Source: Desulfoferula mesophila (GTDB lineage: Bacteria; Desulfobacterota; Desulfarculia; Desulfarculales; Desulfarculaceae). From it: a DNA stretch of 64,000 bases. A program made the position numbers and the translations under genes. The notes under the pieces were generated by a model. It had not been told where the DNA came from. It ran no database searches and was given only the letters and a program-made list of their open reading frames with translations. Location: contig NZ_AP028679.1 of assembly GCF_037076455.1 (NCBI RefSeq), positions 1-64,000 of the forward strand. The letters run 5' to 3'. Of this stretch, positions 1 through 64,000 are shown piece after piece. How positions within the stretch are numbered: the first letter of the stretch is position 1; each line of letters starts with the position of its first letter.

Positions 1-7
1 GGTTGTT

Positions 8-1336
8 TTGCCGGCTAACAATCCGTGGCCTGGTGTGGCCAGACACTTGCGCGCATCGGTCAGCTCACAGGAATATGAAACTTGGTTCGCTCCCTTGAAC
101 ATGCGTCTGGAGGAAAGCCGGGCGGTGTTCACCGTGCCCAACCGCTTTTTCGCCGAATGGATCGCCGAACGCTACAGCGCACTGCTGGGAGAGGCCCTGA
201 ACCTGGAAACCGGCCGATCGTTGGACGCAGCTTTCGAAGTTTCGCCCTATCAGGCCCAGGCCAAGTCCGCGGTTATCCAACCTTCTTCCCCCAAGGCCCC
301 CCCGGCGGGCATAAACCTCAACTCCACCTATACTTTTGACTCTTTCGTGGTGGGACCCTGCAACGAGTTGGCCCATGCCGCCTGCATGGCGGTGGCCGAT
401 GCGCCGGGCGGCCAATACAACCCTTTGATGATCTTCGGGGGCTCCGGCCTGGGCAAGACCCACTTGGTTAGCGCGGTGGCCAACCACCTGGTCAGCCGCG
501 AACCGGCCTACCAGGTTCACTACACCTCCTCGGAGGCCTATTCCAACGAGTTGATCCAGGCGGTTCGCTTCGACGGCATCCAGAGCTTCCGCGACAAATA
601 CCGCCGGGTGGACGGCCTGATAATCGAGGACATCCAGTTCCTTTCCGGCCGCGAGCGCACCCAGGAAGAGTTTTTCCACACTTTTGACGCCCTGTTTCAG
701 GCGGGGCGCCAGATCGTTTTGACCAGCGACAAGCTGCCCCGGGACATCCCCGGCCTGGCCAGCCGCCTGCGCACCCGTTTCGAGTGGGGGCTTTTGGCCG
801 ATTTGCAAACCCCGGACACCGAAACCAAGCTGGCCATTCTCCAGCGCAAGGCCTCGGACAAGGGAGTGGTTATCAACCGGCAGGTGGCCTCTTATCTGGC
901 CAACCAGCCGGAATCCTCCATCCGGGTCTTGGAAGGCTACCTCAACCGCCTGGTGGCGGTAAGCCGCCTGCGCGGGGCCGAAGTGAGCCTGGAGCTGGCC
1001 CGCCAGGTTCTGGGCCCCTTGGCCAGCGAAAACCTGGTGGGGGTGGAGGACGTGCTTCGGGTGGTGGCCACCCACTTTGGGGTGCGGCCGGCGGACATAA
1101 AAAGCTCGCGTAAAAGTAGGGACATCAGCCGTCCCCGCCAGGTGACCATGTATCTGGCCCGCCGCCTGACCAACGCGTCTTTCCCCGAGATCGGCCAGGC
1201 CCTGGGCGGCAAAGACCACTCCACGGTGGTCAAGGGAGTGCAGCGGGTGGAAAAGCTTATGGCCCAGGATCCGGAACTGGCCGACACCCTCCGGGTGGTG
1301 GAAAACGCGGTACGCCAGCTCAAACAAGGTGACTAG
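8..1336 (+). CDS. dnaA: Chromosomal replication initiator protein DnaA
   Basis: DnaA binds DnaA boxes at oriC, oligomerises with ATP and opens the duplex so the helicase can load. All four domains are visible: an N-terminal protein-interaction domain (residues 1-65, with WPGVARHL and YETWFAPL), a short linker, an AAA+ core with Walker A GSGLGKTH near residue 145 and Walker B IIEDIQF near 205, and a C-terminal helix-turn-helix with the box-binding signature DHSTVVKG near 403. Length 442 aa is normal. The visible start is a TTG seven bases into the window, so the true start could lie just outside; domain I looks nearly complete, so few residues can be missing. The last 100 bases of the gene also carry DnaA-box-like repeats. 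Confidence 0.97.
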   Translation: MPANNPWPGVARHLRASVSSQEYETWFAPLNMRLEESRAVFTVPNRFFAEWIAERYSALLGEALNLETGRSLDAAFEVSPYQAQAKSAVIQPSSPKAPPAGINLNSTYTFDSFVVGPCNELAHAACMAVADAPGGQYNPLMIFGGSGLGKTHLVSAVANHLVSREPAYQVHYTSSEAYSNELIQAVRFDGIQSFRDKYRRVDGLIIEDIQFLSGRERTQEEFFHTFDALFQAGRQIVLTSDKLPRDIPGLASRLRTRFEWGLLADLQTPDTETKLAILQRKASDKGVVINRQVASYLANQPESSIRVLEGYLNRLVAVSRLRGAEVSLELARQVLGPLASENLVGVEDVLRVVATHFGVRPADIKSSRKSRDISRPRQVTMYLARRLTNASFPEIGQALGGKDHSTVVKGVQRVEKLMAQDPELADTLRVVENAVRQLKQGD

Positions 1337-1450
1337 GCGGTGGAAAACCCTCGGGACAAGCGAGTCCGCGGTGGAAAAGCTAAGGCTTGGTTGATACAAC
1401 GGTGGAAAAATTTTTCTTGTGCTTACAGACAATTAAATAGGTTTTCCACC
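1246..1450. promoter_or_regulatory. Cluster of six DnaA-box-like 9-mers
   Basis: The 9-mer GGTGGAAAA (complement TTTTCCACC, close to the DnaA box TTATCCACA) occurs at 1246, 1297, 1339, 1370 and 1401 in one orientation and inverted at 1442-1450. Start-to-start steps are 51, 42, 31, 31 and 41 bases, close to 5, 4, 3, 3 and 4 helical turns, so the sites would lie on one face of the DNA. The first two are inside the dnaA coding sequence. Binding by DnaA is inferred from similarity and position. Confidence 0.7.
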
Positions 1451-2100
1451 TTTGAGCTACCCTCTTTTATTATTACTAAATAATAAAGAACTAATAATAA
1501 TTAGGTTTAGCGGCCCAAGCGGGTGAAAACAAAACATCGTTTGAATAAAAAGTCCAAGGCGGGTAAGTAAAAAGTCCCCTCTCGCCGGGGCGATGCTTGG
1601 TGGTCGATTACAATCATCGGATTCAGCCGATGCCTTCAAGAATACGGGGTGGTAAAACTGACCCCAGCGGATGAGGCGAATTTTTATCCCCTATCGACTA
1701 GATTAATGGTGCCGAAAACGTCTCTGCGGGGAAAATAGACCATGGTAGGGGTGATTCAGGGGGAAATCCCTGGATTCCGCCGTGATCCGGTTAAACCAGC
1801 CGCCAGGTTGTCCTGGTGTGGCAATATTGTGAATTTACGCAAAAACTTTTGACGGCATTTATCGTTAACATTCTAAAAACATGTAATTAATTTATAAATA
1901 CTTTTAGTTCACAATATATTTAAATGGCTTGTGGTAAGTAGTGTTTGTTTGCCCGGACACGTTGCGCTACTCAGCATTCCGTTCCTTGGGGGCTTTCGCC
2001 TGATTGGGTTTTGGAAGCGAAAGTCTTTAACTTGCCCTGCCCCCGGAGTTTGGGTTAAGGTGAACCAGAATCCGTATCTCTTGCAATTCAAAGGTGAAAG
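1337..2100. other. Replication origin (oriC), dnaA-dnaN intergenic region
   Basis: This 764-base gap lies between dnaA and dnaN, the commonest bacterial oriC position. It starts with DnaA-box-like repeats, is followed by an A/T-rich stretch (about 1461-1505) and contains a second A/T-rich stretch (about 1825-1925) in an otherwise G/C-rich chromosome. Two AAAAAGTCC direct repeats lie at about 1547 and 1572. A box-like TTATCCCCT is near 1685. The dnaN promoter should also be here; none is clear-cut. The dnaN ribosome site AAAGGTGA is at 2090-2097. No open reading frame here looks coding. Confidence 0.8.
1461..1505. other. Putative DNA unwinding element of oriC
   Basis: This is a nearly pure A/T run made of TAT/TAC/TAA/ATA triplets directly after the inverted DnaA-box-like site at 1442-1450. 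Runs such as CTAATAATAATTAG fit the DnaA-trio pattern that DnaA uses to load on single-stranded DNA next to a box. The assignment rests on composition and position only. Confidence 0.6.
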
Positions 2101-3216
2101 ATGGAGCTAACTGTTCGCAAGGAAGACTTGGTCAAAGGTTTGGGCAAATCGCAGTCCGTGGTCGAGCGCCGCACTTCCATGCCCATCCTGTCCAACGTGC
2201 TCTTGGAGGCGCAGGACGAGAGTCTTACCGTGGCCGCCACCGACTTGGAAACCAGTTTCCAGGGGCTTTGCGCGGCCAAGGTGAGCAAACCGGGCAAGGT
2301 TACGGTTCCCGCGCGCAAACTCTATGAGATCGTCAAAGAGCTCCCCGCCGAAGAGATATATCTCAAGGAAAAAGATAACAATTATCTGCATATCACCGCC
2401 GGACGCGCCAGTTTCAACCTGGTGGGCCTGTCGGCCGAGGATTTTCCCAACCTGCCCGACGTGGATGGAATCCCCGAGTTGAGCGTGGCGGGGGAGATGC
2501 TGGCCGAGATGGTGGAAAAGACCATCTTCTCCATCTCCCAGGAGGACACCCGCTTCAACCTAGCCGGCCTGTACGTGCAAAAGCGCAACCGCGATGGCGC
2601 GGATTATCTGCGCTTCGTATCCACCGACGGCCACCGCCTGTCCCTGGTGGACCGCTCTCTGGAGGGTCTGGAGGGCTTCGAGCTGGACGGCGGGGTGATC
2701 ATCCCGCGCAAGGGCGTGGCCGAGATGCGCAAGATGGCCGAGGACGCCGAGACCATTTCCCTGGGCCTGAACCAAAGCTACGCCTCTTTGGCCCTGAACG
2801 GCTCCCGTCTGGTTTTGCGCATGCAGGAAGGCTCCTTCCCGGACTACGAGGTCGTCATCCCCAAGGTGAGCAAAAAGAACGTGGTGGTGAACCGCCAAGC
2901 CTTTTCCGAGGTGCTCCGGCGGGTGGCCATCCTGGCCACCGACCGTTTCCAGGGGGTGAAGCTGGACTTCAAGGAAGGCCTGTTGGAGGTGGTGAGCCAG
3001 AACCCGGATCTGGGCGAGGCGCGCGAGGCCCTGGAGGTGGATTACGACGGCGACGCCCTGAGCGTGGGTTTCAACGCCCGTTACTTCCTGGACCTGTGCG
3101 GGGCCATGAAGAGCGAGGAGATAACCCTGGGCTTCGTGGACGAGCAGCACCCCTGCCTGATCAAGGGCGAGGCGGACGAGGGCTTCCTGAGCGTGATCAT
3201 GCCCATGCGCCTGTAG
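2101..3216 (+). CDS. dnaN: DNA polymerase III subunit beta (sliding clamp)
   Basis: The beta clamp is a ring-shaped dimer that tethers DNA polymerase III to the template. The 371-aa protein has the normal length and three repeated clamp domains. Family features include MELTVRKEDL at the start, RRTSMPILSNVLLEA near residue 22, the VSTDGHRLS motif near 175, and the C-terminal MPMRL that forms part of the peptide-binding pocket. The ATG at 2101 is preceded by AAAGGTGA. It follows oriC and is closed by a strong terminator, so it is not co-transcribed with recF, which is missing here although often next to dnaN. Confidence 0.98.
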   Translation: MELTVRKEDLVKGLGKSQSVVERRTSMPILSNVLLEAQDESLTVAATDLETSFQGLCAAKVSKPGKVTVPARKLYEIVKELPAEEIYLKEKDNNYLHITAGRASFNLVGLSAEDFPNLPDVDGIPELSVAGEMLAEMVEKTIFSISQEDTRFNLAGLYVQKRNRDGADYLRFVSTDGHRLSLVDRSLEGLEGFELDGGVIIPRKGVAEMRKMAEDAETISLGLNQSYASLALNGSRLVLRMQEGSFPDYEVVIPKVSKKNVVVNRQAFSEVLRRVAILATDRFQGVKLDFKEGLLEVVSQNPDLGEAREALEVDYDGDALSVGFNARYFLDLCGAMKSEEITLGFVDEQHPCLIKGEADEGFLSVIMPMRL

Positions 3217-3241
3217 GGGAGCCCGAAAAAAGATCATCGCG

Positions 3242-3270
3242 CGGAGCCCCGAACGGGGCTCCGTTTTTTT
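3242..3270 (+). terminator. Rho-independent terminator of dnaN
   Basis: GGAGCCCC (3243-3250) pairs with GGGGCTCC (3255-3262) around a GAAC loop and is followed by a run of seven T. Confidence 0.93.
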
Positions 3271-3326
3271 GGTTGGGTGGCCAAAAAATTTAAAATATTA
3301 AAGACGTTGCTCCATGCCTGCCAGGG

Positions 3327-3587
3327 TTGCTTTTCCTGTCCCTGCTGATATTGGCGACGGCCTGGGTCTACTCCCACTCCGTTATTTTCCTGCGGATCGT
3401 GTTGATTTGGTGTCTCGTGGGCCTGTTGGCCAATCGATGGATGCTGTCTCCCGCCCAGGAAATCCATAAGCCAGCGTGGCCCCTGTGGTTTTGGTTATTG
3501 AATGATTGCCGGGCCTGGCCGGTGAGGGTGGTCTGCGGTCTGATGTTACGCATGAGAACGGCCGAAAGCGTCGAGACGAATAGCTAA
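3327..3587 (+). CDS. Possible small membrane protein
   Basis: An 86-residue frame starting at TTG follows the dnaN terminator. The first 40 residues are strongly hydrophobic (MLFLSLLILATAWV, then FLRIVLIWCLVGLLA) and could form two membrane spans; the rest is Trp-rich and ends basic. I recognise no family. No clear ribosome site precedes the TTG, and codon use is less GC-biased than in neighbouring genes, so this could be a decayed or spurious frame. The rest of 3271-3760 shows nothing else convincing. Confidence 0.35.
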   Translation: MLFLSLLILATAWVYSHSVIFLRIVLIWCLVGLLANRWMLSPAQEIHKPAWPLWFWLLNDCRAWPVRVVCGLMLRMRTAESVETNS

Positions 3588-3760
3588 GCCGTGAGATTCG
3601 CCGCTGAACCGGCGATACGGCATCCATTTGCTTGGCCGATGGGAAATATTCGCCGAGGCATACCTTGGCTTGACCTAGCGGGTGGCTTTGGTTGATACTG
3701 TATACCGAGTCCGGCACCCGCGCGGCGCTGGACATATTTTTACAACTTAAGGATGCCTCC

Positions 3761-4321
3761 GTGCCCGGTGAACACGTATGCCCTTGGTGGGTGATTCGCA
3801 CCTTTGACAACCCCCTGCGCCGAGTGTTTCACCAGCCGGAAAAGATGCTTGGGCCCTATGTGGGCGAAGGCGGCCGCGCGGCGGATATCGGTTGCGGCAT
3901 AGGCTTTTTCACCCTGGGGCTGGCCCGTCTGGTGGGTGATTCGGGCCGGGTTTACGCCCTGGATTTGCAGCGGAAGATGCTGGACGGGGTGGAGCGGCGG
4001 GCCGCCAAGGCCGGTTTGTCCGGGCGCATCGAGACCCGCCAGGTGGCGGCGGACGACCTGAGGTCGCAAGATATGGCCGGAAGCCTGGATTTGGCGCTGG
4101 CTTTTTGGATGTTGCACGAAGTGCCGGACCAGGGCCGCTTTTTGCGGCAAACAAGAGAGCTGTTGAAACCAAACGGACGATGTTTTCTGGTTGAACCTCG
4201 GATGCACGTGACGCAAGGAAATTTTGAACAATCACTACTACTCGCGAGCGAGTTTGGTCTTAAAATAGAACAACGTCCCCGGGTCAGCCTGTCGCGGGCG
4301 GCGGTGTTGACCCTGCGGTGA
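3761..4321 (+). CDS. Class I SAM-dependent methyltransferase
   Basis: This is a small methyltransferase of unknown substrate. The SAM-binding motif I reads ADIGCGIGFFTLGLA, followed by the acidic residue in YALDLQ and a motif IV-like LDLALAFWMLHEV, typical of the ubiE/methyltransferase-11 fold. The frame is open from a TTG at 3692, but I prefer GTG 3761 (186 aa) because AAGGA at 3748-3752 sits eight bases before it and the protein then begins at the conserved HVCPWW segment. The C-terminus is shorter than in many relatives. The stop codon overlaps the possible first start of the next gene, so the two may be one transcript. Confidence 0.8.
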   Translation: MPGEHVCPWWVIRTFDNPLRRVFHQPEKMLGPYVGEGGRAADIGCGIGFFTLGLARLVGDSGRVYALDLQRKMLDGVERRAAKAGLSGRIETRQVAADDLRSQDMAGSLDLALAFWMLHEVPDQGRFLRQTRELLKPNGRCFLVEPRMHVTQGNFEQSLLLASEFGLKIEQRPRVSLSRAAVLTLR

Positions 4322-4344
4322 ACGATTTTCCAGTGGGGGGAACC

Positions 4345-4578
4345 ATGGACAATCAATGCAAGTTGTGCGGGCATCGCATAAGCGCCGACAACGCCTTGCG
4401 CACCGGAGCTGTGAGCTGGAGGGACTACGACACCAGGTTTGCCCTGGACCCCACGCTTTGCTGGTGCCGTAATCAAGGGAAATGGATAAAAAACGGGGAT
4501 TCCTGCCCCTCCTGGGTTTCTTACCACAAGCGGAAAAAGGCCAATGAAAGCCATGAGCCCTCCGCTAGCTTTTCCTAG
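4345..4578 (+). CDS. Small cysteine-containing protein, unknown
   Basis: A 77-residue protein begins MDNQCKLCGHRI. It has a CxxC pair near the N-terminus and a CWC and a further Cys toward the C-terminus, suggesting a small metal-binding or zinc-ribbon-like fold. The frame is open from GTG 4318, which overlaps the methyltransferase stop; ATG 4345 is preferred because a run of six G lies just upstream. It probably shares a transcript with the methyltransferase. I recognise no named family. Confidence 0.55.
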   Translation: MDNQCKLCGHRISADNALRTGAVSWRDYDTRFALDPTLCWCRNQGKWIKNGDSCPSWVSYHKRKKANESHEPSASFS

Positions 4579-4650
4579 TACCCGTCTTCCATAACAACCA
4601 AATCTAGTCCAAGACGCCAAACGGCCGGTGGCCGCGCCAGGGGTTACGGT

Positions 4651-4695
4651 AAAAATTAAGCCGGGCCGCCCCTCTCTGGAGTTCAGCGGCCCGGC
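4651..4695 (-). terminator. Terminator of the GAF-domain gene
   Basis: A 10-bp G/C stem, GCCGGGCCGC (660-669 of this kilobase block) with GCGGCCCGGC (686-695), is followed on the minus strand by TTAATTTTTACC. Confidence 0.85.
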
Positions 4696-4725
4696 CGACC
4701 AGACGCCAGAGGCGTCCAGATTGCC

Positions 4726-5319
4726 CTATTCGTGCAAGGTTCGTTTGGCCCGGCGAATAGGGGGGCGCAGGTCCTTCAAGGCTTCGATGGAGGTCTTGTA
4801 GGCCCCGGACACCCGGATGTTGTCCAACACCAGGGCCAGCATCAAGGCCACCGACTGCATGAAGGTGATGTCCTCCATGGTGAACTCCCAGGGCTCGGCG
4901 GTGTAGATCCTGAGGACGCCCAAGGGCTTTTGGCGCAGCACCAGGGGAACGCTGAGGATGGATTCTATGCCCTCGTTCAGCGCCTCGGCGGGATATTGCA
5001 GGCGCGGATCGTCGCGCACGTTGAAGATGGCCACCGGGCCGTCTTCCAGAGAGGCGGTGATGGAGCGGGACGCGCTGATGGGCCCCTTGTTGAGGTAGGA
5101 CTCGCTCAACCCCTGGGAAGCGGCGATCTCCAACTTCTTGCTGCGCCGGTTCAGCAGCATGAGCGCGGCGCCCTTGAGCTTCAGCTGATTGGTCAGATAG
5201 GTAACCACCGCCCTGGCGGTCAGGTTAAGTTTGCCCGCATTGGACAGGATGTCGCATATCTCGGCCAGGGTCTCGTAATTGAAGTGGGCGGGATGAGAAT
5301 AACGCACCTTTTTTTGCAT
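4726..5319 (-). CDS. GAF domain protein
   Basis: The 197-aa protein is essentially one GAF domain (about residues 15-170), a fold that binds small ligands or acts in signalling. Visible features are the LTARAVVTYLTNQLK helix, the LMLLNRRSKKLEIAASQGLS strand pair, and IESILSVPLVLRQKPLGVLRIYT, a classic GAF core. There is no output domain, so it would act with a partner or as a sensor on its own. It is a single-gene unit with its own terminator. The upstream sequence on the minus strand carries a purine-rich GGAGGAATGCC before the ATG, a good ribosome site. Confidence 0.85.
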   Translation of the reverse strand: MQKKVRYSHPAHFNYETLAEICDILSNAGKLNLTARAVVTYLTNQLKLKGAALMLLNRRSKKLEIAASQGLSESYLNKGPISASRSITASLEDGPVAIFNVRDDPRLQYPAEALNEGIESILSVPLVLRQKPLGVLRIYTAEPWEFTMEDITFMQSVALMLALVLDNIRVSGAYKTSIEALKDLRPPIRRAKRTLHE

Positions 5320-5700
5320 GGCATTCCTCCTTGCGGGGCGAGGACGCTACCGGAGCGGAGGTTGGTTCGCCGAGGTGATATGGGCAGGATTGGGATTTAG
5401 CGGGCGCGGTTAGAGGCTGCGAGGAGCGCAGGAACGGGAGATCGGTTTCCGCCTGGAATTGGAACTCCAGGTGCTTCCCCACCGGGTTTTGGCTCCATGA
5501 CTAAATTATCCGAGCCGCCGGGCCGTCCGGTCAAGTCAATTGCAAGTGAACCTTGGGCGGCGGGCGAGCGCCGGGGGATGGAGGAACCAGTTGAAAAATA
5601 GGCGCGAAGGCGCCGATAAGGTCTTGGGACCACCGGAGATTGCGGTTAAAATGCCGCGATCTAATGTTCTGGTCACCAGCGGATAAAAAGGGCTGTCACC
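5320..5700. other. Intergenic region between divergent genes
   Basis: About 380 bases separate the start of the GAF gene (minus) from the start of the glycosyltransferase (plus). It must hold both promoters, but I see no strong promoter match, hairpin, repeat or coding frame. Confidence 0.6.
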
Positions 5701-6888
5701 ATGATCCGTCGCCTAAAAAAGTGGCTGCGAAGCTCCATATACGTAGCGATAAGGCTCTTGGTGCTCCCCCGGGCGCGCATTAGCGAAAAGTCCCTTTTGC
5801 TGGTCCGGGTGGATTTTATCGGCGACTATGTCCTGTTCCGCAATTTCATAAAGGCGCTGAGATGCGATCCACGCTACAGGGGCTACCACTTCACCTTTTT
5901 AGGTAACGCCTCTTATAAGGATTTGTTTGAAAATCTGGACGCCAAGTTTTTTGATCACGCCCTTTGGCTGGACCCGGCGCGCTTCAACCAAGACTTTGTA
6001 TATCGCTTCAAAACGCTGTGGATGATTACCCGCCGGGGATTCGAGGTGGTGATCAGCCCGGTCTACAGCCGTAATTTCTGGGTGGTGGACCATATCGTTC
6101 ATCTGGTCAGGGCCAGGGAAAAGATAGGCAGCGCGGGCGACCTGACCAACATCAACAAGCGGCGCAAAAAAATAAGCGACGCTTATTACACCAGATTGGT
6201 GCCCGCCACCCAGGGAGTTATCTTCGAGTTTCAGAGGAACCGGGAATTTTTCCAAGGCCTGTTGGGTAAGGCCATGGCCGTTGACCGCCCCAGGATAGAC
6301 CTTGCGCCATCCAAGGCGGGCTTTGATCTGTTCGAGAAATATGCGCTGCTTTTCATAGGCGGAAGCTCGCCGGCCAAAAAATCGAGGCTCGCGAATTATA
6401 TCCGGATAGGGAGATATCTGGCCGAGGTCCACGGTCTGGATGTCGTTTTCTGCGGCGGCCCGGACGACATGGCGGACCTGGTGGCGGCCCCGATCGACCA
6501 GGAGGCGCGCTTCATCAACTTGGTGGGTCTTACCACCCTGTGGGAGTTGGCCTCGGTAATGGTCAAGGCCCACCTGTTGCTCTCCAACGACACCATGGCT
6601 CCCCACCTGGCCGCGGCGCTCGGTCTGGACAAAATATTCGTGGTTGACCGAGGCGACCTCTACGGGCGCTGCCTGCCCTACCCCCCGGAGATCAGCCGGC
6701 GGGTGCGCCTGATATGCCACCCGGAGATTACCCGCGACCCCCAGGCCTTTCGGGCGAGGGCCAATTCCTACGGCTACGTCAACCGCCTGGATATCAACCT
6801 CATTAGCCCGGAAATGGTGATAGAGCGGATAGACGAGGCGCTGCGGGAGCGGGAAAGCACCGCCGCCCGGGAATGCCGCGTGGCTTGA
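5701..6888 (+). CDS. Glycosyltransferase family 9 (heptosyltransferase-like)
   Basis: Family 9 enzymes transfer heptose or related sugars from ADP-sugars to lipopolysaccharide core. The 395-aa protein has the two Rossmann-like halves of the GT-B fold: an N-terminal LLVRVDFIGDYVLFRNFIKAL segment where many relatives have RxxxxGDV, and a C-terminal donor half with FIGGSSPAKK, VVFCGGPDD and the conserved LLLSNDTMAPHLAAALG. The 5' part uses a less GC-rich vocabulary than its neighbours, which may indicate a laterally acquired surface-polysaccharide gene. It stands alone, with no other LPS genes near. The exact acceptor cannot be predicted. Confidence 0.85.
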   Translation: MIRRLKKWLRSSIYVAIRLLVLPRARISEKSLLLVRVDFIGDYVLFRNFIKALRCDPRYRGYHFTFLGNASYKDLFENLDAKFFDHALWLDPARFNQDFVYRFKTLWMITRRGFEVVISPVYSRNFWVVDHIVHLVRAREKIGSAGDLTNINKRRKKISDAYYTRLVPATQGVIFEFQRNREFFQGLLGKAMAVDRPRIDLAPSKAGFDLFEKYALLFIGGSSPAKKSRLANYIRIGRYLAEVHGLDVVFCGGPDDMADLVAAPIDQEARFINLVGLTTLWELASVMVKAHLLLSNDTMAPHLAAALGLDKIFVVDRGDLYGRCLPYPPEISRRVRLICHPEITRDPQAFRARANSYGYVNRLDINLISPEMVIERIDEALRERESTAARECRVA

Positions 6889-6933
6889 TCGTCCGCTGAT
6901 GGCCGGAGGTTCACTCCCCTGCCTTGGCCGATG

Positions 6934-6966
6934 CCGCCGGGAGAATCTCCGGCGGGTTTTTTATTT
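6934..6966 (+). terminator. Terminator of the glycosyltransferase gene
   Basis: An inverted repeat CCGCCGGGAGA/TCTCCGGCGG at 6934-6955 is followed by GTTTTTTATTT. It overlaps the stop codon of the convergent gene. Confidence 0.9.
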
Positions 6967-7605
6967 GGGGCAAGGCGCCAGGGTCAGCAGTTCATCCCAT
7001 TCCAGTTCGGCCGTGTCAAAGGGAGGCAGCTCCATCTTTTCCGGATGCTGATGTTGCTTTTGGTCCAGGGCCATGTTGAGCCAAATCTTGTTGAGATAGC
7101 TGGCCAGCAGGAGCTGCTGATATTTGGAGCCGTAATCGTTTATCCGCTGCGGGGGGGAGTTGGGGCACTCGATGGTCACGTAGATGGGCTTGGGGCGGGG
7201 AAGTTTATCCAGGAAAAATTCCAGGGCATAGCGGGAGGAACCGTCCGGGGTCAAGGTGGCGCTCAGGGTGAAGGGCTCGTGCTGGAAGGCCTCCGGGTCC
7301 ACCACATGCCTGCATTCCGCGTGGCGCTTTTTGGGAGAGCACTTGAAGCCGGTGATGACCACCCAGTTGTCCTGGCTGATCACCTGGCCGCCATCGCGCG
7401 GGAAGATCATATCGACGTGAAACTTGCCGTCGGTGCGGCAGGAGAGCACGTCGTCATTGACCTTGGGCGCGTTGGCCGGCACCCGGGGGCGCAGAAAAAT
7501 GGTGCCGTCCAGCTGCACCCGGAGGCACTTCTCGCCCGCCGGGGCCGGCACGGTTAGGGAAAGGAGCAGGGCCACGAGTATGAGCAGCAAGGCTGATTTT
7601 TTCAT
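6961..7605 (-). CDS. Secreted protein of unknown function
   Basis: The predicted protein is 214 aa if it starts at MKKSALLLILVALLL, a textbook signal peptide with a likely cleavage after VPAPAG. The ATG at 7605 is preceded by GGGAG, which favours it over a start 20 codons upstream. The mature protein is hydrophilic, has about six cysteines that may form disulfides and ends in a Glu-rich region. I recognise no family. It is probably periplasmic. It is convergent with the glycosyltransferase gene, so the two are not an operon. Confidence 0.75.
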   Translation of the reverse strand: MKKSALLLILVALLLSLTVPAPAGEKCLRVQLDGTIFLRPRVPANAPKVNDDVLSCRTDGKFHVDMIFPRDGGQVISQDNWVVITGFKCSPKKRHAECRHVVDPEAFQHEPFTLSATLTPDGSSRYALEFFLDKLPRPKPIYVTIECPNSPPQRINDYGSKYQQLLLASYLNKIWLNMALDQKQHQHPEKMELPPFDTAELEWDELLTLAPCPK

Positions 7606-7821
7606 GTTGAATCTCCCAAACGTTCCGGCGGCGCGGCCGAAACCGGGCCGGGCTTTGGTTTGCATGGCCCACGCGCGCGGCGCCCAGGGGCATGAGTAAA
7701 ATGTAGCATAACCGCGGGGGATGGGGGTAAGCGCGTGCGTCTGGCGGGTGTTTTCACGGGCGCAGGCAAGGGCTCATGGCAGCGGCCTCTGGCGGAACTG
7801 TCCATGTCGCACCCCGCCAAT

Positions 7822-7852
7822 GAAAAGCCCCGCGCCGGGAGCGACGCGGGGC
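7822..7852 (-). terminator. Terminator of gyrB
   Basis: GCCCCGCG (7827-7834) pairs with CGCGGGGC (7845-7852). On the minus strand the stem is followed by TTTTC. It lies 28 bases beyond the gyrB stop. Confidence 0.8.
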
Positions 7853-7880
7853 CTTGGCGTGTTTTGATTCGGCGGCGGGG

Positions 7881-10286
<2,406 letters not shown>

Positions 10287-10305
10287 TTAAAGTTTCAACT
10301 GAGTA

Positions 10306-10333
10306 ATTATGCCCTAAACTACGAAATTTGCAA
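10306..10333 (-). promoter_or_regulatory. Putative sigma-70 promoter of gyrB
   Basis: On the minus strand TTGCAA (10333-10328) and CATAAT (10311-10306) are separated by 16 bases, about 35 bases upstream of the gyrB start, in an A/T-rich patch. Confidence 0.6.
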
Positions 10334-10390
10334 GATATTTTTGAGAGTTACCCGGGAAATTCGACGATTGCAACCGCTGGTAATCACGGG

Positions 10391-10427
10391 GCAAAGACGC
10401 CCCGGCCGCCAGGGCGGCGGCCGGGGC
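10391..10427 (-). terminator. Terminator of the alpha/beta hydrolase gene
   Basis: A 12-bp G/C stem (10399-10410 with 10416-10427) separated by five bases is followed on the minus strand by GTCTTTG. The T-run is weak, so it may partly rely on the very stable stem. Confidence 0.55.
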
Positions 10428-10497
10428 GGTTAGAGCAATTACTTTAGCGGGGCTCAGTGCACCTGGGAGCCCTCGGGCGGCCCCGCCGCTGGGCGCT

Positions 10498-11301
10498 CTA
10501 GGCGGGCACGGTGGCCAGGAATTTGAGCACCGCGGCGTTGACCGCCTGGGGCTGCTCGATCACCAACTGGTGGCCCGCCTGGGGGATCACCGCCAGCTGG
10601 GCGCCGGGGATGCGTTGGGCCAGGATTTCGGCGTTGCCTTGGGGAACCAGGCGGTCGTCGGCCCCGGCCAACACCAGGGTGGGCGCGGTGATATTCGGCA
10701 GGCGCTCGTAGGTGTCGAAGTTCGCTATGGCTTGCCACTGGCCCTGCATCACCTCCGGGGGACAGGCGTAGGCGGCGGCCACCTGGGCGTAGTGCTCCAA
10801 GATGTCGGGGTGCTCATCCAAGGTGGTCTGGGAAAACAGGGCCTTGCGCCCTTCCAACTGCTCCTGGAAGGTCTTGCCGTAGACCAGCTTGTCAAAAAGC
10901 TCCATGGTCTCGGCGGTGGGCAGCACCTTGTGCGCGCCGCCGCAATGGGTGGCGGTGGGCACCAGCGAGGCCACCAACTCGGGCCAACCCAGGGCCAGCT
11001 CCTGGGCGATCATGCCCCCCATGGAGATGCCCATCACGTGGGCCCGAGCCCCGGCCACCGCTTGGATGACGGCGGCCGCGTCCTCGGCCATGTCCCGGAT
11101 GCTCCAGGGCAACGCCGGCGCGCCGGAGGTCCCGATGCCCCGGTTGTTGAAGACGATCACCCGGTAGTCGCGGCTGAACACGGGAACCTGCTCGTACCAG
11201 TGTTCCAGGTTGGAGCCCAGGCCTCGGATGAGTACCAGGGGAAAGCCCTGGCCGTGGGTCTCGTAATAAAGGCGGTATCCGTCGCGTTCCACAAAAGGCA
11301 T
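10498..11301 (-). CDS. Alpha/beta hydrolase
   Basis: A 267-aa alpha/beta-hydrolase-fold enzyme of unknown substrate. The catalytic triad is visible: nucleophile Ser in HVMGISMGGMIAQELAL, Asp in LVLAGADDRLVP, His in PQAGHQLVIEQP. The oxyanion segment is LIRGLGSNLEHW, where most relatives have an HG pair; here it is R-G. The start at MPFVERDGYRLYYET (11301) is preferred to one 15 codons upstream because the family begins there. Closest general resemblance is to 3-oxoadipate enol-lactonase-like and esterase members, but no aromatic pathway genes are nearby. The gene is monocistronic. Confidence 0.85.
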   Translation of the reverse strand: MPFVERDGYRLYYETHGQGFPLVLIRGLGSNLEHWYEQVPVFSRDYRVIVFNNRGIGTSGAPALPWSIRDMAEDAAAVIQAVAGARAHVMGISMGGMIAQELALGWPELVASLVPTATHCGGAHKVLPTAETMELFDKLVYGKTFQEQLEGRKALFSQTTLDEHPDILEHYAQVAAAYACPPEVMQGQWQAIANFDTYERLPNITAPTLVLAGADDRLVPQGNAEILAQRIPGAQLAVIPQAGHQLVIEQPQAVNAAVLKFLATVPA

Positions 11302-11396
11302 GTCGTTACAATCCCTTGGCGCTAGCAGGGCCGCTTGGCGCAACATGAAGTAATTACTTTAATATGAGCGGAGCGCCAGCGGGGGGCGCGGCGCGG

Positions 11397-12104
11397 TCAT
11401 TTCTTTTCCGGTTGGGCCAGGGCCAGGCGCACCGGCACGGTGGCCACCGCCTGCTGCTTTTTCACCAAATCCTTGAGGGTTAGGCGCAGCTCATAGGCCC
11501 CGATGGGAGCCCCTTTCAGGTTGAGGGTGACGTTGAGGAAGAATTCGCGTTTGTAGCCTTGCGAAATGGTATTCACCTTCATGAAGTTCTTTTTGCCGAA
11601 CAGCTCCTTGCCCTGCGCGTCCAAAAGCTCCACGTCCATGGCAAAGGATATTTCCCGGCTGCCGTCCGGCAGGGACTTTAGCCCATAGTTCAGGGGTTTC
11701 ATGTAGATGTATATGGGCTGCCCCCGGCCGGGAAACACCGGGCGGTCCGGGCTGGCCATCAGATAGACGTTGTCCTTGCGGGGCTTATAGATGCCGTAGC
11801 CCTTGGCCGGTTCGGCCACCAGGACGGTCCGGGCCAGCTTGAGGGGCAGTTTTTCCCACAGGGCCTCGGCCGCCCGGCTTATCTGGGCCTGGGCCTCCTC
11901 TTCCCGGCCCTCCTTCAGGGAGCCGAGGGCCTCTTGCAACAGCGCGGCGGGGTCGCCCTGGGCCTCCGCGGCCGAGGTTTCGGCGGCCGGCTTGGCGGGG
12001 GCCTGATCGGCTCCGCGGGCGTAACCGCTGAAAAGCAAAACGGCGGCGGCCAGCAGGGTCGCCAACAGCGCCGGAGCGCCCGGAGTTTTTCTGGGTTCGG
12101 GCAT
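11397..12104 (-). CDS. Secreted or periplasmic protein, unknown
   Basis: The 235-aa protein has an N-terminal signal peptide (LLATLLAAAVLLFSGYARGA). It is followed by an Ala/Glu-rich helical segment (about residues 40-85) and then a beta-rich domain (about 95-230) with YIYMKPLNYGLK and a run of alternating hydrophobics. The second domain resembles a beta-sandwich seen in several uncharacterised Desulfobacterota proteins, but I cannot name it. It is probably exported. It is divergent from gyrA. Confidence 0.75.
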   Translation of the reverse strand: MPEPRKTPGAPALLATLLAAAVLLFSGYARGADQAPAKPAAETSAAEAQGDPAALLQEALGSLKEGREEEAQAQISRAAEALWEKLPLKLARTVLVAEPAKGYGIYKPRKDNVYLMASPDRPVFPGRGQPIYIYMKPLNYGLKSLPDGSREISFAMDVELLDAQGKELFGKKNFMKVNTISQGYKREFFLNVTLNLKGAPIGAYELRLTLKDLVKKQQAVATVPVRLALAQPEKK

Positions 12105-12443
12105 GAGCGGACCTTCCCTGGGAGCGTCAACACGATTGTTTTAGGCTAGCATGGCGGCCCTCGCCGGACAAGCCGCGCGTCCCTGGGTGGTCCGGGCCGC
12201 CCGACCCCTGAAAAGGCCTGGTAAAACAAGCCCCTGCGGGGGTGGTTCCGGGGCGATTTTGTTTGCTAATCCGCGCAGTTGTTGCTATAATTGCCCAGTC
12301 GGCGAAAGGTGGCCAAATAGGCGGCGCGAGGGCCATGGCCCGCTGCCCCCGGGACCACCGGACGCCCAAAAAAAACTGCTTGGACCGCCTGGGCGGACCG
12401 TCTTTGGACCGGCCCCGGTCGGCAAGCGCAAAGGTTAAAGTAA
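12105..12443. other. Regulatory gap upstream of gyrA
   Basis: This 339-base region between divergent genes holds the gyrA promoter at 12263-12291 and G/C-rich inverted repeats around 12200-12250. No coding frame here is convincing. Confidence 0.6.
12263..12291 (+). promoter_or_regulatory. Sigma-70 promoter of gyrA
   Basis: TTGCTA at 12263-12268 and a perfect TATAAT at 12286-12291 are separated by 17 bases. This would leave a leader of about 145 bases before the gyrA ATG. Confidence 0.75.
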
Positions 12444-14991
<2,548 letters not shown>

Positions 14992-14999
<8 letters not shown>

Positions 15000-16002
15000 C
15001 CTGAAAACGGCGGTGGTGGGGGCCGGGGCCTGGGGAACCGCCCTGGCCGACCTCCTGGCCCGTAACGGCCACGCGGTCAGCCTGTGGGCCTACGAGTCCG
15101 AGGTGGCCCAGGCCATAGACGAACAGCACGCCAACCCGGTGTTCTTGCCGGGCTTTGATCTGCACCCCGAGCTGAGGGGCAGCAACGACCTGCCCCGGAC
15201 CTTGGAAGGGGCCGAGCTGGTGGTGTTGGTGATGCCCACCCATGTCTTCCGCGAGGTGCTGGGCAAGGCCGCGCCCCACCTGCCCCCGGGCGCCGCCATC
15301 GTCACCTGCTCCAAGGGCATCGAGGGCGGCACCGGCTTCACCATGGCCCAGGTGGCCGCCGACGTCCTGGCCCCGGAGCATCGCGACCACCTGGCCGCCC
15401 TGTCCGGGCCCAGCTTCGCCAAGGAGGTGGCCTCCGGCACCCCCACCGCGGTCACCGTGGGCAGCGAGCGCCCCGAGGTGGCCCAGAAGGTGCAAGCCGC
15501 CTTCGCCGGGCCGCGTTTCCGGGTCTACACCAGCCGCGACATCGTGGGGGTGGAGCTGGGCGGCGCGGTGAAAAACCCCCTGGCCATCGCCGCGGGCATG
15601 GTGGCGGGCCTGGACCTGGGCCACAACGCCATGAGCGCCATGATCACCCGGGGCCTGGCCGAGATGACCCGCCTGGGGCTGAGCCTGGGGGCCGACCTGG
15701 CCACCCTGGCCGGGCTGGCCGGGCTGGGCGACCTGGTGCTCACCTGCACCGGTTCGCTGAGCCGCAACCGCATGGTGGGCACCCGCCTGGCCAAGGGCGA
15801 GACCATCGAGCAGATCACCTCCTCCATGCGCCAGGTGGCCGAGGGGGTCAAGAACACCACCACCATCCTTTCCCTGGCCCGGCGCCAGGGGGTGGAGATG
15901 CCCATCATCGAGGTGGTGCAGCGGGTGCTGGCCGGCGAGACCACCCCGGAGCTGGCCCTGGACGAGCTGATGACCAGGGAGCCCAAGCCCGAGCACTATT
16001 AG
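14992..16002 (+). CDS. gpsA: NAD(P)H-dependent glycerol-3-phosphate dehydrogenase
   Basis: GpsA reduces dihydroxyacetone phosphate to sn-glycerol 3-phosphate for phospholipid synthesis. The 336-aa protein has the Rossmann motif [19 protein letters not shown], then [43 protein letters not shown] with the catalytic Lys, and [19 protein letters not shown] with the substrate-binding Arg-Asn. The start ATG at 14992 lies inside the gyrA 3' end, with GGAG at 14982-14985 as ribosome site. An in-frame ATG six bases earlier is less well spaced. Translational coupling to gyrA is likely. A 121-bp palindrome follows the stop by 26 bases. Confidence 0.96.
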
Positions 16003-16028
16003 GCTGGGTTCCTTTAGAAAAGTCGCGC

Positions 16029-16149
16029 GCGGCTTCGCCAGACGGCGGGATGCTGCGTTGCCGACTTCGCGCCAAACTCGCTGTAGGCCCGGCTACAGCT
16101 CCGTTTGTCGCTCGTCGGCGCCTTGCCTGCCACCGCCTGGCTGTGCCGG
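16029..16149 (+). repeat. 121-bp palindromic element, copy A
   Basis: It begins GCGGCTTCGCCAG and ends CCTGGCTGTGCCGG, ends that are imperfect inverted repeats. The centre is a CTGTAG/CTACAG hairpin. It lies 26 bases after the gpsA stop. It is the most divergent of the five full copies. Confidence 0.9.
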
Positions 16150-16202
16150 TCTAGGGCGCATGCCGCATCCACGAGGTGAAGGTATTCAGAAGAGAGGCGG
16201 CG

Positions 16203-17126
16203 ATGATTCTTCCTGGTTCAATGCCGCCCAACCTTCCTGAAAAACCCTGGCCAGCCACAATACCAGCCATGATATTTCGCCTAATCCCAGACGGGCGCAA
16301 GGCCTGGCCGGTGGTGCTCTCCTGCGCCCTGCTGCTGCTGGCCGCGGTCTGGGCCGCGCCCTGCCCGGCCGCCGGCCCCTGGCAGAGCTGGCGGCCCGGC
16401 CTGGAGAGCGCCCGCTTCGCCCTGGAAACCGCAGGCCCCGCCCCGCGCCCCGAGCTGGTGGCGCTCCGGGTGGACCCGGCCCGCTTCGCCCTGCGCCTGC
16501 TGTGCGCGGGCAACCGCGGCGGCAAGCCCCGCACCGCCCGCCAATGGAGCCGCGAGTTCGGCCTAACGGCGGTGATCAACGCCTCCATGTATCGCACCGA
16601 CCACCTCACCAGCGTGGGCCTGATGCTCGGCCGGGACTACGTCAACAACCCCCGCTTGGCCAAGGGCCAGAGCGCCGTCCTGGCCCTGGACCCCCTGCGC
16701 CCCGGCGCGGATCCGGCCCGCCTGTTCGACCTGCACCAGACCCCCTTGGCCCAGATCAAGGTCCGCTACGCCACCCTGATCCAGAACTACCGCCTGTTCA
16801 CCCCGGGCGGCACCAACCTGTGGCGCCGGGCCGACCAGCGATGGTCCAGCGCCCTGGTGGGCCAGGACCGGGCGGGGCGGGTGCTGCTGCTGATCTGCCG
16901 GGAGCCCTACCCCATGCCCAAGCTGGTGGCCCGCCTGCTCAAGCTGCCCCTGAATTTGCGGGCGGCCATGTACGTGGAGGGCGGGCCGGAGGCCACCCTC
17001 TACGCCAAGGACGGGGGGCGCGAACTGGACGTGGTGGGCGCCTTCGGCTCCCGGCCCGAGCAGACCGTGGCCAACACCGCCCAGTGGCCCCTGCCCAACG
17101 TCATCGGGGTGGTTCCACTGCCCTAG
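16203..17126 (+). CDS. Exported phosphodiester glycosidase family protein (NAGPA/DUF2233-like)
   Basis: Members of this family share a fold with the enzyme that uncovers mannose-6-phosphate and with bacterial exported proteins near peptidoglycan metabolism. Supporting segments are LTAVINASMYRTDHLTSVGLML, the central YATLIQNYRLF and the C-terminal MYVEGGPEATLYAKDGG, which hold the family's Asn, Asp and Gly-Gly residues. A hydrophobic stretch near residues 32-55 (PVVLSCALLLLAAVWAAPCPAAG) looks like a signal peptide. ATG 16203 is chosen because GAGGCGGCG precedes it, although ATG 16269 would give a more standard signal peptide. The substrate is unknown. Confidence 0.8.
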   Translation: MILPGSMPPNLPEKPWPATIPAMIFRLIPDGRKAWPVVLSCALLLLAAVWAAPCPAAGPWQSWRPGLESARFALETAGPAPRPELVALRVDPARFALRLLCAGNRGGKPRTARQWSREFGLTAVINASMYRTDHLTSVGLMLGRDYVNNPRLAKGQSAVLALDPLRPGADPARLFDLHQTPLAQIKVRYATLIQNYRLFTPGGTNLWRRADQRWSSALVGQDRAGRVLLLICREPYPMPKLVARLLKLPLNLRAAMYVEGGPEATLYAKDGGRELDVVGAFGSRPEQTVANTAQWPLPNVIGVVPLP

Positions 17127-17165
17127 CCTTGATCAAGGCCCAGGTTTTTTCGGAGATTGCGGCGG

Positions 17166-18683
17166 CTAACGGGGCTGATCGGCCGGCGGGGGCCAGCTCT
17201 TGGGGTCGCGGCAGATGTTGGGGTCCTTTTCGGGAATGATGATATCCATCAGGCGGCGCAGGGGCGCGAACACCGGGCTGGTGGCGAAGTTGATCACCGA
17301 ACCCACCAGGCCGCCGGGGCTCACCCCGGCGGAGGCCTGGTCAAAGGTGCCCTTGATGCTGATGGGCGTCTCCAGGCTGAAAAAGGCGGGCTTCTTGGCC
17401 CGGGGTTGCAGGTGCACCTCGAAGCGGCGCGCCGGGAAGTCGATGCTGCCCTTGCCCGAAACCCGCACCTTGCTGGTGTCTATGACCAGCTCCTTGCTGG
17501 TCATGACGCCGTTTTGCAAGACGAACTCGCCCACCGCGCAGTTGACCTTGGACTCGGTTTTACTGGCCAGGGAGCCCAGCAAGGCGAACATCAGGTTGGC
17601 GGCCCAGAGATCGTAGGCCTCGGCCCGCAGGTCCAGGGGCCACACCCCCACCTGCAGCGTCCCGTTGGCCCGGTCGAGCAGGGGAGTTCCCCTGGGGGTC
17701 TGGGAGGTCATGGACAGGCGCAGGGAGAAGACCCCCCGGTTGCCCAGGGATGCTTCGGACATCTGGTGGGCCAAGAAACCGTAGGGGAAGTTGTGGACCT
17801 CCAGCTCCAGCTCGGCGCCCAACCCGTTCTCCAGGGGCCAGAAAGTGTTGCGGGCCGATATCCTGCCGCCCAATAGCTCCACGTTCAGGCGCTCGACGGC
17901 CAGGCGGCGGTCCCGGGAACTGATATGCAACTCCCCGCGCCCCGCGTCCCGTCCCCGCCAGCTGATCTTCTCGGCCTTGAGGGTCAGCTCCCCTTGCACG
18001 GATTTGGCCAGGTCTTCCATCATGAGGTCCCGGGCCGTGCCCTGGCCAAGGTCGGACTTGGCCTCGGCGCGGTCCTGTTTTTCCAGGGCCACCAAATGGG
18101 CCAGGCCGTCCACGTCGAGCAGGGTTGATTCCAGGTGCAGCACCAGCTTGGGCGGGTTGAGCTTGGGGTTCAGCAGCATCCTGCCGAGCAGGGCGCCGCG
18201 CTCCAGGCGCAAGGCCAGGTCCTCCAGGCGCACCTGGCCCTCGGAGAAGATCAGGCGGCCCGAGACCTCGGGAAAGCGCAGCACCGCCCTCTGGTGGTCC
18301 TCGCGGGGGGGGCCCACGGGCAGATGCAGGTCATGCAAGGCGACCCGTTCCAGGTCGAGGCGGCCATGCCACAGGGAGGCGAGGGAGGCCCGGATGCTGG
18401 CGCGGCCCACCGTGGCCCAGGGGTGCCGCCCCGGTTGCCGGGCGGGCCAGGTCAGCTTGATATCGGAGAAGTTCACGCTTGGGTTCAGGGTGGGCCGCAG
18501 GCTGATGGGCCCCTCGATGGCCACGCGCACCGGGGCCAACTCCTGGTTCAGCCGGGCGAGCAGGCTGTCGCGCATGAACCCGATGGGTATGCTCCAGCCC
18601 GCCAGGTAGACCACCAGCCAGGCCAGGGCCGTCGCGGCCACCAACAGGAAAAGGTATTTGAACGCGCGCTTGAGCACCGCCAC
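17166..18683 (-). CDS. AsmA-like envelope protein
   Basis: AsmA-like proteins are anchored in the inner membrane and reach across the periplasm; several move phospholipids toward the outer membrane. The 505-aa protein has one N-terminal membrane span (YLFLLVAATALAWLVVYLAG), then beta-rich sequence with repeated short hydrophobic strands, LNPSVNFSDIKLTWP near residue 67, and a C-terminal segment (VRVSGKGSIDFPARRFEVHLQPRAKK) typical of the AsmA C-terminal region. It is shorter than TamB. The gene is convergent with the glycosidase-like gene and lies about 25 bases downstream of the next minus-strand gene, so it may be in one transcript with it. Confidence 0.8.
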   Translation of the reverse strand: MAVLKRAFKYLFLLVAATALAWLVVYLAGWSIPIGFMRDSLLARLNQELAPVRVAIEGPISLRPTLNPSVNFSDIKLTWPARQPGRHPWATVGRASIRASLASLWHGRLDLERVALHDLHLPVGPPREDHQRAVLRFPEVSGRLIFSEGQVRLEDLALRLERGALLGRMLLNPKLNPPKLVLHLESTLLDVDGLAHLVALEKQDRAEAKSDLGQGTARDLMMEDLAKSVQGELTLKAEKISWRGRDAGRGELHISSRDRRLAVERLNVELLGGRISARNTFWPLENGLGAELELEVHNFPYGFLAHQMSEASLGNRGVFSLRLSMTSQTPRGTPLLDRANGTLQVGVWPLDLRAEAYDLWAANLMFALLGSLASKTESKVNCAVGEFVLQNGVMTSKELVIDTSKVRVSGKGSIDFPARRFEVHLQPRAKKPAFFSLETPISIKGTFDQASAGVSPGGLVGSVINFATSPVFAPLRRLMDIIIPEKDPNICRDPKSWPPPADQPR

Positions 18684-18707
18684 CGCCGGGTTGAGTTAGG
18701 TCTGGGT

Positions 18708-19139
18708 TTATTCTATCGTGCGCGAGGCGAAAAAGTCATCCCAAGGGATGGTTTGGCCTTGCTGGGCGGCCCAGTCGCCGTCCGGCACCGGGGCCAGGCC
18801 CGTGGTGGGGCGGTTGAACACGTAGACCCAGGCCGAAGCCGCGCCGCTCTTAAGGGGCAAGAGGCGGCGCAGATATTCCGAGCCCGCCGGGTCCTGCGGC
18901 AGGTATTGCTCGAAACGGTCCAGCACGGCCAGGGCCGCCGGGTCCAACAGCTCGAAGACCTGGCCGCGCACCCAGCCCTCTTCCAGGGTCAGGGCGGGGT
19001 AGCGGTCCAGGCTGTAGAGCCGCCCGGCCACCGCGTCCCAGCCCCGATAGGCCAGCAGGCGCTCCACCCCCAGCCGCTCCAGGGTGGGATAGGGCCGCAT
19101 CAGGGTGCCGTAGAAAAAGATTAGCTCCGGCTCGGCCAT
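18708..19139 (-). CDS. Gamma-glutamylcyclotransferase (AIG2-like) family protein
   Basis: The 143-aa protein carries the family signature FFYGTLMRPYP at residues 8-18 and the downstream VRGQVFELLDPAALAVLDRFEQYL, where the conserved acidic residue expected for catalysis sits. The family forms a small beta-barrel that releases 5-oxoproline from gamma-glutamyl amines or peptides. The substrate here is unknown. It lies upstream of the AsmA-like gene with a 24-base gap, so co-transcription is likely. Confidence 0.85.
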   Translation of the reverse strand: MAEPELIFFYGTLMRPYPTLERLGVERLLAYRGWDAVAGRLYSLDRYPALTLEEGWVRGQVFELLDPAALAVLDRFEQYLPQDPAGSEYLRRLLPLKSGAASAWVYVFNRPTTGLAPVPDGDWAAQQGQTIPWDDFFASRTIE

Positions 19140-19223
19140 GCTTCCTTACAAAAACGTAGGTTAACCCCAGGTAATCTGGAAGAAATATAGCCCACGCCGG
19201 ACGGCGGGGCAAGAGGCGGGAAC

Positions 19224-19257
19224 GGCCCGCGCCCGCCGGGGTGGGCGGACGCGGGCC
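19224..19257 (-). terminator. Stable hairpin after cooC
   Basis: GGCCCGCG at 19224-19231 pairs with CGCGGGCC at 19250-19257. It is 13 bases past the cooC stop. On the minus strand no T-run follows; on the plus strand TTTTGAAATTATTTTT follows. It may be a processing stop or a plus-strand terminator. Confidence 0.35.
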
Positions 19258-19269
19258 ACGGTTTTGAAA

Positions 19270-20043
19270 TTATTTTTCCGACCTGGCGATGAGCTTGTCG
19301 GCCATGGCCGTCACCGAGGCCTTGGCGTTCATGGCCACGTCGGTGGGGCACTTGGCCTCCATGTCCGCCTCGATGATCTCCTCGTCGTAGCGCATGAAGC
19401 CCAAGAATTCGAAATCCTTGAGGGTTTCCTTAAGGTACTCCTCGTCCTTGTCGCTGCGGATCTTGTTGCCCACGATGAGCACCTTGGTCAGGCCCAAATC
19501 GCCGGCCAGCTGGCGGATATGTTCGGCGGTGTCCACCGAGCGCCGCCCCGGCTCCACCACCACGATGAGGAAGTCCACCCCCTGGCTGGTGCCCCGGCCC
19601 AGGTGCTCCAGGCCCGCCTCCATGTCCAGGATCAGCACCTCCTTGTGCAGCAGCACCAGGTGGGCCATCAGGGCCTTGAGCATGGTGGAGGCCGGGCAGA
19701 TACAGCCGCCGCCGCCCTTTTTCACCGTGCCCATGACCATGAGGCGCACCCCGTGGTGCTCCACGCTCAGCTTGTCGGGCAGGTCGTTGACCGTGGGGTT
19801 GAGCTTGAAGTAGGTGCCCCAGTTTTCACCGTCGCTGTTGGTGCGCTCGGCGATGAGGTCTTTCATGTCGCTCACCGGCACCAGCTTCTGGTAGTCCGGG
19901 AAACCCAGGGCTTGGCCCAGGTTGGCGTCGGGGTCGGCGTCCACCGCCAACACCCTGAGGCCCTTTTCGGCCAAGGACCGGGCCAGCATGGCCGAGAAGG
20001 TGGTCTTGCCCACGCCGCCTTTTCCGCTTACCGCAATCTTCAT
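19270..20043 (-). CDS. cooC: CooC-like nickel-insertion ATPase
   Basis: CooC is a MinD-like ATPase that helps load nickel into carbon monoxide dehydrogenase or acetyl-CoA synthase. The 257-aa protein has the deviant Walker A SGKGGVGKTTFSAML, the switch AVDADPDANLGQALG and the metal-binding Cys pair in GGGGCICPASTMLKAL near residue 135, the diagnostic CooC feature. NKIRSD is the adenine-recognition motif. No CODH gene is in the window. It lies 45 bases downstream of a small Fe-S protein gene and probably shares its transcript. Confidence 0.9.
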   Translation of the reverse strand: MKIAVSGKGGVGKTTFSAMLARSLAEKGLRVLAVDADPDANLGQALGFPDYQKLVPVSDMKDLIAERTNSDGENWGTYFKLNPTVNDLPDKLSVEHHGVRLMVMGTVKKGGGGCICPASTMLKALMAHLVLLHKEVLILDMEAGLEHLGRGTSQGVDFLIVVVEPGRRSVDTAEHIRQLAGDLGLTKVLIVGNKIRSDKDEEYLKETLKDFEFLGFMRYDEEIIEADMEAKCPTDVAMNAKASVTAMADKLIARSEK

Positions 20044-20088
20044 CGCTCACCTCAACATGATAATATGATTAGGCTTTCGCCGATGATA

Positions 20089-20403
20089 TCAACAGTGGCC
20101 GCCCTGGGCCCCGCCGTACAGGGCCACCAGCACCTCCAGGTCGGACTGGCACTGGCGCCGCTGGCGGCAGCCCAGCTCCCGCCCCACCCCGGTCATGGCC
20201 TTGACCAGGGGCGCGGTGAAGGCCCCGGCGGCGATGGCCGCCTTTACCGCCGCCTTGTCCACGCCGGTGCAGGCGCACACCACCTCTTGGTCCGGGGCCT
20301 CGCGCCAGCGCCGGGCCAGATCCTGGTCCAAAACCAGGGTGTCTCCGCAACCGCAGCCGCAGCCGCAACTTTCGGAATGTTCGTGATCGCCGCTCATGCT
20401 CAT
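20089..20403 (-). CDS. BFD-like [2Fe-2S] protein with Cys-rich N-terminus
   Basis: The 104-aa protein has a C-terminal region (VCACTGVDKAAVKAAIAAGA...GCRQRRQC) that matches bacterioferritin-associated-ferredoxin-like domains, which hold a [2Fe-2S] cluster with two Cys pairs; the second pair is Cys-X5-Cys rather than Cys-X2-Cys. The N-terminus carries an unusual SCGCGCGCG tract after HEHSES, a likely metal-binding tail. The tail plus the neighbouring CooC suggest a role in metal or Fe-S delivery to CO dehydrogenase; this is inference. Starts two and zero codons apart are equally possible. Confidence 0.75.
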   Translation of the reverse strand: MSMSGDHEHSESCGCGCGCGDTLVLDQDLARRWREAPDQEVVCACTGVDKAAVKAAIAAGAFTAPLVKAMTGVGRELGCRQRRQCQSDLEVLVALYGGAQGGHC

Positions 20404-20610
20404 CTCCCGGTCGAAAAAACAGACGGCTAACAGCCGTCACTTAATAATGTAGGAACTGTTCCGGGGAATGCAAGCGGCCCGGCAAGGTGGGTAAAGGTTG
20501 TGCACTTTAATGCGCAGCCGCCACTTTTTTACGCGCTTGGCGGCGGGTTTTGCCGCGCCCTGGAGACCCAAAGCTTTGTAATTACTGACCCGGCGTTCTA
20601 GAGGCTTCCT

Positions 20611-20626
20611 TGGCATAAAGCCTGCA
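20611..20626 (+). promoter_or_regulatory. Putative sigma-54 promoter
   Basis: TGGCATAAAGCCTGCA matches TGGCAC-N5-TTGCA with one change in each half and exact GG-GC spacing. No start codon of a known gene follows on the plus strand for 900 bases. Confidence 0.55.
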
Positions 20627-20636
20627 TATAGGTAAG

Positions 20637-20815
20637 GCAGAGGGCGGAATGGTCGCTTAGAATATCGAAGCGAAAATATCCGACCAATCCCGGGAGGTCC
20701 GCGGCCCTGACCCAGCCAAGAACTCCGGGAGTATGAAAGCCGCCCGCTTTCTTCTCTCCCTCCTTGTTATGGGCCCCCTGGCGTCACACCCAGGGGGCCT
20801 ACCTTTTTGGGCCCG
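20637..20815 (+). ncRNA. Candidate small transcript between sigma-54 promoter and terminator
   Basis: A transcript of about 175 bases is predicted from a promoter at 20611-20626 and a terminator at 20772-20808. Within it, ATG 20733 follows CCGGGAG and opens a 35-codon frame MKAARFLLSLLVMG that looks like a signal peptide, but the frame runs through and beyond the terminator stem to 20840. It could be a small RNA, a leader peptide or a small secreted peptide. Based on signals only. Confidence 0.3.
20772..20808 (+). terminator. Strong plus-strand terminator
   Basis: GGCCCCCTGG (20772-20781) pairs perfectly with CCAGGGGGCC (20790-20799), followed by TACCTTTTT. On the minus strand no T-run follows. 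Confidence 0.85.
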
Positions 20816-20836
20816 CGCCTATATCCCATCGGACTC

Positions 20837-21463
20837 CTAGCCCTTTTGCCTAGACAAGGCCATCATTTTGTAGATGGGCATGCCCGCGGTCAGGGCGATG
20901 TCCTCTGTGGACAGATAGCGGCCGATGGTGCGGTCGAACAGCAGGTTGCCATCCGCCGGGAACTCCTCGTCCCCGGCCCACAGCACCAGTTGGATGGGCA
21001 CCATGGGGAAGGCCCGGATGATCACCGAGGCGTCGCCGGTCTCGCCCGGCCCCTCGCCGCCCACCAGGGGGGCCAGCTCGGTCAAGAGCTCCGGGCGCTC
21101 GCCGAAGAAGCCCACCAGGGGGTCCTTGGCCCTTTTGACGAAGGCCGACCAGTAGAACTCGCCCGCCTCCACCTCGCGGTAGGTGATCCACTCGCCGCTG
21201 GGCTGGGTGCCGTCGGCGTTTACCAGGTAGTGCAACACCAAGGCCTGCTCGGCCAGGGGAATCTCCGGGCCGTTGTCGGTGGCCGTCACGCTGATGGGCG
21301 GGGCGGTGACCCGGACCGGGCGGCCCAGGTAGTTCATCTCCAGATAAGCGGCGTCGTCGGACGCCTTGGCCCCGGCCTTGCGGGCCACGTCGGTCCAGTT
21401 GCGCGTGGCCAGCTCTTCGGCGGCCAGGTCAAAGCTTTTTTGATAATCGTCCACCCGGGCCAT
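20837..21463 (-). CDS. DUF3786 domain protein
   Basis: The 208-aa protein fits DUF3786, a family found mostly in anaerobes including Desulfobacterota and often encoded near corrinoid or Fe-S enzymes. It begins YQKSFDLAAEELATRNWTDVARKAGAK and has VLHYLVNADGTQPSGEWITYREVEAGEFYWSAFVKRA, the most characteristic part. No signal peptide or membrane span is seen, so it is cytoplasmic. It is a single gene on the minus strand. The function is unknown. Confidence 0.8.
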   Translation of the reverse strand: MARVDDYQKSFDLAAEELATRNWTDVARKAGAKASDDAAYLEMNYLGRPVRVTAPPISVTATDNGPEIPLAEQALVLHYLVNADGTQPSGEWITYREVEAGEFYWSAFVKRAKDPLVGFFGERPELLTELAPLVGGEGPGETGDASVIIRAFPMVPIQLVLWAGDEEFPADGNLLFDRTIGRYLSTEDIALTAGMPIYKMMALSRQKG

Positions 21464-21568
21464 GTCTCGCTCCTCGCTGGTGGTTTGCGGCTGGTCTTCA
21501 ATGTAGCCGAGCAGAGCGGGCCTGTCGAGGATTTGGCGCGCCCCCGCCCCAGGGGCTATAGTTTAGCC

Positions 21569-22300
21569 ATGGCCAAAAAGAAGAAGAAAAAAGCCGCCTC
21601 CCCCGCCCCGGCCCCCAAAGAGCGGGCTTTCAACGCACCCTTCGCCGCCCTGGGCAAGGAGCTAAAAAAGACCGCCGTGCCGGAGGCGCCGCCGCCCGCG
21701 CCAGTGGTGCCATCCAAACCGGAGGACGCCCCCGAGGACGAGCAGGCCCTGTTCAATCAGGCCATGTCCCAGGTGGCGCGCCTGCCCGGCGAGCAGCGCC
21801 CCACGCCCAAGACCCCGCCCCCCAACCCGGCCAACCTGGGCCAGGCGGTGGACGAGGAGTTGGAGGTCATGGCCCACCTGGCCGAGCTGATCAGCGGCAG
21901 CGCCGATTTCGATTTGCGCATGAGCGACGAGTACGTCAGCGGCCAGGCCCGGGGGGTGGGGCCGGAGCTGATGGAGCGCCTGGCCCAGGGGGCCTTTCCC
22001 ATCCAGGACCACCTGGACCTGCACGGCCTGGGCCTCACCGACGCTCAGGGCGAGGTTGCCGACTTCGTGGACAGCGCGGTGGCCCGGGGCCTCAGGCACG
22101 TGCTGTTGGTGCACGGCCGGGGCAAGGGCTCCCCCGGCGGGGTGCCGGTGCTCAAGCAGGGCCTGGCCGCCTGGCTGGAGCACAAGCGCTTCGCCCGCAA
22201 GGTGCTGGCCTTTTGCACCGCCCGGCCCATCGACGGCGGGGCGGGGGCCATGTATTTGTTGTTGCGTAAGTGGTCGGGGCCCAAGGGTCACAAATGGTAG
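21569..22300 (+). CDS. Smr domain protein
   Basis: The 243-aa protein starts with a Lys-rich tract (MAKKKKKKAAS) and an Ala/Pro-rich spacer, and ends in a Smr domain (about residues 150-243) with LDLHGLGLTDAQGEVADFV, LLVHGRGKGSPGG and VLAFCTARPIDGGAGAMYLLLRK. Smr domains are nucleases or nicking domains, as in MutS2 and YdaL/SmrA. ATG 21569 is used because the upstream open frame has no coding character; an AGGGG lies 13 bases before it. A 121-bp palindrome begins 14 bases after its stop. Confidence 0.9.
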   Translation: MAKKKKKKAASPAPAPKERAFNAPFAALGKELKKTAVPEAPPPAPVVPSKPEDAPEDEQALFNQAMSQVARLPGEQRPTPKTPPPNPANLGQAVDEELEVMAHLAELISGSADFDLRMSDEYVSGQARGVGPELMERLAQGAFPIQDHLDLHGLGLTDAQGEVADFVDSAVARGLRHVLLVHGRGKGSPGGVPVLKQGLAAWLEHKRFARKVLAFCTARPIDGGAGAMYLLLRKWSGPKGHKW

Positions 22301-22314
22301 GGCGGCTGCGCTGG

Positions 22315-22435
22315 GCGGCTGCGCCAGACCCCGCATGGCTGCGTTGTCGGCGTCACTCGGTCCTCGGCGTAGGTAGACTACGCCTGCGTCCCTCGTTCGC
22401 CTGCCGCCTTGCCCTGCGGCGCCTGGCTGTGCCGC
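22315..22435 (+). repeat. 121-bp palindromic element, copy B
   Basis: It begins GCGGCTGCGCCAG and ends CTGGCTGTGCCGC. Central hairpin GCGTAG/CTACGC around GTAGA-like bases. Subtype I, like copy D (shared internal CGTCACTCGGTCCTCG). It starts 14 bases after the Smr gene stop. A fragment resembling its right end lies at about 22455-22486. Confidence 0.92.
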
Positions 22436-22498
22436 CGGGAAAGCAACTCGCCGCCGCCTGGCCTAGCACCACGTGGCTGTGCTGCAGGGAAACCTCTT

Positions 22499-22540
22499 GT
22501 CGTTGCGAGGAGCGCAGCGACGAAGCAATCTCTGTTCGCA
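22499..22540. repeat. Dispersed repeat R2 (GTTGCGAGGAGC...GAAGCAATCTC)
   Basis: This is one of several copies of a mobile-looking repeat whose core is TTGCGAGGAGCGCAGCGA. Other copies or pieces are in the 32-kb island, at 38582-38604 and at 51184-51228. Similar sequences are common in Desulfobacterota and other bacteria. Confidence 0.75.
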
Positions 22541-22580
22541 GAAGACGCCCCCGCCCCTACCCGGACCACTTAAAGCGATA

Positions 22581-22620
22581 GCGTAGGTTGGGTAGAGCGC
22601 AGCGAAACCCAACAATTCCC
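22581..22620 (-). repeat. Dispersed hairpin repeat R1 (GTTGGGT...ACCCAAC)
   Basis: GTAGGTTGGGTAGAGCGCAG followed by CGAAACCCAACAATT forms a GTTGGGT/ACCCAAC stem. Nine copies or close relatives occur in the window. The R1 motif is widespread in proteobacterial genomes. Confidence 0.8.
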
Positions 22621-22700
22621 TTTATTCATCGGCCATCCGCGACACCGCCGCGATAATCGCCCATGAACGAGGGCATCCGGGGGACGCCTCCGTCCCCGGT

Positions 22701-23081
22701 CTACTTGCTTTGGCGCTCGGCGCAGGTCTGCTGCCGCATGCCCACCACGACCACCTGGTTTCCCTTGGCGTCGTAGACCTCCACCCGGTCGCTGTACATC
22801 TTGGCCGAGCCGTCTTGGGGCAGGTCCACGATCTTCTGACTCAGGTAGCACACGCCGGGCTTCAGGTTCCAGTTGAACCACACCTGGGTGGGGTCGGCTT
22901 GGCCTCCCTGGTAGGTGCCGTTGGGCGCTACGGTGATGGCGCAGAAGGTGGGGTAGGCCGCGTCGATGACGCAGGCCTGGTAGGCGACGTGGTTATAGAT
23001 GGTGTAGGCGCCCGCCGGGGCGGCCAGGAAACAGCAGCCGACCACCAGCAACGCTGCGGCGAATAGTTTGAGGCGCTTCAT
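22701..23081 (-). CDS. Small secreted cysteine-containing protein
   Basis: The 126-aa protein has a clear signal peptide (MKRLKLFAAALLVVGCCFLAAPAGA) and a mature part of about 100 residues with four Cys, likely forming two disulfides, and a beta-strand-rich pattern. I recognise no family. It is monocistronic on the minus strand beside repeats. Repeat R1 begins 81 bases downstream of its stop. Confidence 0.65.
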   Translation of the reverse strand: MKRLKLFAAALLVVGCCFLAAPAGAYTIYNHVAYQACVIDAAYPTFCAITVAPNGTYQGGQADPTQVWFNWNLKPGVCYLSQKIVDLPQDGSAKMYSDRVEVYDAKGNQVVVVGMRQQTCAERQSK

Positions 23082-23125
23082 ATTATTCTCCCTGGTGCGG
23101 GGGGGGAGCCGGCGCGTACCGGCCG

Positions 23126-23518
23126 TTATTTGCGGCCGAATCTGCCCAGGGTGGCGGCCATGGCTCCACCCGTTTCGCGCTTCTCCAGGCCCAGGCGTTT
23201 TTTGAGCAGCGAGCGCTTGGGGTCCAGCAGCACCAGCTCGCTGCCGGGCGGCTCGTCGTCCCCGGCGATGAGCCGGGCGGGGTCCGAGGGCGTGGGCAGG
23301 TCGTCGCCGGCCACGATGCGCTGGCCCAGCTCGAAGGTTAGGGCCTCCACGGCGTTGGCCCGGCAGGCGTCCTTGTCTGCCCCCCAGGCCGTCAGGCGGG
23401 CCAGGTTGGGAAACACCGCCTCCCAGCCGCCCCCGGACATGGGCAGAAGCACCACGGGATAGGCGGGCAGGCTTTCCACCGCCCGCAGCCAGGCCAGCTT
23501 GTCGCGCTTGGGGGACAT
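23126..23518 (-). CDS. HicB-like antitoxin-family protein without HicA
   Basis: The 130-aa protein has the HicB core: YPVVLLPMSGGGWEAVFPNLARLTAWGADKDACRANAVEALTFEL, which fits the RNase-H-like HicB fold of antitoxins, with the usual pattern of a strand, an aromatic and then a long helix. No hicA toxin gene, which would be about 60 codons, is adjacent. It also has a 45-residue basic C-terminal tail (LLDPKRSLLKKRLGLEKRE) not usual for HicB. It is either an orphan or a regulator adapted to another role. Confidence 0.65.
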   Translation of the reverse strand: MSPKRDKLAWLRAVESLPAYPVVLLPMSGGGWEAVFPNLARLTAWGADKDACRANAVEALTFELGQRIVAGDDLPTPSDPARLIAGDDEPPGSELVLLDPKRSLLKKRLGLEKRETGGAMAATLGRFGRK

Positions 23519-23627
23519 GACTCCTCCCGGTCGGGGTGGGCGTTTCGCTGCTACATAGTGCTACAGCCGAGCGGCCAGGGCAAGGGGTTCGGTCTGGCGG
23601 TAGCGGGCTGCGATCGGGGATTAAAGG

Positions 23628-23669
23628 AATTGTTGGGCTTTGCTGCGCTCAACCCAACCTACACGATGG
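23628..23669 (+). repeat. Dispersed hairpin repeat R1
   Basis: TTGTTGGGCTTTGCTGCGCT followed by CAACCCAACCTACAC gives the GTTGGG/CCCAAC stem of R1 in the opposite orientation to the copy at 22581. Confidence 0.75.
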
Positions 23670-23699
23670 CAGGAGGCGATACGACGTGAGGTGCCCACA

Positions 23700-23890
23700 A
23701 GTATCGCCCAACCTCGGCGGGGAGGGTTTTCGCTGCGTCGCCGAAAAACGAAGCTGGAGCCCTGGGGCGACCGCGAATTGCCCTCGGCAGGAAAAGAGGT
23801 GGTCGAGTGCGTCGGCGAGTATCGCCCAAACAGGCGGGGAGGGTTTTCGCTGTGTCGCCGAAAAACGAAGCTGGAGCCCTGGGGCGACCG
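23700..23890. repeat. Pair of 73-74 bp direct repeats
   Basis: Copies at 23700-23773 and 23818-23890 differ at only a few positions and are separated by 44 bases. Shared core is CGCCGAAAAACGAAGCTGGA followed by GCCCTGGGGCGACCG. Reading frames through them on the minus strand repeat APGLQLRFSATQRKPSPP, but nothing suggests they are translated. The rest of 23519-23963 holds R1 and no gene. Confidence 0.85.
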
Positions 23891-23963
23891 AGGCGTATGT
23901 GGTCAATACGTCGAGGGAGACCCAGGGCGAAGCGAGTTTTGCAGGCAGCAGCGGGAAGCCGGG

Positions 23964-26291
23964 CTAATTGATTCTATTCCAGCGGGTGCCGGAGGGAGTA
24001 TCGACAAGCTGCACCCCCCGGGCGGCCAGCTCGTCGCGCAGCTTGTCGGCCAGGGCGAAGTCGCCCGCCGTCCGGGCCGCGTCGCGCCGCTTGACCATCT
24101 GCTCGATGTCCGCGTCGCCCGCCGGGGGCTCCAGGTTCATCACCCCCAACACCCGGTTGGCGCTAGCGACGAAGGCCAGCACCTGCTCCACCTGGGCCGC
24201 GTCCATGAGCCCCTGGTTCATCAGGCGGTTGACGCGGCGCACCATGGCGAAAAGCTGGCCCATGGCCTTGGCCACGTTGAGGTCGTGGTCCATGGCCTCC
24301 TGGATGCCGCTCTTGGCCTCGTAGAGAATCTGGTCCAGGTCCGGGGCGGTGGCGCCGGGGGTCATGAAGCGCAGGCGCTCCACGAAGTCGTCCAGGCGCT
24401 CCACCGTCTTGGCCGCCTGGTCCAGCTGCTCGCGCTCATAGGTCAGCGGCCGGCGGTAGTGCTGGCTGAGTAGCCAGAAGCGCACCGCGGCCGGCGAGTA
24501 GCCCAGCTCCAGCACCTCGCGCAGGGTCACGTCGTTGCCCGATACCCGGCTGGCCTTTTTGCCGTCCACCATCACCACCTCGGAGTGCAGCCACATGTTG
24601 GCCAGCGGCTTGCCCGTGAGGCTCTGGGCCACGGCGATCTCGTTTTCGCCGTGGGGAAAGATCAGGTCGGTGGAGGCCAGGTGCAGGTCGAAGGGCTGGC
24701 CCAGGTGCTCGGTGGACATGGTGGCGCATTCCACGTGCCAGCCGGGGCGCACGTTGCCCCAGGGGGTGGACCAGTAGATGCCCGCCTTTAGCTCGGCCAG
24801 GGAGGAGCGCTTGAACAGGGTGAAGTCGCGGGGGTTGTCCTTCTCGTAATAGTCGTAGTCGGTGTGCTTGTCGCTCTGGGTGGCCATGAGGTCCACGCCC
24901 GAGAGCTTGCCGTAGTCGGGGAAGCGGCTGATGTTGAAGTACACGCTGCGGAGCTTTTCGTAGGCCAGATCCTTGGCCAACAGCTCCCGGGCCGCGTCCA
25001 CCATCTGACTGACGTGTTCGCTGGCCTTGGGATAGTCCAGGGCGGGCAGGACGTTCAAGGCGTCCATGTCCTGGTGGAACGCCTGCTGCCAACGGGCGGT
25101 GAACTCCTTCCAGTCGGCCTCCTCGGCCAGGCACTGGTTCACGGTGCGGTCGTCCACGTCGGCGATGTTGATGATCAGCTTGACCTCGAAGCCCCTAAAC
25201 TCCAGATAGCGGCGCACCAGGTCGGCGAAGACCATGCGGCGGCACAGGCCCAGGTCCGGCGGGCCGTCCAGGGAGGGGCCGCAGGCGTAGATGCCCACCT
25301 GGCCGGGACGCACCGGGTTGAGATCTTGTTCCTGGCGGCTCAGGGTGTTGTAGAACCTGAGCGGCACGGGGACCTTTTCGCTGCTGAACAGCGAAGTGGA
25401 CAGATAGCGCTCCCCGCCGTCGGCCATGAGCGCCACCACCACCGAGCCCTCGGGCAGGGTGGCCGCCTGGTCCAGGGCCACCTTCATGGCCGCCCCGGCG
25501 CTCATGCCCACGAAGATGCCTTCCTCGCGGGCCAGGCGGCGGGCGATCTCGTAGGCGCCGTCGTCGTCCACGTTGACCAGCCGGTCCACCTCGCCGGGGC
25601 TGAAGATGCCCGGCGGGTAGGACTCCTTCATGTTCTTGAGGCCCTGAATCTTGTGCCCCTGGTAGGGCTCCACCGCCACCACCTTTACCTTGGGGTCCAG
25701 GCGGTGCAGGCGGCGGGTGAGGCCCATCACCGTGCCGCTGGTGCCCAGGGTGGCCACCACCATACTTACCTTGCCCTGTGTGGCCTGGTAGATCTCGTCG
25801 GCCGTGGAGTTTTCCCGGGCGTGGGCCATCCAGTTGTCTTCGTTGTTGTACTGGTCCACCAGGAAGTAGCGCTCCGGCTCCTCGCGGGCCAGGCGGTAGG
25901 CCTCCTCGATGGCCCCGTCGGTGGCCAGGTGGGCCGGGGTGAGCAGGATGTCGGCCCCGTAGGCCCGAAGGATCTTGCGCCGTTCCAGGGAGGCGGACTC
26001 GGCCATGGTGAACAGCATCTTGTAGCCCTTGACCGCGCAGGCCATGGCCAGGCCGATGCCGGTGTTGCCGCTGGTGGCCTCCAGGACGATCTTGTCCTTG
26101 GTCAGCTCGCCGCGCTTTTCCGCCTGCTCGATCATGTTGAGCGCCGGGCGGTCCTTCACCGAGCCGCCGGGGTTCATGAACTCCAGCTTGGCGTACACCG
26201 TGACGCCGGGGTTGGGATTCAGGCGGTTGATGCGCACCAGGGGGGTGTCGCCCACCAACTGTAGGATGTTGTCCACCACGCGCGCGCTCAT
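23964..26291 (-). CDS. Cysteine synthase fused to a degenerate cysteinyl-tRNA synthetase domain
   Basis: The 775-aa protein has two parts. Residues 1-310 are a PLP-dependent O-acetylserine sulfhydrylase/cysteine synthase with the PLP lysine in NPGGSVKDR (Lys46), TSGNTG (73-78), GTSGT (183-187) and the substrate loop. Residues 312-775 are colinear with CysRS from the YNTLSR start to the C-terminal GTRWNR. The zinc and cysteine-binding residues remain (Cys337, Cys522, His547, Glu551, Trp518), but HIGH reads DLGL (346-349) and KMSKS reads KASRV (579-583), so ATP activation looks lost. The start ATG 26291 has GGGGGAAC before it; an upstream ATG would add 15 non-conserved residues. It is followed by no partner gene. 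Confidence 0.88.
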   Translation of the reverse strand: MSARVVDNILQLVGDTPLVRINRLNPNPGVTVYAKLEFMNPGGSVKDRPALNMIEQAEKRGELTKDKIVLEATSGNTGIGLAMACAVKGYKMLFTMAESASLERRKILRAYGADILLTPAHLATDGAIEEAYRLAREEPERYFLVDQYNNEDNWMAHARENSTADEIYQATQGKVSMVVATLGTSGTVMGLTRRLHRLDPKVKVVAVEPYQGHKIQGLKNMKESYPPGIFSPGEVDRLVNVDDDGAYEIARRLAREEGIFVGMSAGAAMKVALDQAATLPEGSVVVALMADGGERYLSTSLFSSEKVPVPLRFYNTLSRQEQDLNPVRPGQVGIYACGPSLDGPPDLGLCRRMVFADLVRRYLEFRGFEVKLIINIADVDDRTVNQCLAEEADWKEFTARWQQAFHQDMDALNVLPALDYPKASEHVSQMVDAARELLAKDLAYEKLRSVYFNISRFPDYGKLSGVDLMATQSDKHTDYDYYEKDNPRDFTLFKRSSLAELKAGIYWSTPWGNVRPGWHVECATMSTEHLGQPFDLHLASTDLIFPHGENEIAVAQSLTGKPLANMWLHSEVVMVDGKKASRVSGNDVTLREVLELGYSPAAVRFWLLSQHYRRPLTYEREQLDQAAKTVERLDDFVERLRFMTPGATAPDLDQILYEAKSGIQEAMDHDLNVAKAMGQLFAMVRRVNRLMNQGLMDAAQVEQVLAFVASANRVLGVMNLEPPAGDADIEQMVKRRDAARTAGDFALADKLRDELAARGVQLVDTPSGTRWNRIN

Positions 26292-26370
26292 GCCGTTCCC
26301 CCGCGTCTGATTGCCAGTGGGCACAAGCATACTCAACCGGGGGGGCTTAGTAAAGCATTGGGGGGGCGTA

Positions 26371-26408
26371 ACAAAAGACAGGGCGCCCGGACCAAGCCGG
26401 ACGCCCTG
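26371..26408 (-). terminator. Terminator of the sigma factor gene
   Basis: CAGGGCG-CCGG (26379-26390) pairs with CCGGACGCCCTG (26397-26408); on the minus strand it ends in TCTTTTGTTA. Confidence 0.92.
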
Positions 26409-26453
26409 CTGCTTATCTAAATTCCGCCATCCCGGCGGCTGACGAAGCGCTTG

Positions 26454-27536
26454 CTAGACGTGGTCCTCCAGCACCGCCCGCCATTGAGGATGACGCAGAC
26501 GCTGCAGGGCCTTTTTCTCGATCTGGCGCACCCGCTCACGGGACAGGCCGAAGACCTGGCCCACCTGCTCCAGGGTGTGCTCGTCCTCGTCGCCCAGGCC
26601 GAAGCGCATCTGCAGGATGCGCTTTTCGCGCGCGTCCAGGGACTCCAACGCCTCGCCCAGGTGGATCATCATCTCGCCCTCGCCCACCTTCTCGAAGGGG
26701 CACTCGGCTTCCTTGTTCTCGATGAAGTCGCCCAGCTCGTCGCCGTCCTCGCCCACCGGGGTCTCCAGGCTGGTGGAATCCAGGGTCAGGTTGACGATCT
26801 CCTTGACCTTGCTCTCGTCGATGCCCACCTTCTCGGCCACTTCCTTGGGCAGGGGCTCGCGTCCCAGCTCCTTCAAGAGGCCGTAGTAGACCCGGAAGTA
26901 CTTAGAGCGCAGCTCCAAGAGGTGGATGGGGATGCGGATGGTGCGGGCCTGGTCGTAGATGGCCCGGCTTATGGTCTGGCGAATCCACCAAGAGGCGAAG
27001 GTGCTGAAACGGTAACCGGTCTTGTAGTCGTAGCGGTTCACCGCCTTCATCAGGCCGATGTTGCCTTCCTGGATCAGGTCGGCAAAGCTAAGGCCACGGA
27101 AGGTATACTTTTTGGCGATGGACACGGCCAGGCGCAGGTTGGCTTCCACCATCTCCTGCACCGCCACCTCCACCTGCAAACGGGCGCTGTCGATCTCCTC
27201 CAAGGTCTTGGAGAGCTTCTTGGAGGGCTTGCGCTTGGCGGCGGCCCGCTTGAGCAGCTCGAAGGTCTCGGCCATCACGTCTTCCACGGACAGGGGAGAC
27301 TTGTGGCTGTCGGCCAGCCAGGCCTCGATGCGCTCGCAGTTGTCGAGGGCATCCTTGTCGCCCTTGATGATGGACAGGGCTTTGCACAGGATCTCGTCGC
27401 GGCCGTCCTGGATGGTTTTGCCCAGCTCCAGCTCCCGCTCGGGGGTCAGCAGGTCGCGCCCCTCCACCTCTTTGAAATAGGTGACCGGGGTGTCCAGGCT
27501 GAAGTCCGGTCCTTTTATATTGCGGCTTTCGGCCAT
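26454..27536 (-). CDS. RNA polymerase sigma factor, sigma-70 group 2 (RpoS/RpoD-like)
   Basis: The 360-aa protein has region 1.2 (DTPVTYFKEVEGRDLLTPERE, residues 15-35), a roughly 80-residue insert, region 2 (LIQEGNIGLMKAVNRYD 154-170, YRFSTFASWWIRQTISRAI 175-193), region 3 and region 4 with the -35-binding helix (TLEQVGQVFGLSRERVRQIE 321-340). It lacks region 1.1 of a primary sigma factor, so it is best called a group 2 sigma. MAESRN (27536) is the start; GAGGTAATT lies before it, and the open frame extends upstream without signals. A strong terminator follows. It lies next to no anti-sigma factor. Confidence 0.93.
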   Translation of the reverse strand: MAESRNIKGPDFSLDTPVTYFKEVEGRDLLTPERELELGKTIQDGRDEILCKALSIIKGDKDALDNCERIEAWLADSHKSPLSVEDVMAETFELLKRAAAKRKPSKKLSKTLEEIDSARLQVEVAVQEMVEANLRLAVSIAKKYTFRGLSFADLIQEGNIGLMKAVNRYDYKTGYRFSTFASWWIRQTISRAIYDQARTIRIPIHLLELRSKYFRVYYGLLKELGREPLPKEVAEKVGIDESKVKEIVNLTLDSTSLETPVGEDGDELGDFIENKEAECPFEKVGEGEMMIHLGEALESLDAREKRILQMRFGLGDEDEHTLEQVGQVFGLSRERVRQIEKKALQRLRHPQWRAVLEDHV

Positions 27537-27711
27537 GATAATTACCTCATTCCTTACAGATACCCGCCAGGTCCAGCGCCAGGGGCTACCAGCGCGACGG
27601 GCCTTCAAGTCTGCTTTGGCTTGCCCGGCATAGACCTCTGGCCCATGACGCAGGCGTCTAAAGTTTAAACTAAGCACCGGAGAGCGGAAGTCAACTCCAC
27701 TTCCCGATTAA

Positions 27712-28788
27712 CTAATTCACCCCGCGGGCCGCGGCCAGTTTGGCCTGTAGTTCGCCGTGGTGGGCCGGCATCGGCCGGGCCTCGCGGCGCATCATGGTTA
27801 TGGCCTCGCTGGGGCATACCGTGGCGCATTGTCCACAGCCCAGGCAGAGTTCGGGCTCCACCGCCGCGCAATCGTCATCCACGCGGATAGCCGCCACTTG
27901 ACAAGTGTCGGCGCATTGTTCGCAGGCGGTGCAGAGCTCGGGGTCCACCTGGGCCAGGTAAGCCGCCTGGCTTACCGCGCCCAATTGGTTCATGCGGGTG
28001 ATGGTCTGCAAAAACATGCAGCAGCACCCGCAGCAATTGCACAAAAAGTTCACGTTTTCCGCTACGTTGTCCACTACGTGCACCAAGCCGGCCTTTTCGG
28101 CCCGCTCCAGCGCGTCCAGCATCCCGGCCTCGTCCATGGGCTGGGCCCAGCCCTGGTTCACCGCGAACTCGGCGAATGAGCCGAAGATCATGCACACGTC
28201 CAGGGGCGCGTCGCAGCCCTGGCCCAAGAGCTTGGCCTGGGAGCGGCAGTAGCAGTCGATCAAGGCCAGGTGCTCATGCTGGCGGATGAGATCCTCCGCC
28301 TTTTCGTAGGGCAGAATCTCCTGGCGGTTGGTGATGGCCTTGCCCACCGGGATCACCCGCGAGTAGGGCGTGGAGGCCTCGGCAAAGGCCTTGCCCACCC
28401 CGGTCTCGTAGTAGTCCTCGAAAAGCCGGGCCATCCTGACCTTGCCCTCGCCCGGGGCCATGGCCCAGAACTGGGCCTCGGCCATGCCCGGCGCCAGGGG
28501 CAGCAGGCTATAGTAGTCGCCGGCCTTGGTGGCGCGGTGATAGGCCAGCCCCCGGGAGGCCAAGGCCCCCAGCAGCGGGGCGATCTCCTCGGCCGGGCGC
28601 TCCAGGGTTTGGGCCAGCTTGCTCAACCGCACCGGACGGAAGGGCAGGGCCGCGGCCACCGCCGCCTCCGGCTCGCTGAACAGCTCGCGCAAGATGGCCA
28701 TAAGCTCGGGCCCTTGGGGCGCCCCCAAGGGGGAGCGGTCCAGGTGTTGGGCCAGGGCCTGATAGACGTCTTGGGCGGCGCCGGTCAT
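27712..28788 (-). CDS. 4Fe-4S ferredoxin-type protein with winged-helix N-terminus
   Basis: The 358-aa protein has a winged-helix-like N-terminus (VRLSKLAQTLERPAEEIAPLLGALASRGL, about residues 50-85), a middle part with single cysteines (IDCYCRS, CDAPLDVCMIFG, and CNCCGCCCMF near 265), and two C-terminal [4Fe-4S] motifs CTACEQCADTCQ and CLGCGQCATVCP. The pattern resembles uncharacterised regulators or electron carriers in anaerobes. The start ATG 28788 follows GGTGAA. It has about 175 bases before the sigma factor gene and is on the same strand. The substrate is unknown; electron transfer is inferred. Confidence 0.8.
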   Translation of the reverse strand: MTGAAQDVYQALAQHLDRSPLGAPQGPELMAILRELFSEPEAAVAAALPFRPVRLSKLAQTLERPAEEIAPLLGALASRGLAYHRATKAGDYYSLLPLAPGMAEAQFWAMAPGEGKVRMARLFEDYYETGVGKAFAEASTPYSRVIPVGKAITNRQEILPYEKAEDLIRQHEHLALIDCYCRSQAKLLGQGCDAPLDVCMIFGSFAEFAVNQGWAQPMDEAGMLDALERAEKAGLVHVVDNVAENVNFLCNCCGCCCMFLQTITRMNQLGAVSQAAYLAQVDPELCTACEQCADTCQVAAIRVDDDCAAVEPELCLGCGQCATVCPSEAITMMRREARPMPAHHGELQAKLAAARGVN

Positions 28789-29037
28789 GGTTTCACCAAG
28801 TAAAACAATAGGAAAACAATAAAAGGACACCCCCTCCCATGCTGGGAAGGGGCCTACCTTCACGTAAAAAGAAAGTGTGTAGTAAAGGCGGGGTGCTTGT
28901 CAAGAGAAATTTTAGGAAAAATTGGGTGACGCGGGGCTTCCCGTTTTCTCTAATGATCCAAGCAAGGCAACTATACTATAAAGCCAGGAATCGCGCCAGT
29001 AGGGGAGCTTTCTTGCTCCAGATTAGGATAAAAAGAT

Positions 29038-29066
29038 TTGACAATTTGTATACAAAGGGCTAATTA
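29038..29066 (+). promoter_or_regulatory. Sigma-70 promoter with palindromic operator
   Basis: TTGACA (29038-29043), a 17-base spacer and TAATTA (29061-29066). The spacer contains the perfect 12-bp palindrome TTTGTATACAAA (29045-29056), a likely operator. The region 28789-29281 is A/T-rich relative to the window and otherwise holds only a short CGAGG/CCTCG hairpin at about 29085 and a terminator. Confidence 0.65.
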
Positions 29067-29200
29067 AAATTAATCTATAAATTTTTGCGAGGCAACCTCG
29101 AAAAAATGACCGCCCGTCAATTCCAGCGCGCATATCGATTTTTCTATTTTAGCGGCTACATAGGTGCGCTCATGGGTTGACGTGGTTCAGAGCGAATCAC

Positions 29201-29238
29201 AAGGGCCGTGGGCAAGAAGCCTGCGGCCCTTTTCTTTT
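29201..29238 (+). terminator. Terminator between promoter and MBL gene
   Basis: AAGGGCCG (29201-29208) pairs with CGGCCCTT (29224-29231) followed by TTCTTTT. It lies about 130 bases after the promoter and 44 bases before the MBL start, so it acts as attenuator, small-RNA terminator or stop for upstream transcription. Confidence 0.85.
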
Positions 29239-29281
29239 GTCCTCTCGGCCAGAAAAGGCAACAGCGGAAGGTAGTCAGATT

Positions 29282-30256
29282 ATGTCATCCCAGATACCCC
29301 GGCCCATCCAGTTGAGCGACAACCTGTACCAACTGGGCACCATGGCCTTTCCGGTCTACTTGTCCCTGGGCCGGGTGGCCATGCTCATCGAGGGCGGCAC
29401 CGGGGCCACGGCCGAGATCATCGCCCGCCAAGTCCAGATGCTGGGCATCGACCCCGGGCGCATCGCCTACATGGCCCTGACCCACACCCACGCCGACCAC
29501 ATCGGCGCGGTGCCCCGCCTGCGGCGGCTGTGGCCGGGCATGAAGATCCTGGCCGGTCCCAAGGCGGCCGAGATGCTGGCCCACCCCAAGCACGTGGAGC
29601 GCTTCTTGCCCGCCGACCGCATGATAAGCAAGATATTGCTGGGCCAGGGGGTGATCGATGAGATGCCGCCAATGCTGGAGGACTACGACTTCCGGGTGGA
29701 CGCGGTGTTGGGCGAGGGGGCGCGCATCGACCTGGGTGAGGGGGTGGTGTGGCATATCCTGCTCACCCCCGGCCACTCGCCCTGCCATGTGGCCTACTTC
29801 GAGGAACGCGACGGGGTGGTGGCCCTGGGCGACCTGGCTGGTTACTGCGATTTCGAGCGGGAGATCATCTGGCCCAACTACTTCCATTCCCTGGAGGAGT
29901 ACTGCCTGAGCATGCAGAAGCTGGCCATCCTGCCCGGCAAGCTGGCTCTCTTGAGTCACAACGGCTCGGCCAACCTATTGGAGCGGCCGCTATTGGAGCA
30001 GGCCGTGGCCGCCACCCTGGAGTATCACCACCGCCTGCTGGAGCGCCTGGGCGCGGGCGAGAGCCTGGAAGAGCTGTGCCAAGAGCAGGCCGCTTGGGTG
30101 TACTCATACGCGCCCATCGCCTCGGTAAAGGCCATCGAGTTTTTGGTGGGCCAGCTCTGCGGCCAGAGCCGGCGCATGGCCACGCTGAATCAGGGGCCGG
30201 AGCTGGGATGGAGCCTCGCCGGCGGGCAAGAGGCGGGGGCCTCGGCGGGGGCCTAG
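29282..30256 (+). CDS. MBL-fold metallo-hydrolase
   Basis: The 324-aa protein has the metallo-beta-lactamase-fold metal-binding motif THTHADHIGAVPRL (about residues 70-83), with HSPCHVAYF and a third metal site ALGDLAGY, so two metal ions are likely bound. The start ATG 29282 follows GGAAGGTAG. The family includes thioesterases, lactonases and RNA-processing enzymes; the details here do not decide the substrate. A terminator just upstream suggests regulated or separate expression. A fragment of the 121-bp palindrome follows directly after the stop. Confidence 0.85.
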   Translation: MSSQIPRPIQLSDNLYQLGTMAFPVYLSLGRVAMLIEGGTGATAEIIARQVQMLGIDPGRIAYMALTHTHADHIGAVPRLRRLWPGMKILAGPKAAEMLAHPKHVERFLPADRMISKILLGQGVIDEMPPMLEDYDFRVDAVLGEGARIDLGEGVVWHILLTPGHSPCHVAYFEERDGVVALGDLAGYCDFEREIIWPNYFHSLEEYCLSMQKLAILPGKLALLSHNGSANLLERPLLEQAVAATLEYHHRLLERLGAGESLEELCQEQAAWVYSYAPIASVKAIEFLVGQLCGQSRRMATLNQGPELGWSLAGGQEAGASAGA

Positions 30257-30292
30257 AAGGCTTCGCCGGGCGGCGGGATACCGCGTTGCCGT
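30257..30292 (+). repeat. Fragment of the 121-bp element, copy F (left end only)
   Basis: AAGGCTTCGCCGGGCGGCGG followed by GATACCGCGTTGCCG matches the left 36 bases of copy A with a few changes. It begins at the base after the MBL stop codon. Confidence 0.65.
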
Positions 30293-30403
30293 TGGGACTG
30301 GGAGTAGCGTTTTAACTATATGCATGCAAGTTATGGGTGCTGGCAGGGCGGCCCAGGCTCCACTATAGTGGTAGGGTAACCGCCAACCTCAGCGCGAGAG
30401 GCC

Positions 30404-31354
30404 ATGAACATCGACGGCATGAAATGCTCCCGCTGCCGCAAGCCGGCCCAGCACCGCCTGCCCAGCCACAACGCCCGCTTCTGCGACCACTGCCTGGGCA
30501 TCTTCGTGCGCCGCCAGGCCGAGAAGGCCATCAAGCAGTTCGACATGCTGGGGCCGGGGCAAAAGGTCCTGGTGGCGGTGAGCGGGGGCAAGGACTCCCT
30601 GGCCCTGTGGCAGATCCTTTTGGAGCTGGGCTACCAGGCCGAGGGGCTGCACCTGGCCCTGGAGCTGGGCGACGGCAGCTTCGGCGAGGCCTCCCTGGCG
30701 GCCAGCCAGGACATGGCCCAGCGCCTGGGGGCGCCGCTGCACCTGATGAACATGGCCGAGCTGGCCGGCTTCGGGGTGCAGGAGATCGCCTGGGCCAACA
30801 AGCGCTCCTTCTGCTCGGTGTGCGGCACCCTAAAGCGCTACCAGCTGAACAAGGTCTGCCTGGACCTGGGCTTCGAGGTGTTGGCCACCGGTCACCACCT
30901 GGACGACGAGGCCGCCCGCCTGCTGGGCAACCTGGTGCGCCGCCACCAGCAATATCTGGAGAGCCAGTGGCCGGTGTTGCAGGGCGCGCCGGGGGCCTTC
31001 GCCAAAAAGATAAAGCCGCTGTGCCGCCTGCGCGGGGCGGAGATCAAGTCCTTCGCCAAGTCCCAGGGCATCTCGGTGGCCAAGGGCGCCTGCCCCCGCT
31101 CCAAGGGAGCCACCCTGCCCCATTACATGGACGCGGTGCGCCTGCTGGAAGAGCGCATGCCCGGCACCACCACGAATTTCTACATGGGCTATCTGGAGGA
31201 CAAGGGCGGGCCGCCGCCCCAGCCGGACCCGGCCCAGCGCTGCAGTGTGTGCGGCATGCCCAGCTACGCCGACGTGTGCACCGTGTGCCGCTTTTTGGCC
31301 AACACCGCCGAGCGCGAAAGCACCAAGCGCGATGCGCTTCAATCGCCAGATTAG
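30404..31354 (+). CDS. TtuA-like tRNA 2-thiolation ATPase (PP-loop)
   Basis: TtuA-like proteins make 2-thioribothymidine at tRNA position 54, or related thiolation. The 316-aa protein has an N-terminal zinc site (CSRC 8-11, CDHC 27-30), the PP-loop SGGKDS (60-65), the Fe-S cysteines CSVC (137,140) and Cys230 in GACPRSKG, and a C-terminal zinc site (CSVC 280-283, CTVC 292-295). This is the TtuA layout rather than TtcA. The ATG at 30404 begins MNIDGMKCSRC. It overlaps the next gene by 23 bases. No TtuB-like sulfur carrier is near. Confidence 0.85.
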   Translation: MNIDGMKCSRCRKPAQHRLPSHNARFCDHCLGIFVRRQAEKAIKQFDMLGPGQKVLVAVSGGKDSLALWQILLELGYQAEGLHLALELGDGSFGEASLAASQDMAQRLGAPLHLMNMAELAGFGVQEIAWANKRSFCSVCGTLKRYQLNKVCLDLGFEVLATGHHLDDEAARLLGNLVRRHQQYLESQWPVLQGAPGAFAKKIKPLCRLRGAEIKSFAKSQGISVAKGACPRSKGATLPHYMDAVRLLEERMPGTTTNFYMGYLEDKGGPPPQPDPAQRCSVCGMPSYADVCTVCRFLANTAERESTKRDALQSPD

Positions 31355-31871
31355 CTTCGACCCCGAGGCGGAACTCGCGGCCATCGCCGACTTCGCCGAG
31401 CGTTGGCGCAGCCTGTTCCGCCCTGCCGAGGTGGCCTACACTCCGGCCCACTTCACCGCCGAGCTAAACAAACTGCAGCGGGCCGCGCGCCTGCGCCTGT
31501 ACCTGGTCACCCGCCCCCAGTGGCCGGTGGCCCTGGCCATCCTGGACGGCCTGGACCAGGCGCAGGCCATCGAGCTTTTGTCCCTGGCCCCCCTGGACGG
31601 CGAGGACGAGGTGCGCCCCTGGCTGAGCAGCCCCAGCCGCCGCCGGGAGCTGATGGCCCAGGCCCCGGCCGAGCCCAGCGGGCGCGGGGTGTTCCCCTTC
31701 CTGGTGGGCGAGCCCGAGGGGGTGGCCCTCATCGACCTGGAGCCCGAGGGCCTGGTGTTGGCCATGGCCCGCTGGGGGCATCTCAACGTCCTGGACCCGG
31801 AGCCGCTGCTGGCCCAGCGCCTGGCCCTGCTGGGTTTGCGGGTGCAACAGATGGGTGCGCCGGAAGACTAG
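31332..31871 (+). CDS. Hypothetical protein overlapping ttuA-like gene
   Basis: The 179-aa protein (starting MRFNRQISFDPEAELAAIADF) overlaps the 3' end of the TtuA-like gene by 23 bases, which implies translational coupling. It has no signal peptide or membrane span, and is rich in Leu, Ala, Pro and Glu. Segments such as FPFLVGEPEGVALIDLEPEGLVLAMARWGHLNVLDPE suggest a compact mixed fold. I recognise no family. The start at 31332 is chosen because the longer frame upstream lies within the TtuA-like gene. Confidence 0.6.
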   Translation: MRFNRQISFDPEAELAAIADFAERWRSLFRPAEVAYTPAHFTAELNKLQRAARLRLYLVTRPQWPVALAILDGLDQAQAIELLSLAPLDGEDEVRPWLSSPSRRRELMAQAPAEPSGRGVFPFLVGEPEGVALIDLEPEGLVLAMARWGHLNVLDPEPLLAQRLALLGLRVQQMGAPED

Positions 31872-32777
31872 GTTTCAAGCGGTCTGCTGGTTGGTGTCTC
31901 GTTACATCCTTTAATCATGCCGGTTAAATTAGAGGATTGGCGCGCGGAAGAATTGTTGAGCTTCGCTTCGCTCAACCCAACCTACGCTATGGCTGTGAGT
32001 GCGGCGTGTAGGGGCGGGGCTTATCGCCACGTTTTTGTTCGGCGGGTGCGTTTCCTTCGGGCCGAGATAGTTTCGTCGCTGGGTTCCTCGCAATGACAAA
32101 AGGGATTGCTGGGTTTCGCTGCGCTCTACCCAACCTACGCGATTGCTGTAGAAGAGGCGTGTAGGGGCGAGGTTTGTCCCCGCCCTCTTGCTTTTAAGAG
32201 ATAGTTGTCATCGCGAGGAGCATCCCGGCAGGGGATGCGACGCGGCGATCTTCGCTTTCCCCCAGGCGGGATCGGCGCGTGGCGTGGTGGGTGGGGCCGT
32301 GTCCGGCGAGCGCGGGCCGGACGAGGGAAGTCGAAGATGGCCGCGTCGCGGCGGGTGGGCCGCCCTGTTCTTACTGGCGCTTGCCTCCGCCGCTCCTCGC
32401 CATGACGGCTATTGCTGGAGCCTGGCGGCATGCGGCGTTGGCAGAAGCGCGTGAGCGTCTGCCGCGCACAGAGATTGCTTCGTCGCCCTGCTCCTCGCAA
32501 CGACAAAGGGGTTTGTTGGGTTTCGCTTCGCTCTACCCAACCTACGCTATGGCTGTAGAAGAGCCGTGTAGGGGCTGGGCGTCTGCCGCGCACCGAGATT
32601 GCTTCGTCGCGACATGCGCCGCTCCTCGCAACGACAAAGGGGTTTGTTGGGCTACGCTGCGCTCAACCCAACCTAAGCCTGATAGTTATGCGGCTTATAC
32701 GCGACGGTCTCGCGTAAGGCCGATGAAAGCTGGCGTTATCGCGAGATTGATCCGGCGGGCTGCGCCATGCCCGAGAG
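31872..32777. repeat. Repeat island without genes
   Basis: About 900 bases without a credible gene. It is a mosaic: R1 hairpins at 31951-31993, 32104-32150, 32511-32560 and 32643-32677; R2-like pieces near 32062-32098, 32204-32250, 32471-32510 and 32590-32640; and GTGTAGGGGCGGG pieces near 32008 and 32158. A phrase like GCTATGGCTGTAGAAGAG recurs after R1. Reading frames here are by-products. Confidence 0.8.
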
Positions 32778-33053
32778 CTAAAGAGCGTACCAGTAAAACA
32801 CCACCGCCGCGCCGTCCACCGCCATCTCCCCCAGCATGGTCGCCACCAGGGCCCGCCCCAGGCCGCGTTCCCATGGGGCGATAGGCGCGGGGATGCCCAG
32901 GCGCTTGAGCAGCAGCACCGCCAGCCAGGCCGCGACGATGAGGGCGATGAGGACCAGGCCGCTTAGGAACAAGAGGTCCAGTGTTTCTCCGAAACTCTCC
33001 GGGGCCAGCCCCGACCAGGCTTGGTTGTTGATAGACTGACGGTTCATGCCCAT
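32778..33053 (-). CDS. Small membrane protein, unknown
   Basis: The 91-aa protein (or 89 aa from the second Met) has two hydrophobic stretches: LDLLFLSGLVLIALIVAAWLAVLLL (about residues 25-49) and LGRALVATMLGEMAVDGAAVVFYWYAL (about 65-91). It is a likely inner-membrane protein. It lies upstream of no clear partner, and about 50 bases downstream of the rimO stop on the same strand, so it may be part of that transcript. I recognise no family. Confidence 0.55.
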   Translation of the reverse strand: MGMNRQSINNQAWSGLAPESFGETLDLLFLSGLVLIALIVAAWLAVLLLKRLGIPAPIAPWERGLGRALVATMLGEMAVDGAAVVFYWYAL

Positions 33054-33104
33054 ATTGCTGTGCGTCTCGTGTCGCTAATTCTAGGTTGCGCGGCGACCCG
33101 GTGT

Positions 33105-34430
33105 TTAGAGCAGCGCCCCTTCCAGGTCGTAGTCGTGGGTGGCGGTGATGCGGCAGTCGGCGATGGCGCCGGGCGGGGCCGTGCCTTCGGTGATGATCAC
33201 CAGGCCGTCCACCTCCGGGGCTTGGCCCCGGGTGCGCCCGGCCCAAACCAGGTCGCTGTCCGGGTGGGGGCCCAAGACCAGCACCGGCAGGGTGGCTCCC
33301 TCCAGGGCGGCCAGGCGGCGGCGGCTGATGCGCCGCTGCAGGTCCATGATCCGCCCGGCGCGCTGGGCGGCCACGGCGGGCGGGGGCGCGGGCATGCGGG
33401 CGCTGCGGGTGCCCGCCTCGGGGCTGTAGGGAAACACCCCCAGGCGGTCGAACTCCATCTCGGCCACGAACTCCTTGAGAAGGGCGAACTCTCGTTCGCC
33501 TTCGCCGGGGTGGCCCACCAACAGGGTGGTGCGCAGCGTGGCCTGGGGCGCGGCCCGGCGGATGCCCCGCACCAGCTCGCGCAGTTCGCTCCCGCTGCGG
33601 CGGCGGCCCATGGCCCGAAGCACCGGGTCGGCCGCGTGCTGCAAGGGCAGGTCGAAATAGTCGGTCACCTTGGGCTCATCTAAAACGGTAGTGATAAGCG
33701 CCTCGTCGATGATGTCCGGGTGCAGGTACAGCGGCCGGATCCACTCGATGCCATCGATGGAGGCCAGGGCGCGCAGCAGCTCGGCCAGGCCCGGCCCGCC
33801 CAGGTCGCGGCCATAGGACGTAAGGTCCTGGGCCACCAGGTTCAGCTCCCGCACTCCCAGGGCGGCCAGGCTCTCGGCCTCGGCCAAGAGATCGTCCAGG
33901 TGCCGCGAGCGCAGGGGGCCGCGGATGTGGGGGATGGTGCAAAAGGCGCAGGAGTTGGCGCAGCCGTCGGCCACCCGCAGATAGGCCCAGCCCGGCCCGG
34001 TGCTCAGCGCCCGGGGATCGGCCCCGCCGAACAGGGCGCGCGGCGGGCTGATGGCCAGGCGGCCCGCCGGGGGGGCGGCCAGATGGGCCAGCAGGCGGGG
34101 GGCCTCGCCGGGGGCCAAGAGCAGGTCGGCCTCGGGCAGGTCCGTTGCCAGCTTCTTGCCGTAGCGCCCCACCAGGCAGCCGGCCACCACCAGGCGCTGG
34201 TCGTCGCACTTCAGGTCGGCCAGCTCCAGGATCGCCTCCAGGGCCTCTTCCACCGCCGGCTGGATGAAGCCGCAGGTGTTGACCAACAACAGCCCGGCCT
34301 TCGAGGGCTCCTCCACCGCTTGCCAGCCGTCGGCCAAGAGCAGCCCGGCCAGGTGCTCGCCCTCCACCAGGTTCTTGGCGCAGCCCAGGTTGAGCAGGTA
34401 GTAGGTCTTGCCCGCGTCGGCCATGCTCAA
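33105..34430 (-). CDS. rimO: Ribosomal protein S12 methylthiotransferase
   Basis: RimO is a radical-SAM enzyme that methylthiolates an Asp of ribosomal protein S12. The 441-aa protein has the N-terminal MTTase Fe-S cysteines (LNLGCAKNLVEGE, NTCGFI, VAGCLVGRYG), the radical-SAM triad CANSCAFCTIPHIRG near residue 152, the conserved YLHPD and DLPLQHA segments and a C-terminal TRAM region. The segment after the SAM motif reads SFCTIPxxRG as in RimO rather than MiaB. The start overlaps the trmFO stop by four bases (ATGA), so it is translationally coupled. Confidence 0.95.
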   Translation of the reverse strand: MSMADAGKTYYLLNLGCAKNLVEGEHLAGLLLADGWQAVEEPSKAGLLLVNTCGFIQPAVEEALEAILELADLKCDDQRLVVAGCLVGRYGKKLATDLPEADLLLAPGEAPRLLAHLAAPPAGRLAISPPRALFGGADPRALSTGPGWAYLRVADGCANSCAFCTIPHIRGPLRSRHLDDLLAEAESLAALGVRELNLVAQDLTSYGRDLGGPGLAELLRALASIDGIEWIRPLYLHPDIIDEALITTVLDEPKVTDYFDLPLQHAADPVLRAMGRRRSGSELRELVRGIRRAAPQATLRTTLLVGHPGEGEREFALLKEFVAEMEFDRLGVFPYSPEAGTRSARMPAPPPAVAAQRAGRIMDLQRRISRRRLAALEGATLPVLVLGPHPDSDLVWAGRTRGQAPEVDGLVIITEGTAPPGAIADCRITATHDYDLEGALL

Positions 34431-35782
34431 GCCCTCGCCTCCTCGGGCACTTCCGGCAGGGGTCCGGCGGGCTCCAGGCCCGCCTCCGCCATCCAGGCCA
34501 GGAAATCCGTTAGCGCCCGCCGGGCCTGGGCCGCCCCGCGCTGGCGCTTGAATACCTTGCCCTCCAGGGGGGGCAGCAGACCGAAGTTCACGTTGCTGGG
34601 TTGGAAGCTTTTGCTAGTAGTATCGCGTAGATGTCTCACCAGGCCCCCCAGGGCGCAGGTAGGCGGCGGGCTCAGCAGAGGCCGGTCATGCAAGAGGTTG
34701 GCGGCGTTGATCCCGCAGAGGATGCCCATGGCCGCCGACTCCACGTAGCCCTCCACTCCCGAAAGCTGGCCGGCCACGAACAAGTGGGGTGCGGCGATGA
34801 GGCGCTGGTGGGGGTCCAGCACTCGGGGCGCGTCTAAAAAGGTGTTGCGGTGGATGGAGCCCCAGCGCACGAACTCGGCCCCAGCCAGGGCGGGAATCTT
34901 GCGGAACACCGCGTCCTGGGCCGGGTAGGTCAGCTTGGTCTGGAAGCCCACCAGGTTCAAAACGCTGCCCGCCGCGTTCTCCTTGCGCAGCTGCACCACG
35001 GCGTGGGGCCGCTTGCCCGTGGCCGGGTCTTCCAGGCCCACCGGCTTCATGGGACCGAAAAGCAAGGTTTTTTCGCCTCTTGCCGCCATCACCTCGATGG
35101 GCAGGCAGCCCTCGAAGAACTGGGGCGACTCGAAGTCCTTGAGCGGCACCTGCTCCGCCGTGGTCAGGGCGGCGTAGAACTCGGCCCACTCTTCCCGGCT
35201 CAGGGGGCAGTTGAGGTAGTCGCCCTGGCCCGGCTCACCGTATCGGTCTCCCCAATAGGCGTGGTCCATGTCCACGGATTCCAGGCTGACGATGGGGGCG
35301 ATGGCGTCGTAGAAATGCAAGTGATTACTGCCAGTTAGCTTGGCCAGCTGGTCGGCGAGGGCCCCGGCGGTGAGCGGTCCGGTGGCCAGCACCGCCACCT
35401 CGTCGGGCAGCGTGTCCACCAGGGCGGTCTCGCGGCTGATCAGGGGCTGGGCGGCGATCTGGCCTTCCAGATGCCCGGCAAAGGCCTCGCGGTCCACGGC
35501 CAGGGCCTTGCCCGCCCCCACCGCCGTGGCGCGGGCGGCGCGCATAACCGCCGAATCTAACAGCGACATTTCCGCTTTGAGCAGGCCCACGGCGCTGGTG
35601 AGCACGTCCGAGCGCAGGGAGTTGGAGCACACCAGCTCGCCCAAATGGGGCGAGTGGTGGGCCGGGGAGAATTGCTCCGGCTTCATGTCCACCAGGCGCA
35701 CCGCCACCCCGCTGCGGGCCGCGGCCAGGGCCGCCTCGCAGCCCGCCAGGCCGCCGCCGATCACCAAAAGTTCCGAGGACAC
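34427..35782 (-). CDS. trmFO: Folate-dependent tRNA m5U54 methyltransferase
   Basis: TrmFO uses FAD and 5,10-methylene-THF to make 5-methyluridine at tRNA position 54. The 451-aa protein has the N-terminal FAD-binding motif VIGGGLAGCEAALAAARSG, HSPHLGELVCSNSLRS, ATGPLTAGALADQLAKL, AFYAA/CPLSREEWAEFY, and the C-terminal ALGGLVRHL and FQPSNVNFGLLPP, all diagnostic of TrmFO rather than GidA. It is translated with rimO (4-base overlap). TrmFO and a TtuA-like protein act on the same nucleotide and lie 3 kb apart here. Confidence 0.96.
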   Translation of the reverse strand: MSSELLVIGGGLAGCEAALAAARSGVAVRLVDMKPEQFSPAHHSPHLGELVCSNSLRSDVLTSAVGLLKAEMSLLDSAVMRAARATAVGAGKALAVDREAFAGHLEGQIAAQPLISRETALVDTLPDEVAVLATGPLTAGALADQLAKLTGSNHLHFYDAIAPIVSLESVDMDHAYWGDRYGEPGQGDYLNCPLSREEWAEFYAALTTAEQVPLKDFESPQFFEGCLPIEVMAARGEKTLLFGPMKPVGLEDPATGKRPHAVVQLRKENAAGSVLNLVGFQTKLTYPAQDAVFRKIPALAGAEFVRWGSIHRNTFLDAPRVLDPHQRLIAAPHLFVAGQLSGVEGYVESAAMGILCGINAANLLHDRPLLSPPPTCALGGLVRHLRDTTSKSFQPSNVNFGLLPPLEGKVFKRQRGAAQARRALTDFLAWMAEAGLEPAGPLPEVPEEARA

Positions 35783-35814
35783 GACTCAATCACCTCTTGG
35801 CCCCATGGCCCGAT

Positions 35815-35830
35815 TGTTTCACGTGACACA
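35815..35830. promoter_or_regulatory. parS-like site 1
   Basis: TGTTTCACGTGACACA differs from the parS consensus TGTTTCACGTGAAACA at one base. It lies between trmFO and the histidine kinase gene. Confidence 0.7.
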
Positions 35831-35923
35831 TCAAGGCGCTTGTTAGCTTGTTCTTAGCGCTTTACAGGTCTTTACCGGAAATTATACAATTTAGCCAGTA
35901 CTTAGACAGTCCGGGAGATTGCT

Positions 35924-38293
35924 TTGGTTCGCCATCTGGTAGAGCTCAACCGTTTTTTCGAGGAATTCCGGCCCATCTTGGCCCGCGGCGCCCCGCCCAA
36001 CCGGCAGGGACGGGCGATCATCTCCACCTTGGGCGGTCTGTTGGGGGCCAACGGGGGGGCGGTGAGCGCCTGGGAGCGCGGCGGCAACCTGGTGATGATG
36101 GCCACCTGGGGCCTGCCCCCGGCCGAGGCCCGGCGGTTGCGCACCATGGCCCAGGCCCCGCCCGGCTGCCCCGGCGAGCCCCTGGGGCGGGTGGGCTGGG
36201 TCTCGGTGGGCCCCGGCGAGGCGGTGGAGAGCGGTTGGCCCCAGTTCGACCGCCTGGTGCAAGACCTGATCACCGGGCAATGGCTGGCCCTGTGGCCCCT
36301 GACTCGGGTGGGGGGCAGCGGCCTGGCCCTGTTGCGCTTCAAGGAGCGCCCCGCCTGGGGGCCGGGCTTTGCCCAGGCCGCCGCCGGGGTGCTGGCCCTG
36401 ACCGTGGACAACGTGCTGTTGAACGCCCAGGTCCACGCCCGCCAGGACGATTACAGCCGCATCTTCGCCAATTCCCGCGACATGATCTATCTGTCCTCGC
36501 GCGACGGCCGCTGGGTGGACGTTAACCCCGCCGGGGTGGAGATGCTGGGATACGCCTCCAGGGAAGAGCTTTTGGCCACCCCGGACAGCGCCCAAAAGGC
36601 CTACCTAAACCCCAATGATCGCAAGAGATTTCAGGCGGCCATCGAAAAAGACGGCTTTGTAAAGGACTACGAGGTCACCTTTGTAAAAAAGAACGGCGCG
36701 CCCATAGAGGTGGCCATCACCGCCTCGGTGCGCGAGCAAAACTCGGTGGTGCTGGGCTACGAGGGAATCATCAAGGACATCACCGCCGCCAAACACTCTC
36801 AGGAGCGCATCGAGCAGGAGCGGCTTTTGGCCGCCTCCATCCTGGAGCTGGTGCCCGTGGCCATCTTCGTGGTGGATCAGCACCACAAGGTGCTCCACTG
36901 GAACAAAGGCTGTGAGGAGCTAACCGGCTGGAAACGCCAGGATATTCTGGGCACCGACAAGACCTGGGAGGTGTTCGGGCGGCCCAAGGGGGTCTCCCTG
37001 GCCGACGTGGTGCTGGACGGCGACCTGGACAAGCTGAGGAGCATCTACGGCCATGAGAGCCTGCGCCGCTCCACCCTCTCGCCCGACGCCTGGGAGGCCG
37101 AGCACTACTTCGAGGACCTGGGCGGCCGCCCCAAGGAGCTGTTTTTTTCCGCCGCGCCCCTGCGTGACGCGGCCGGCAACGTCACCGGGGCGGTGGAGGC
37201 GATCATCGAGACCACCGACCTCAAGGAGCTGCAGCGCCGTCTGGCCCAAAGCGAAGCCCTCTACCGCACCCTGGTCGAGGCCAACCGCGAGGGTATCGTC
37301 CTGCACGACTACAACGGCTTTATTTTCGGTAACCAGGCGTTTTTACAGATGTTCGGTCTTAACGACATCTCCCAGGCGGGCAGCGATTTCCTGGAGCTAT
37401 TGGCCGATTCCTGCCGCCGGGGCTATCTGGAATGGATGCGCCAGGTGGAGAGCGGCGAAGGCGCTCCGGTGTTCGAGGGTCAAGGCATCCGCACCGACGG
37501 GGTCTTCGACCTGGAGGTGACCGCCACCCCCTGCCCCTACCGGGGAAGCACCGCCCTGCTTTTCAGCACCCGCGACGTGACCATGCGCAAGGCCATGGAG
37601 GAGCAGCTCATCCGCTCCGAGCGCCTGGCCGCCACCGGCAAGCTGGCCTTTGACATCGCCCACGAGGTCAACAACCCCCTGGGTGGCATCCTCACCTATG
37701 CCCACCTGATGCAGGAAGACCTGGGGGCCACCAGCGAGCTGACTCCCACGGTGGACAAGATCATCAAGCTGACCAACCGCTGCAAGATCATCGTGCGCGG
37801 CCTTTTGGACTTCGCCCGCCAGGACACCCCGGAAAAGGAGCCCATGGACCTGAACAGGGTCCTGGAGGAGGTGGTTTCGCTCATGGAAGGGCACATGATC
37901 CTGCGCAAGGTGGAGCTGCACCGGGATCTGGCCCCGGATCTGCCCATGCTCTGGGGCCAGCGGGCCAAGGTCGAGCAGGTGTTTTTGAACCTCATCATCA
38001 ACGCCGCCGAGGCCATGGAGGGCCAGGGCCGCCTGGAAATGACCACCCGCCACCATCCCAAGACCCGCGAGGTGAGCATAACCTTCACCGACACCGGCCC
38101 GGGCATGGACGAAGAGACCGCCCGGCGGGTCTTCGAGCCGTTTTTCACCACCAAACCGCGCGGCCGGGGCACCGGCCTGGGCCTGGCCATCAGCCACGGC
38201 ATCGTCCAGCAGCACGGCGGGCGGGTGGAGCTGAACACGCGGCCGGGGATGGGGTCTACCTTCCGCATTATCTTCCCCGTGGGGGACTCGTAG
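35924..38293 (+). CDS. Hybrid-less PAS/GAF histidine kinase
   Basis: The 789-aa sensor kinase has no membrane span, so it is cytoplasmic. Order: N-terminal GAF-like region (about 20-160); three PAS domains (about 165-290, 300-430 and 440-555, each with DxxG or NxxF-type cores); HisKA with His580 in DIAHEVNNPLGG; and HATPase with N-box LIINAAEAMEG near 692 and GRGTGLGLAISHGI. No response regulator gene is adjacent, so its partner is elsewhere. The TTG start follows GGGAG eight bases upstream. Two of the window's parS-like sites flank its 3' end; a 121-bp palindrome follows. Confidence 0.92.
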   Translation: MVRHLVELNRFFEEFRPILARGAPPNRQGRAIISTLGGLLGANGGAVSAWERGGNLVMMATWGLPPAEARRLRTMAQAPPGCPGEPLGRVGWVSVGPGEAVESGWPQFDRLVQDLITGQWLALWPLTRVGGSGLALLRFKERPAWGPGFAQAAAGVLALTVDNVLLNAQVHARQDDYSRIFANSRDMIYLSSRDGRWVDVNPAGVEMLGYASREELLATPDSAQKAYLNPNDRKRFQAAIEKDGFVKDYEVTFVKKNGAPIEVAITASVREQNSVVLGYEGIIKDITAAKHSQERIEQERLLAASILELVPVAIFVVDQHHKVLHWNKGCEELTGWKRQDILGTDKTWEVFGRPKGVSLADVVLDGDLDKLRSIYGHESLRRSTLSPDAWEAEHYFEDLGGRPKELFFSAAPLRDAAGNVTGAVEAIIETTDLKELQRRLAQSEALYRTLVEANREGIVLHDYNGFIFGNQAFLQMFGLNDISQAGSDFLELLADSCRRGYLEWMRQVESGEGAPVFEGQGIRTDGVFDLEVTATPCPYRGSTALLFSTRDVTMRKAMEEQLIRSERLAATGKLAFDIAHEVNNPLGGILTYAHLMQEDLGATSELTPTVDKIIKLTNRCKIIVRGLLDFARQDTPEKEPMDLNRVLEEVVSLMEGHMILRKVELHRDLAPDLPMLWGQRAKVEQVFLNLIINAAEAMEGQGRLEMTTRHHPKTREVSITFTDTGPGMDEETARRVFEPFFTTKPRGRGTGLGLAISHGIVQQHGGRVELNTRPGMGSTFRIIFPVGDS

Positions 38294-38320
38294 ATAAATC
38301 GAATGCTTGCGGGCGCGACC

Positions 38321-38442
38321 ACGGCTGCGCCAGGCCGCCGGGGGCTGCGTTACCGGCATCGCTTAGGCCTCGACGTAGCTTGGGCTACGCCTGCGGCCTG
38401 CGCTCGCCGGATGCCTTGCCCGCGTCCCCCTGGCTGTGCCGC
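38321..38442 (+). repeat. 122-bp palindromic element, copy C
   Basis: It begins ACGGCTGCGCCAG and ends CTGGCTGTGCCGC, with the central CGTAG/CTACG hairpin. Subtype II, like copy E (shared GCCTCGACGTAGCTT). It begins 27 bases after the kinase stop. Confidence 0.9.
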
Positions 38443-38483
38443 ATTCTAAGTGGCGTTGGTGGTGGCAAGAATTATCAGGATTA

Positions 38484-38604
38484 GCGTAGGTTGGGTAGAG
38501 CGAAGCGAAACCCAACAAAACCTTGTCTTGTAGCCAAAATATAAGAGGGCGGGGATAAAACCCGCCCCTACACGCCCCATTCGGGAGCGACGAAGCAATC
38601 TCTG
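38484..38604. repeat. R1 hairpin and R2/R3 fragments
   Basis: R1 lies at 38484-38520 (GTAGGTTGGGTAGAGCGAAG onward), a GAGGGCGGGGATAAAACCCG piece like that in the 32-kb island at about 38547, and an R2 half GAGCGACGAAGCAATCTCTG at about 38585. Together with copy C and two parS sites these fill the 419-base gap before rsmG. Confidence 0.7.
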
Positions 38605-38633
38605 CCCTGCCCGGCGGCCTTCACCTACAAAAA

Positions 38634-38649
38634 TGTTGCACGTGAAACA
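38634..38649. promoter_or_regulatory. parS-like site 2
   Basis: TGTTGCACGTGAAACA differs from the consensus at one base. It is 49 bases from site 3. Confidence 0.75.
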
Positions 38650-38682
38650 ATTCGGCGGGTGGTGTGGCACCCTGCCCCCGGT

Positions 38683-38698
38683 TGTTTCACGTGAAACT
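38683..38698. promoter_or_regulatory. parS-like site 3
   Basis: TGTTTCACGTGAAACT differs from the consensus only at the last base. It lies 14 bases past the rsmG stop. Confidence 0.85.
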
Positions 38699-38712
38699 AA
38701 GATTGTGGCTGT

Positions 38713-39309
38713 TTAACCGCGAAAGATGGCGATGATCCGCTGGGAGGTGCCGGGGCCCAGGGAATAAGGCGCGACCTCCAGGCCCAGGTCGCGGGCCTGG
38801 TCGGCGTCCTTGGCCCCCCGGGGCAGCAGGACCGCCCCGCCGGGGGCCAAGTAAGGCTCGGCCAAGGCCAGAGAGCCGGGGATGTCGGTCACCGCCCGCA
38901 GGGTGACGGTGGCGAAGCGCTCACCCCCCAGAGCCTCCCCTGCCCGGCCCATGACCGTGCGCACCCGATCTCCCAGCTCCAACGCCCGGATGGCCTGCTT
39001 GTGGAAGCTCACCCGCTTGGCCCGGGGCTCCAGCAGCGTCACCGCCAGCTCCGGCAGAGCCAGGGCCAGCACCAGGCCGGGAAAGCCCGCCCCGGAGCCG
39101 ATGTCCAGCAGGTTCGGGCCTTGTATGTGGGGGACCAGGGGCAGGGAATCCAGGAAAAGATCGACGTAGGCGGCCTCGGGGTCGTGGTGCCCGGTGAGGT
39201 TGTGGGCCCGATTCCAACGCAAAAGGTCGGCGCAGAGACGCTCCCAGGCGATTAAGAGCTCCTGGGGCAGCGCCCTGCCCGCGATTTTGGCGGCCAAATC
39301 GCCCGGCAT
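38713..39309 (-). CDS. rsmG: 16S rRNA (guanine527-N7)-methyltransferase
   Basis: RsmG methylates G527 of 16S rRNA. The 198-aa protein has the SAM-binding motif LLDIGSGAGFPGLVLAL near residue 72, EPRAKRVSFHKQAIR and the RAVTDIPGSLALAEPYLAPGG segment, of normal length. It follows mnmE by two bases and is the last gene of the rpmH-to-rsmG block. In most bacteria parA and parB follow rsmG; here two parS-like sites do, but not the genes. Confidence 0.95.
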   Translation of the reverse strand: MPGDLAAKIAGRALPQELLIAWERLCADLLRWNRAHNLTGHHDPEAAYVDLFLDSLPLVPHIQGPNLLDIGSGAGFPGLVLALALPELAVTLLEPRAKRVSFHKQAIRALELGDRVRTVMGRAGEALGGERFATVTLRAVTDIPGSLALAEPYLAPGGAVLLPRGAKDADQARDLGLEVAPYSLGPGTSQRIIAIFRG

Positions 39310-39311
39310 GG

Positions 39312-40712
39312 CTATTTCCCCACACAGAATTGGTCGAAAACGGCCTCGATCACCGCCTCCGGGGCGTCCACCCCGTCCACCTCGCCCAAGCGGGCCAGGG
39401 CCCCGGCCAGATCCAGGGACACCAGCTCGGCCGCCACCTCCGGGGCCTCCAGGCCCGCGATGGCCCGCTCCAGCGCCGCGGCGCAGGCGACCAGGGCCTC
39501 GGCCTGGCGCTGGGAGGCCACCGCCTCGCCCGGCGCGGGCTCGGGTTGCCCGCCGGTGAGGGCCGCGCCCACGGCCTCGGCCAGCTCTTCCAGCCCTGAG
39601 CTGTGCTTGGCGCTCACCCGCAGGGCCGGCGCGCCTTCCCCGGCCAGCTCTTCGGCCTGCCAGGCGGGCATCAGGTCGGACTTGTTCAGGGTGAGAACAC
39701 GGCTAATATCTCTAGTAATATCAAGCACATGTCTGTCTTCACCGGTGAGGGGCGCGCCCTGATCCAGCACCACCAGGGCCAGATCGGCCCGGCCCAGGCG
39801 CTCCCTGGCCGCCGCGCGGCCCAGGGCCTCCAGCTCGCCGGGCTCCAGGCCCAGTCCGGCGGTGTCGGTGAGGCGGCAGACCACCCCGCCCAACAGGGCG
39901 CTCTCCTCGATGGCGTCGCGGGTGGTGCCCGCCGTGGGGGTCACGATGGCCCGGTTCTGCCCCAGCAGGGCATTAAACAGCGAGCTCTTGCCCACGTTGG
40001 GCCGCCCGCAGAGCACCACCAGGGCTCCTTCCCGCCACACCCGGCCCGATTGCCGCCGGGCCACCACCCGCCGCAGGGGCTCCAGGGCCTGGGCCCGCAG
40101 CTCTTCAGCCAGGGCTGGACCGGCCAACTCATTGGTTTCCTCGGGAAAATCGATGGCCGCCTCCACGGTGGCCGCGGCCAGGGTCAACGCTCGGCGCACC
40201 GGGCCCAACACCTGGGACAGGCCCCCGGCCAGCCCGGCCAGGGCCAGGCCCGCCTCGCCCTCGCTCTGGGCGGCGATGAGCTGGGCCACCGCCTCGGCCT
40301 GGCTGAGGTCCAGGCGGCCGCCCAGATAGGCCCGCAGGGTGAACTCGCCGGGCCGGGCCAGGCGGCAGCCCGCCTCCAGGGCGGCGGCCAACAGGGCCCG
40401 CAACACCGCCGGGCCGCCGTGGCTCTGCAACTCCACCACCTCCTGGGTGGTGTAGGAGCGAGGGGCCGGAAAGCGCACCGCCAACACCTGGTCCACCTCC
40501 CGGCCCTGGGAGCCGAGAGCCCGGCCCAGCACCAGCCGCCGGGGCGGCAGGGCGGCCGGGTCCAGCCGTGGGTCGCGGGGGGCGAACAGGCGCGTCGCCA
40601 CCTCCCCGGCCTGGGGCCCGGAGATGCGCAGGATGCCTATGCCACCCGCCCCGGCCGGGGTGGCTATGGCCGCGATGGTGTCGTGGAAGTTGTAGAAATC
40701 GCTGGCGATCAT
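39312..40712 (-). CDS. mnmE: tRNA uridine-5-carboxymethylaminomethyl synthesis GTPase
   Basis: MnmE, with MnmG, modifies U34 of certain tRNAs. The 466-aa protein has the N-terminal folate-binding segment (DTIAAIATPAGAGGIGILRISG), G1 LCGRPNVGKSSLFNAL near residue 230, G3 DTAGLGLE, G4 NKSD, and the invariant C-terminal CVGK. ATG 40712 overlaps the LysE-family stop by four bases (ATGA); a nearby upstream ATG at 40724 has less support. The gene is in the rpmH-to-rsmG operon on the minus strand, split from the classical order by the lysE insertion. Confidence 0.95.
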   Translation of the reverse strand: MIASDFYNFHDTIAAIATPAGAGGIGILRISGPQAGEVATRLFAPRDPRLDPAALPPRRLVLGRALGSQGREVDQVLAVRFPAPRSYTTQEVVELQSHGGPAVLRALLAAALEAGCRLARPGEFTLRAYLGGRLDLSQAEAVAQLIAAQSEGEAGLALAGLAGGLSQVLGPVRRALTLAAATVEAAIDFPEETNELAGPALAEELRAQALEPLRRVVARRQSGRVWREGALVVLCGRPNVGKSSLFNALLGQNRAIVTPTAGTTRDAIEESALLGGVVCRLTDTAGLGLEPGELEALGRAAARERLGRADLALVVLDQGAPLTGEDRHVLDITRDISRVLTLNKSDLMPAWQAEELAGEGAPALRVSAKHSSGLEELAEAVGAALTGGQPEPAPGEAVASQRQAEALVACAAALERAIAGLEAPEVAAELVSLDLAGALARLGEVDGVDAPEAVIEAVFDQFCVGK

Positions 40713-41326
40713 GCTCTGCGCCATAGGGCGGCCAAAAGGCCGGCCCCCATGAGCGCCCCGCCGCCCAGACGGTGCAGGTTGCGCTGGGCTTGGGGCCGCC
40801 GCAACCAGCCGGCCAGAGATCCGGCGGCGTTGGCGTAGGCTGCCGCATTGACCACGGCCAGGAACACGAAGGTGGTTCCCAGCAGCAGCAGCTGGGGCCA
40901 AACCGGGCGCTCCGGGCACAGGAACTGGGGCAAAAAGGCCACGAAGAAGATGATGCTCTTGGGGTTCAGGGCGGTTACCAGATAAGCCCGGCCCAGCATG
41001 GCCCGGCCCGAAGCGGCCCGCCGGGCCTCCGGGACCGGGGAGCCGCCTTGGCGCCACATGCGCAGCCCCAGGTAAAAAAGGTAGGCCGCACCCAAGTATT
41101 TCAACAGGTTGAAGGCGGCGGCCGAAGCGGCCAGCAGCGCCCCCATGCCGGCCAGGGAGAGGCTCAGGGCGGTGAGGTCGCCCAGGCCCACCCCGACGAC
41201 GGTGAACCAGGCGCTACGGCGGCCGTGACTCAAGGCGTAGCCGGTCACCAGCATCACCGTGGGCCCGGGGCTGACCAGCAACAGGGCCGAGGCGGCCACG
41301 AAGGCCCCATAGATTTCCCAGTCCAT
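40709..41326 (-). CDS. LysE family amino-acid exporter
   Basis: The 205-aa protein is hydrophobic throughout with about six spans, including YGAFVAASALLLVSPGPTVMLVTGYAL with the family motif SPGPT, and ALNPKSIIFFVAFLPQF. LysE/RhtB-family proteins export amino acids or related compounds. The substrate is unknown. The stop overlaps mnmE by four bases, so it is translated together with mnmE. This is not usual in the jag-mnmE-rsmG block of other bacteria, so it looks like an insertion into it. Confidence 0.88.
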   Translation of the reverse strand: MDWEIYGAFVAASALLLVSPGPTVMLVTGYALSHGRRSAWFTVVGVGLGDLTALSLSLAGMGALLAASAAAFNLLKYLGAAYLFYLGLRMWRQGGSPVPEARRAASGRAMLGRAYLVTALNPKSIIFFVAFLPQFLCPERPVWPQLLLLGTTFVFLAVVNAAAYANAAGSLAGWLRRPQAQRNLHRLGGGALMGAGLLAALWRRA

Positions 41327-41392
41327 GCGCCTCTCCTTTGCCCGCCAGTCTATAGAGTTCCCCGTCGCCTTGTCCAGCGGGCCGGTTCACGC

Positions 41393-41419
41393 AAAAGGGG
41401 CCTCCTGGCGGAGACCCCT
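41393..41419 (-). terminator. Terminator after jag
   Basis: AGGGG-C-CTCC pairs with GGAG-A-CCCCT around a TGGC loop; the minus strand continues with TTTTGCG. It lies about 23 bases past the jag stop. Confidence 0.75.
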
Positions 41420-41441
41420 GTTCTTCAACCATATGTATAGG

Positions 41442-42425
41442 TCAGCGGGGGGTGATGACCACCTTTTTCATCTCGCCCTTGCCCCGGCTTACCGTGCTGA
41501 TGCCCCGCTGGCTGCGCAGCACCAGGTGCACCAGGCGGCGCTCCTGGGGGTTCAGCGGCCCCATGCTCTGGGCCTTGCGGCTGGAGCGGGCCTTGTCGGC
41601 CATGCGCCGGGCGGTGTCTTCCAGGGAGGCGCGCCGCCGCTGGCGATAGCCCCCCGCGTCCACCGCGATGTGCACCGCCTTGCCGTACTTGTGGCTCACG
41701 ATGCGGGTGGTCAGGTATTGCAAGGCGTCCAGGGTCTGGCCCCGGCGGCCGATGACCACCCCGGAGTCGGCCCCGTTGATGGACAGGCCGGGACCGTGCT
41801 CGGCCATGGCCACCTCCACCGTGGCCTTGGGGTCCAGGGCCTGGGTAAGGCGCTCCAACACCTGCCGGGCGGTGGCCATCATCTCGGACTGGTCGGGACC
41901 GGCCTCGGCGGCGTCGGGCTGGGGCGCGGGGGCCGCCGGCGGCGGCGCGCTCTGGGCCGGAGGCTCCGGTTTGGCCGGAGGCTCGGCCTGGGCCCGGGGT
42001 TCCGGCCTGGCCGGCGGTTCCGGCCTGGCCGCCCGGACGGGCGCCTCGTTGCGCGGGGGCGCCGGGGCCTTGGGCGCCGGGGCGGCCGGAGCCGGTTGCG
42101 CCTTGGGCTGGGGCGCGGCCGCGGGCCTGCTCGCCGGTTGGGGCGCGGGCCGGGGCTTGGGGTGCGCCTTGGGCTTGGGTTTCAAGGCGGTGGGCGTGGC
42201 GCTTTCGGTGAAGTCGGCCATCATCTGGGCCACCTCGTCGGCCGCGCTCTTGCCCTGGGGACGGGCCTTTATCACCGCCTTTTTGGCCCCCAGGATGCCG
42301 AAGAACCCGCCGGAGCCGGCGCTTATGACCTCCACCTCCAGCTGATCCAGGCTAACGCCGAAGTGCTCCTCGGCGGCCCTAAGGGCGTCTTCCGTGGTCT
42401 TGCCTGTAAATTCAACGTGTTCCAT
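41442..42425 (-). CDS. jag: Jag/KhpB-type RNA-binding protein
   Basis: Jag (KhpB) is a KH-R3H RNA-binding protein often encoded next to yidC. The 327-aa protein has the N-terminal Jag_N domain (MEHVEFTGKTTEDALRAAEEHFGV, residues 1-55), a long Pro/Ala/Glu/Arg-rich low-complexity linker (about 65-190), a KH segment (VVIGRRGQTLDALQYLTTRIVSH) and an R3H domain (DGGYRQRRRASLEDTARRMADKARSS...GPLNPQERRLVHLVLRSQRGI). The linker is far longer than in most Jag proteins. It has the usual neighbour yidC and a terminator after it. Confidence 0.94.
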   Translation of the reverse strand: MEHVEFTGKTTEDALRAAEEHFGVSLDQLEVEVISAGSGGFFGILGAKKAVIKARPQGKSAADEVAQMMADFTESATPTALKPKPKAHPKPRPAPQPASRPAAAPQPKAQPAPAAPAPKAPAPPRNEAPVRAARPEPPARPEPRAQAEPPAKPEPPAQSAPPPAAPAPQPDAAEAGPDQSEMMATARQVLERLTQALDPKATVEVAMAEHGPGLSINGADSGVVIGRRGQTLDALQYLTTRIVSHKYGKAVHIAVDAGGYRQRRRASLEDTARRMADKARSSRKAQSMGPLNPQERRLVHLVLRSQRGISTVSRGKGEMKKVVITPR

Positions 42426-42431
42426 ACAACG

Positions 42432-44093
42432 TCACGACTTGCTTTTGTTAGTCAGGTACTGCTGGCCGATGCTGAAGAGGTTGTTGACCAGCCAGTAGAG
42501 CACCAAGCCCGCCGGGAAGTTGATGAACATCACCGTGAACACCACCGGCATCAAGAGCATCATCTTGGCCTGGGTGGGGTCGCCGGTGGTGGGGGTCATC
42601 TTCTGCTGCAGGAACATGCTGGCGCCCATGAGCAGGGTGAGCACCGGCAGCCCGGCCCCCACGTAGGGGATGTCAAAGCCGATGGGCAAACGGTCCGGAG
42701 CGGACAAGTCGTTGATCCACAACATGAACGGCGCGTGCCTCAGCTCGATGGCGCTGCCCAGCACCTTGTAGAAGGCGATGAACACCGGGATCTGCACCAC
42801 CATGGGCAAACAGCCTCCGGCGGGGTTGACCTTGTAGGTCTTGTACAGTTGCATGATCTCCTGGTTCATGCGCTGCTTGTCGTCGGCGTACTTTTCCCGA
42901 ATGCGCTTGACGTGGGGCTGAAGCTTCTGCATGGACTTCATGGACTGGTAGCTCTTGCGGGTGAGCGGCCAGAAGATCAGCTTGGTCAACAGGGTGATGA
43001 TGATGATGGCGATGCCGTAGTTGCCGATGAAATCGTAGATGAAGTTCATGACGATCAAGAACGGCTTGGCGATCACGTCGAACCAGCCGAAATCAACAGA
43101 GTCGGCCAGGTCGTGTCCCAAGGGATTTAGTATTTTCAGATCCTTGGGCCCGTAATACACCATGTAGCCCATCTCGCGGCTGGCTCCGGGGGCCAGCTCC
43201 ACCAGGGGCTCGATCACCGTGGCCATCATGAGTTCGCCCGCCTCGCTGCCGGCCACGAAGCGCTTGGCCGGGGGCGCGCCCTCGGGGTCCAGGGGAGCCA
43301 CCGCGCCCATGAAGTAGGGTATGGACAGGGCCAGGTAGTTGATGTCGCCGGTGTCCTTGGGGTTGTCGTCCAGGTCGCCGACGCTGATCTCGTTATAGTG
43401 GCCGTCCTTGGAGTACTGCACCCCGGTGAAGGCGTAAGCCGCCGATTCGGCGCGCTTTTTAAGCTCTACCAGGGCTAGGGAGGGCTGCAGGCTCAGGGGC
43501 TTGCCGCTGTTGTTGACCAGGCGCACCTTGAGGTTCCAGGCATAGGAGTCGGCCTGGAAGGTGTAGATCTTTTCCACCTTCACCCCGTTCACCTCGGTGG
43601 TGAAGCTCAGCGACTTGCTGCCCTTTTCCACCTTCAGCTTGTCGCTGGAGGGGGTGAAATCCTGGGTGCTCAGGTTGGGGGCCAGCTTGCTCAGGTTGAA
43701 GGCCAGGGCGGAAGGCTGGTTGGCCGCCAGGTCCAACACCGCGAAGTGCCCGCCCTGCTTGTTGACTTTGTTGTAATAATCGCGCAGGGTTACCGTGCGC
43801 ACCCCGCCGCCGCGGCTGGTGAAGACGGCGGTGTAGAGCGGGGTTTGCACCTCCACCAGGGTCTCCGGGCCGCTGATCGCAACCGCCGGGGCCGGGGGTG
43901 CCGCCGGGGCGGTCGCGGCCGGCGTGGGGGCGGTGGGCGCCGGGGCGGCCGGCGCGCTCTGGGTCTGGCTCTGGGAGGCCTGGGGTTGGGGCGGGGGGGG
44001 CGTCTTGGGCTTGTTGTCCCCAAAGACCATTATCCAAGCCCACATAAGGCCCACGCTCAGGGCCAGGGCCAGCAACATGCGTTTTTGATCCAT
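42432..44093 (-). CDS. yidC: Membrane protein insertase YidC
   Basis: YidC inserts and folds membrane proteins, including the ATP synthase c subunit. The 553-aa protein has the N-terminal membrane anchor (LLALALSVGLMWAWIMVFG), a Pro/Ala-rich linker (PPPPQPQASQSQ), a large periplasmic P1 domain (about 60-320) and the C-terminal insertase domain with NYGIAIIIITLLTKLIFWPLTRKS, the conserved hydrophilic-groove Arg, CLPMVVQIPVFIAFYKVLG and the final spans. This is the Gram-negative type. It sits between yidD and jag, with a 6-base gap to jag. Confidence 0.97.
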   Translation of the reverse strand: MDQKRMLLALALSVGLMWAWIMVFGDNKPKTPPPPQPQASQSQTQSAPAAPAPTAPTPAATAPAAPPAPAVAISGPETLVEVQTPLYTAVFTSRGGGVRTVTLRDYYNKVNKQGGHFAVLDLAANQPSALAFNLSKLAPNLSTQDFTPSSDKLKVEKGSKSLSFTTEVNGVKVEKIYTFQADSYAWNLKVRLVNNSGKPLSLQPSLALVELKKRAESAAYAFTGVQYSKDGHYNEISVGDLDDNPKDTGDINYLALSIPYFMGAVAPLDPEGAPPAKRFVAGSEAGELMMATVIEPLVELAPGASREMGYMVYYGPKDLKILNPLGHDLADSVDFGWFDVIAKPFLIVMNFIYDFIGNYGIAIIIITLLTKLIFWPLTRKSYQSMKSMQKLQPHVKRIREKYADDKQRMNQEIMQLYKTYKVNPAGGCLPMVVQIPVFIAFYKVLGSAIELRHAPFMLWINDLSAPDRLPIGFDIPYVGAGLPVLTLLMGASMFLQQKMTPTTGDPTQAKMMLLMPVVFTVMFINFPAGLVLYWLVNNLFSIGQQYLTNKSKS

Positions 44094-44123
44094 GATCGCG
44101 TTTCCCTGGGCGGAAAGCCCGGC

Positions 44124-44372
44124 CTAGGCCGGGTCGTGACCGCCGGCGGAGAATGGATGGCAGCGGGCGATTCGCCAGAGGCTCTTGCCCAGCCCGCGCC
44201 ACAGGCCGTATTTGGCCAGGGCGTCCAGGGCGTAATTGGAACATGTGGGGTAAAAGCGGCACTGGCCGCCCAGGTAGGGACTCAGGGTGAGCTGGTATAG
44301 ACGCACCAGGACCCGCGCCGCCGTTACCGGCAGGCTCAGGCGCCGGGAGCGGGCGGGGTCAGATTGCGGCAA
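44124..44372 (-). CDS. yidD: Membrane protein insertion efficiency factor YidD
   Basis: YidD is a small amphipathic protein that assists YidC. The diagnostic segment is GGQCRFYPTCSNYALDALAKYG, followed by the RxxRCHPFSAGGHDPA C-terminus. The start is uncertain: TTG 44372 gives 82 aa, a GTG at 44381 would give 85 aa, and GTG 44306 would give only 60 aa. The first two start inside rnpA, so the genes overlap by about 37-45 bases. This rnpA-yidD-yidC order is conserved in many bacteria. Confidence 0.85.
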   Translation of the reverse strand: MPQSDPARSRRLSLPVTAARVLVRLYQLTLSPYLGGQCRFYPTCSNYALDALAKYGLWRGLGKSLWRIARCHPFSAGGHDPA

Positions 44373-44701
44373 AGCTCCCACAGTTCCTGACGAACTTGCG
44401 CAAGGCTCAAGGCGGGGGCTCCGGGAGCGGCCACCACTATCAGGTCGAAACCAGACGGCAGCTCGGCCCGGGTGTGCCGGAAGAATTCGCGCACCAGGCG
44501 TTTGACCCGGTTTCGCCCCACCGCGCCGGCCACCCGCCGGGTCACGGTGATGCCCAAGCGGCTTTGCCTCAGGCCGTTGGGCCGCCACAACAGGGTGAAG
44601 TGGCGGCTGCGTCGGCGCTTGGCGTCGCCCTGCACGGCCAGGTATTGAGGCCGGGTGCGCAGGCGAACCGTTTTGGGCAGGGATAGATCCCTTCCGGTCA
44701 T
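44336..44701 (-). CDS. rnpA: Ribonuclease P protein component
   Basis: RnpA binds the RNase P RNA and helps it cut the 5' leaders of pre-tRNAs. The 121-aa basic protein has the family segment RLGITVTRRVAGAVGRNRVKRLVREFFRH near residue 50. It lies between rpmH and yidD in the classical order; the gap to rpmH is 15 bases and it overlaps yidD. The start at MTGRDLSLPK is normal. Confidence 0.95.
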   Translation of the reverse strand: MTGRDLSLPKTVRLRTRPQYLAVQGDAKRRRSRHFTLLWRPNGLRQSRLGITVTRRVAGAVGRNRVKRLVREFFRHTRAELPSGFDLIVVAAPGAPALSLAQVRQELWELCRNLTPPAPGA

Positions 44702-44716
44702 CGACCCCCGTTGGCC

Positions 44717-44851
44717 TCACACGGCCAGCCGTTTGCGGCCTCTTGAGCGGCGGCGAGCCAATACGGCGCGGCCGCCGCGGGTGCGGCTGCGTACCAAAAA
44801 GCCATGGGTGCGCTTGCGCTTGGTGTTGCTGGGCTGAAAAGTCTGTTTCAT
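44717..44851 (-). CDS. rpmH: 50S ribosomal protein L34
   Basis: L34 is a 44-aa basic ribosomal protein. The frame from ATG (cat at 44849-44851) encodes [18 protein letters not shown] and ends KRLAV before a TGA at 44717. The family hallmarks [23 protein letters not shown] are all present. It heads the rpmH-rnpA-yidD-yidC-jag series; it is shorter than many gene callers' limits. Confidence 0.97.
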
Positions 44852-44998
44852 CGGTTACCACCCTTTATGAAAACAGGTATAGCGCCCTGCCCGGACCGCT
44901 GGTCCGGCCGGGGAGCCTGGGGTTGAGGCGCGCCCTGAACGTCGGCGGGGCCTGATGTGGGGCCCGCGCCCGCAGGCGGGCGGCCATGCAAGGTGCCA

Positions 44999-45027
44999 AG
45001 TTAATCACACCAACCGGTGCTTGTCAA
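44999..45027 (-). promoter_or_regulatory. Sigma-70 promoter of rpmH operon
   Basis: On the minus strand a perfect TTGACA (45027-45022), 17 bases, then TTAACT (45004-44999), about 150 bases before the rpmH start. The rest of 44852-45187 holds both leaders and nothing else convincing. Confidence 0.75.
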
Positions 45028-45046
45028 ATAGACCGAGCCCTCCTAA

Positions 45047-46282
<1,236 letters not shown>

Positions 46283-46343
46283 CCGCCGCCGGAGCCCAAC
46301 CGCGGCGCCCTGGTTACGGCCGCAACCGTGTAGTCATGACGCC

Positions 46344-47171
46344 GTGAACTTTTTCCGCAAGTATCGCATTCCCATCATCGTGGGCCTCTTTGTTCTGGGG
46401 GCTTTGGCCTACTTTTCCTTCAGCGCGGGCAAGGGGGTGGAGCGCATCCCCGCCGGCCGCTATCTGCTGGAGGTCACCGGGCCGGTGCAGCGGGGCATCA
46501 CCGGGGTGGGCCAGTGGTTCAATTCCATCTGGCGCCACTACTTCGCCCTGGTGCAGGCCTCCGAGGAAAACGACCGCCTCAAAAAAGAGCTGGCCGCGCT
46601 CAAGCAGCGCACCGTGGACCGCGACGAGCTGGAGCTGGCCAACCGGCGGCTCAAGAAGCTGTTGGAGTTCAAAAAGGATCTGGACTTCCCCATGGTGGCC
46701 GCCGAGGTGGTGGGCACCGACCCCAGCGCCCAGTTCAAGACCGTGATCATCAACAAGGGCGCCACCGACGGCGTGCAGCCCCTGATGCCGGTGGTCTGCG
46801 CCCAGGGGGCGGTGGGCCGGGTGGTTTGGTCCAGCCCCCACTACGCCAAGCTCTTGCTTCTCATCGACCCCAACTCCGGGGTGGACGTGTTGGTGCAGCG
46901 CTCCCGGGCCCGGGGGGTGGTGGAAGGCGCGGCCGACGGCGAGCTGCGCCTGAAGTACGTCATCCACACCGAGGACGTGCGCCTGGGCGACAAGGTGCTC
47001 ACCAGCGGAGCGGCCGGGGTGTATCCCAAGGGCGTGTTGGTGGGCACGGTCTCCGATGTGCGCCAAGGGCCGGGCGGGGTCTTCCAGATTGTCCAGATAG
47101 ACCCGGCGGTGGATTTCGGACGCCTGGAGGAGGTGCTGGTCCTGCTGCACCGCCGCCAGCTGGATCAATAG
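46344..47171 (+). CDS. mreC: Rod shape-determining protein MreC
   Basis: MreC is a bitopic membrane protein that links MreB to the periplasmic elongation machinery. The 275-aa protein has one N-terminal span (IPIIVGLFVLGALAYFSFSAG), a coiled coil (ASEENDRLKKELAALKQRTVDRDELELANRRLKKLL, about 72-107) and the beta-rich C-terminal domain with VVCAQGAVGRVV, DPNSGVDVLVQRSRARGVVEG and LGDKVLTSGAAGVYPKGVLVG. The start is a GTG, with a weak ribosome site. It is 61 bases after mreB. Confidence 0.95.
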   Translation: MNFFRKYRIPIIVGLFVLGALAYFSFSAGKGVERIPAGRYLLEVTGPVQRGITGVGQWFNSIWRHYFALVQASEENDRLKKELAALKQRTVDRDELELANRRLKKLLEFKKDLDFPMVAAEVVGTDPSAQFKTVIINKGATDGVQPLMPVVCAQGAVGRVVWSSPHYAKLLLLIDPNSGVDVLVQRSRARGVVEGAADGELRLKYVIHTEDVRLGDKVLTSGAAGVYPKGVLVGTVSDVRQGPGGVFQIVQIDPAVDFGRLEEVLVLLHRRQLDQ

Positions 47172-47202
47172 AAGTTGTGCTCATGACGCGCTACCATACT
47201 AT

Positions 47203-47787
47203 ATGGAGCCCCCGGGGCGGCCTGGCCCCATCCGCGGCAGGGCCGGCTTGAAGCACGAGGCCGGCCGCTGGCCCCGGGCCCTGGGCACCTCCGCGATGGG
47301 CCTGCTCATGGCCGTGTTGGGCACCACCGCCTTCACCTGGTGGGCCGTGGGGCCCCTGCGCCTGGAACCCTTGATCGTGCTGGTGGTCTCGGCGGGCTAT
47401 CGCCTGCCCCTGGTGCTGGGTTTTGTGGTGGTCATGTTCCTGGGCTACGTAGCCGACCTCATCTCCGGCGGGGTCATGGGCCTGAGCATGGTGGTCTTCA
47501 CCCTGATCTATGTGATCTGCCAGTTGGCCCGCCTCAAGCTGGACATCGCTTCCTGGCCCTTTCAGATGCTCTCGGTGGGGGTGCTCACCGTGCTGGCCCA
47601 CCTGCTCACCGCCGGGGGGGTGACTTTGACCGTGCCCTCCTACGTGCCCCCGGCCAACCTGCCCCTGCTGCTGGTGGCCCAGGCGCTCATCAACGCCCTT
47701 ACCGCCCCGCTGTTTTTCGGCCTCAATGAGGCCCTGGTGAATATGCTGGCCCGCCTGTGGCCCGCCCAACGCAAGGCGACCCCATGA
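47203..47787 (+). CDS. mreD: Rod shape-determining protein MreD
   Basis: MreD is an inner-membrane component of the elongasome. The up to 194-aa protein has five to six spans, e.g. LLMAVLGTTAFTWW, LIVLVVSAGYRLPLVLGFVVVMFLGYVADLISGG and LMVFTLIYVICQLARLK-like stretches. The start is uncertain: ATG 47203 has no ribosome site, and a TTG at 47248 or later starts are possible. The stop overlaps the mrdA start (ATGA). Identification rests on position and hydrophobic profile plus the GYVADLISG-type motif. Confidence 0.85.
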   Translation: MEPPGRPGPIRGRAGLKHEAGRWPRALGTSAMGLLMAVLGTTAFTWWAVGPLRLEPLIVLVVSAGYRLPLVLGFVVVMFLGYVADLISGGVMGLSMVVFTLIYVICQLARLKLDIASWPFQMLSVGVLTVLAHLLTAGGVTLTVPSYVPPANLPLLLVAQALINALTAPLFFGLNEALVNMLARLWPAQRKATP

Positions 47788-49772
47788 GTCTGGGACAGAT
47801 ACCCAAACCGGCCTCCGTGGGGGGGCGCGGCCTGGAGCCGGGGGAAAACCCCAACGTCCGCAAGGCCTTGTTGACCGCGGCGGTGGTGGTGGGCCTGGCC
47901 CTGATGGTGCTCCTGGGCCGGCTTTGGTATCTGCAGCTGCTCAAGGGCGAATACTTTCGCCTGCTCAGCGAGAACAACCGCATCCGCCTGGTGGACCTGG
48001 CTCCCAGCCGGGGCCTCATCTTCGACTCCGAGGGCCGCCTGCTGGCCGACAACCGCCCGGCCTTCACCCTGGCGGTGATCCCCGAGGACGTGGCCGACTG
48101 GGCCACCCTCACCCGCCGCCTGCACAACCTGGTGGGCCTGGAGCCCGAGGAGGTGGCCAAGGCGCGCCGCGCCGCGCAGGGGCAGCCGCCCTTCAAGCCG
48201 GTGGTGCTGCGCAACCACCTGGACCGCGAGCAGCTGGCGTTGGTGGAGACCTTCCGCTACGAGCTGCCCGGGGTGAAGGTGTTGGTGCGCTACCAGCGGG
48301 CCTATCTGGCCCCGCGTCTGGCCTCCCACGTCATCGGCTATTTGGGCGAGATCAACCAGGAGGAGCTGGAAAAGAGCAACCGGGCGGTTTACCGCATGGG
48401 CGACTGGGTGGGGCGCTACGGCCTGGAAAAGAGCCGGGAGCGGGTCTTGCACGGCCGCCGGGGGGCCCGCCAGGTGGAAGTGGACGCCCTGGGCCGCGAG
48501 ATAAAGCTGCTCAAGGAGGTTCCGGCCAGCCGGGGGGCGGATCTGACCCTGTCCATCAACCTGGATCTGCAAAAGGCGGCGGCCAAGGCCCTGGGAGACC
48601 GGGTGGGGGCGGTGGCCGCCCTGGACCCCCGCGACGGCAAGGTGCTGTGCCTGTATTCCAGCCCCGCCTTCGACCCCAACGATTTCATCACCGGCATGAC
48701 CACCGAGGAGTGGAAGAAGCTCTCCGACGACGAACGCCATCCCCTCAAGGACCGCTCCATCAGCGGCATGTACCCGCCGGGCTCCACCTACAAGATCATC
48801 ACCTCGGCCGCCGGCCTGGCCGAAGGCGCCATCAACCTGACCACCAGCTTCTTCTGCGCCGGGCAGATGCCCTTCGGCCGCCGCTCCTACCTGTGCTGGG
48901 CCTACAAGAAGGGCGGCCACGGCCACACCGATATCCACAAGGCCATCCGCGAGTCCTGCGACGTGTTCTTCTACAAGACCGGCCTCAAGCTGGGGGTGGA
49001 CCGTCTGGCCAAATGGGCCCGGGCCTTTGGCCTGGGGCGGCCCACCGGCATAAGCCTGCCCCACGAGTCCCCCGGCCTGGTGCCCGACTCCAAGTGGAAA
49101 AAGAAGCGCTTCAAGGAGGCCTGGCAAGAGGGCGAGACCCTTTCGCTGGCCATCGGCCAGAGCTTCACCCTGGTCACCCCCCTGCAACTGGCCCGCATGA
49201 CCGCGGTGGTGGCCAACGGCGGCATGCTGGTGACCCCCACCCTGGTCAAGACGGTGACCCCGCCCGGCGGCGAGCCGGTGCCCGCTCCCGAACCGGTGAA
49301 GACCCGGGTGCCCATCGCGCCCGAGCATCTTAAGACCATCGTCAGCGGCCTGAGCGGGGTGGTCAACGAGCCCCACGGCACCGCCCGCCGGGCCCGCCTG
49401 CCCGGCATCACCGTGGGCGGCAAGACCGGCACCGCCCAGGTGGTGGCCCTGAAGTTCGAAAAGTCCTTTGGCAAGGCGGAGAACGTGCCCTGGAAATACC
49501 GCTCCCACGCCCTGTTCGTGGCCTTCGCCCCGGTGGAGAACCCCACCATCGCGGTGGGGGTGGTGGTGGAGCACGGCGGCCACGGCGGCTCCGACGCCGC
49601 CCCGGTGGCCGCGGCGGTGATGCGGGCCTACTTCGGCATCCCCGAGCCCGAGCCGCCTCAACCGCCCCAGGCGGCCCAGCCCAAACCCAAGCCGCAACCC
49701 AAGGCCAAACCCACGCCCAAGGCCAAGCCCCAACCCAAGAAGAAGCCCGCCGGGCGGGGAGCCGGGGCATGA
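47784..49772 (+). CDS. mrdA: Penicillin-binding protein 2 (elongation transpeptidase)
   Basis: PBP2 cross-links peptidoglycan during elongation. The 662-aa protein has an N-terminal span (LLTAAVVVGLALMVLLGRL), the pedestal domain, and the transpeptidase domain with the serine motif SGMYPPGSTYKII (STYK, near residue 330), SCD-type ESCDVFFYKTG, and KTGTAQ (KTG, near 547). The C-terminus has a Pro/Lys-rich low-complexity tail (PKPKPQPKAKPTPKAKPQPK) of about 30 residues, not needed for catalysis and absent from E. coli PBP2. ATG 47784 overlaps mreD by four bases. Confidence 0.96.
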   Translation: MSLGQIPKPASVGGRGLEPGENPNVRKALLTAAVVVGLALMVLLGRLWYLQLLKGEYFRLLSENNRIRLVDLAPSRGLIFDSEGRLLADNRPAFTLAVIPEDVADWATLTRRLHNLVGLEPEEVAKARRAAQGQPPFKPVVLRNHLDREQLALVETFRYELPGVKVLVRYQRAYLAPRLASHVIGYLGEINQEELEKSNRAVYRMGDWVGRYGLEKSRERVLHGRRGARQVEVDALGREIKLLKEVPASRGADLTLSINLDLQKAAAKALGDRVGAVAALDPRDGKVLCLYSSPAFDPNDFITGMTTEEWKKLSDDERHPLKDRSISGMYPPGSTYKIITSAAGLAEGAINLTTSFFCAGQMPFGRRSYLCWAYKKGGHGHTDIHKAIRESCDVFFYKTGLKLGVDRLAKWARAFGLGRPTGISLPHESPGLVPDSKWKKKRFKEAWQEGETLSLAIGQSFTLVTPLQLARMTAVVANGGMLVTPTLVKTVTPPGGEPVPAPEPVKTRVPIAPEHLKTIVSGLSGVVNEPHGTARRARLPGITVGGKTGTAQVVALKFEKSFGKAENVPWKYRSHALFVAFAPVENPTIAVGVVVEHGGHGGSDAAPVAAAVMRAYFGIPEPEPPQPPQAAQPKPKPQPKAKPTPKAKPQPKKKPAGRGAGA

Positions 49773-50875
49773 TCGACCGCCGCCTGGTATCGAGCTTCGA
49801 TTGGCTGCTCTTGGCCCTCATCCTGGCCCTGGGGGCCTGCGGGGTCGTCAACCTCTATTCCGCGGCCAGCTCCTTCGGCGGAGCGGGCACCCCGGTGTAT
49901 TTGAAACAGGCCTATTGGTTCGGCCTGGGCCTGGCGGTGATGCTCACCGTGGCCATGATCGGGCCCCAGCGCCTGTCCACCATCGCCTACCCTTTTTATC
50001 TCCTGGTGGTGGTGATGCTCGTCGCCGTGCTGTTTTGGGGCAAGATCATCGGCGGCAGCCAGCGCTGGCTGGCCCTGGGGCCCATGGTGATCCAGCCCTC
50101 GGAGCTGGCCCGTCTGGCGGCGGTGTTGGTCTTGGCCGCCTGGTTCCAGCGCCGGGACCAGATGGAGCCCTACCGCCTGCACCAACTCATAATCCCGGTG
50201 GGCCTGGCCCTGATCCCGGCGGTGCTCATCCTTAAGGAGCCCGACCTGGGCACCTGTTTGCTGGTGCTCATCGTGGCCGGCAGCGTCATCCTGGTCAACG
50301 GGGTCAAGCTCCGCGACCTGGCCATCGCCGGGGGGGGCATGGTGGTGGCCCTGCCCCTGGTCTGGCGCTTCATGAAGGACTACCAAAAGCAGCGCATCTT
50401 CAGCTTCCTGGACCCGGAGAGCGACCCCCTGGGCGCGGCCTACCACCTCATCCAATCCAAGATAGCGGTGGGCTCGGGCCAGTTCATGGGTAAGGGCTTC
50501 TTGGCCGGCACCCAGAGCCAGCTGCACTTTTTGCCCGAGCAACACACCGACTTCGCCTTTTCGGTGCTGGCCGAGGAGTGGGGCTTCATCGGGGGCATGG
50601 TGGTGCTCCTGCTGGTGGCGGCCGTGGTCTACCGGGGCATCGCCATCGCCTACCGGGCCAAGGACCGCCAAAGCCTCCTGTTGGTGGTGGGCGGCACGGC
50701 CATGATCTTCTGGCCCGCGGTGATCAACGTGGGCATGGTCCTGGGCCTGTTCCCGGTGGTGGGCATCCCCCTGCCCTTCATCAGCTACGGCGGCTCCTCG
50801 CTCATCACCACCATGGCCGCCCTGGGGCTTATTCAGGGGGTGGCTATGCGGAGGTTCGTCTTTCACCGACCATAG
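49769..50875 (+). CDS. rodA: Peptidoglycan glycosyltransferase RodA
   Basis: RodA is a SEDS-family polymerase that makes glycan strands with PBP2. The 368-aa protein has about ten spans, and family segments such as LGPMVIQPSELARLAAVL, LILKEPDLGTCLLVLIVAGSV, TQSQLHFLPEQHTDFAFSVLAEEWGFIGG and GLFPVVGIPLPFISYGGSSLI. The start ATG overlaps the mrdA stop by four bases. It ends the mreBCD-mrdA-rodA unit. The first 121-bp palindrome begins two bases after its stop. Confidence 0.97.
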   Translation: MIDRRLVSSFDWLLLALILALGACGVVNLYSAASSFGGAGTPVYLKQAYWFGLGLAVMLTVAMIGPQRLSTIAYPFYLLVVVMLVAVLFWGKIIGGSQRWLALGPMVIQPSELARLAAVLVLAAWFQRRDQMEPYRLHQLIIPVGLALIPAVLILKEPDLGTCLLVLIVAGSVILVNGVKLRDLAIAGGGMVVALPLVWRFMKDYQKQRIFSFLDPESDPLGAAYHLIQSKIAVGSGQFMGKGFLAGTQSQLHFLPEQHTDFAFSVLAEEWGFIGGMVVLLLVAAVVYRGIAIAYRAKDRQSLLLVVGGTAMIFWPAVINVGMVLGLFPVVGIPLPFISYGGSSLITTMAALGLIQGVAMRRFVFHRP

Positions 50876-50877
50876 TT

Positions 50878-50998
50878 GCGGCTTCGCCAGACGCCATATA
50901 GCTGCGTTGTCGGCGTCACTCGGTCCTCGGGGTAGGTCTACTACCCCTGCGTCACTCGCTCGCCTGCCGCCTTGCTCTATGGCGTCTGGCTGTGCCGC
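50878..50998 (+). repeat. 121-bp palindromic element, copy D
   Basis: It begins GCGGCTTCGCCAG and ends CTGGCTGTGCCGC. Its outer arms are almost perfectly complementary (CAGACGCCATATAGC with GCTCTATGGCGTCTG). It is subtype I. It starts two bases after the rodA stop codon. Confidence 0.95.
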
Positions 50999-51006
50999 GG
51001 GATTTG

Positions 51007-51128
51007 GCGGCTTCGCCAGGTGCCCGTGGGCTGCGTTGCCGGCATCGCTCAGGCCTCGACGTAGCTTTGGCTACGCCTCCGGCCTTCGCTCACCGGACGC
51101 CTTGCCCACGAACCCCTGGCTGTGCCGC
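51007..51128 (+). repeat. 122-bp palindromic element, copy E
   Basis: It follows copy D after eight bases, in the same orientation, but is subtype II (internal GCCTCGACGTAGC as in copy C). Ends as in the other copies. Confidence 0.95.
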
Positions 51129-51144
51129 CAGATTATGGGCAATA

Positions 51145-51304
51145 GCGTAGGTTGGGTTGAGCGAAGCGAAGCCCAACAATTCCCTCGTCGTTGTGAGGGG
51201 CGGCATCGCCGCGACGAAGCAATCTCTGCCCGCCGGGAGAGACCCTTACCACTCGAGCAACATCGTGGGTTGGGTAGAGGGTGCAGCCCGAAACCCAACA
51301 ATTC
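51145..51304. repeat. R1 and R2 repeats
   Basis: R1 copies at 51145-51180 and about 51264-51304 flank an R2-like stretch at 51184-51228. With copies D and E they fill the 570-base gap before the bactofilin gene, in which no other gene is seen. Confidence 0.75.
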
Positions 51305-51445
51305 CTTCCCCCTCCCCCCTCCCTGGGGCTCCCCCCCGCCGTTTTGACTTGCCCCCCGCCGCTCACCCGTGCTAGGGAGATACTGTTGTGCGCCAGCGCC
51401 CCGCGAAAGGCGGCGCGCCGGCGGCGCAATGCAAGGAGACACTGG

Positions 51446-51868
51446 GTGGCCAAGCGCAACCGCGAATCCGGGGTGAGCTACTTTCTGGGAAAGGGAGTGC
51501 GCCAGCAGGGCGAGCTCTTCTTCGAAGGCAAGGCGCACCTGGAAGGCGAGTATCAAGGGCGCATAAGCGGCCGGGGATCCTTGCTGATAGGGCCCAGCGC
51601 CGTGGTGGAGGCCGAGGTCGAGGCCGGTCAGGTGGTCATCTGCGGCCAGGTGACCGGCAACGTGGTGGCCACCGAGCGCATCGAACTCAAGAAACCCGGC
51701 CGTCTCACCGGCGATCTCAGGGCCCCCCTGGTGGTCATGGAAGAGGGGGTCCACTTCCAAGGGCGTTGCCATATGGCCGGGGATGAAAATCAGGAAGATG
51801 CCGGCGGCCTGAAGCTGCTTTCCAGCCCCGACGAGGGCGAGAGTCCAGGCGGCTTAAGGCCCCGGTAA
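51446..51868 (+). CDS. Bactofilin
   Basis: Bactofilins form cytoskeletal polymers that recruit cell wall enzymes or chromosome partners. The 140-aa protein has the beta-helix repeats typical of the family (FFEGKAHLEGEYQGRISGRGSLLIGPSAVVEAEVEAGQVVICGQVTGNV), with IE..KPGRLTGDLRAP. GTG 51446 is preferred because AGGAG at 51434-51438 lies seven bases upstream; the longer frame begins in repeats. Location just after the rod operon supports a wall role. Confidence 0.9.
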   Translation: MAKRNRESGVSYFLGKGVRQQGELFFEGKAHLEGEYQGRISGRGSLLIGPSAVVEAEVEAGQVVICGQVTGNVVATERIELKKPGRLTGDLRAPLVVMEEGVHFQGRCHMAGDENQEDAGGLKLLSSPDEGESPGGLRPR

Positions 51869-51881
51869 GGCAAAAAAAGTT

Positions 51882-51910
51882 TTGACACTTCCTGTTAAAT
51901 ATTGTACAAG
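51882..51910 (+). promoter_or_regulatory. Sigma-70 promoter of the ATP synthase operon
   Basis: A perfect TTGACA (51882-51887), 17 bases, then TACAAG (51905-51910). A leader of about 165 bases before the first gene would result. Confidence 0.6.
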
Positions 51911-52082
51911 GTCGCAGCTTGTGTTTTTGGTAACAGACTTCCCCGGTCGGAGTGCCGGGCGTGGTTGGTATCCATAACCTGGCTATTTTCAAATAAATTT
52001 TTTCGCAAACAGGGTTGTTGGAAGCACAATTCCGGAAAGGCCGCCAAGCCTTTCACCCTAGGTGCGGGAGCACAAAGGTCTT

Positions 52083-52517
52083 ATGGTCAGCATTGACATA
52101 GACGCTTCTTTATTTTGGCAGATCGGCAACTTTTTGTTGCTGCTCGTGGCCCTCAACTACCTGCTTTATCGCCCCATTCGGGGCATCCTCCGCCAGCGGG
52201 CGGAAAAGGTGGCCCAGCTCAACGGCGACATCACCTCTTCCGAGGAGGGCGCCAAGGCCAAGGCCGCCGAGTTGGAGGCCAACCTGGTGCAGGCCAGGCG
52301 GGACGGGGCCGAAGTGCGCGAAGAGATAAAGAACCAGGGCCACGGCACCGAGCGGGAGATCATCGACGCGGCCACCGCGGAGATGGAACAAACCGTGGCC
52401 AATGTCCGCGAGGAGATCGTGGGCGAGATCGGCCAGGCGCGCCAGGATCTCAAGGGCCAGGTGCAGTCCTTTGGGCAGGAGCTGGCCCAAAAGCTTTTGG
52501 GGAGGAGCCTGCAATGA
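52083..52517 (+). CDS. ATP synthase F0 subunit b' (peripheral stalk)
   Basis: The 144-aa protein has one N-terminal membrane span (FWQIGNFLLLLVALNYLLYRPI) followed by a long Glu/Lys/Arg-rich helix with coiled-coil character. With the next gene it forms the pair of stalk subunits seen in species with b and b'. ATG 52083 is preferred; an upstream ATG seven codons earlier lacks a better site, and AAAGG lies about 6 bases before. The stop overlaps the next start (ATGA). Confidence 0.9.
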   Translation: MVSIDIDASLFWQIGNFLLLLVALNYLLYRPIRGILRQRAEKVAQLNGDITSSEEGAKAKAAELEANLVQARRDGAEVREEIKNQGHGTEREIIDAATAEMEQTVANVREEIVGEIGQARQDLKGQVQSFGQELAQKLLGRSLQ

Positions 52518-53125
52518 GATTAGCCCGAAAGATGCTGCCTCCCCTGTGTGCGCTGGCCCTGGTCGCCTTGGGCGCCGGGCTGGCCCTGGCCTCCGGCGGA
52601 GGCGAGGGGGCGGCCGCCCACGGCGGCGGCGGCATCAGCGACAGCCAGATGTGGGACTTCATCTACCGGATCATGAACTTCGTGGTCCTGGTGGCCGTGT
52701 TGGTGGTGGTGCTCAGGAAGCCCCTCAAGAGCGGACTGGGTTCGCGGGTCGAGCAGATCAAGAGCGAGCTGGAGGAGCTGGAAGCCAAGCGCGAGGAGGC
52801 CCGCCGGGCCTACGCGCTCATGGAACAGCGCCTGGCCGACGCCGCCGGCGAGCACGATAAGATTTTGGCCGAGTTCCGGGCCATGGGCGAGAAGGAGAAG
52901 GCGGCCATCATCGCCGGCGCCGAGTCCACCGCCCAGCGCATCAAGGAGCAGGCCAGTTTCACCATTGAGCAGGAAACCGCCCAGGCCAAGGCCGAGCTGC
53001 GCCGCGAAGTGGCCGAGATGAGCGCCACGCTGGCCGAGGACCTGCTCAAGGAAAAGATCAACTCCGAAGACCAGACTCGCCTGGTGGATGAGTACTTGGC
53101 CAAGGTTTCGCAGGAGGTACAGTGA
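52514..53125 (+). CDS. atpF: ATP synthase F0 subunit b
   Basis: The stalk subunit b of ATP synthase, 203 aa, has a signal-like hydrophobic start (PPLCALALVALGAGLALA), then a membrane span (IYRIMNFVVLVAVLVVVLRKPL) and a long charged helix. The additional N-terminal segment, possibly cleaved, is seen in some Desulfobacterota AtpF. It overlaps atpF' and atpH by four bases each, so the operon is tightly coupled. Confidence 0.92.
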   Translation: MRLARKMLPPLCALALVALGAGLALASGGGEGAAAHGGGGISDSQMWDFIYRIMNFVVLVAVLVVVLRKPLKSGLGSRVEQIKSELEELEAKREEARRAYALMEQRLADAAGEHDKILAEFRAMGEKEKAAIIAGAESTAQRIKEQASFTIEQETAQAKAELRREVAEMSATLAEDLLKEKINSEDQTRLVDEYLAKVSQEVQ

Positions 53126-53672
53126 CCAGCCTCATCGTAGCCAAACGCTATGCCAGGGCCTTGCTCGAGTTGGGCAAGGAAGACGGGAACCTGGATCAAT
53201 ACGGAAAAGAGCTTGCCGAGGTCGCCGAGCTGTTCACCGCCTCTGGCGAGTTGGAGCAGGTGTTGGCCAGCCCGGCCATCGACTTCGAGGACCGCAGCAA
53301 GCTCTTGAACACCTTTTTGGACAAGATGGGGCTCAGCCCCATTGCCAATAACTTCTTCCGTCTTTTGATGGACCGCGGACGCATCGATACGGTACGCGAC
53401 ATCAGCCGGGTCTACACCCGCTTGCTCGACGAGGAGAAGGGTATCACCAGGGCCGAGGTTGTGGCCGCCGCCCCGCTCAACGAGGCGGAGGTCAGCCGCA
53501 TCAAGGAAGTGCTCACCACGCTGGCCGGACGTGATGTCGTGTTGGAAGTCAAGGAGGATTCCAGCCTCATTGGCGGAGTCAGGGCCCAGATTGGAGACCT
53601 GGTTCTGGACGGCACCGTCAAGACGCAGCTGGAAACTTTGAAGGATTCTTTGAGAAGGGGTGATTACGCCTA

Positions 53673-53673
<1 letters not shown>
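53122..53673 (+). CDS. atpH: ATP synthase subunit delta
   Basis: Delta connects the F1 head with the b-stalk. The 183-aa protein has the family segments [44 protein letters not shown] and the C-terminal [33 protein letters not shown]. The start is GTG 53122, overlapping the atpF stop. The stop overlaps the atpA ATG by one base. Confidence 0.95.
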
Positions 53674-55187
<1,514 letters not shown>

Positions 55188-55199
55188 AGAAGGGCAGCC

Positions 55200-56072
55200 A
55201 TGGCGGCACTTCGCGACATCCAAAATAAAATCGCGGCGGTCAAAAAGACTCGCCAGATCACCCGGGCCATGAACATGGTGGCCGCGGCCAGGCTGCGCCA
55301 GGTGCAGGAACGCACCGAGCGCTTTAGGCCCTACGCCTCCAAGTTCTCCGAGGTGTTAAGCAGCCTGAGCGAGGGTATCGACCCCGAGAGCCACCCCCTT
55401 CTGGCCCAGCCGGAACAGGTGGACCGGGTGGCCGTGATCCTCATCACCGCCGACCGCGGTCTGTGCGGCTCGTTCAACATGAACATGATCCTCAAGGCCC
55501 AAAAATTCCTCACCGAGCAAAAGAGCGAGGGCCGCGAGGTATCCCTGTACGGGGTGGGCCGCAAGGGCATCGAGTACTTCACCCGGCGCAAGGTGGAGTT
55601 CGCCGAAAAGCTCCCCGGAGCCATGAACGTGGTGGACTTCGATCTGGCCACCCAGGTGGCCCGCATGGGCCTCAACGCCTTCCTGTCGGGCGAGGTGCAA
55701 GAGGTCTACCTCATCTACTCGCGGTTCCAGTCCATGGCCTCTCAGGTGCCCACGGTGGAGAAGCTGTTGCCCATCAGCCCCGCCGAGGACGAGGAAGACC
55801 AGGTGGGCCAGGAATACCTCACCGAGCCTTCGGCCGAGGAGATCCTGGTGGATCTGTTGCCCCGCTACCTCAACGTGCGGGTGTACAGCGGCCTCTTGGA
55901 AACCTCCACCAGCGAAAACGCGGCCCGCATGGCAGCCATGGACAACGCCACCAAGAACTGCAAGGAATTGATTCAAAACCTGACTCTGGCCTTCAACAAG
56001 GCCCGGCAGGCGGCGATCACCGCGGAACTCATGGACATCGTCGGCGGGGCCGAGGCCCTCAAAGCCGGTTAG
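55200..56072 (+). CDS. atpG: ATP synthase subunit gamma
   Basis: Gamma is the rotating shaft of F1. The 290-aa protein has the N-terminal helix RDIQNKIAAVKKTRQITRAMNMVAAARLR, ADRGLCGSFNMNM near residue 81 and the C-terminal helix with AARMAAMDNATKNCKELIQNLTLAFNKARQAAITAEL. It is 12 bases after atpA and has a plain GGGCAGCC ribosome site. Confidence 0.97.
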   Translation: MAALRDIQNKIAAVKKTRQITRAMNMVAAARLRQVQERTERFRPYASKFSEVLSSLSEGIDPESHPLLAQPEQVDRVAVILITADRGLCGSFNMNMILKAQKFLTEQKSEGREVSLYGVGRKGIEYFTRRKVEFAEKLPGAMNVVDFDLATQVARMGLNAFLSGEVQEVYLIYSRFQSMASQVPTVEKLLPISPAEDEEDQVGQEYLTEPSAEEILVDLLPRYLNVRVYSGLLETSTSENAARMAAMDNATKNCKELIQNLTLAFNKARQAAITAELMDIVGGAEALKAG

Positions 56073-56093
56073 GGTTTATAAGTAATTAACTAA

Positions 56094-57542
<1,449 letters not shown>

Positions 57543-57565
57543 CCTAGCGAGGGGATAAGCAACCC

Positions 57566-57985
57566 ATGGCCAACAAGATACTGCTGGAAGTGGTCACCCC
57601 GGACAAGCTGTTGTTGTCCAAGGAAGTGGACGTGGTGGTGGCCACCGGCGTGGACGGCGAGTTCGGCGTGCTGCACGGCCACGTACCTTTCCTGGCCTCC
57701 CTGGCCATTGGGGAGATGCGCTTCAAGGACGGCAACGACACCGAATACGCGGCCATCGCCGGCGGGTTCGCCGAGGTGACCGGGGAAAAGGTGACCATCC
57801 TGGCCGAAGCGGCCGAGCTGGCCCGGGAAATCGACATCGACCGGGCCCAGCGGGCCCGTGAGCGGGCCCAACAGCGCGTGGAGAAATCCCGCGCCGAAGA
57901 AATGGACTATGCCAGGGCCGAAGCGTCCATGCAAAGGGCCATCATGCGCCTGAAGGTGGCCGGCCGCACGGGCGGCTTGGGCTAG
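57566..57985 (+). CDS. atpC: ATP synthase subunit epsilon
   Basis: Epsilon regulates F1 and binds the gamma shaft. The 139-aa protein has the N-terminal beta-sandwich with LLLSKEVDVVVATGVDGEFGVLHGHVPFLASLAIG and the C-terminal helical pair (ELAREIDIDRAQRARERAQQRVEKS). It is the last gene of the operon, closed by a strong terminator. Subunits a and c are not in the window. Confidence 0.96.
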   Translation: MANKILLEVVTPDKLLLSKEVDVVVATGVDGEFGVLHGHVPFLASLAIGEMRFKDGNDTEYAAIAGGFAEVTGEKVTILAEAAELAREIDIDRAQRARERAQQRVEKSRAEEMDYARAEASMQRAIMRLKVAGRTGGLG

Positions 57986-58013
57986 CCCAGACCCGAATCC
58001 ATACCGACCGAAG

Positions 58014-58045
58014 ACGGCCACCCCGCAAAGGGGTGGCCGTTTTTT
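58014..58045 (+). terminator. Terminator of the ATP synthase operon
   Basis: ACGGCCACCCC (58014-58024) pairs with GGGGTGGCCGT (58030-58040) followed by TTTTT. Confidence 0.95.
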
Positions 58046-58175
58046 GTCGCCGGTGTGGGGATGGAGAGGGATCTGAAATTTTGCTCCGGAGGCATGCCGG
58101 GCGGGGCCGGTATAGGCTAGAATTCAATTAGAGGTGTTACGAGGTTGCTGCAACTAACTTGGGGAGATAGACAGC

Positions 58176-58736
58176 ATGGGTATCCTGAAGCTGTTGTTGG
58201 CTTTCGCGCCCTGGCTAGCGTTTCTTTTCATCGCCCACGGGAGCCTGTTGCGCTTGAAGATCGGCCTGGTGGTGGCCCTGGCCTTGAGCGTGGTGATGGG
58301 CGTGACCCGGCTGCACCGGGGGGTTATCCTCTGGGTGGGCCTGGTTTTCTTCAGCTTCGGCATGCTGATTGTCTTTGTCTTTCAGGACATGTGGACCGTG
58401 CGCCACATGGGGGTCTTGGCTTCCGGAGCCCTGGCCCTGGGTTCCTGGCTTTCCGTGGTCCTGTTGAGGCCCTTCACCCTGGACTACGCAAAGGAGCATA
58501 CCGACCCCTCCCTCTGGAATGACCCCGTCTTCATGCGCACCAATATGCTGCTGACTTCCCTCTGGGCCGCGGTGTTCAGCCTCAACGCCTTGCTGGCCTG
58601 GGGAAAGATGAGTCAATTCATGCTGGGCGAGGTGACCTATGAAATAGCCTCCTACGCCCTTTTGGTGGGCATGGCGTTTTTTACCAACTGGTACCCGGCG
58701 CATGTCAGACGCGTCCAAGCGAGGCCCAGGCCCTGA
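58176..58736 (+). CDS. Integral membrane protein, unknown
   Basis: The 186-aa protein has about six hydrophobic stretches (LKLLLAFAPWLAFLFIAHG, LKIGLVVALALSVVMGV, VILWVGLVFFSFGMLIVFVF, and others) and a conserved-looking FTLDYAKEHTDPSLWNDPVF loop. The start ATG 58176 has GGGGAGATAGAC upstream. I have seen the FTLDYAKEHTDPS type loop in uncharacterised membrane proteins but cannot name a family. It is separated from atpC by a terminator, so it is a separate unit. Confidence 0.6.
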   Translation: MGILKLLLAFAPWLAFLFIAHGSLLRLKIGLVVALALSVVMGVTRLHRGVILWVGLVFFSFGMLIVFVFQDMWTVRHMGVLASGALALGSWLSVVLLRPFTLDYAKEHTDPSLWNDPVFMRTNMLLTSLWAAVFSLNALLAWGKMSQFMLGEVTYEIASYALLVGMAFFTNWYPAHVRRVQARPRP

Positions 58737-58821
58737 AAAAAGGCCGTCTCCCCGCCGGAGGGTTGGCGCATTTGCCGGCCGCGAGAAAATTTGGTTTGTT
58801 GAAACGACTCGGAGGAGGGTC

Positions 58822-59469
58822 ATGAAGATGATGGCCATGAACGGCAGCCCGCGCAAGAAGGGCTGGAACACGGTGAGCATGCTGGAGAGCATGCTGGAAG
58901 GCGCCCGCTCCGCCGGGGCGGAGACCGAGCTGGTCCAGCTATACGACCTGACCTTCTCCGGCTGCATAAGCTGCTTTTCCTGCAAAAGGCTGGAGCGCAA
59001 GCAGGACGGGGTCTGCGCGATACAAGACGATCTGACCCCGGTGCTGGCCGCCATCCGCGAGAGCTGCGACGCCCTGGTGGTGGGCACTCCGGTCTACTAC
59101 GGCTGCGAGACCGCCGGCACCCGCGCCTTTTTGGAGCGCCTGTGCTTTCCCAACGGCAAGTACGACCTGCAAAGGTCTTCCCTGTTCCCGCGGCGCATCA
59201 ACACGGCCCTGATCTACACCATGAACGTGAGCGAGGCGCGGATCGCGGAGATGGGCTACGCCACGGGCTTCGAGCGGACCAGGTCCATGCTGGACCGGCA
59301 CCTGGGCCCCTGCGAGTTGCTTTTGGCCACCGACACCCTGCAGTATGCCGATTACACCTGCTACGAGAGCGAGATTTTTGACGAGGCGGCCAAGCGCCGG
59401 CGCCACGAGGAGGTGTTCCCCCAGGACCTTCGCAAGGCCTTTGAGCTAGGAGTGCGCCTGGTGGCGTGA
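58822..59469 (+). CDS. NADPH-dependent FMN reductase / flavodoxin-like protein
   Basis: The 215-aa protein is of the flavodoxin-like NADPH-dependent reductase family. It has the FMN-phosphate segment AMNGSPRKKGWNTVSML and PVYYGCETAGTRAFLERL, and the Cys residues in FSGCISCFSCKR (about residues 48-59), suggesting an iron-sulfur flavoprotein-like protein. GGAGGAGGG precedes ATG 58822, an unusually strong ribosome site. It heads a redox-gene group 58.8-61.4 kb. Confidence 0.85.
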   Translation: MKMMAMNGSPRKKGWNTVSMLESMLEGARSAGAETELVQLYDLTFSGCISCFSCKRLERKQDGVCAIQDDLTPVLAAIRESCDALVVGTPVYYGCETAGTRAFLERLCFPNGKYDLQRSSLFPRRINTALIYTMNVSEARIAEMGYATGFERTRSMLDRHLGPCELLLATDTLQYADYTCYESEIFDEAAKRRRHEEVFPQDLRKAFELGVRLVA

Positions 59470-59493
59470 GGGCCGGCGCACCCCTATCCGCCA

Positions 59494-59534
59494 AGCGCCA
59501 CGGGCGTCCCGCCATCGGGACGCCCGTGCGCTTT
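59494..59534. terminator. Bidirectional terminator between convergent genes
   Basis: CACGGGCGTCCC (59499-59510) pairs perfectly with GGGACGCCCGTG (59517-59528); outer AAGCG and CGCTT extend the stem. The plus strand then has CTTTCCCC and the minus strand has a TTGGCGG. Confidence 0.75.
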
Positions 59535-59550
59535 CCCCAGAATTCCCCGC

Positions 59551-59997
59551 CTAGTACTCCACCAGGTCCTTGTGGCCGAAGCCCTTGGAGTAGTCGAGAA
59601 AATAGGCCCGCACCGGCCCGATCTTGAACACGATGTGCTGCTCGCTGGGGGTGATGGTGGCGCTCTCGCCGAACTTGGCGGCGTAGAGCGCGTTGGCCCG
59701 GGCGATCTCCTGGGCGTCGGTCACCTGGCCGGCCACGCCCTCCATCTGCACCCCGGTGATCTCCGTGAAGGCGGCGTACTGGTCCTGATCCACCACGTAG
59801 GCCACCTGGGGGTTGGCCAGCATGTTGGCCGCCTTGCGGGTGTCCTGGCGGGTGCCGAAGTAGACCGTGGCCCCCTGGGCGGCAAAGGCCACGGTGTGGG
59901 CCTGGGGCGCTCCCTGGGCGGTTACGGTGGCCAGGTTGATGAAGGGATGGCTGCCCAGGTACTGGGCGATTTGCTCTTTGATCTCATTTTGGCTCAT
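59551..59997 (-). CDS. Pyridoxamine 5'-phosphate oxidase-like (PNPOx) flavin-binding protein
   Basis: The 148-aa protein has the split-barrel PNPOx fold with NLATVTAQGAPQAHTVAF near residue 20, VYFGTRQDTRKAANMLANPQVAYVV near 48, and VQMEGVAGQVTDAQEI. Such proteins bind FMN or F420 and act as small reductases. ATG 59997 is favoured because AAGGAGAAAC lies upstream. It is divergent from the hxlR gene 113 bases away; HxlR-type regulators often control divergent redox genes. Confidence 0.85.
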   Translation of the reverse strand: MSQNEIKEQIAQYLGSHPFINLATVTAQGAPQAHTVAFAAQGATVYFGTRQDTRKAANMLANPQVAYVVDQDQYAAFTEITGVQMEGVAGQVTDAQEIARANALYAAKFGESATITPSEQHIVFKIGPVRAYFLDYSKGFGHKDLVEY

Positions 59998-60110
59998 GGC
60001 GTTTCTCCTTGCTTGATGGCCGCTGACGGCGTTTTGGGGTATATTGTTGGGCAAAAGGGAGTTTTGGCAAGTAGACACCTAAAAGTCACATAACAACCTT
60101 TTGGTAAGAA

Positions 60111-60488
60111 TTGCGTAGTTACAAGGTGATAGGCCAAAATAAAAATTGCGGCCCTGGCTGCCCGGTGGAAAAAACCCTGGCCCTCATCGGCAGCAAGTGG
60201 AAGGTGCTCATCCTCCGGGAGCTTTCTTCGGGGCTCAAGCGCTTCGGGGAACTGCACCGGGGGATGGGCGGCATCAGCCAAAAGATGCTCACCCAGCAGT
60301 TGCGCCAAATGGAGGCCGACGGGCTGGTGCGGCGCCGGGCCTATGCCGAGGTGCCCCCCCGGGTGGAGTATTCCCTCACCGCCACCGGCCGCAGCCTGGA
60401 GCCGGTGCTGGCGGCCGTGGCCCAGTGGGGCCAGCGCTATCTGGACACCCAGGGCCACCCCGAACGGTCCGGGGAGAACCCGGCCTAG
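60111..60488 (+). CDS. HxlR family transcriptional regulator
   Basis: The 125-aa protein is a winged-helix regulator of the HxlR type, with the N-terminal CPVEKTLALIGSKWKVLILRELSSG and FGELHRGMGGISQKMLTQQLRQMEADGLV, and the wing VPPRVEYSLTATGRSLEPVL. The N-terminal Cys (GCPVEKT) is the usual redox- or electrophile-sensing position. The start is a TTG at 60111; a GTG at 60126 is possible. It may control the divergent PNPOx gene and the EFR1-type gene downstream. Confidence 0.88.
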   Translation: MRSYKVIGQNKNCGPGCPVEKTLALIGSKWKVLILRELSSGLKRFGELHRGMGGISQKMLTQQLRQMEADGLVRRRAYAEVPPRVEYSLTATGRSLEPVLAAVAQWGQRYLDTQGHPERSGENPA

Positions 60489-60593
60489 GATCGCCGCGCC
60501 CCCGGGCGGGCCGGTCATTGACGCGGGTAGCTGGACCGGCTACCATGCCCGCGTGCTTGGTGCTGTATTTGACCTTAGCGGGAGAAGGCGATC

Positions 60594-61403
60594 ATGGAAG
60601 TCAAGCGGGTAAAGCTCATCTATTTCTCACCCACCAAGACCACCCAAAAGGTGTTGGAAAGCATAGCCAAGGGCATCGGGGCCCAGGACGTCGAGCATTT
60701 CGATCTGACCCTGCCGGAGGGAGCCGGCCAGACCATCACGCCCTTTAGCGAGGGTGATCTGGTGATCCTGGGGGCGCCGGTTTACGGCGGCCGCCTGCCC
60801 GTCGTGGCCATCGAGCGCTTTGAGCGGATCAAGGCCGCCGGCACCCTGGCGGTTCCCGTGGTGCTCTACGGCAACCGGGAGTTCGAAGACGCCCTGCTGG
60901 AGCTGAAGAACCTGGCCCTCGAGCTGGGCTTCCAGCCGGTGGCCGGCGGCGCTTTCGTCGGGGAGCATTCCTTCGAAACCGAGGACTCCCCCATCGCCCA
61001 CGGACGCCCGGACGGCCAGGACGCGCAAAAGGCCGTGGATTTCGGGGCCAAGATCAAGGACAAGGTCGCGGCCCTGGCCTCGCCCCAGGCGCTGGGGGAG
61101 CTGGAAATTCCCGGCAGGTTCCCCTATGAAGGCGGAGCGATGGCCATGTCCATCTCGCCGGTCAGCCTGGAGGAAGCCTGCACGCTTTGCGGCACCTGCG
61201 CCACCGTGTGCCCCACCGCGGCCATCACCGTCGAGGACAGCGTGGTCACCGAGGTCGAGTTGTGCATCCGCTGCAGCGCCTGCATAAAAAACTGTCCCAC
61301 CGGGGCCCGGGTTTGGGAAGACGCCAGGGTGTTGAAAATGATCGACTGGTTGCATGACAACTGCGGCGCCCGCAAGGAGCCGCGGGTTTTCGGAGTCGGT
61401 TAG
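60594..61403 (+). CDS. EFR1-type flavodoxin-ferredoxin fusion
   Basis: The 269-aa protein has an N-terminal flavodoxin domain (YFSPTKTTQKVLESIAKGI, with FMN loop SPTKTTQ, and LGAPVYGGRLPVVAIERF) and C-terminal 2[4Fe-4S] motifs CTLCGTCATVCPTAA and CIRCSACIKNCPTGA. EFR1-family proteins are common in anaerobes and transfer electrons through both cofactors. It follows hxlR by 105 bases on the same strand. A GGAG in front of ATG 60594 (GGAGAAGGCGATC) supports the start. Confidence 0.88.
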   Translation: MEVKRVKLIYFSPTKTTQKVLESIAKGIGAQDVEHFDLTLPEGAGQTITPFSEGDLVILGAPVYGGRLPVVAIERFERIKAAGTLAVPVVLYGNREFEDALLELKNLALELGFQPVAGGAFVGEHSFETEDSPIAHGRPDGQDAQKAVDFGAKIKDKVAALASPQALGELEIPGRFPYEGGAMAMSISPVSLEEACTLCGTCATVCPTAAITVEDSVVTEVELCIRCSACIKNCPTGARVWEDARVLKMIDWLHDNCGARKEPRVFGVG

Positions 61404-61480
61404 ATTTCGGGTGTTTTCCTTTGGTTCCAACCCACCCAGGCCCTTGCTTAAGCGCCCTTGACGCCATACCATAGGCTGTT

Positions 61481-62245
61481 ATGAACGATACGAAAAATCA
61501 GCTGGCGGTGGTGGTGTTGGCGGCGGGCAAGGGCACGCGCATGCACTCCGAGCTGCCCAAGGTTTTGCACCCCCTGGCGGGCCGCCCCATGATCGACTGG
61601 GTGGCCGACCTGGCCCAGAAGATGGGCGCGGCCAAGACGGTGATGGTGGTGGGCCACCGGGCCGAGCTGGTGCAGGGGCATCTGGCCGGGCGCCCCGGCC
61701 TGGCCTTTGCCCTGCAACAGTCCCAGCGGGGCACCGGCCACGCGGTGATGGCCGCCGCGCCGGAGCTCAAGGGCTTTGCGGGCCAGGTGCTCATCCTCTA
61801 TGGCGACGTGCCCGGCCTGCGCCCCTCCACCGTGCGCGATCTCTTGGAGCGGCAAACGGCCCAGGGTGACGACCTGACCGTGTTGGCCATGGAGCTGGAC
61901 CCGCACCCGGCCTACGGGCGGCTGGTGCTGGACTGTGCGGGCCGCCTGGAGCGCATCGTGGAAGAGCGCGACGCCACCCCGGCGCAAAAGGCCATAACCC
62001 TGGTAAACTCGGGTATCTACGTGTTTCGCGGGGAGCCGCTGTGGGAGTGCCTGCCTCTGCTGAACACCGACAACGACCAGGGCGAGTATTACCTGACCGA
62101 CCTGGTGGCGCTTTTTATCGAGCGGGGATACCGGGTGGGATATGCCCTGGCCCCGGAGCCCCTGGAGCTGCAAGGCATCAACTCTCCGGAGGATCTGGCC
62201 CTGCTGGAAGGGCGCTGGGCGGCTAACGGCGGCAAAGAGGACTGA
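61481..62245 (+). CDS. Short GlmU-like nucleotidyltransferase (no acetyltransferase domain)
   Basis: The 254-aa protein is the N-terminal uridyltransferase half of GlmU, which makes UDP-GlcNAc. It has LAAGKGTRMHSELPKVLHPLAGRPM, the GTGHAVMAA motif, YGDVPGL and LVNSGIYVF. The protein ends with a real stop and then glmS, so the left-handed beta-helix acetyltransferase domain is absent, not broken. The pathway still needs a GlcN-1-P acetyltransferase from elsewhere. It is 14 bases from glmS and surely co-transcribed. Confidence 0.85.
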   Translation: MNDTKNQLAVVVLAAGKGTRMHSELPKVLHPLAGRPMIDWVADLAQKMGAAKTVMVVGHRAELVQGHLAGRPGLAFALQQSQRGTGHAVMAAAPELKGFAGQVLILYGDVPGLRPSTVRDLLERQTAQGDDLTVLAMELDPHPAYGRLVLDCAGRLERIVEERDATPAQKAITLVNSGIYVFRGEPLWECLPLLNTDNDQGEYYLTDLVALFIERGYRVGYALAPEPLELQGINSPEDLALLEGRWAANGGKED

Positions 62246-62259
62246 GAGGGACTAAGCAC

Positions 62260-64000
<1,741 letters not shown>

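Follow-up and report, generated by a model that had tools for sequence, protein, structure and literature searches.

The question raised by the locus described here is what an apparently complete cysteinyl-tRNA synthetase (CysRS) does at the end of an enzyme that makes cysteine. The locus lies in a 64,000-nucleotide stretch of the Desulfoferula mesophila genome, which is called the window. Its minus strand carries a single unbroken frame of 775 codons with the stop codon at 23964-23966; the preliminary description of this locus had listed its coordinates without naming a strand. A chance origin of this architecture is excluded, because the frame and its key residues are common to relatives that range from 89% down to 42% identity. 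The gene is divided as follows.

23964..26291, minus strand: whole fusion gene, 775 aa plus stop (open frame, translation, kept in relatives)
25386..26291, minus strand: CysM/CysK-type PLP-dependent cysteine synthase, residues 1-302 (PF00291, cysKM/cysM models, active-site columns)
25362..25385, minus strand: short linker, residues 303-310 (low model confidence)
23967..25361, minus strand: CysRS-like half, full length, residues 311-775 (TIGR00435, Foldseek)

In the N-terminal half, Pfam detects PALP (PF00291) at residues 10-289 with 228 bits, and the NCBIfam model cysKM (TIGR01136) scores 346.3 against a cut-off of 344. In the C-terminal half, Pfam detects tRNA-synt_1e at residues 325-627 with 284 bits, DALR_2 at 664-718 and CysS_C at 725-768, and the NCBIfam cysS model TIGR00435 spans residues 311-773 with a score of 374.5 against a cut-off of 340. 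The CysRS-like half comprises the catalytic, DALR and anticodon-binding domains and is colinear with CysRS over its full length, as the preliminary description of this locus had stated. The protein thus scores above the curated threshold meant for functional CysRS, which points to a problem of annotation. The AlphaFold model has a mean pLDDT of 89.6 and a pTM of 0.61; the two halves are individually confident and their mutual arrangement is of low confidence. The pLDDT is below 50 at residues 297-307, the region of the linker, which is 7-15 residues long across 137 fusions. When the predicted structure is searched with Foldseek, the CysRS-like half matches CysRS 8qhp with a target TM of 0.92, and the synthase half matches O-acetylserine sulfhydrylases.

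Other fusions of this kind, which the preliminary description had suggested looking for, are found in 155 of the 395 genomes sampled across the phylum Desulfobacterota and in 142 of the 328 good-quality genomes of that sample. They occur in nearly all members of the family to which the window belongs and in several further families of the class. A scan of named genomes gives at least 567 confirmed relatives. The best 80 of these are from Desulfobacterota wherever the name is specific (e.g. Desulfobulbus elongatus, Desulfofustis glycolicus and Desulfogranum japonicum), none of them is from an organism named from outside this phylum, and the rest are MAGs with broad labels, several of the type 'Proteobacteria bacterium'. 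A tree was built from the CysRS-like half of 46 fusions and from 23 canonical CysRS; all the fusions group on a single branch (SH-aLRT 100), apart from every canonical sequence. This result suggests that the fusion arose once within the sampled set. A published description of the fusion or of its CysRS-like domain was not found among open-licence papers. The enzyme family is widespread, of single origin in this sample and apparently undescribed. One genome without a fusion encodes a free-standing cysteine synthase that shares 54% identity with the synthase half of the fusion (L098; genome G066, contig 2, 139684-140580); this protein is either a pre-fusion form or a form that lost the CysRS-like half. 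Another genome (G011) carries two fusion copies, on contigs 22 and 171, owing either to a strain mixture in the bin or to a duplication.

Conservation was counted in an alignment that combines 137 distinct fusions of nearly full length with 22 canonical CysRS. The synthase half of the window protein has K46, TSGNTG at residues 73-78 and GTSGT at residues 183-187, so that the CysK core is intact, in agreement with the preliminary description. The active-site columns are invariant: K46, SGNTG, the glycines and threonines of the GTxGT loop, S264 and D291 are present in 137/137 fusions, and the free-carboxylate loop TSGNTG is likewise invariant across the alignment (n=137). The fusion is thus, to judge from these residues, very probably a competent cysteine synthase. 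Its acceptor substrate is probably O-phosphoserine, at least in some members. K219, a basic residue that is invariant in 137/137 fusions, aligns with the R210 position of OASS-B, a position tied to the choice of O-phosphoserine in some microorganisms (PMC3805590). However, the fusion has Lys where OASS-B has Arg, and Arg is also found in OASS-B enzymes that use O-acetylserine. K219 is only suggestive of O-phosphoserine use, because C. jejuni CysM uses O-acetylserine exclusively; a basic residue here may be necessary at most, and is not sufficient. O-Phosphoserine is the obvious alternative acceptor, because it is an intermediate of serine synthesis (PMC9855970).

The gene content of the genomes bears on the same point. 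It was examined in 80 good genomes with a fusion, with thresholds of E<=1e-30 for CysK/CysM homologs and E<1e-20 for a CysE-level match. In 38 of these 80 genomes, no CysK/CysM homolog other than the fusion passes the threshold, and a match at the level of CysE (serine acetyltransferase) is missing in 37 of the 38, whereas CysE is present in 41 of the 42 fusion genomes with a second CysK. The Fisher test of this split gives p 1.6e-20, a value that overstates independence because the genomes are related. Among 18 genomes in which a fusion was not detected, 15 have CysE. Together, the split and the fusion-free genomes indicate an association between the fusion and the loss of O-acetylserine-dependent synthesis. 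The 37 fusion-only genomes without CysE indicate that the enzyme works without a supply of O-acetylserine, plausibly on O-phosphoserine. Sequence and gene content together therefore argue strongly that the fusion is independent of CysE.

The host genome of the window, one contig of 4.48 Mb, contains a cysK adjoining a cysE at 3794-3796 kb. The fusion is consequently not the sole route to cysteine there. A separate cysS with HIGH and KMSKS is located at 1478993-1479886. Signs of RNA regulation near the fusion gene were looked for and not found: there is no Rfam match at 20-30 kb of the window, and no tRNA gene in the whole 64 kb. Comparison of about 80 fusion loci does not reveal a common pathway among the neighbours; the recurrent ones are housekeeping genes that differ from clade to clade, including glutamine synthetase, GroEL and dTMP kinase (named by eye). 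In the window, an RpoD/RpoS-like sigma factor frame (also named by eye) occupies 26454-27677 on the minus strand, upstream of the fusion at a distance of about 160 nt, and the two may be co-transcribed. Two direct copies of 58 nt (23716-23773 and 23833-23890), 98% identical and 117 nt apart, are located just downstream of the fusion stop. A 51-nt inverted repeat (22575-22625 / 23620-23670, 84% complementary) encloses two small minus-strand frames (22701-23081 and 23126-23518), and could with them represent a small mobile or repeat element.

The residues of the CysRS-like half were mapped onto E. coli CysRS (1LI5), with the E. coli numbering verified against the K-12 gene.

25281..25283, minus strand: zinc ligand C337 (E. 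coli C28; 1LI5 alignment; Cys in 117/137)
25245..25256, minus strand: degenerate HIGH, residues 346-349, DLGL (E. coli 37-40; alignment)
24726..24728, minus strand: zinc ligand C522 (E. coli C209; 1LI5 alignment; Cys in 123/137)
24651..24653, minus strand: zinc ligand H547 (E. coli H234; 1LI5 alignment; His in 137/137)
24639..24641, minus strand: zinc ligand E551 (E. coli E238; 1LI5 alignment; Glu in only 76/137)
24543..24557, minus strand: degenerate KMSKS, residues 579-583, KASRV (E. coli 266-270; alignment)

The ATP motifs are lost, as had been noticed from the letters of the window, and this is so throughout the family: both HIGH histidines are present in only 4/137 fusions and an intact KMSKS in 0/137. 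A second, separate CysRS occurs in all 80 good fusion-bearing genomes tested and in the genome of the window, where the preliminary description had asked for a normal cysS; a genome with no other CysRS, which would have spoken against its loss-of-function reading, is not among them. In the set of 80, 77 are detected at the first threshold and the remaining three at a lower one, one of them as two adjacent pieces. In that genome (G098, contig 2, 129287-130649; L193 and L198), the sole true CysRS is read as two overlapping pieces in different frames, which reflects either an assembly error or a real frameshift. The motif losses strongly suggest that the CysRS-like half no longer charges tRNA.

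The preliminary description had further proposed that this half kept its cysteine site and may sense free cysteine there. In the window protein, the zinc tetrad is indeed complete, and W518, which aligns with E. coli W205, is retained and is invariant in 137/137 fusions. Across the family, the tetrad is complete in 73/137 fusions and incomplete in 64/137, with at least one zinc cysteine lost in 20/137. In a clade of ten rows in the tree, every zinc ligand except His is replaced (TSHV, TAHV, MMHL, IIHL and similar), and the domain is retained. Cysteine sensing by the zinc pocket is thus not supported as a general explanation, and may still apply in the clade of the window itself.

The conserved features are found elsewhere in this half.

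24765..24962, minus strand: connective-peptide segment, residues 444-509, with two small insertions (fusion-specific invariants)
23967..24119, minus strand: anticodon-binding domain (E. coli R423, R427, W432, D436, R439, D451; PF23493; residue conservation)

PF23493 is detected in 61 of 64 fusion members. According to a passage of PMC12684709 that cites Hauenstein et al. 2004, R427, D436 and the W432 ring of E. coli CysRS make contact with G34, and R423 takes part in a water network. The window equivalents of E. coli R423, R427, W432 and D436 are R736, R740, F745 and D749, and the ring position is also F in the true CysRS of the window genome. This quartet (R, R, W/F/Y, D) is retained together in 136/137 fusions, and in 20/20 of the fusions that lack a zinc cysteine. 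When the invariant residues of canonical CysRS are counted in 68 fusions, the anticodon domain retains a mean fraction of 0.95; the corresponding values are 0.55 for the HIGH half, 0.60 for the connective peptide, 0.62 for the zinc/KMSKS half and 0.47 for the helical domain. The cysteine pocket is not what the family conserves, because a domain kept for its cysteine pocket would show the opposite pattern. These counts indicate that across the fusion family selection has kept the module that reads tRNACys, on which the preliminary description is silent, and not the cysteine pocket. The conservation of R423, R427, D436 and D451 could come partly from fold stability. The connective peptide has acquired features of its own: S449, Y482, R495, L501 and G504 are invariant in 137/137 fusions and absent from canonical CysRS.

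The best reading of these results, which we hold with about as much belief as doubt, is that the protein is a CysE-independent cysteine synthase with a non-charging, tRNACys-binding regulatory domain derived from CysRS. The N-terminal half would combine sulfide with an activated serine to give free cysteine; where CysE is lacking, this serine derivative is most likely O-phosphoserine. The C-terminal half lacks the HIGH/KMSKS chemistry, and some members of the family lack the zinc/cysteine site too; this half would recognise tRNACys, most likely by its GCA anticodon. Occupancy by tRNACys, or the charging state of the latter, may be relayed to the synthase as activation or as feedback, the direction being suggested here only provisionally, through the conserved connective-peptide surface that the family has gained. 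The coupling route may pre-exist, because a communication path linking the anticodon site and the catalytic site is described in E. coli CysRS (PMC9976931). Control of this kind would stand in for the feedback by cysteine to which CysE is normally subject, much as HisZ regulates HisG, and cysteine may act as a second signal in the clade of the window, where the zinc pocket is intact. CysE is the usual point of cysteine feedback. Control by tRNA therefore fits the gene content, because CysE is missing where the fusion stands alone. Binding of tRNACys itself is probable from the conservation of the anticodon reader.

Other functions of the CysRS-like half are conceivable. If it bound free cysteine at the zinc site as a sensor or feedback site for the synthase, the four ligands and W518 of the window protein, the tetrad of 73/137 fusions and the invariance of H547 and W518 would be accounted for; but the tetrad is incomplete in the other 64, the domain persists in a clade with only the His left, and the anticodon domain, the best conserved part, is left out of account, so that we consider this unlikely. 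About equally unlikely is a structural scaffold that binds no ligand and serves to oligomerise or stabilise the synthase. The absence of every catalytic motif agrees with such a role, and the connective-peptide invariants could form an interdomain interface, but a ligand-free part is not expected to hold a base-reading quartet in 136/137 fusions while shedding most CysRS invariants. Conservation of the anticodon domain is explained as well by docking of the fusion on tRNACys alone, or on its complex with the true CysRS, as a channel or depot from which cysteine passes directly to charging without allostery. The separate CysRS in every genome tested (80/80) is compatible with it; however, cysteine is a small diffusible product and the complex with CysRS is purely hypothetical, and we regard this arrangement as improbable.

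Two catalytic roles have very little in their favour overall. E. coli CysRS is reported to make cysteine persulfide with PLP, and to do so independently of charging (PMC10655014), and the fusion partner here is a PLP enzyme. Nevertheless, the lysines reported for the PLP site, K73, K76, K266 and K269, correspond to R382, N385, K579 and R582 in the window protein, and the family does not conserve them; a persulfide synthase of the CysRS type was rejected on this ground as highly improbable. Equally hard to credit is that the half still charges tRNACys, or that the whole protein makes Cys-tRNACys from O-phosphoseryl-tRNACys. The cysS family cut-off is passed and the anticodon reader is kept, but the HIGH and KMSKS motifs have been lost, all 80 genomes tested encode a normal CysRS as well, and the free-carboxylate loop TSGNTG is invariant. 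The tRNA-dependent cysteine pathway (SepRS/SepCysS) was rejected, because O-phosphoseryl-tRNA synthetase is above the cut-off in 0/80 genomes.

A regulatory domain that binds tRNACys, the reading preferred here, has parallels among known systems. HisZ, a paralog of HisRS that has no adenylation activity, activates HisG and conveys feedback by histidine (PMC9437257, PMC9734150). The fusion resembles HisZ-HisG in that an aminoacyl-tRNA synthetase paralog, non-charging to judge from its motifs, is attached to a biosynthetic enzyme for the same amino acid. It differs in being of class I, in concerning cysteine, in its covalent link, in keeping the anticodon-binding domain, and in that its regulation is deduced. 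The fusion shares with canonical CysRS (TIGR00435) the full-length colinear fold, including the DALR and anticodon domains, and in the window member the zinc ligands, but it lacks HIGH, KMSKS and the GGG loop, has insertions and invariants of its own, and forms a separate clade. MshC, the cysteine ligase of mycothiol synthesis, is also a CysRS paralog outside translation. Unlike the fusion, MshC activates cysteine with ATP, and the pattern in the fusion is the reverse; MshC has no counterpart of the anticodon domain, because its profile of 411 positions matches only residues 306-693 of the fusion. CysRS* of Desulfobacterales, a non-standard CysRS-related protein of the same bacterial group, charges SelC* and has no anticodon domain (PMC9437257), whereas the fusion is probably non-charging and yet keeps this domain. 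On the synthase side, the N-terminal fold, the active-site motifs and the Lys at the R210 position of OASS-B are those of CysM, O-phosphoserine sulfhydrylase and OASS-B, from which the fusion differs by its 465-residue CysRS-like half.

By analogy, the fusion would be a further case of a known principle, the regulation of biosynthesis by synthetase paralogs. If the preferred reading is true, it would be the second, independent case after HisZ-HisG of a retired tRNA synthetase that controls the synthesis of its own amino acid, and to our knowledge no earlier regulator of this kind keeps its anticodon reader. It would also represent an amino-acid biosynthetic enzyme that is controlled by tRNA at the protein level. 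Cysteine synthesis in a large part of Desulfobacterota may then be gated directly by tRNACys, with a dead synthetase taking over the feedback role of CysE, a possibility that we place somewhat short of even. If true, this would explain how cysteine is made and controlled without serine acetyltransferase in many sulfate-reducing and related bacteria.
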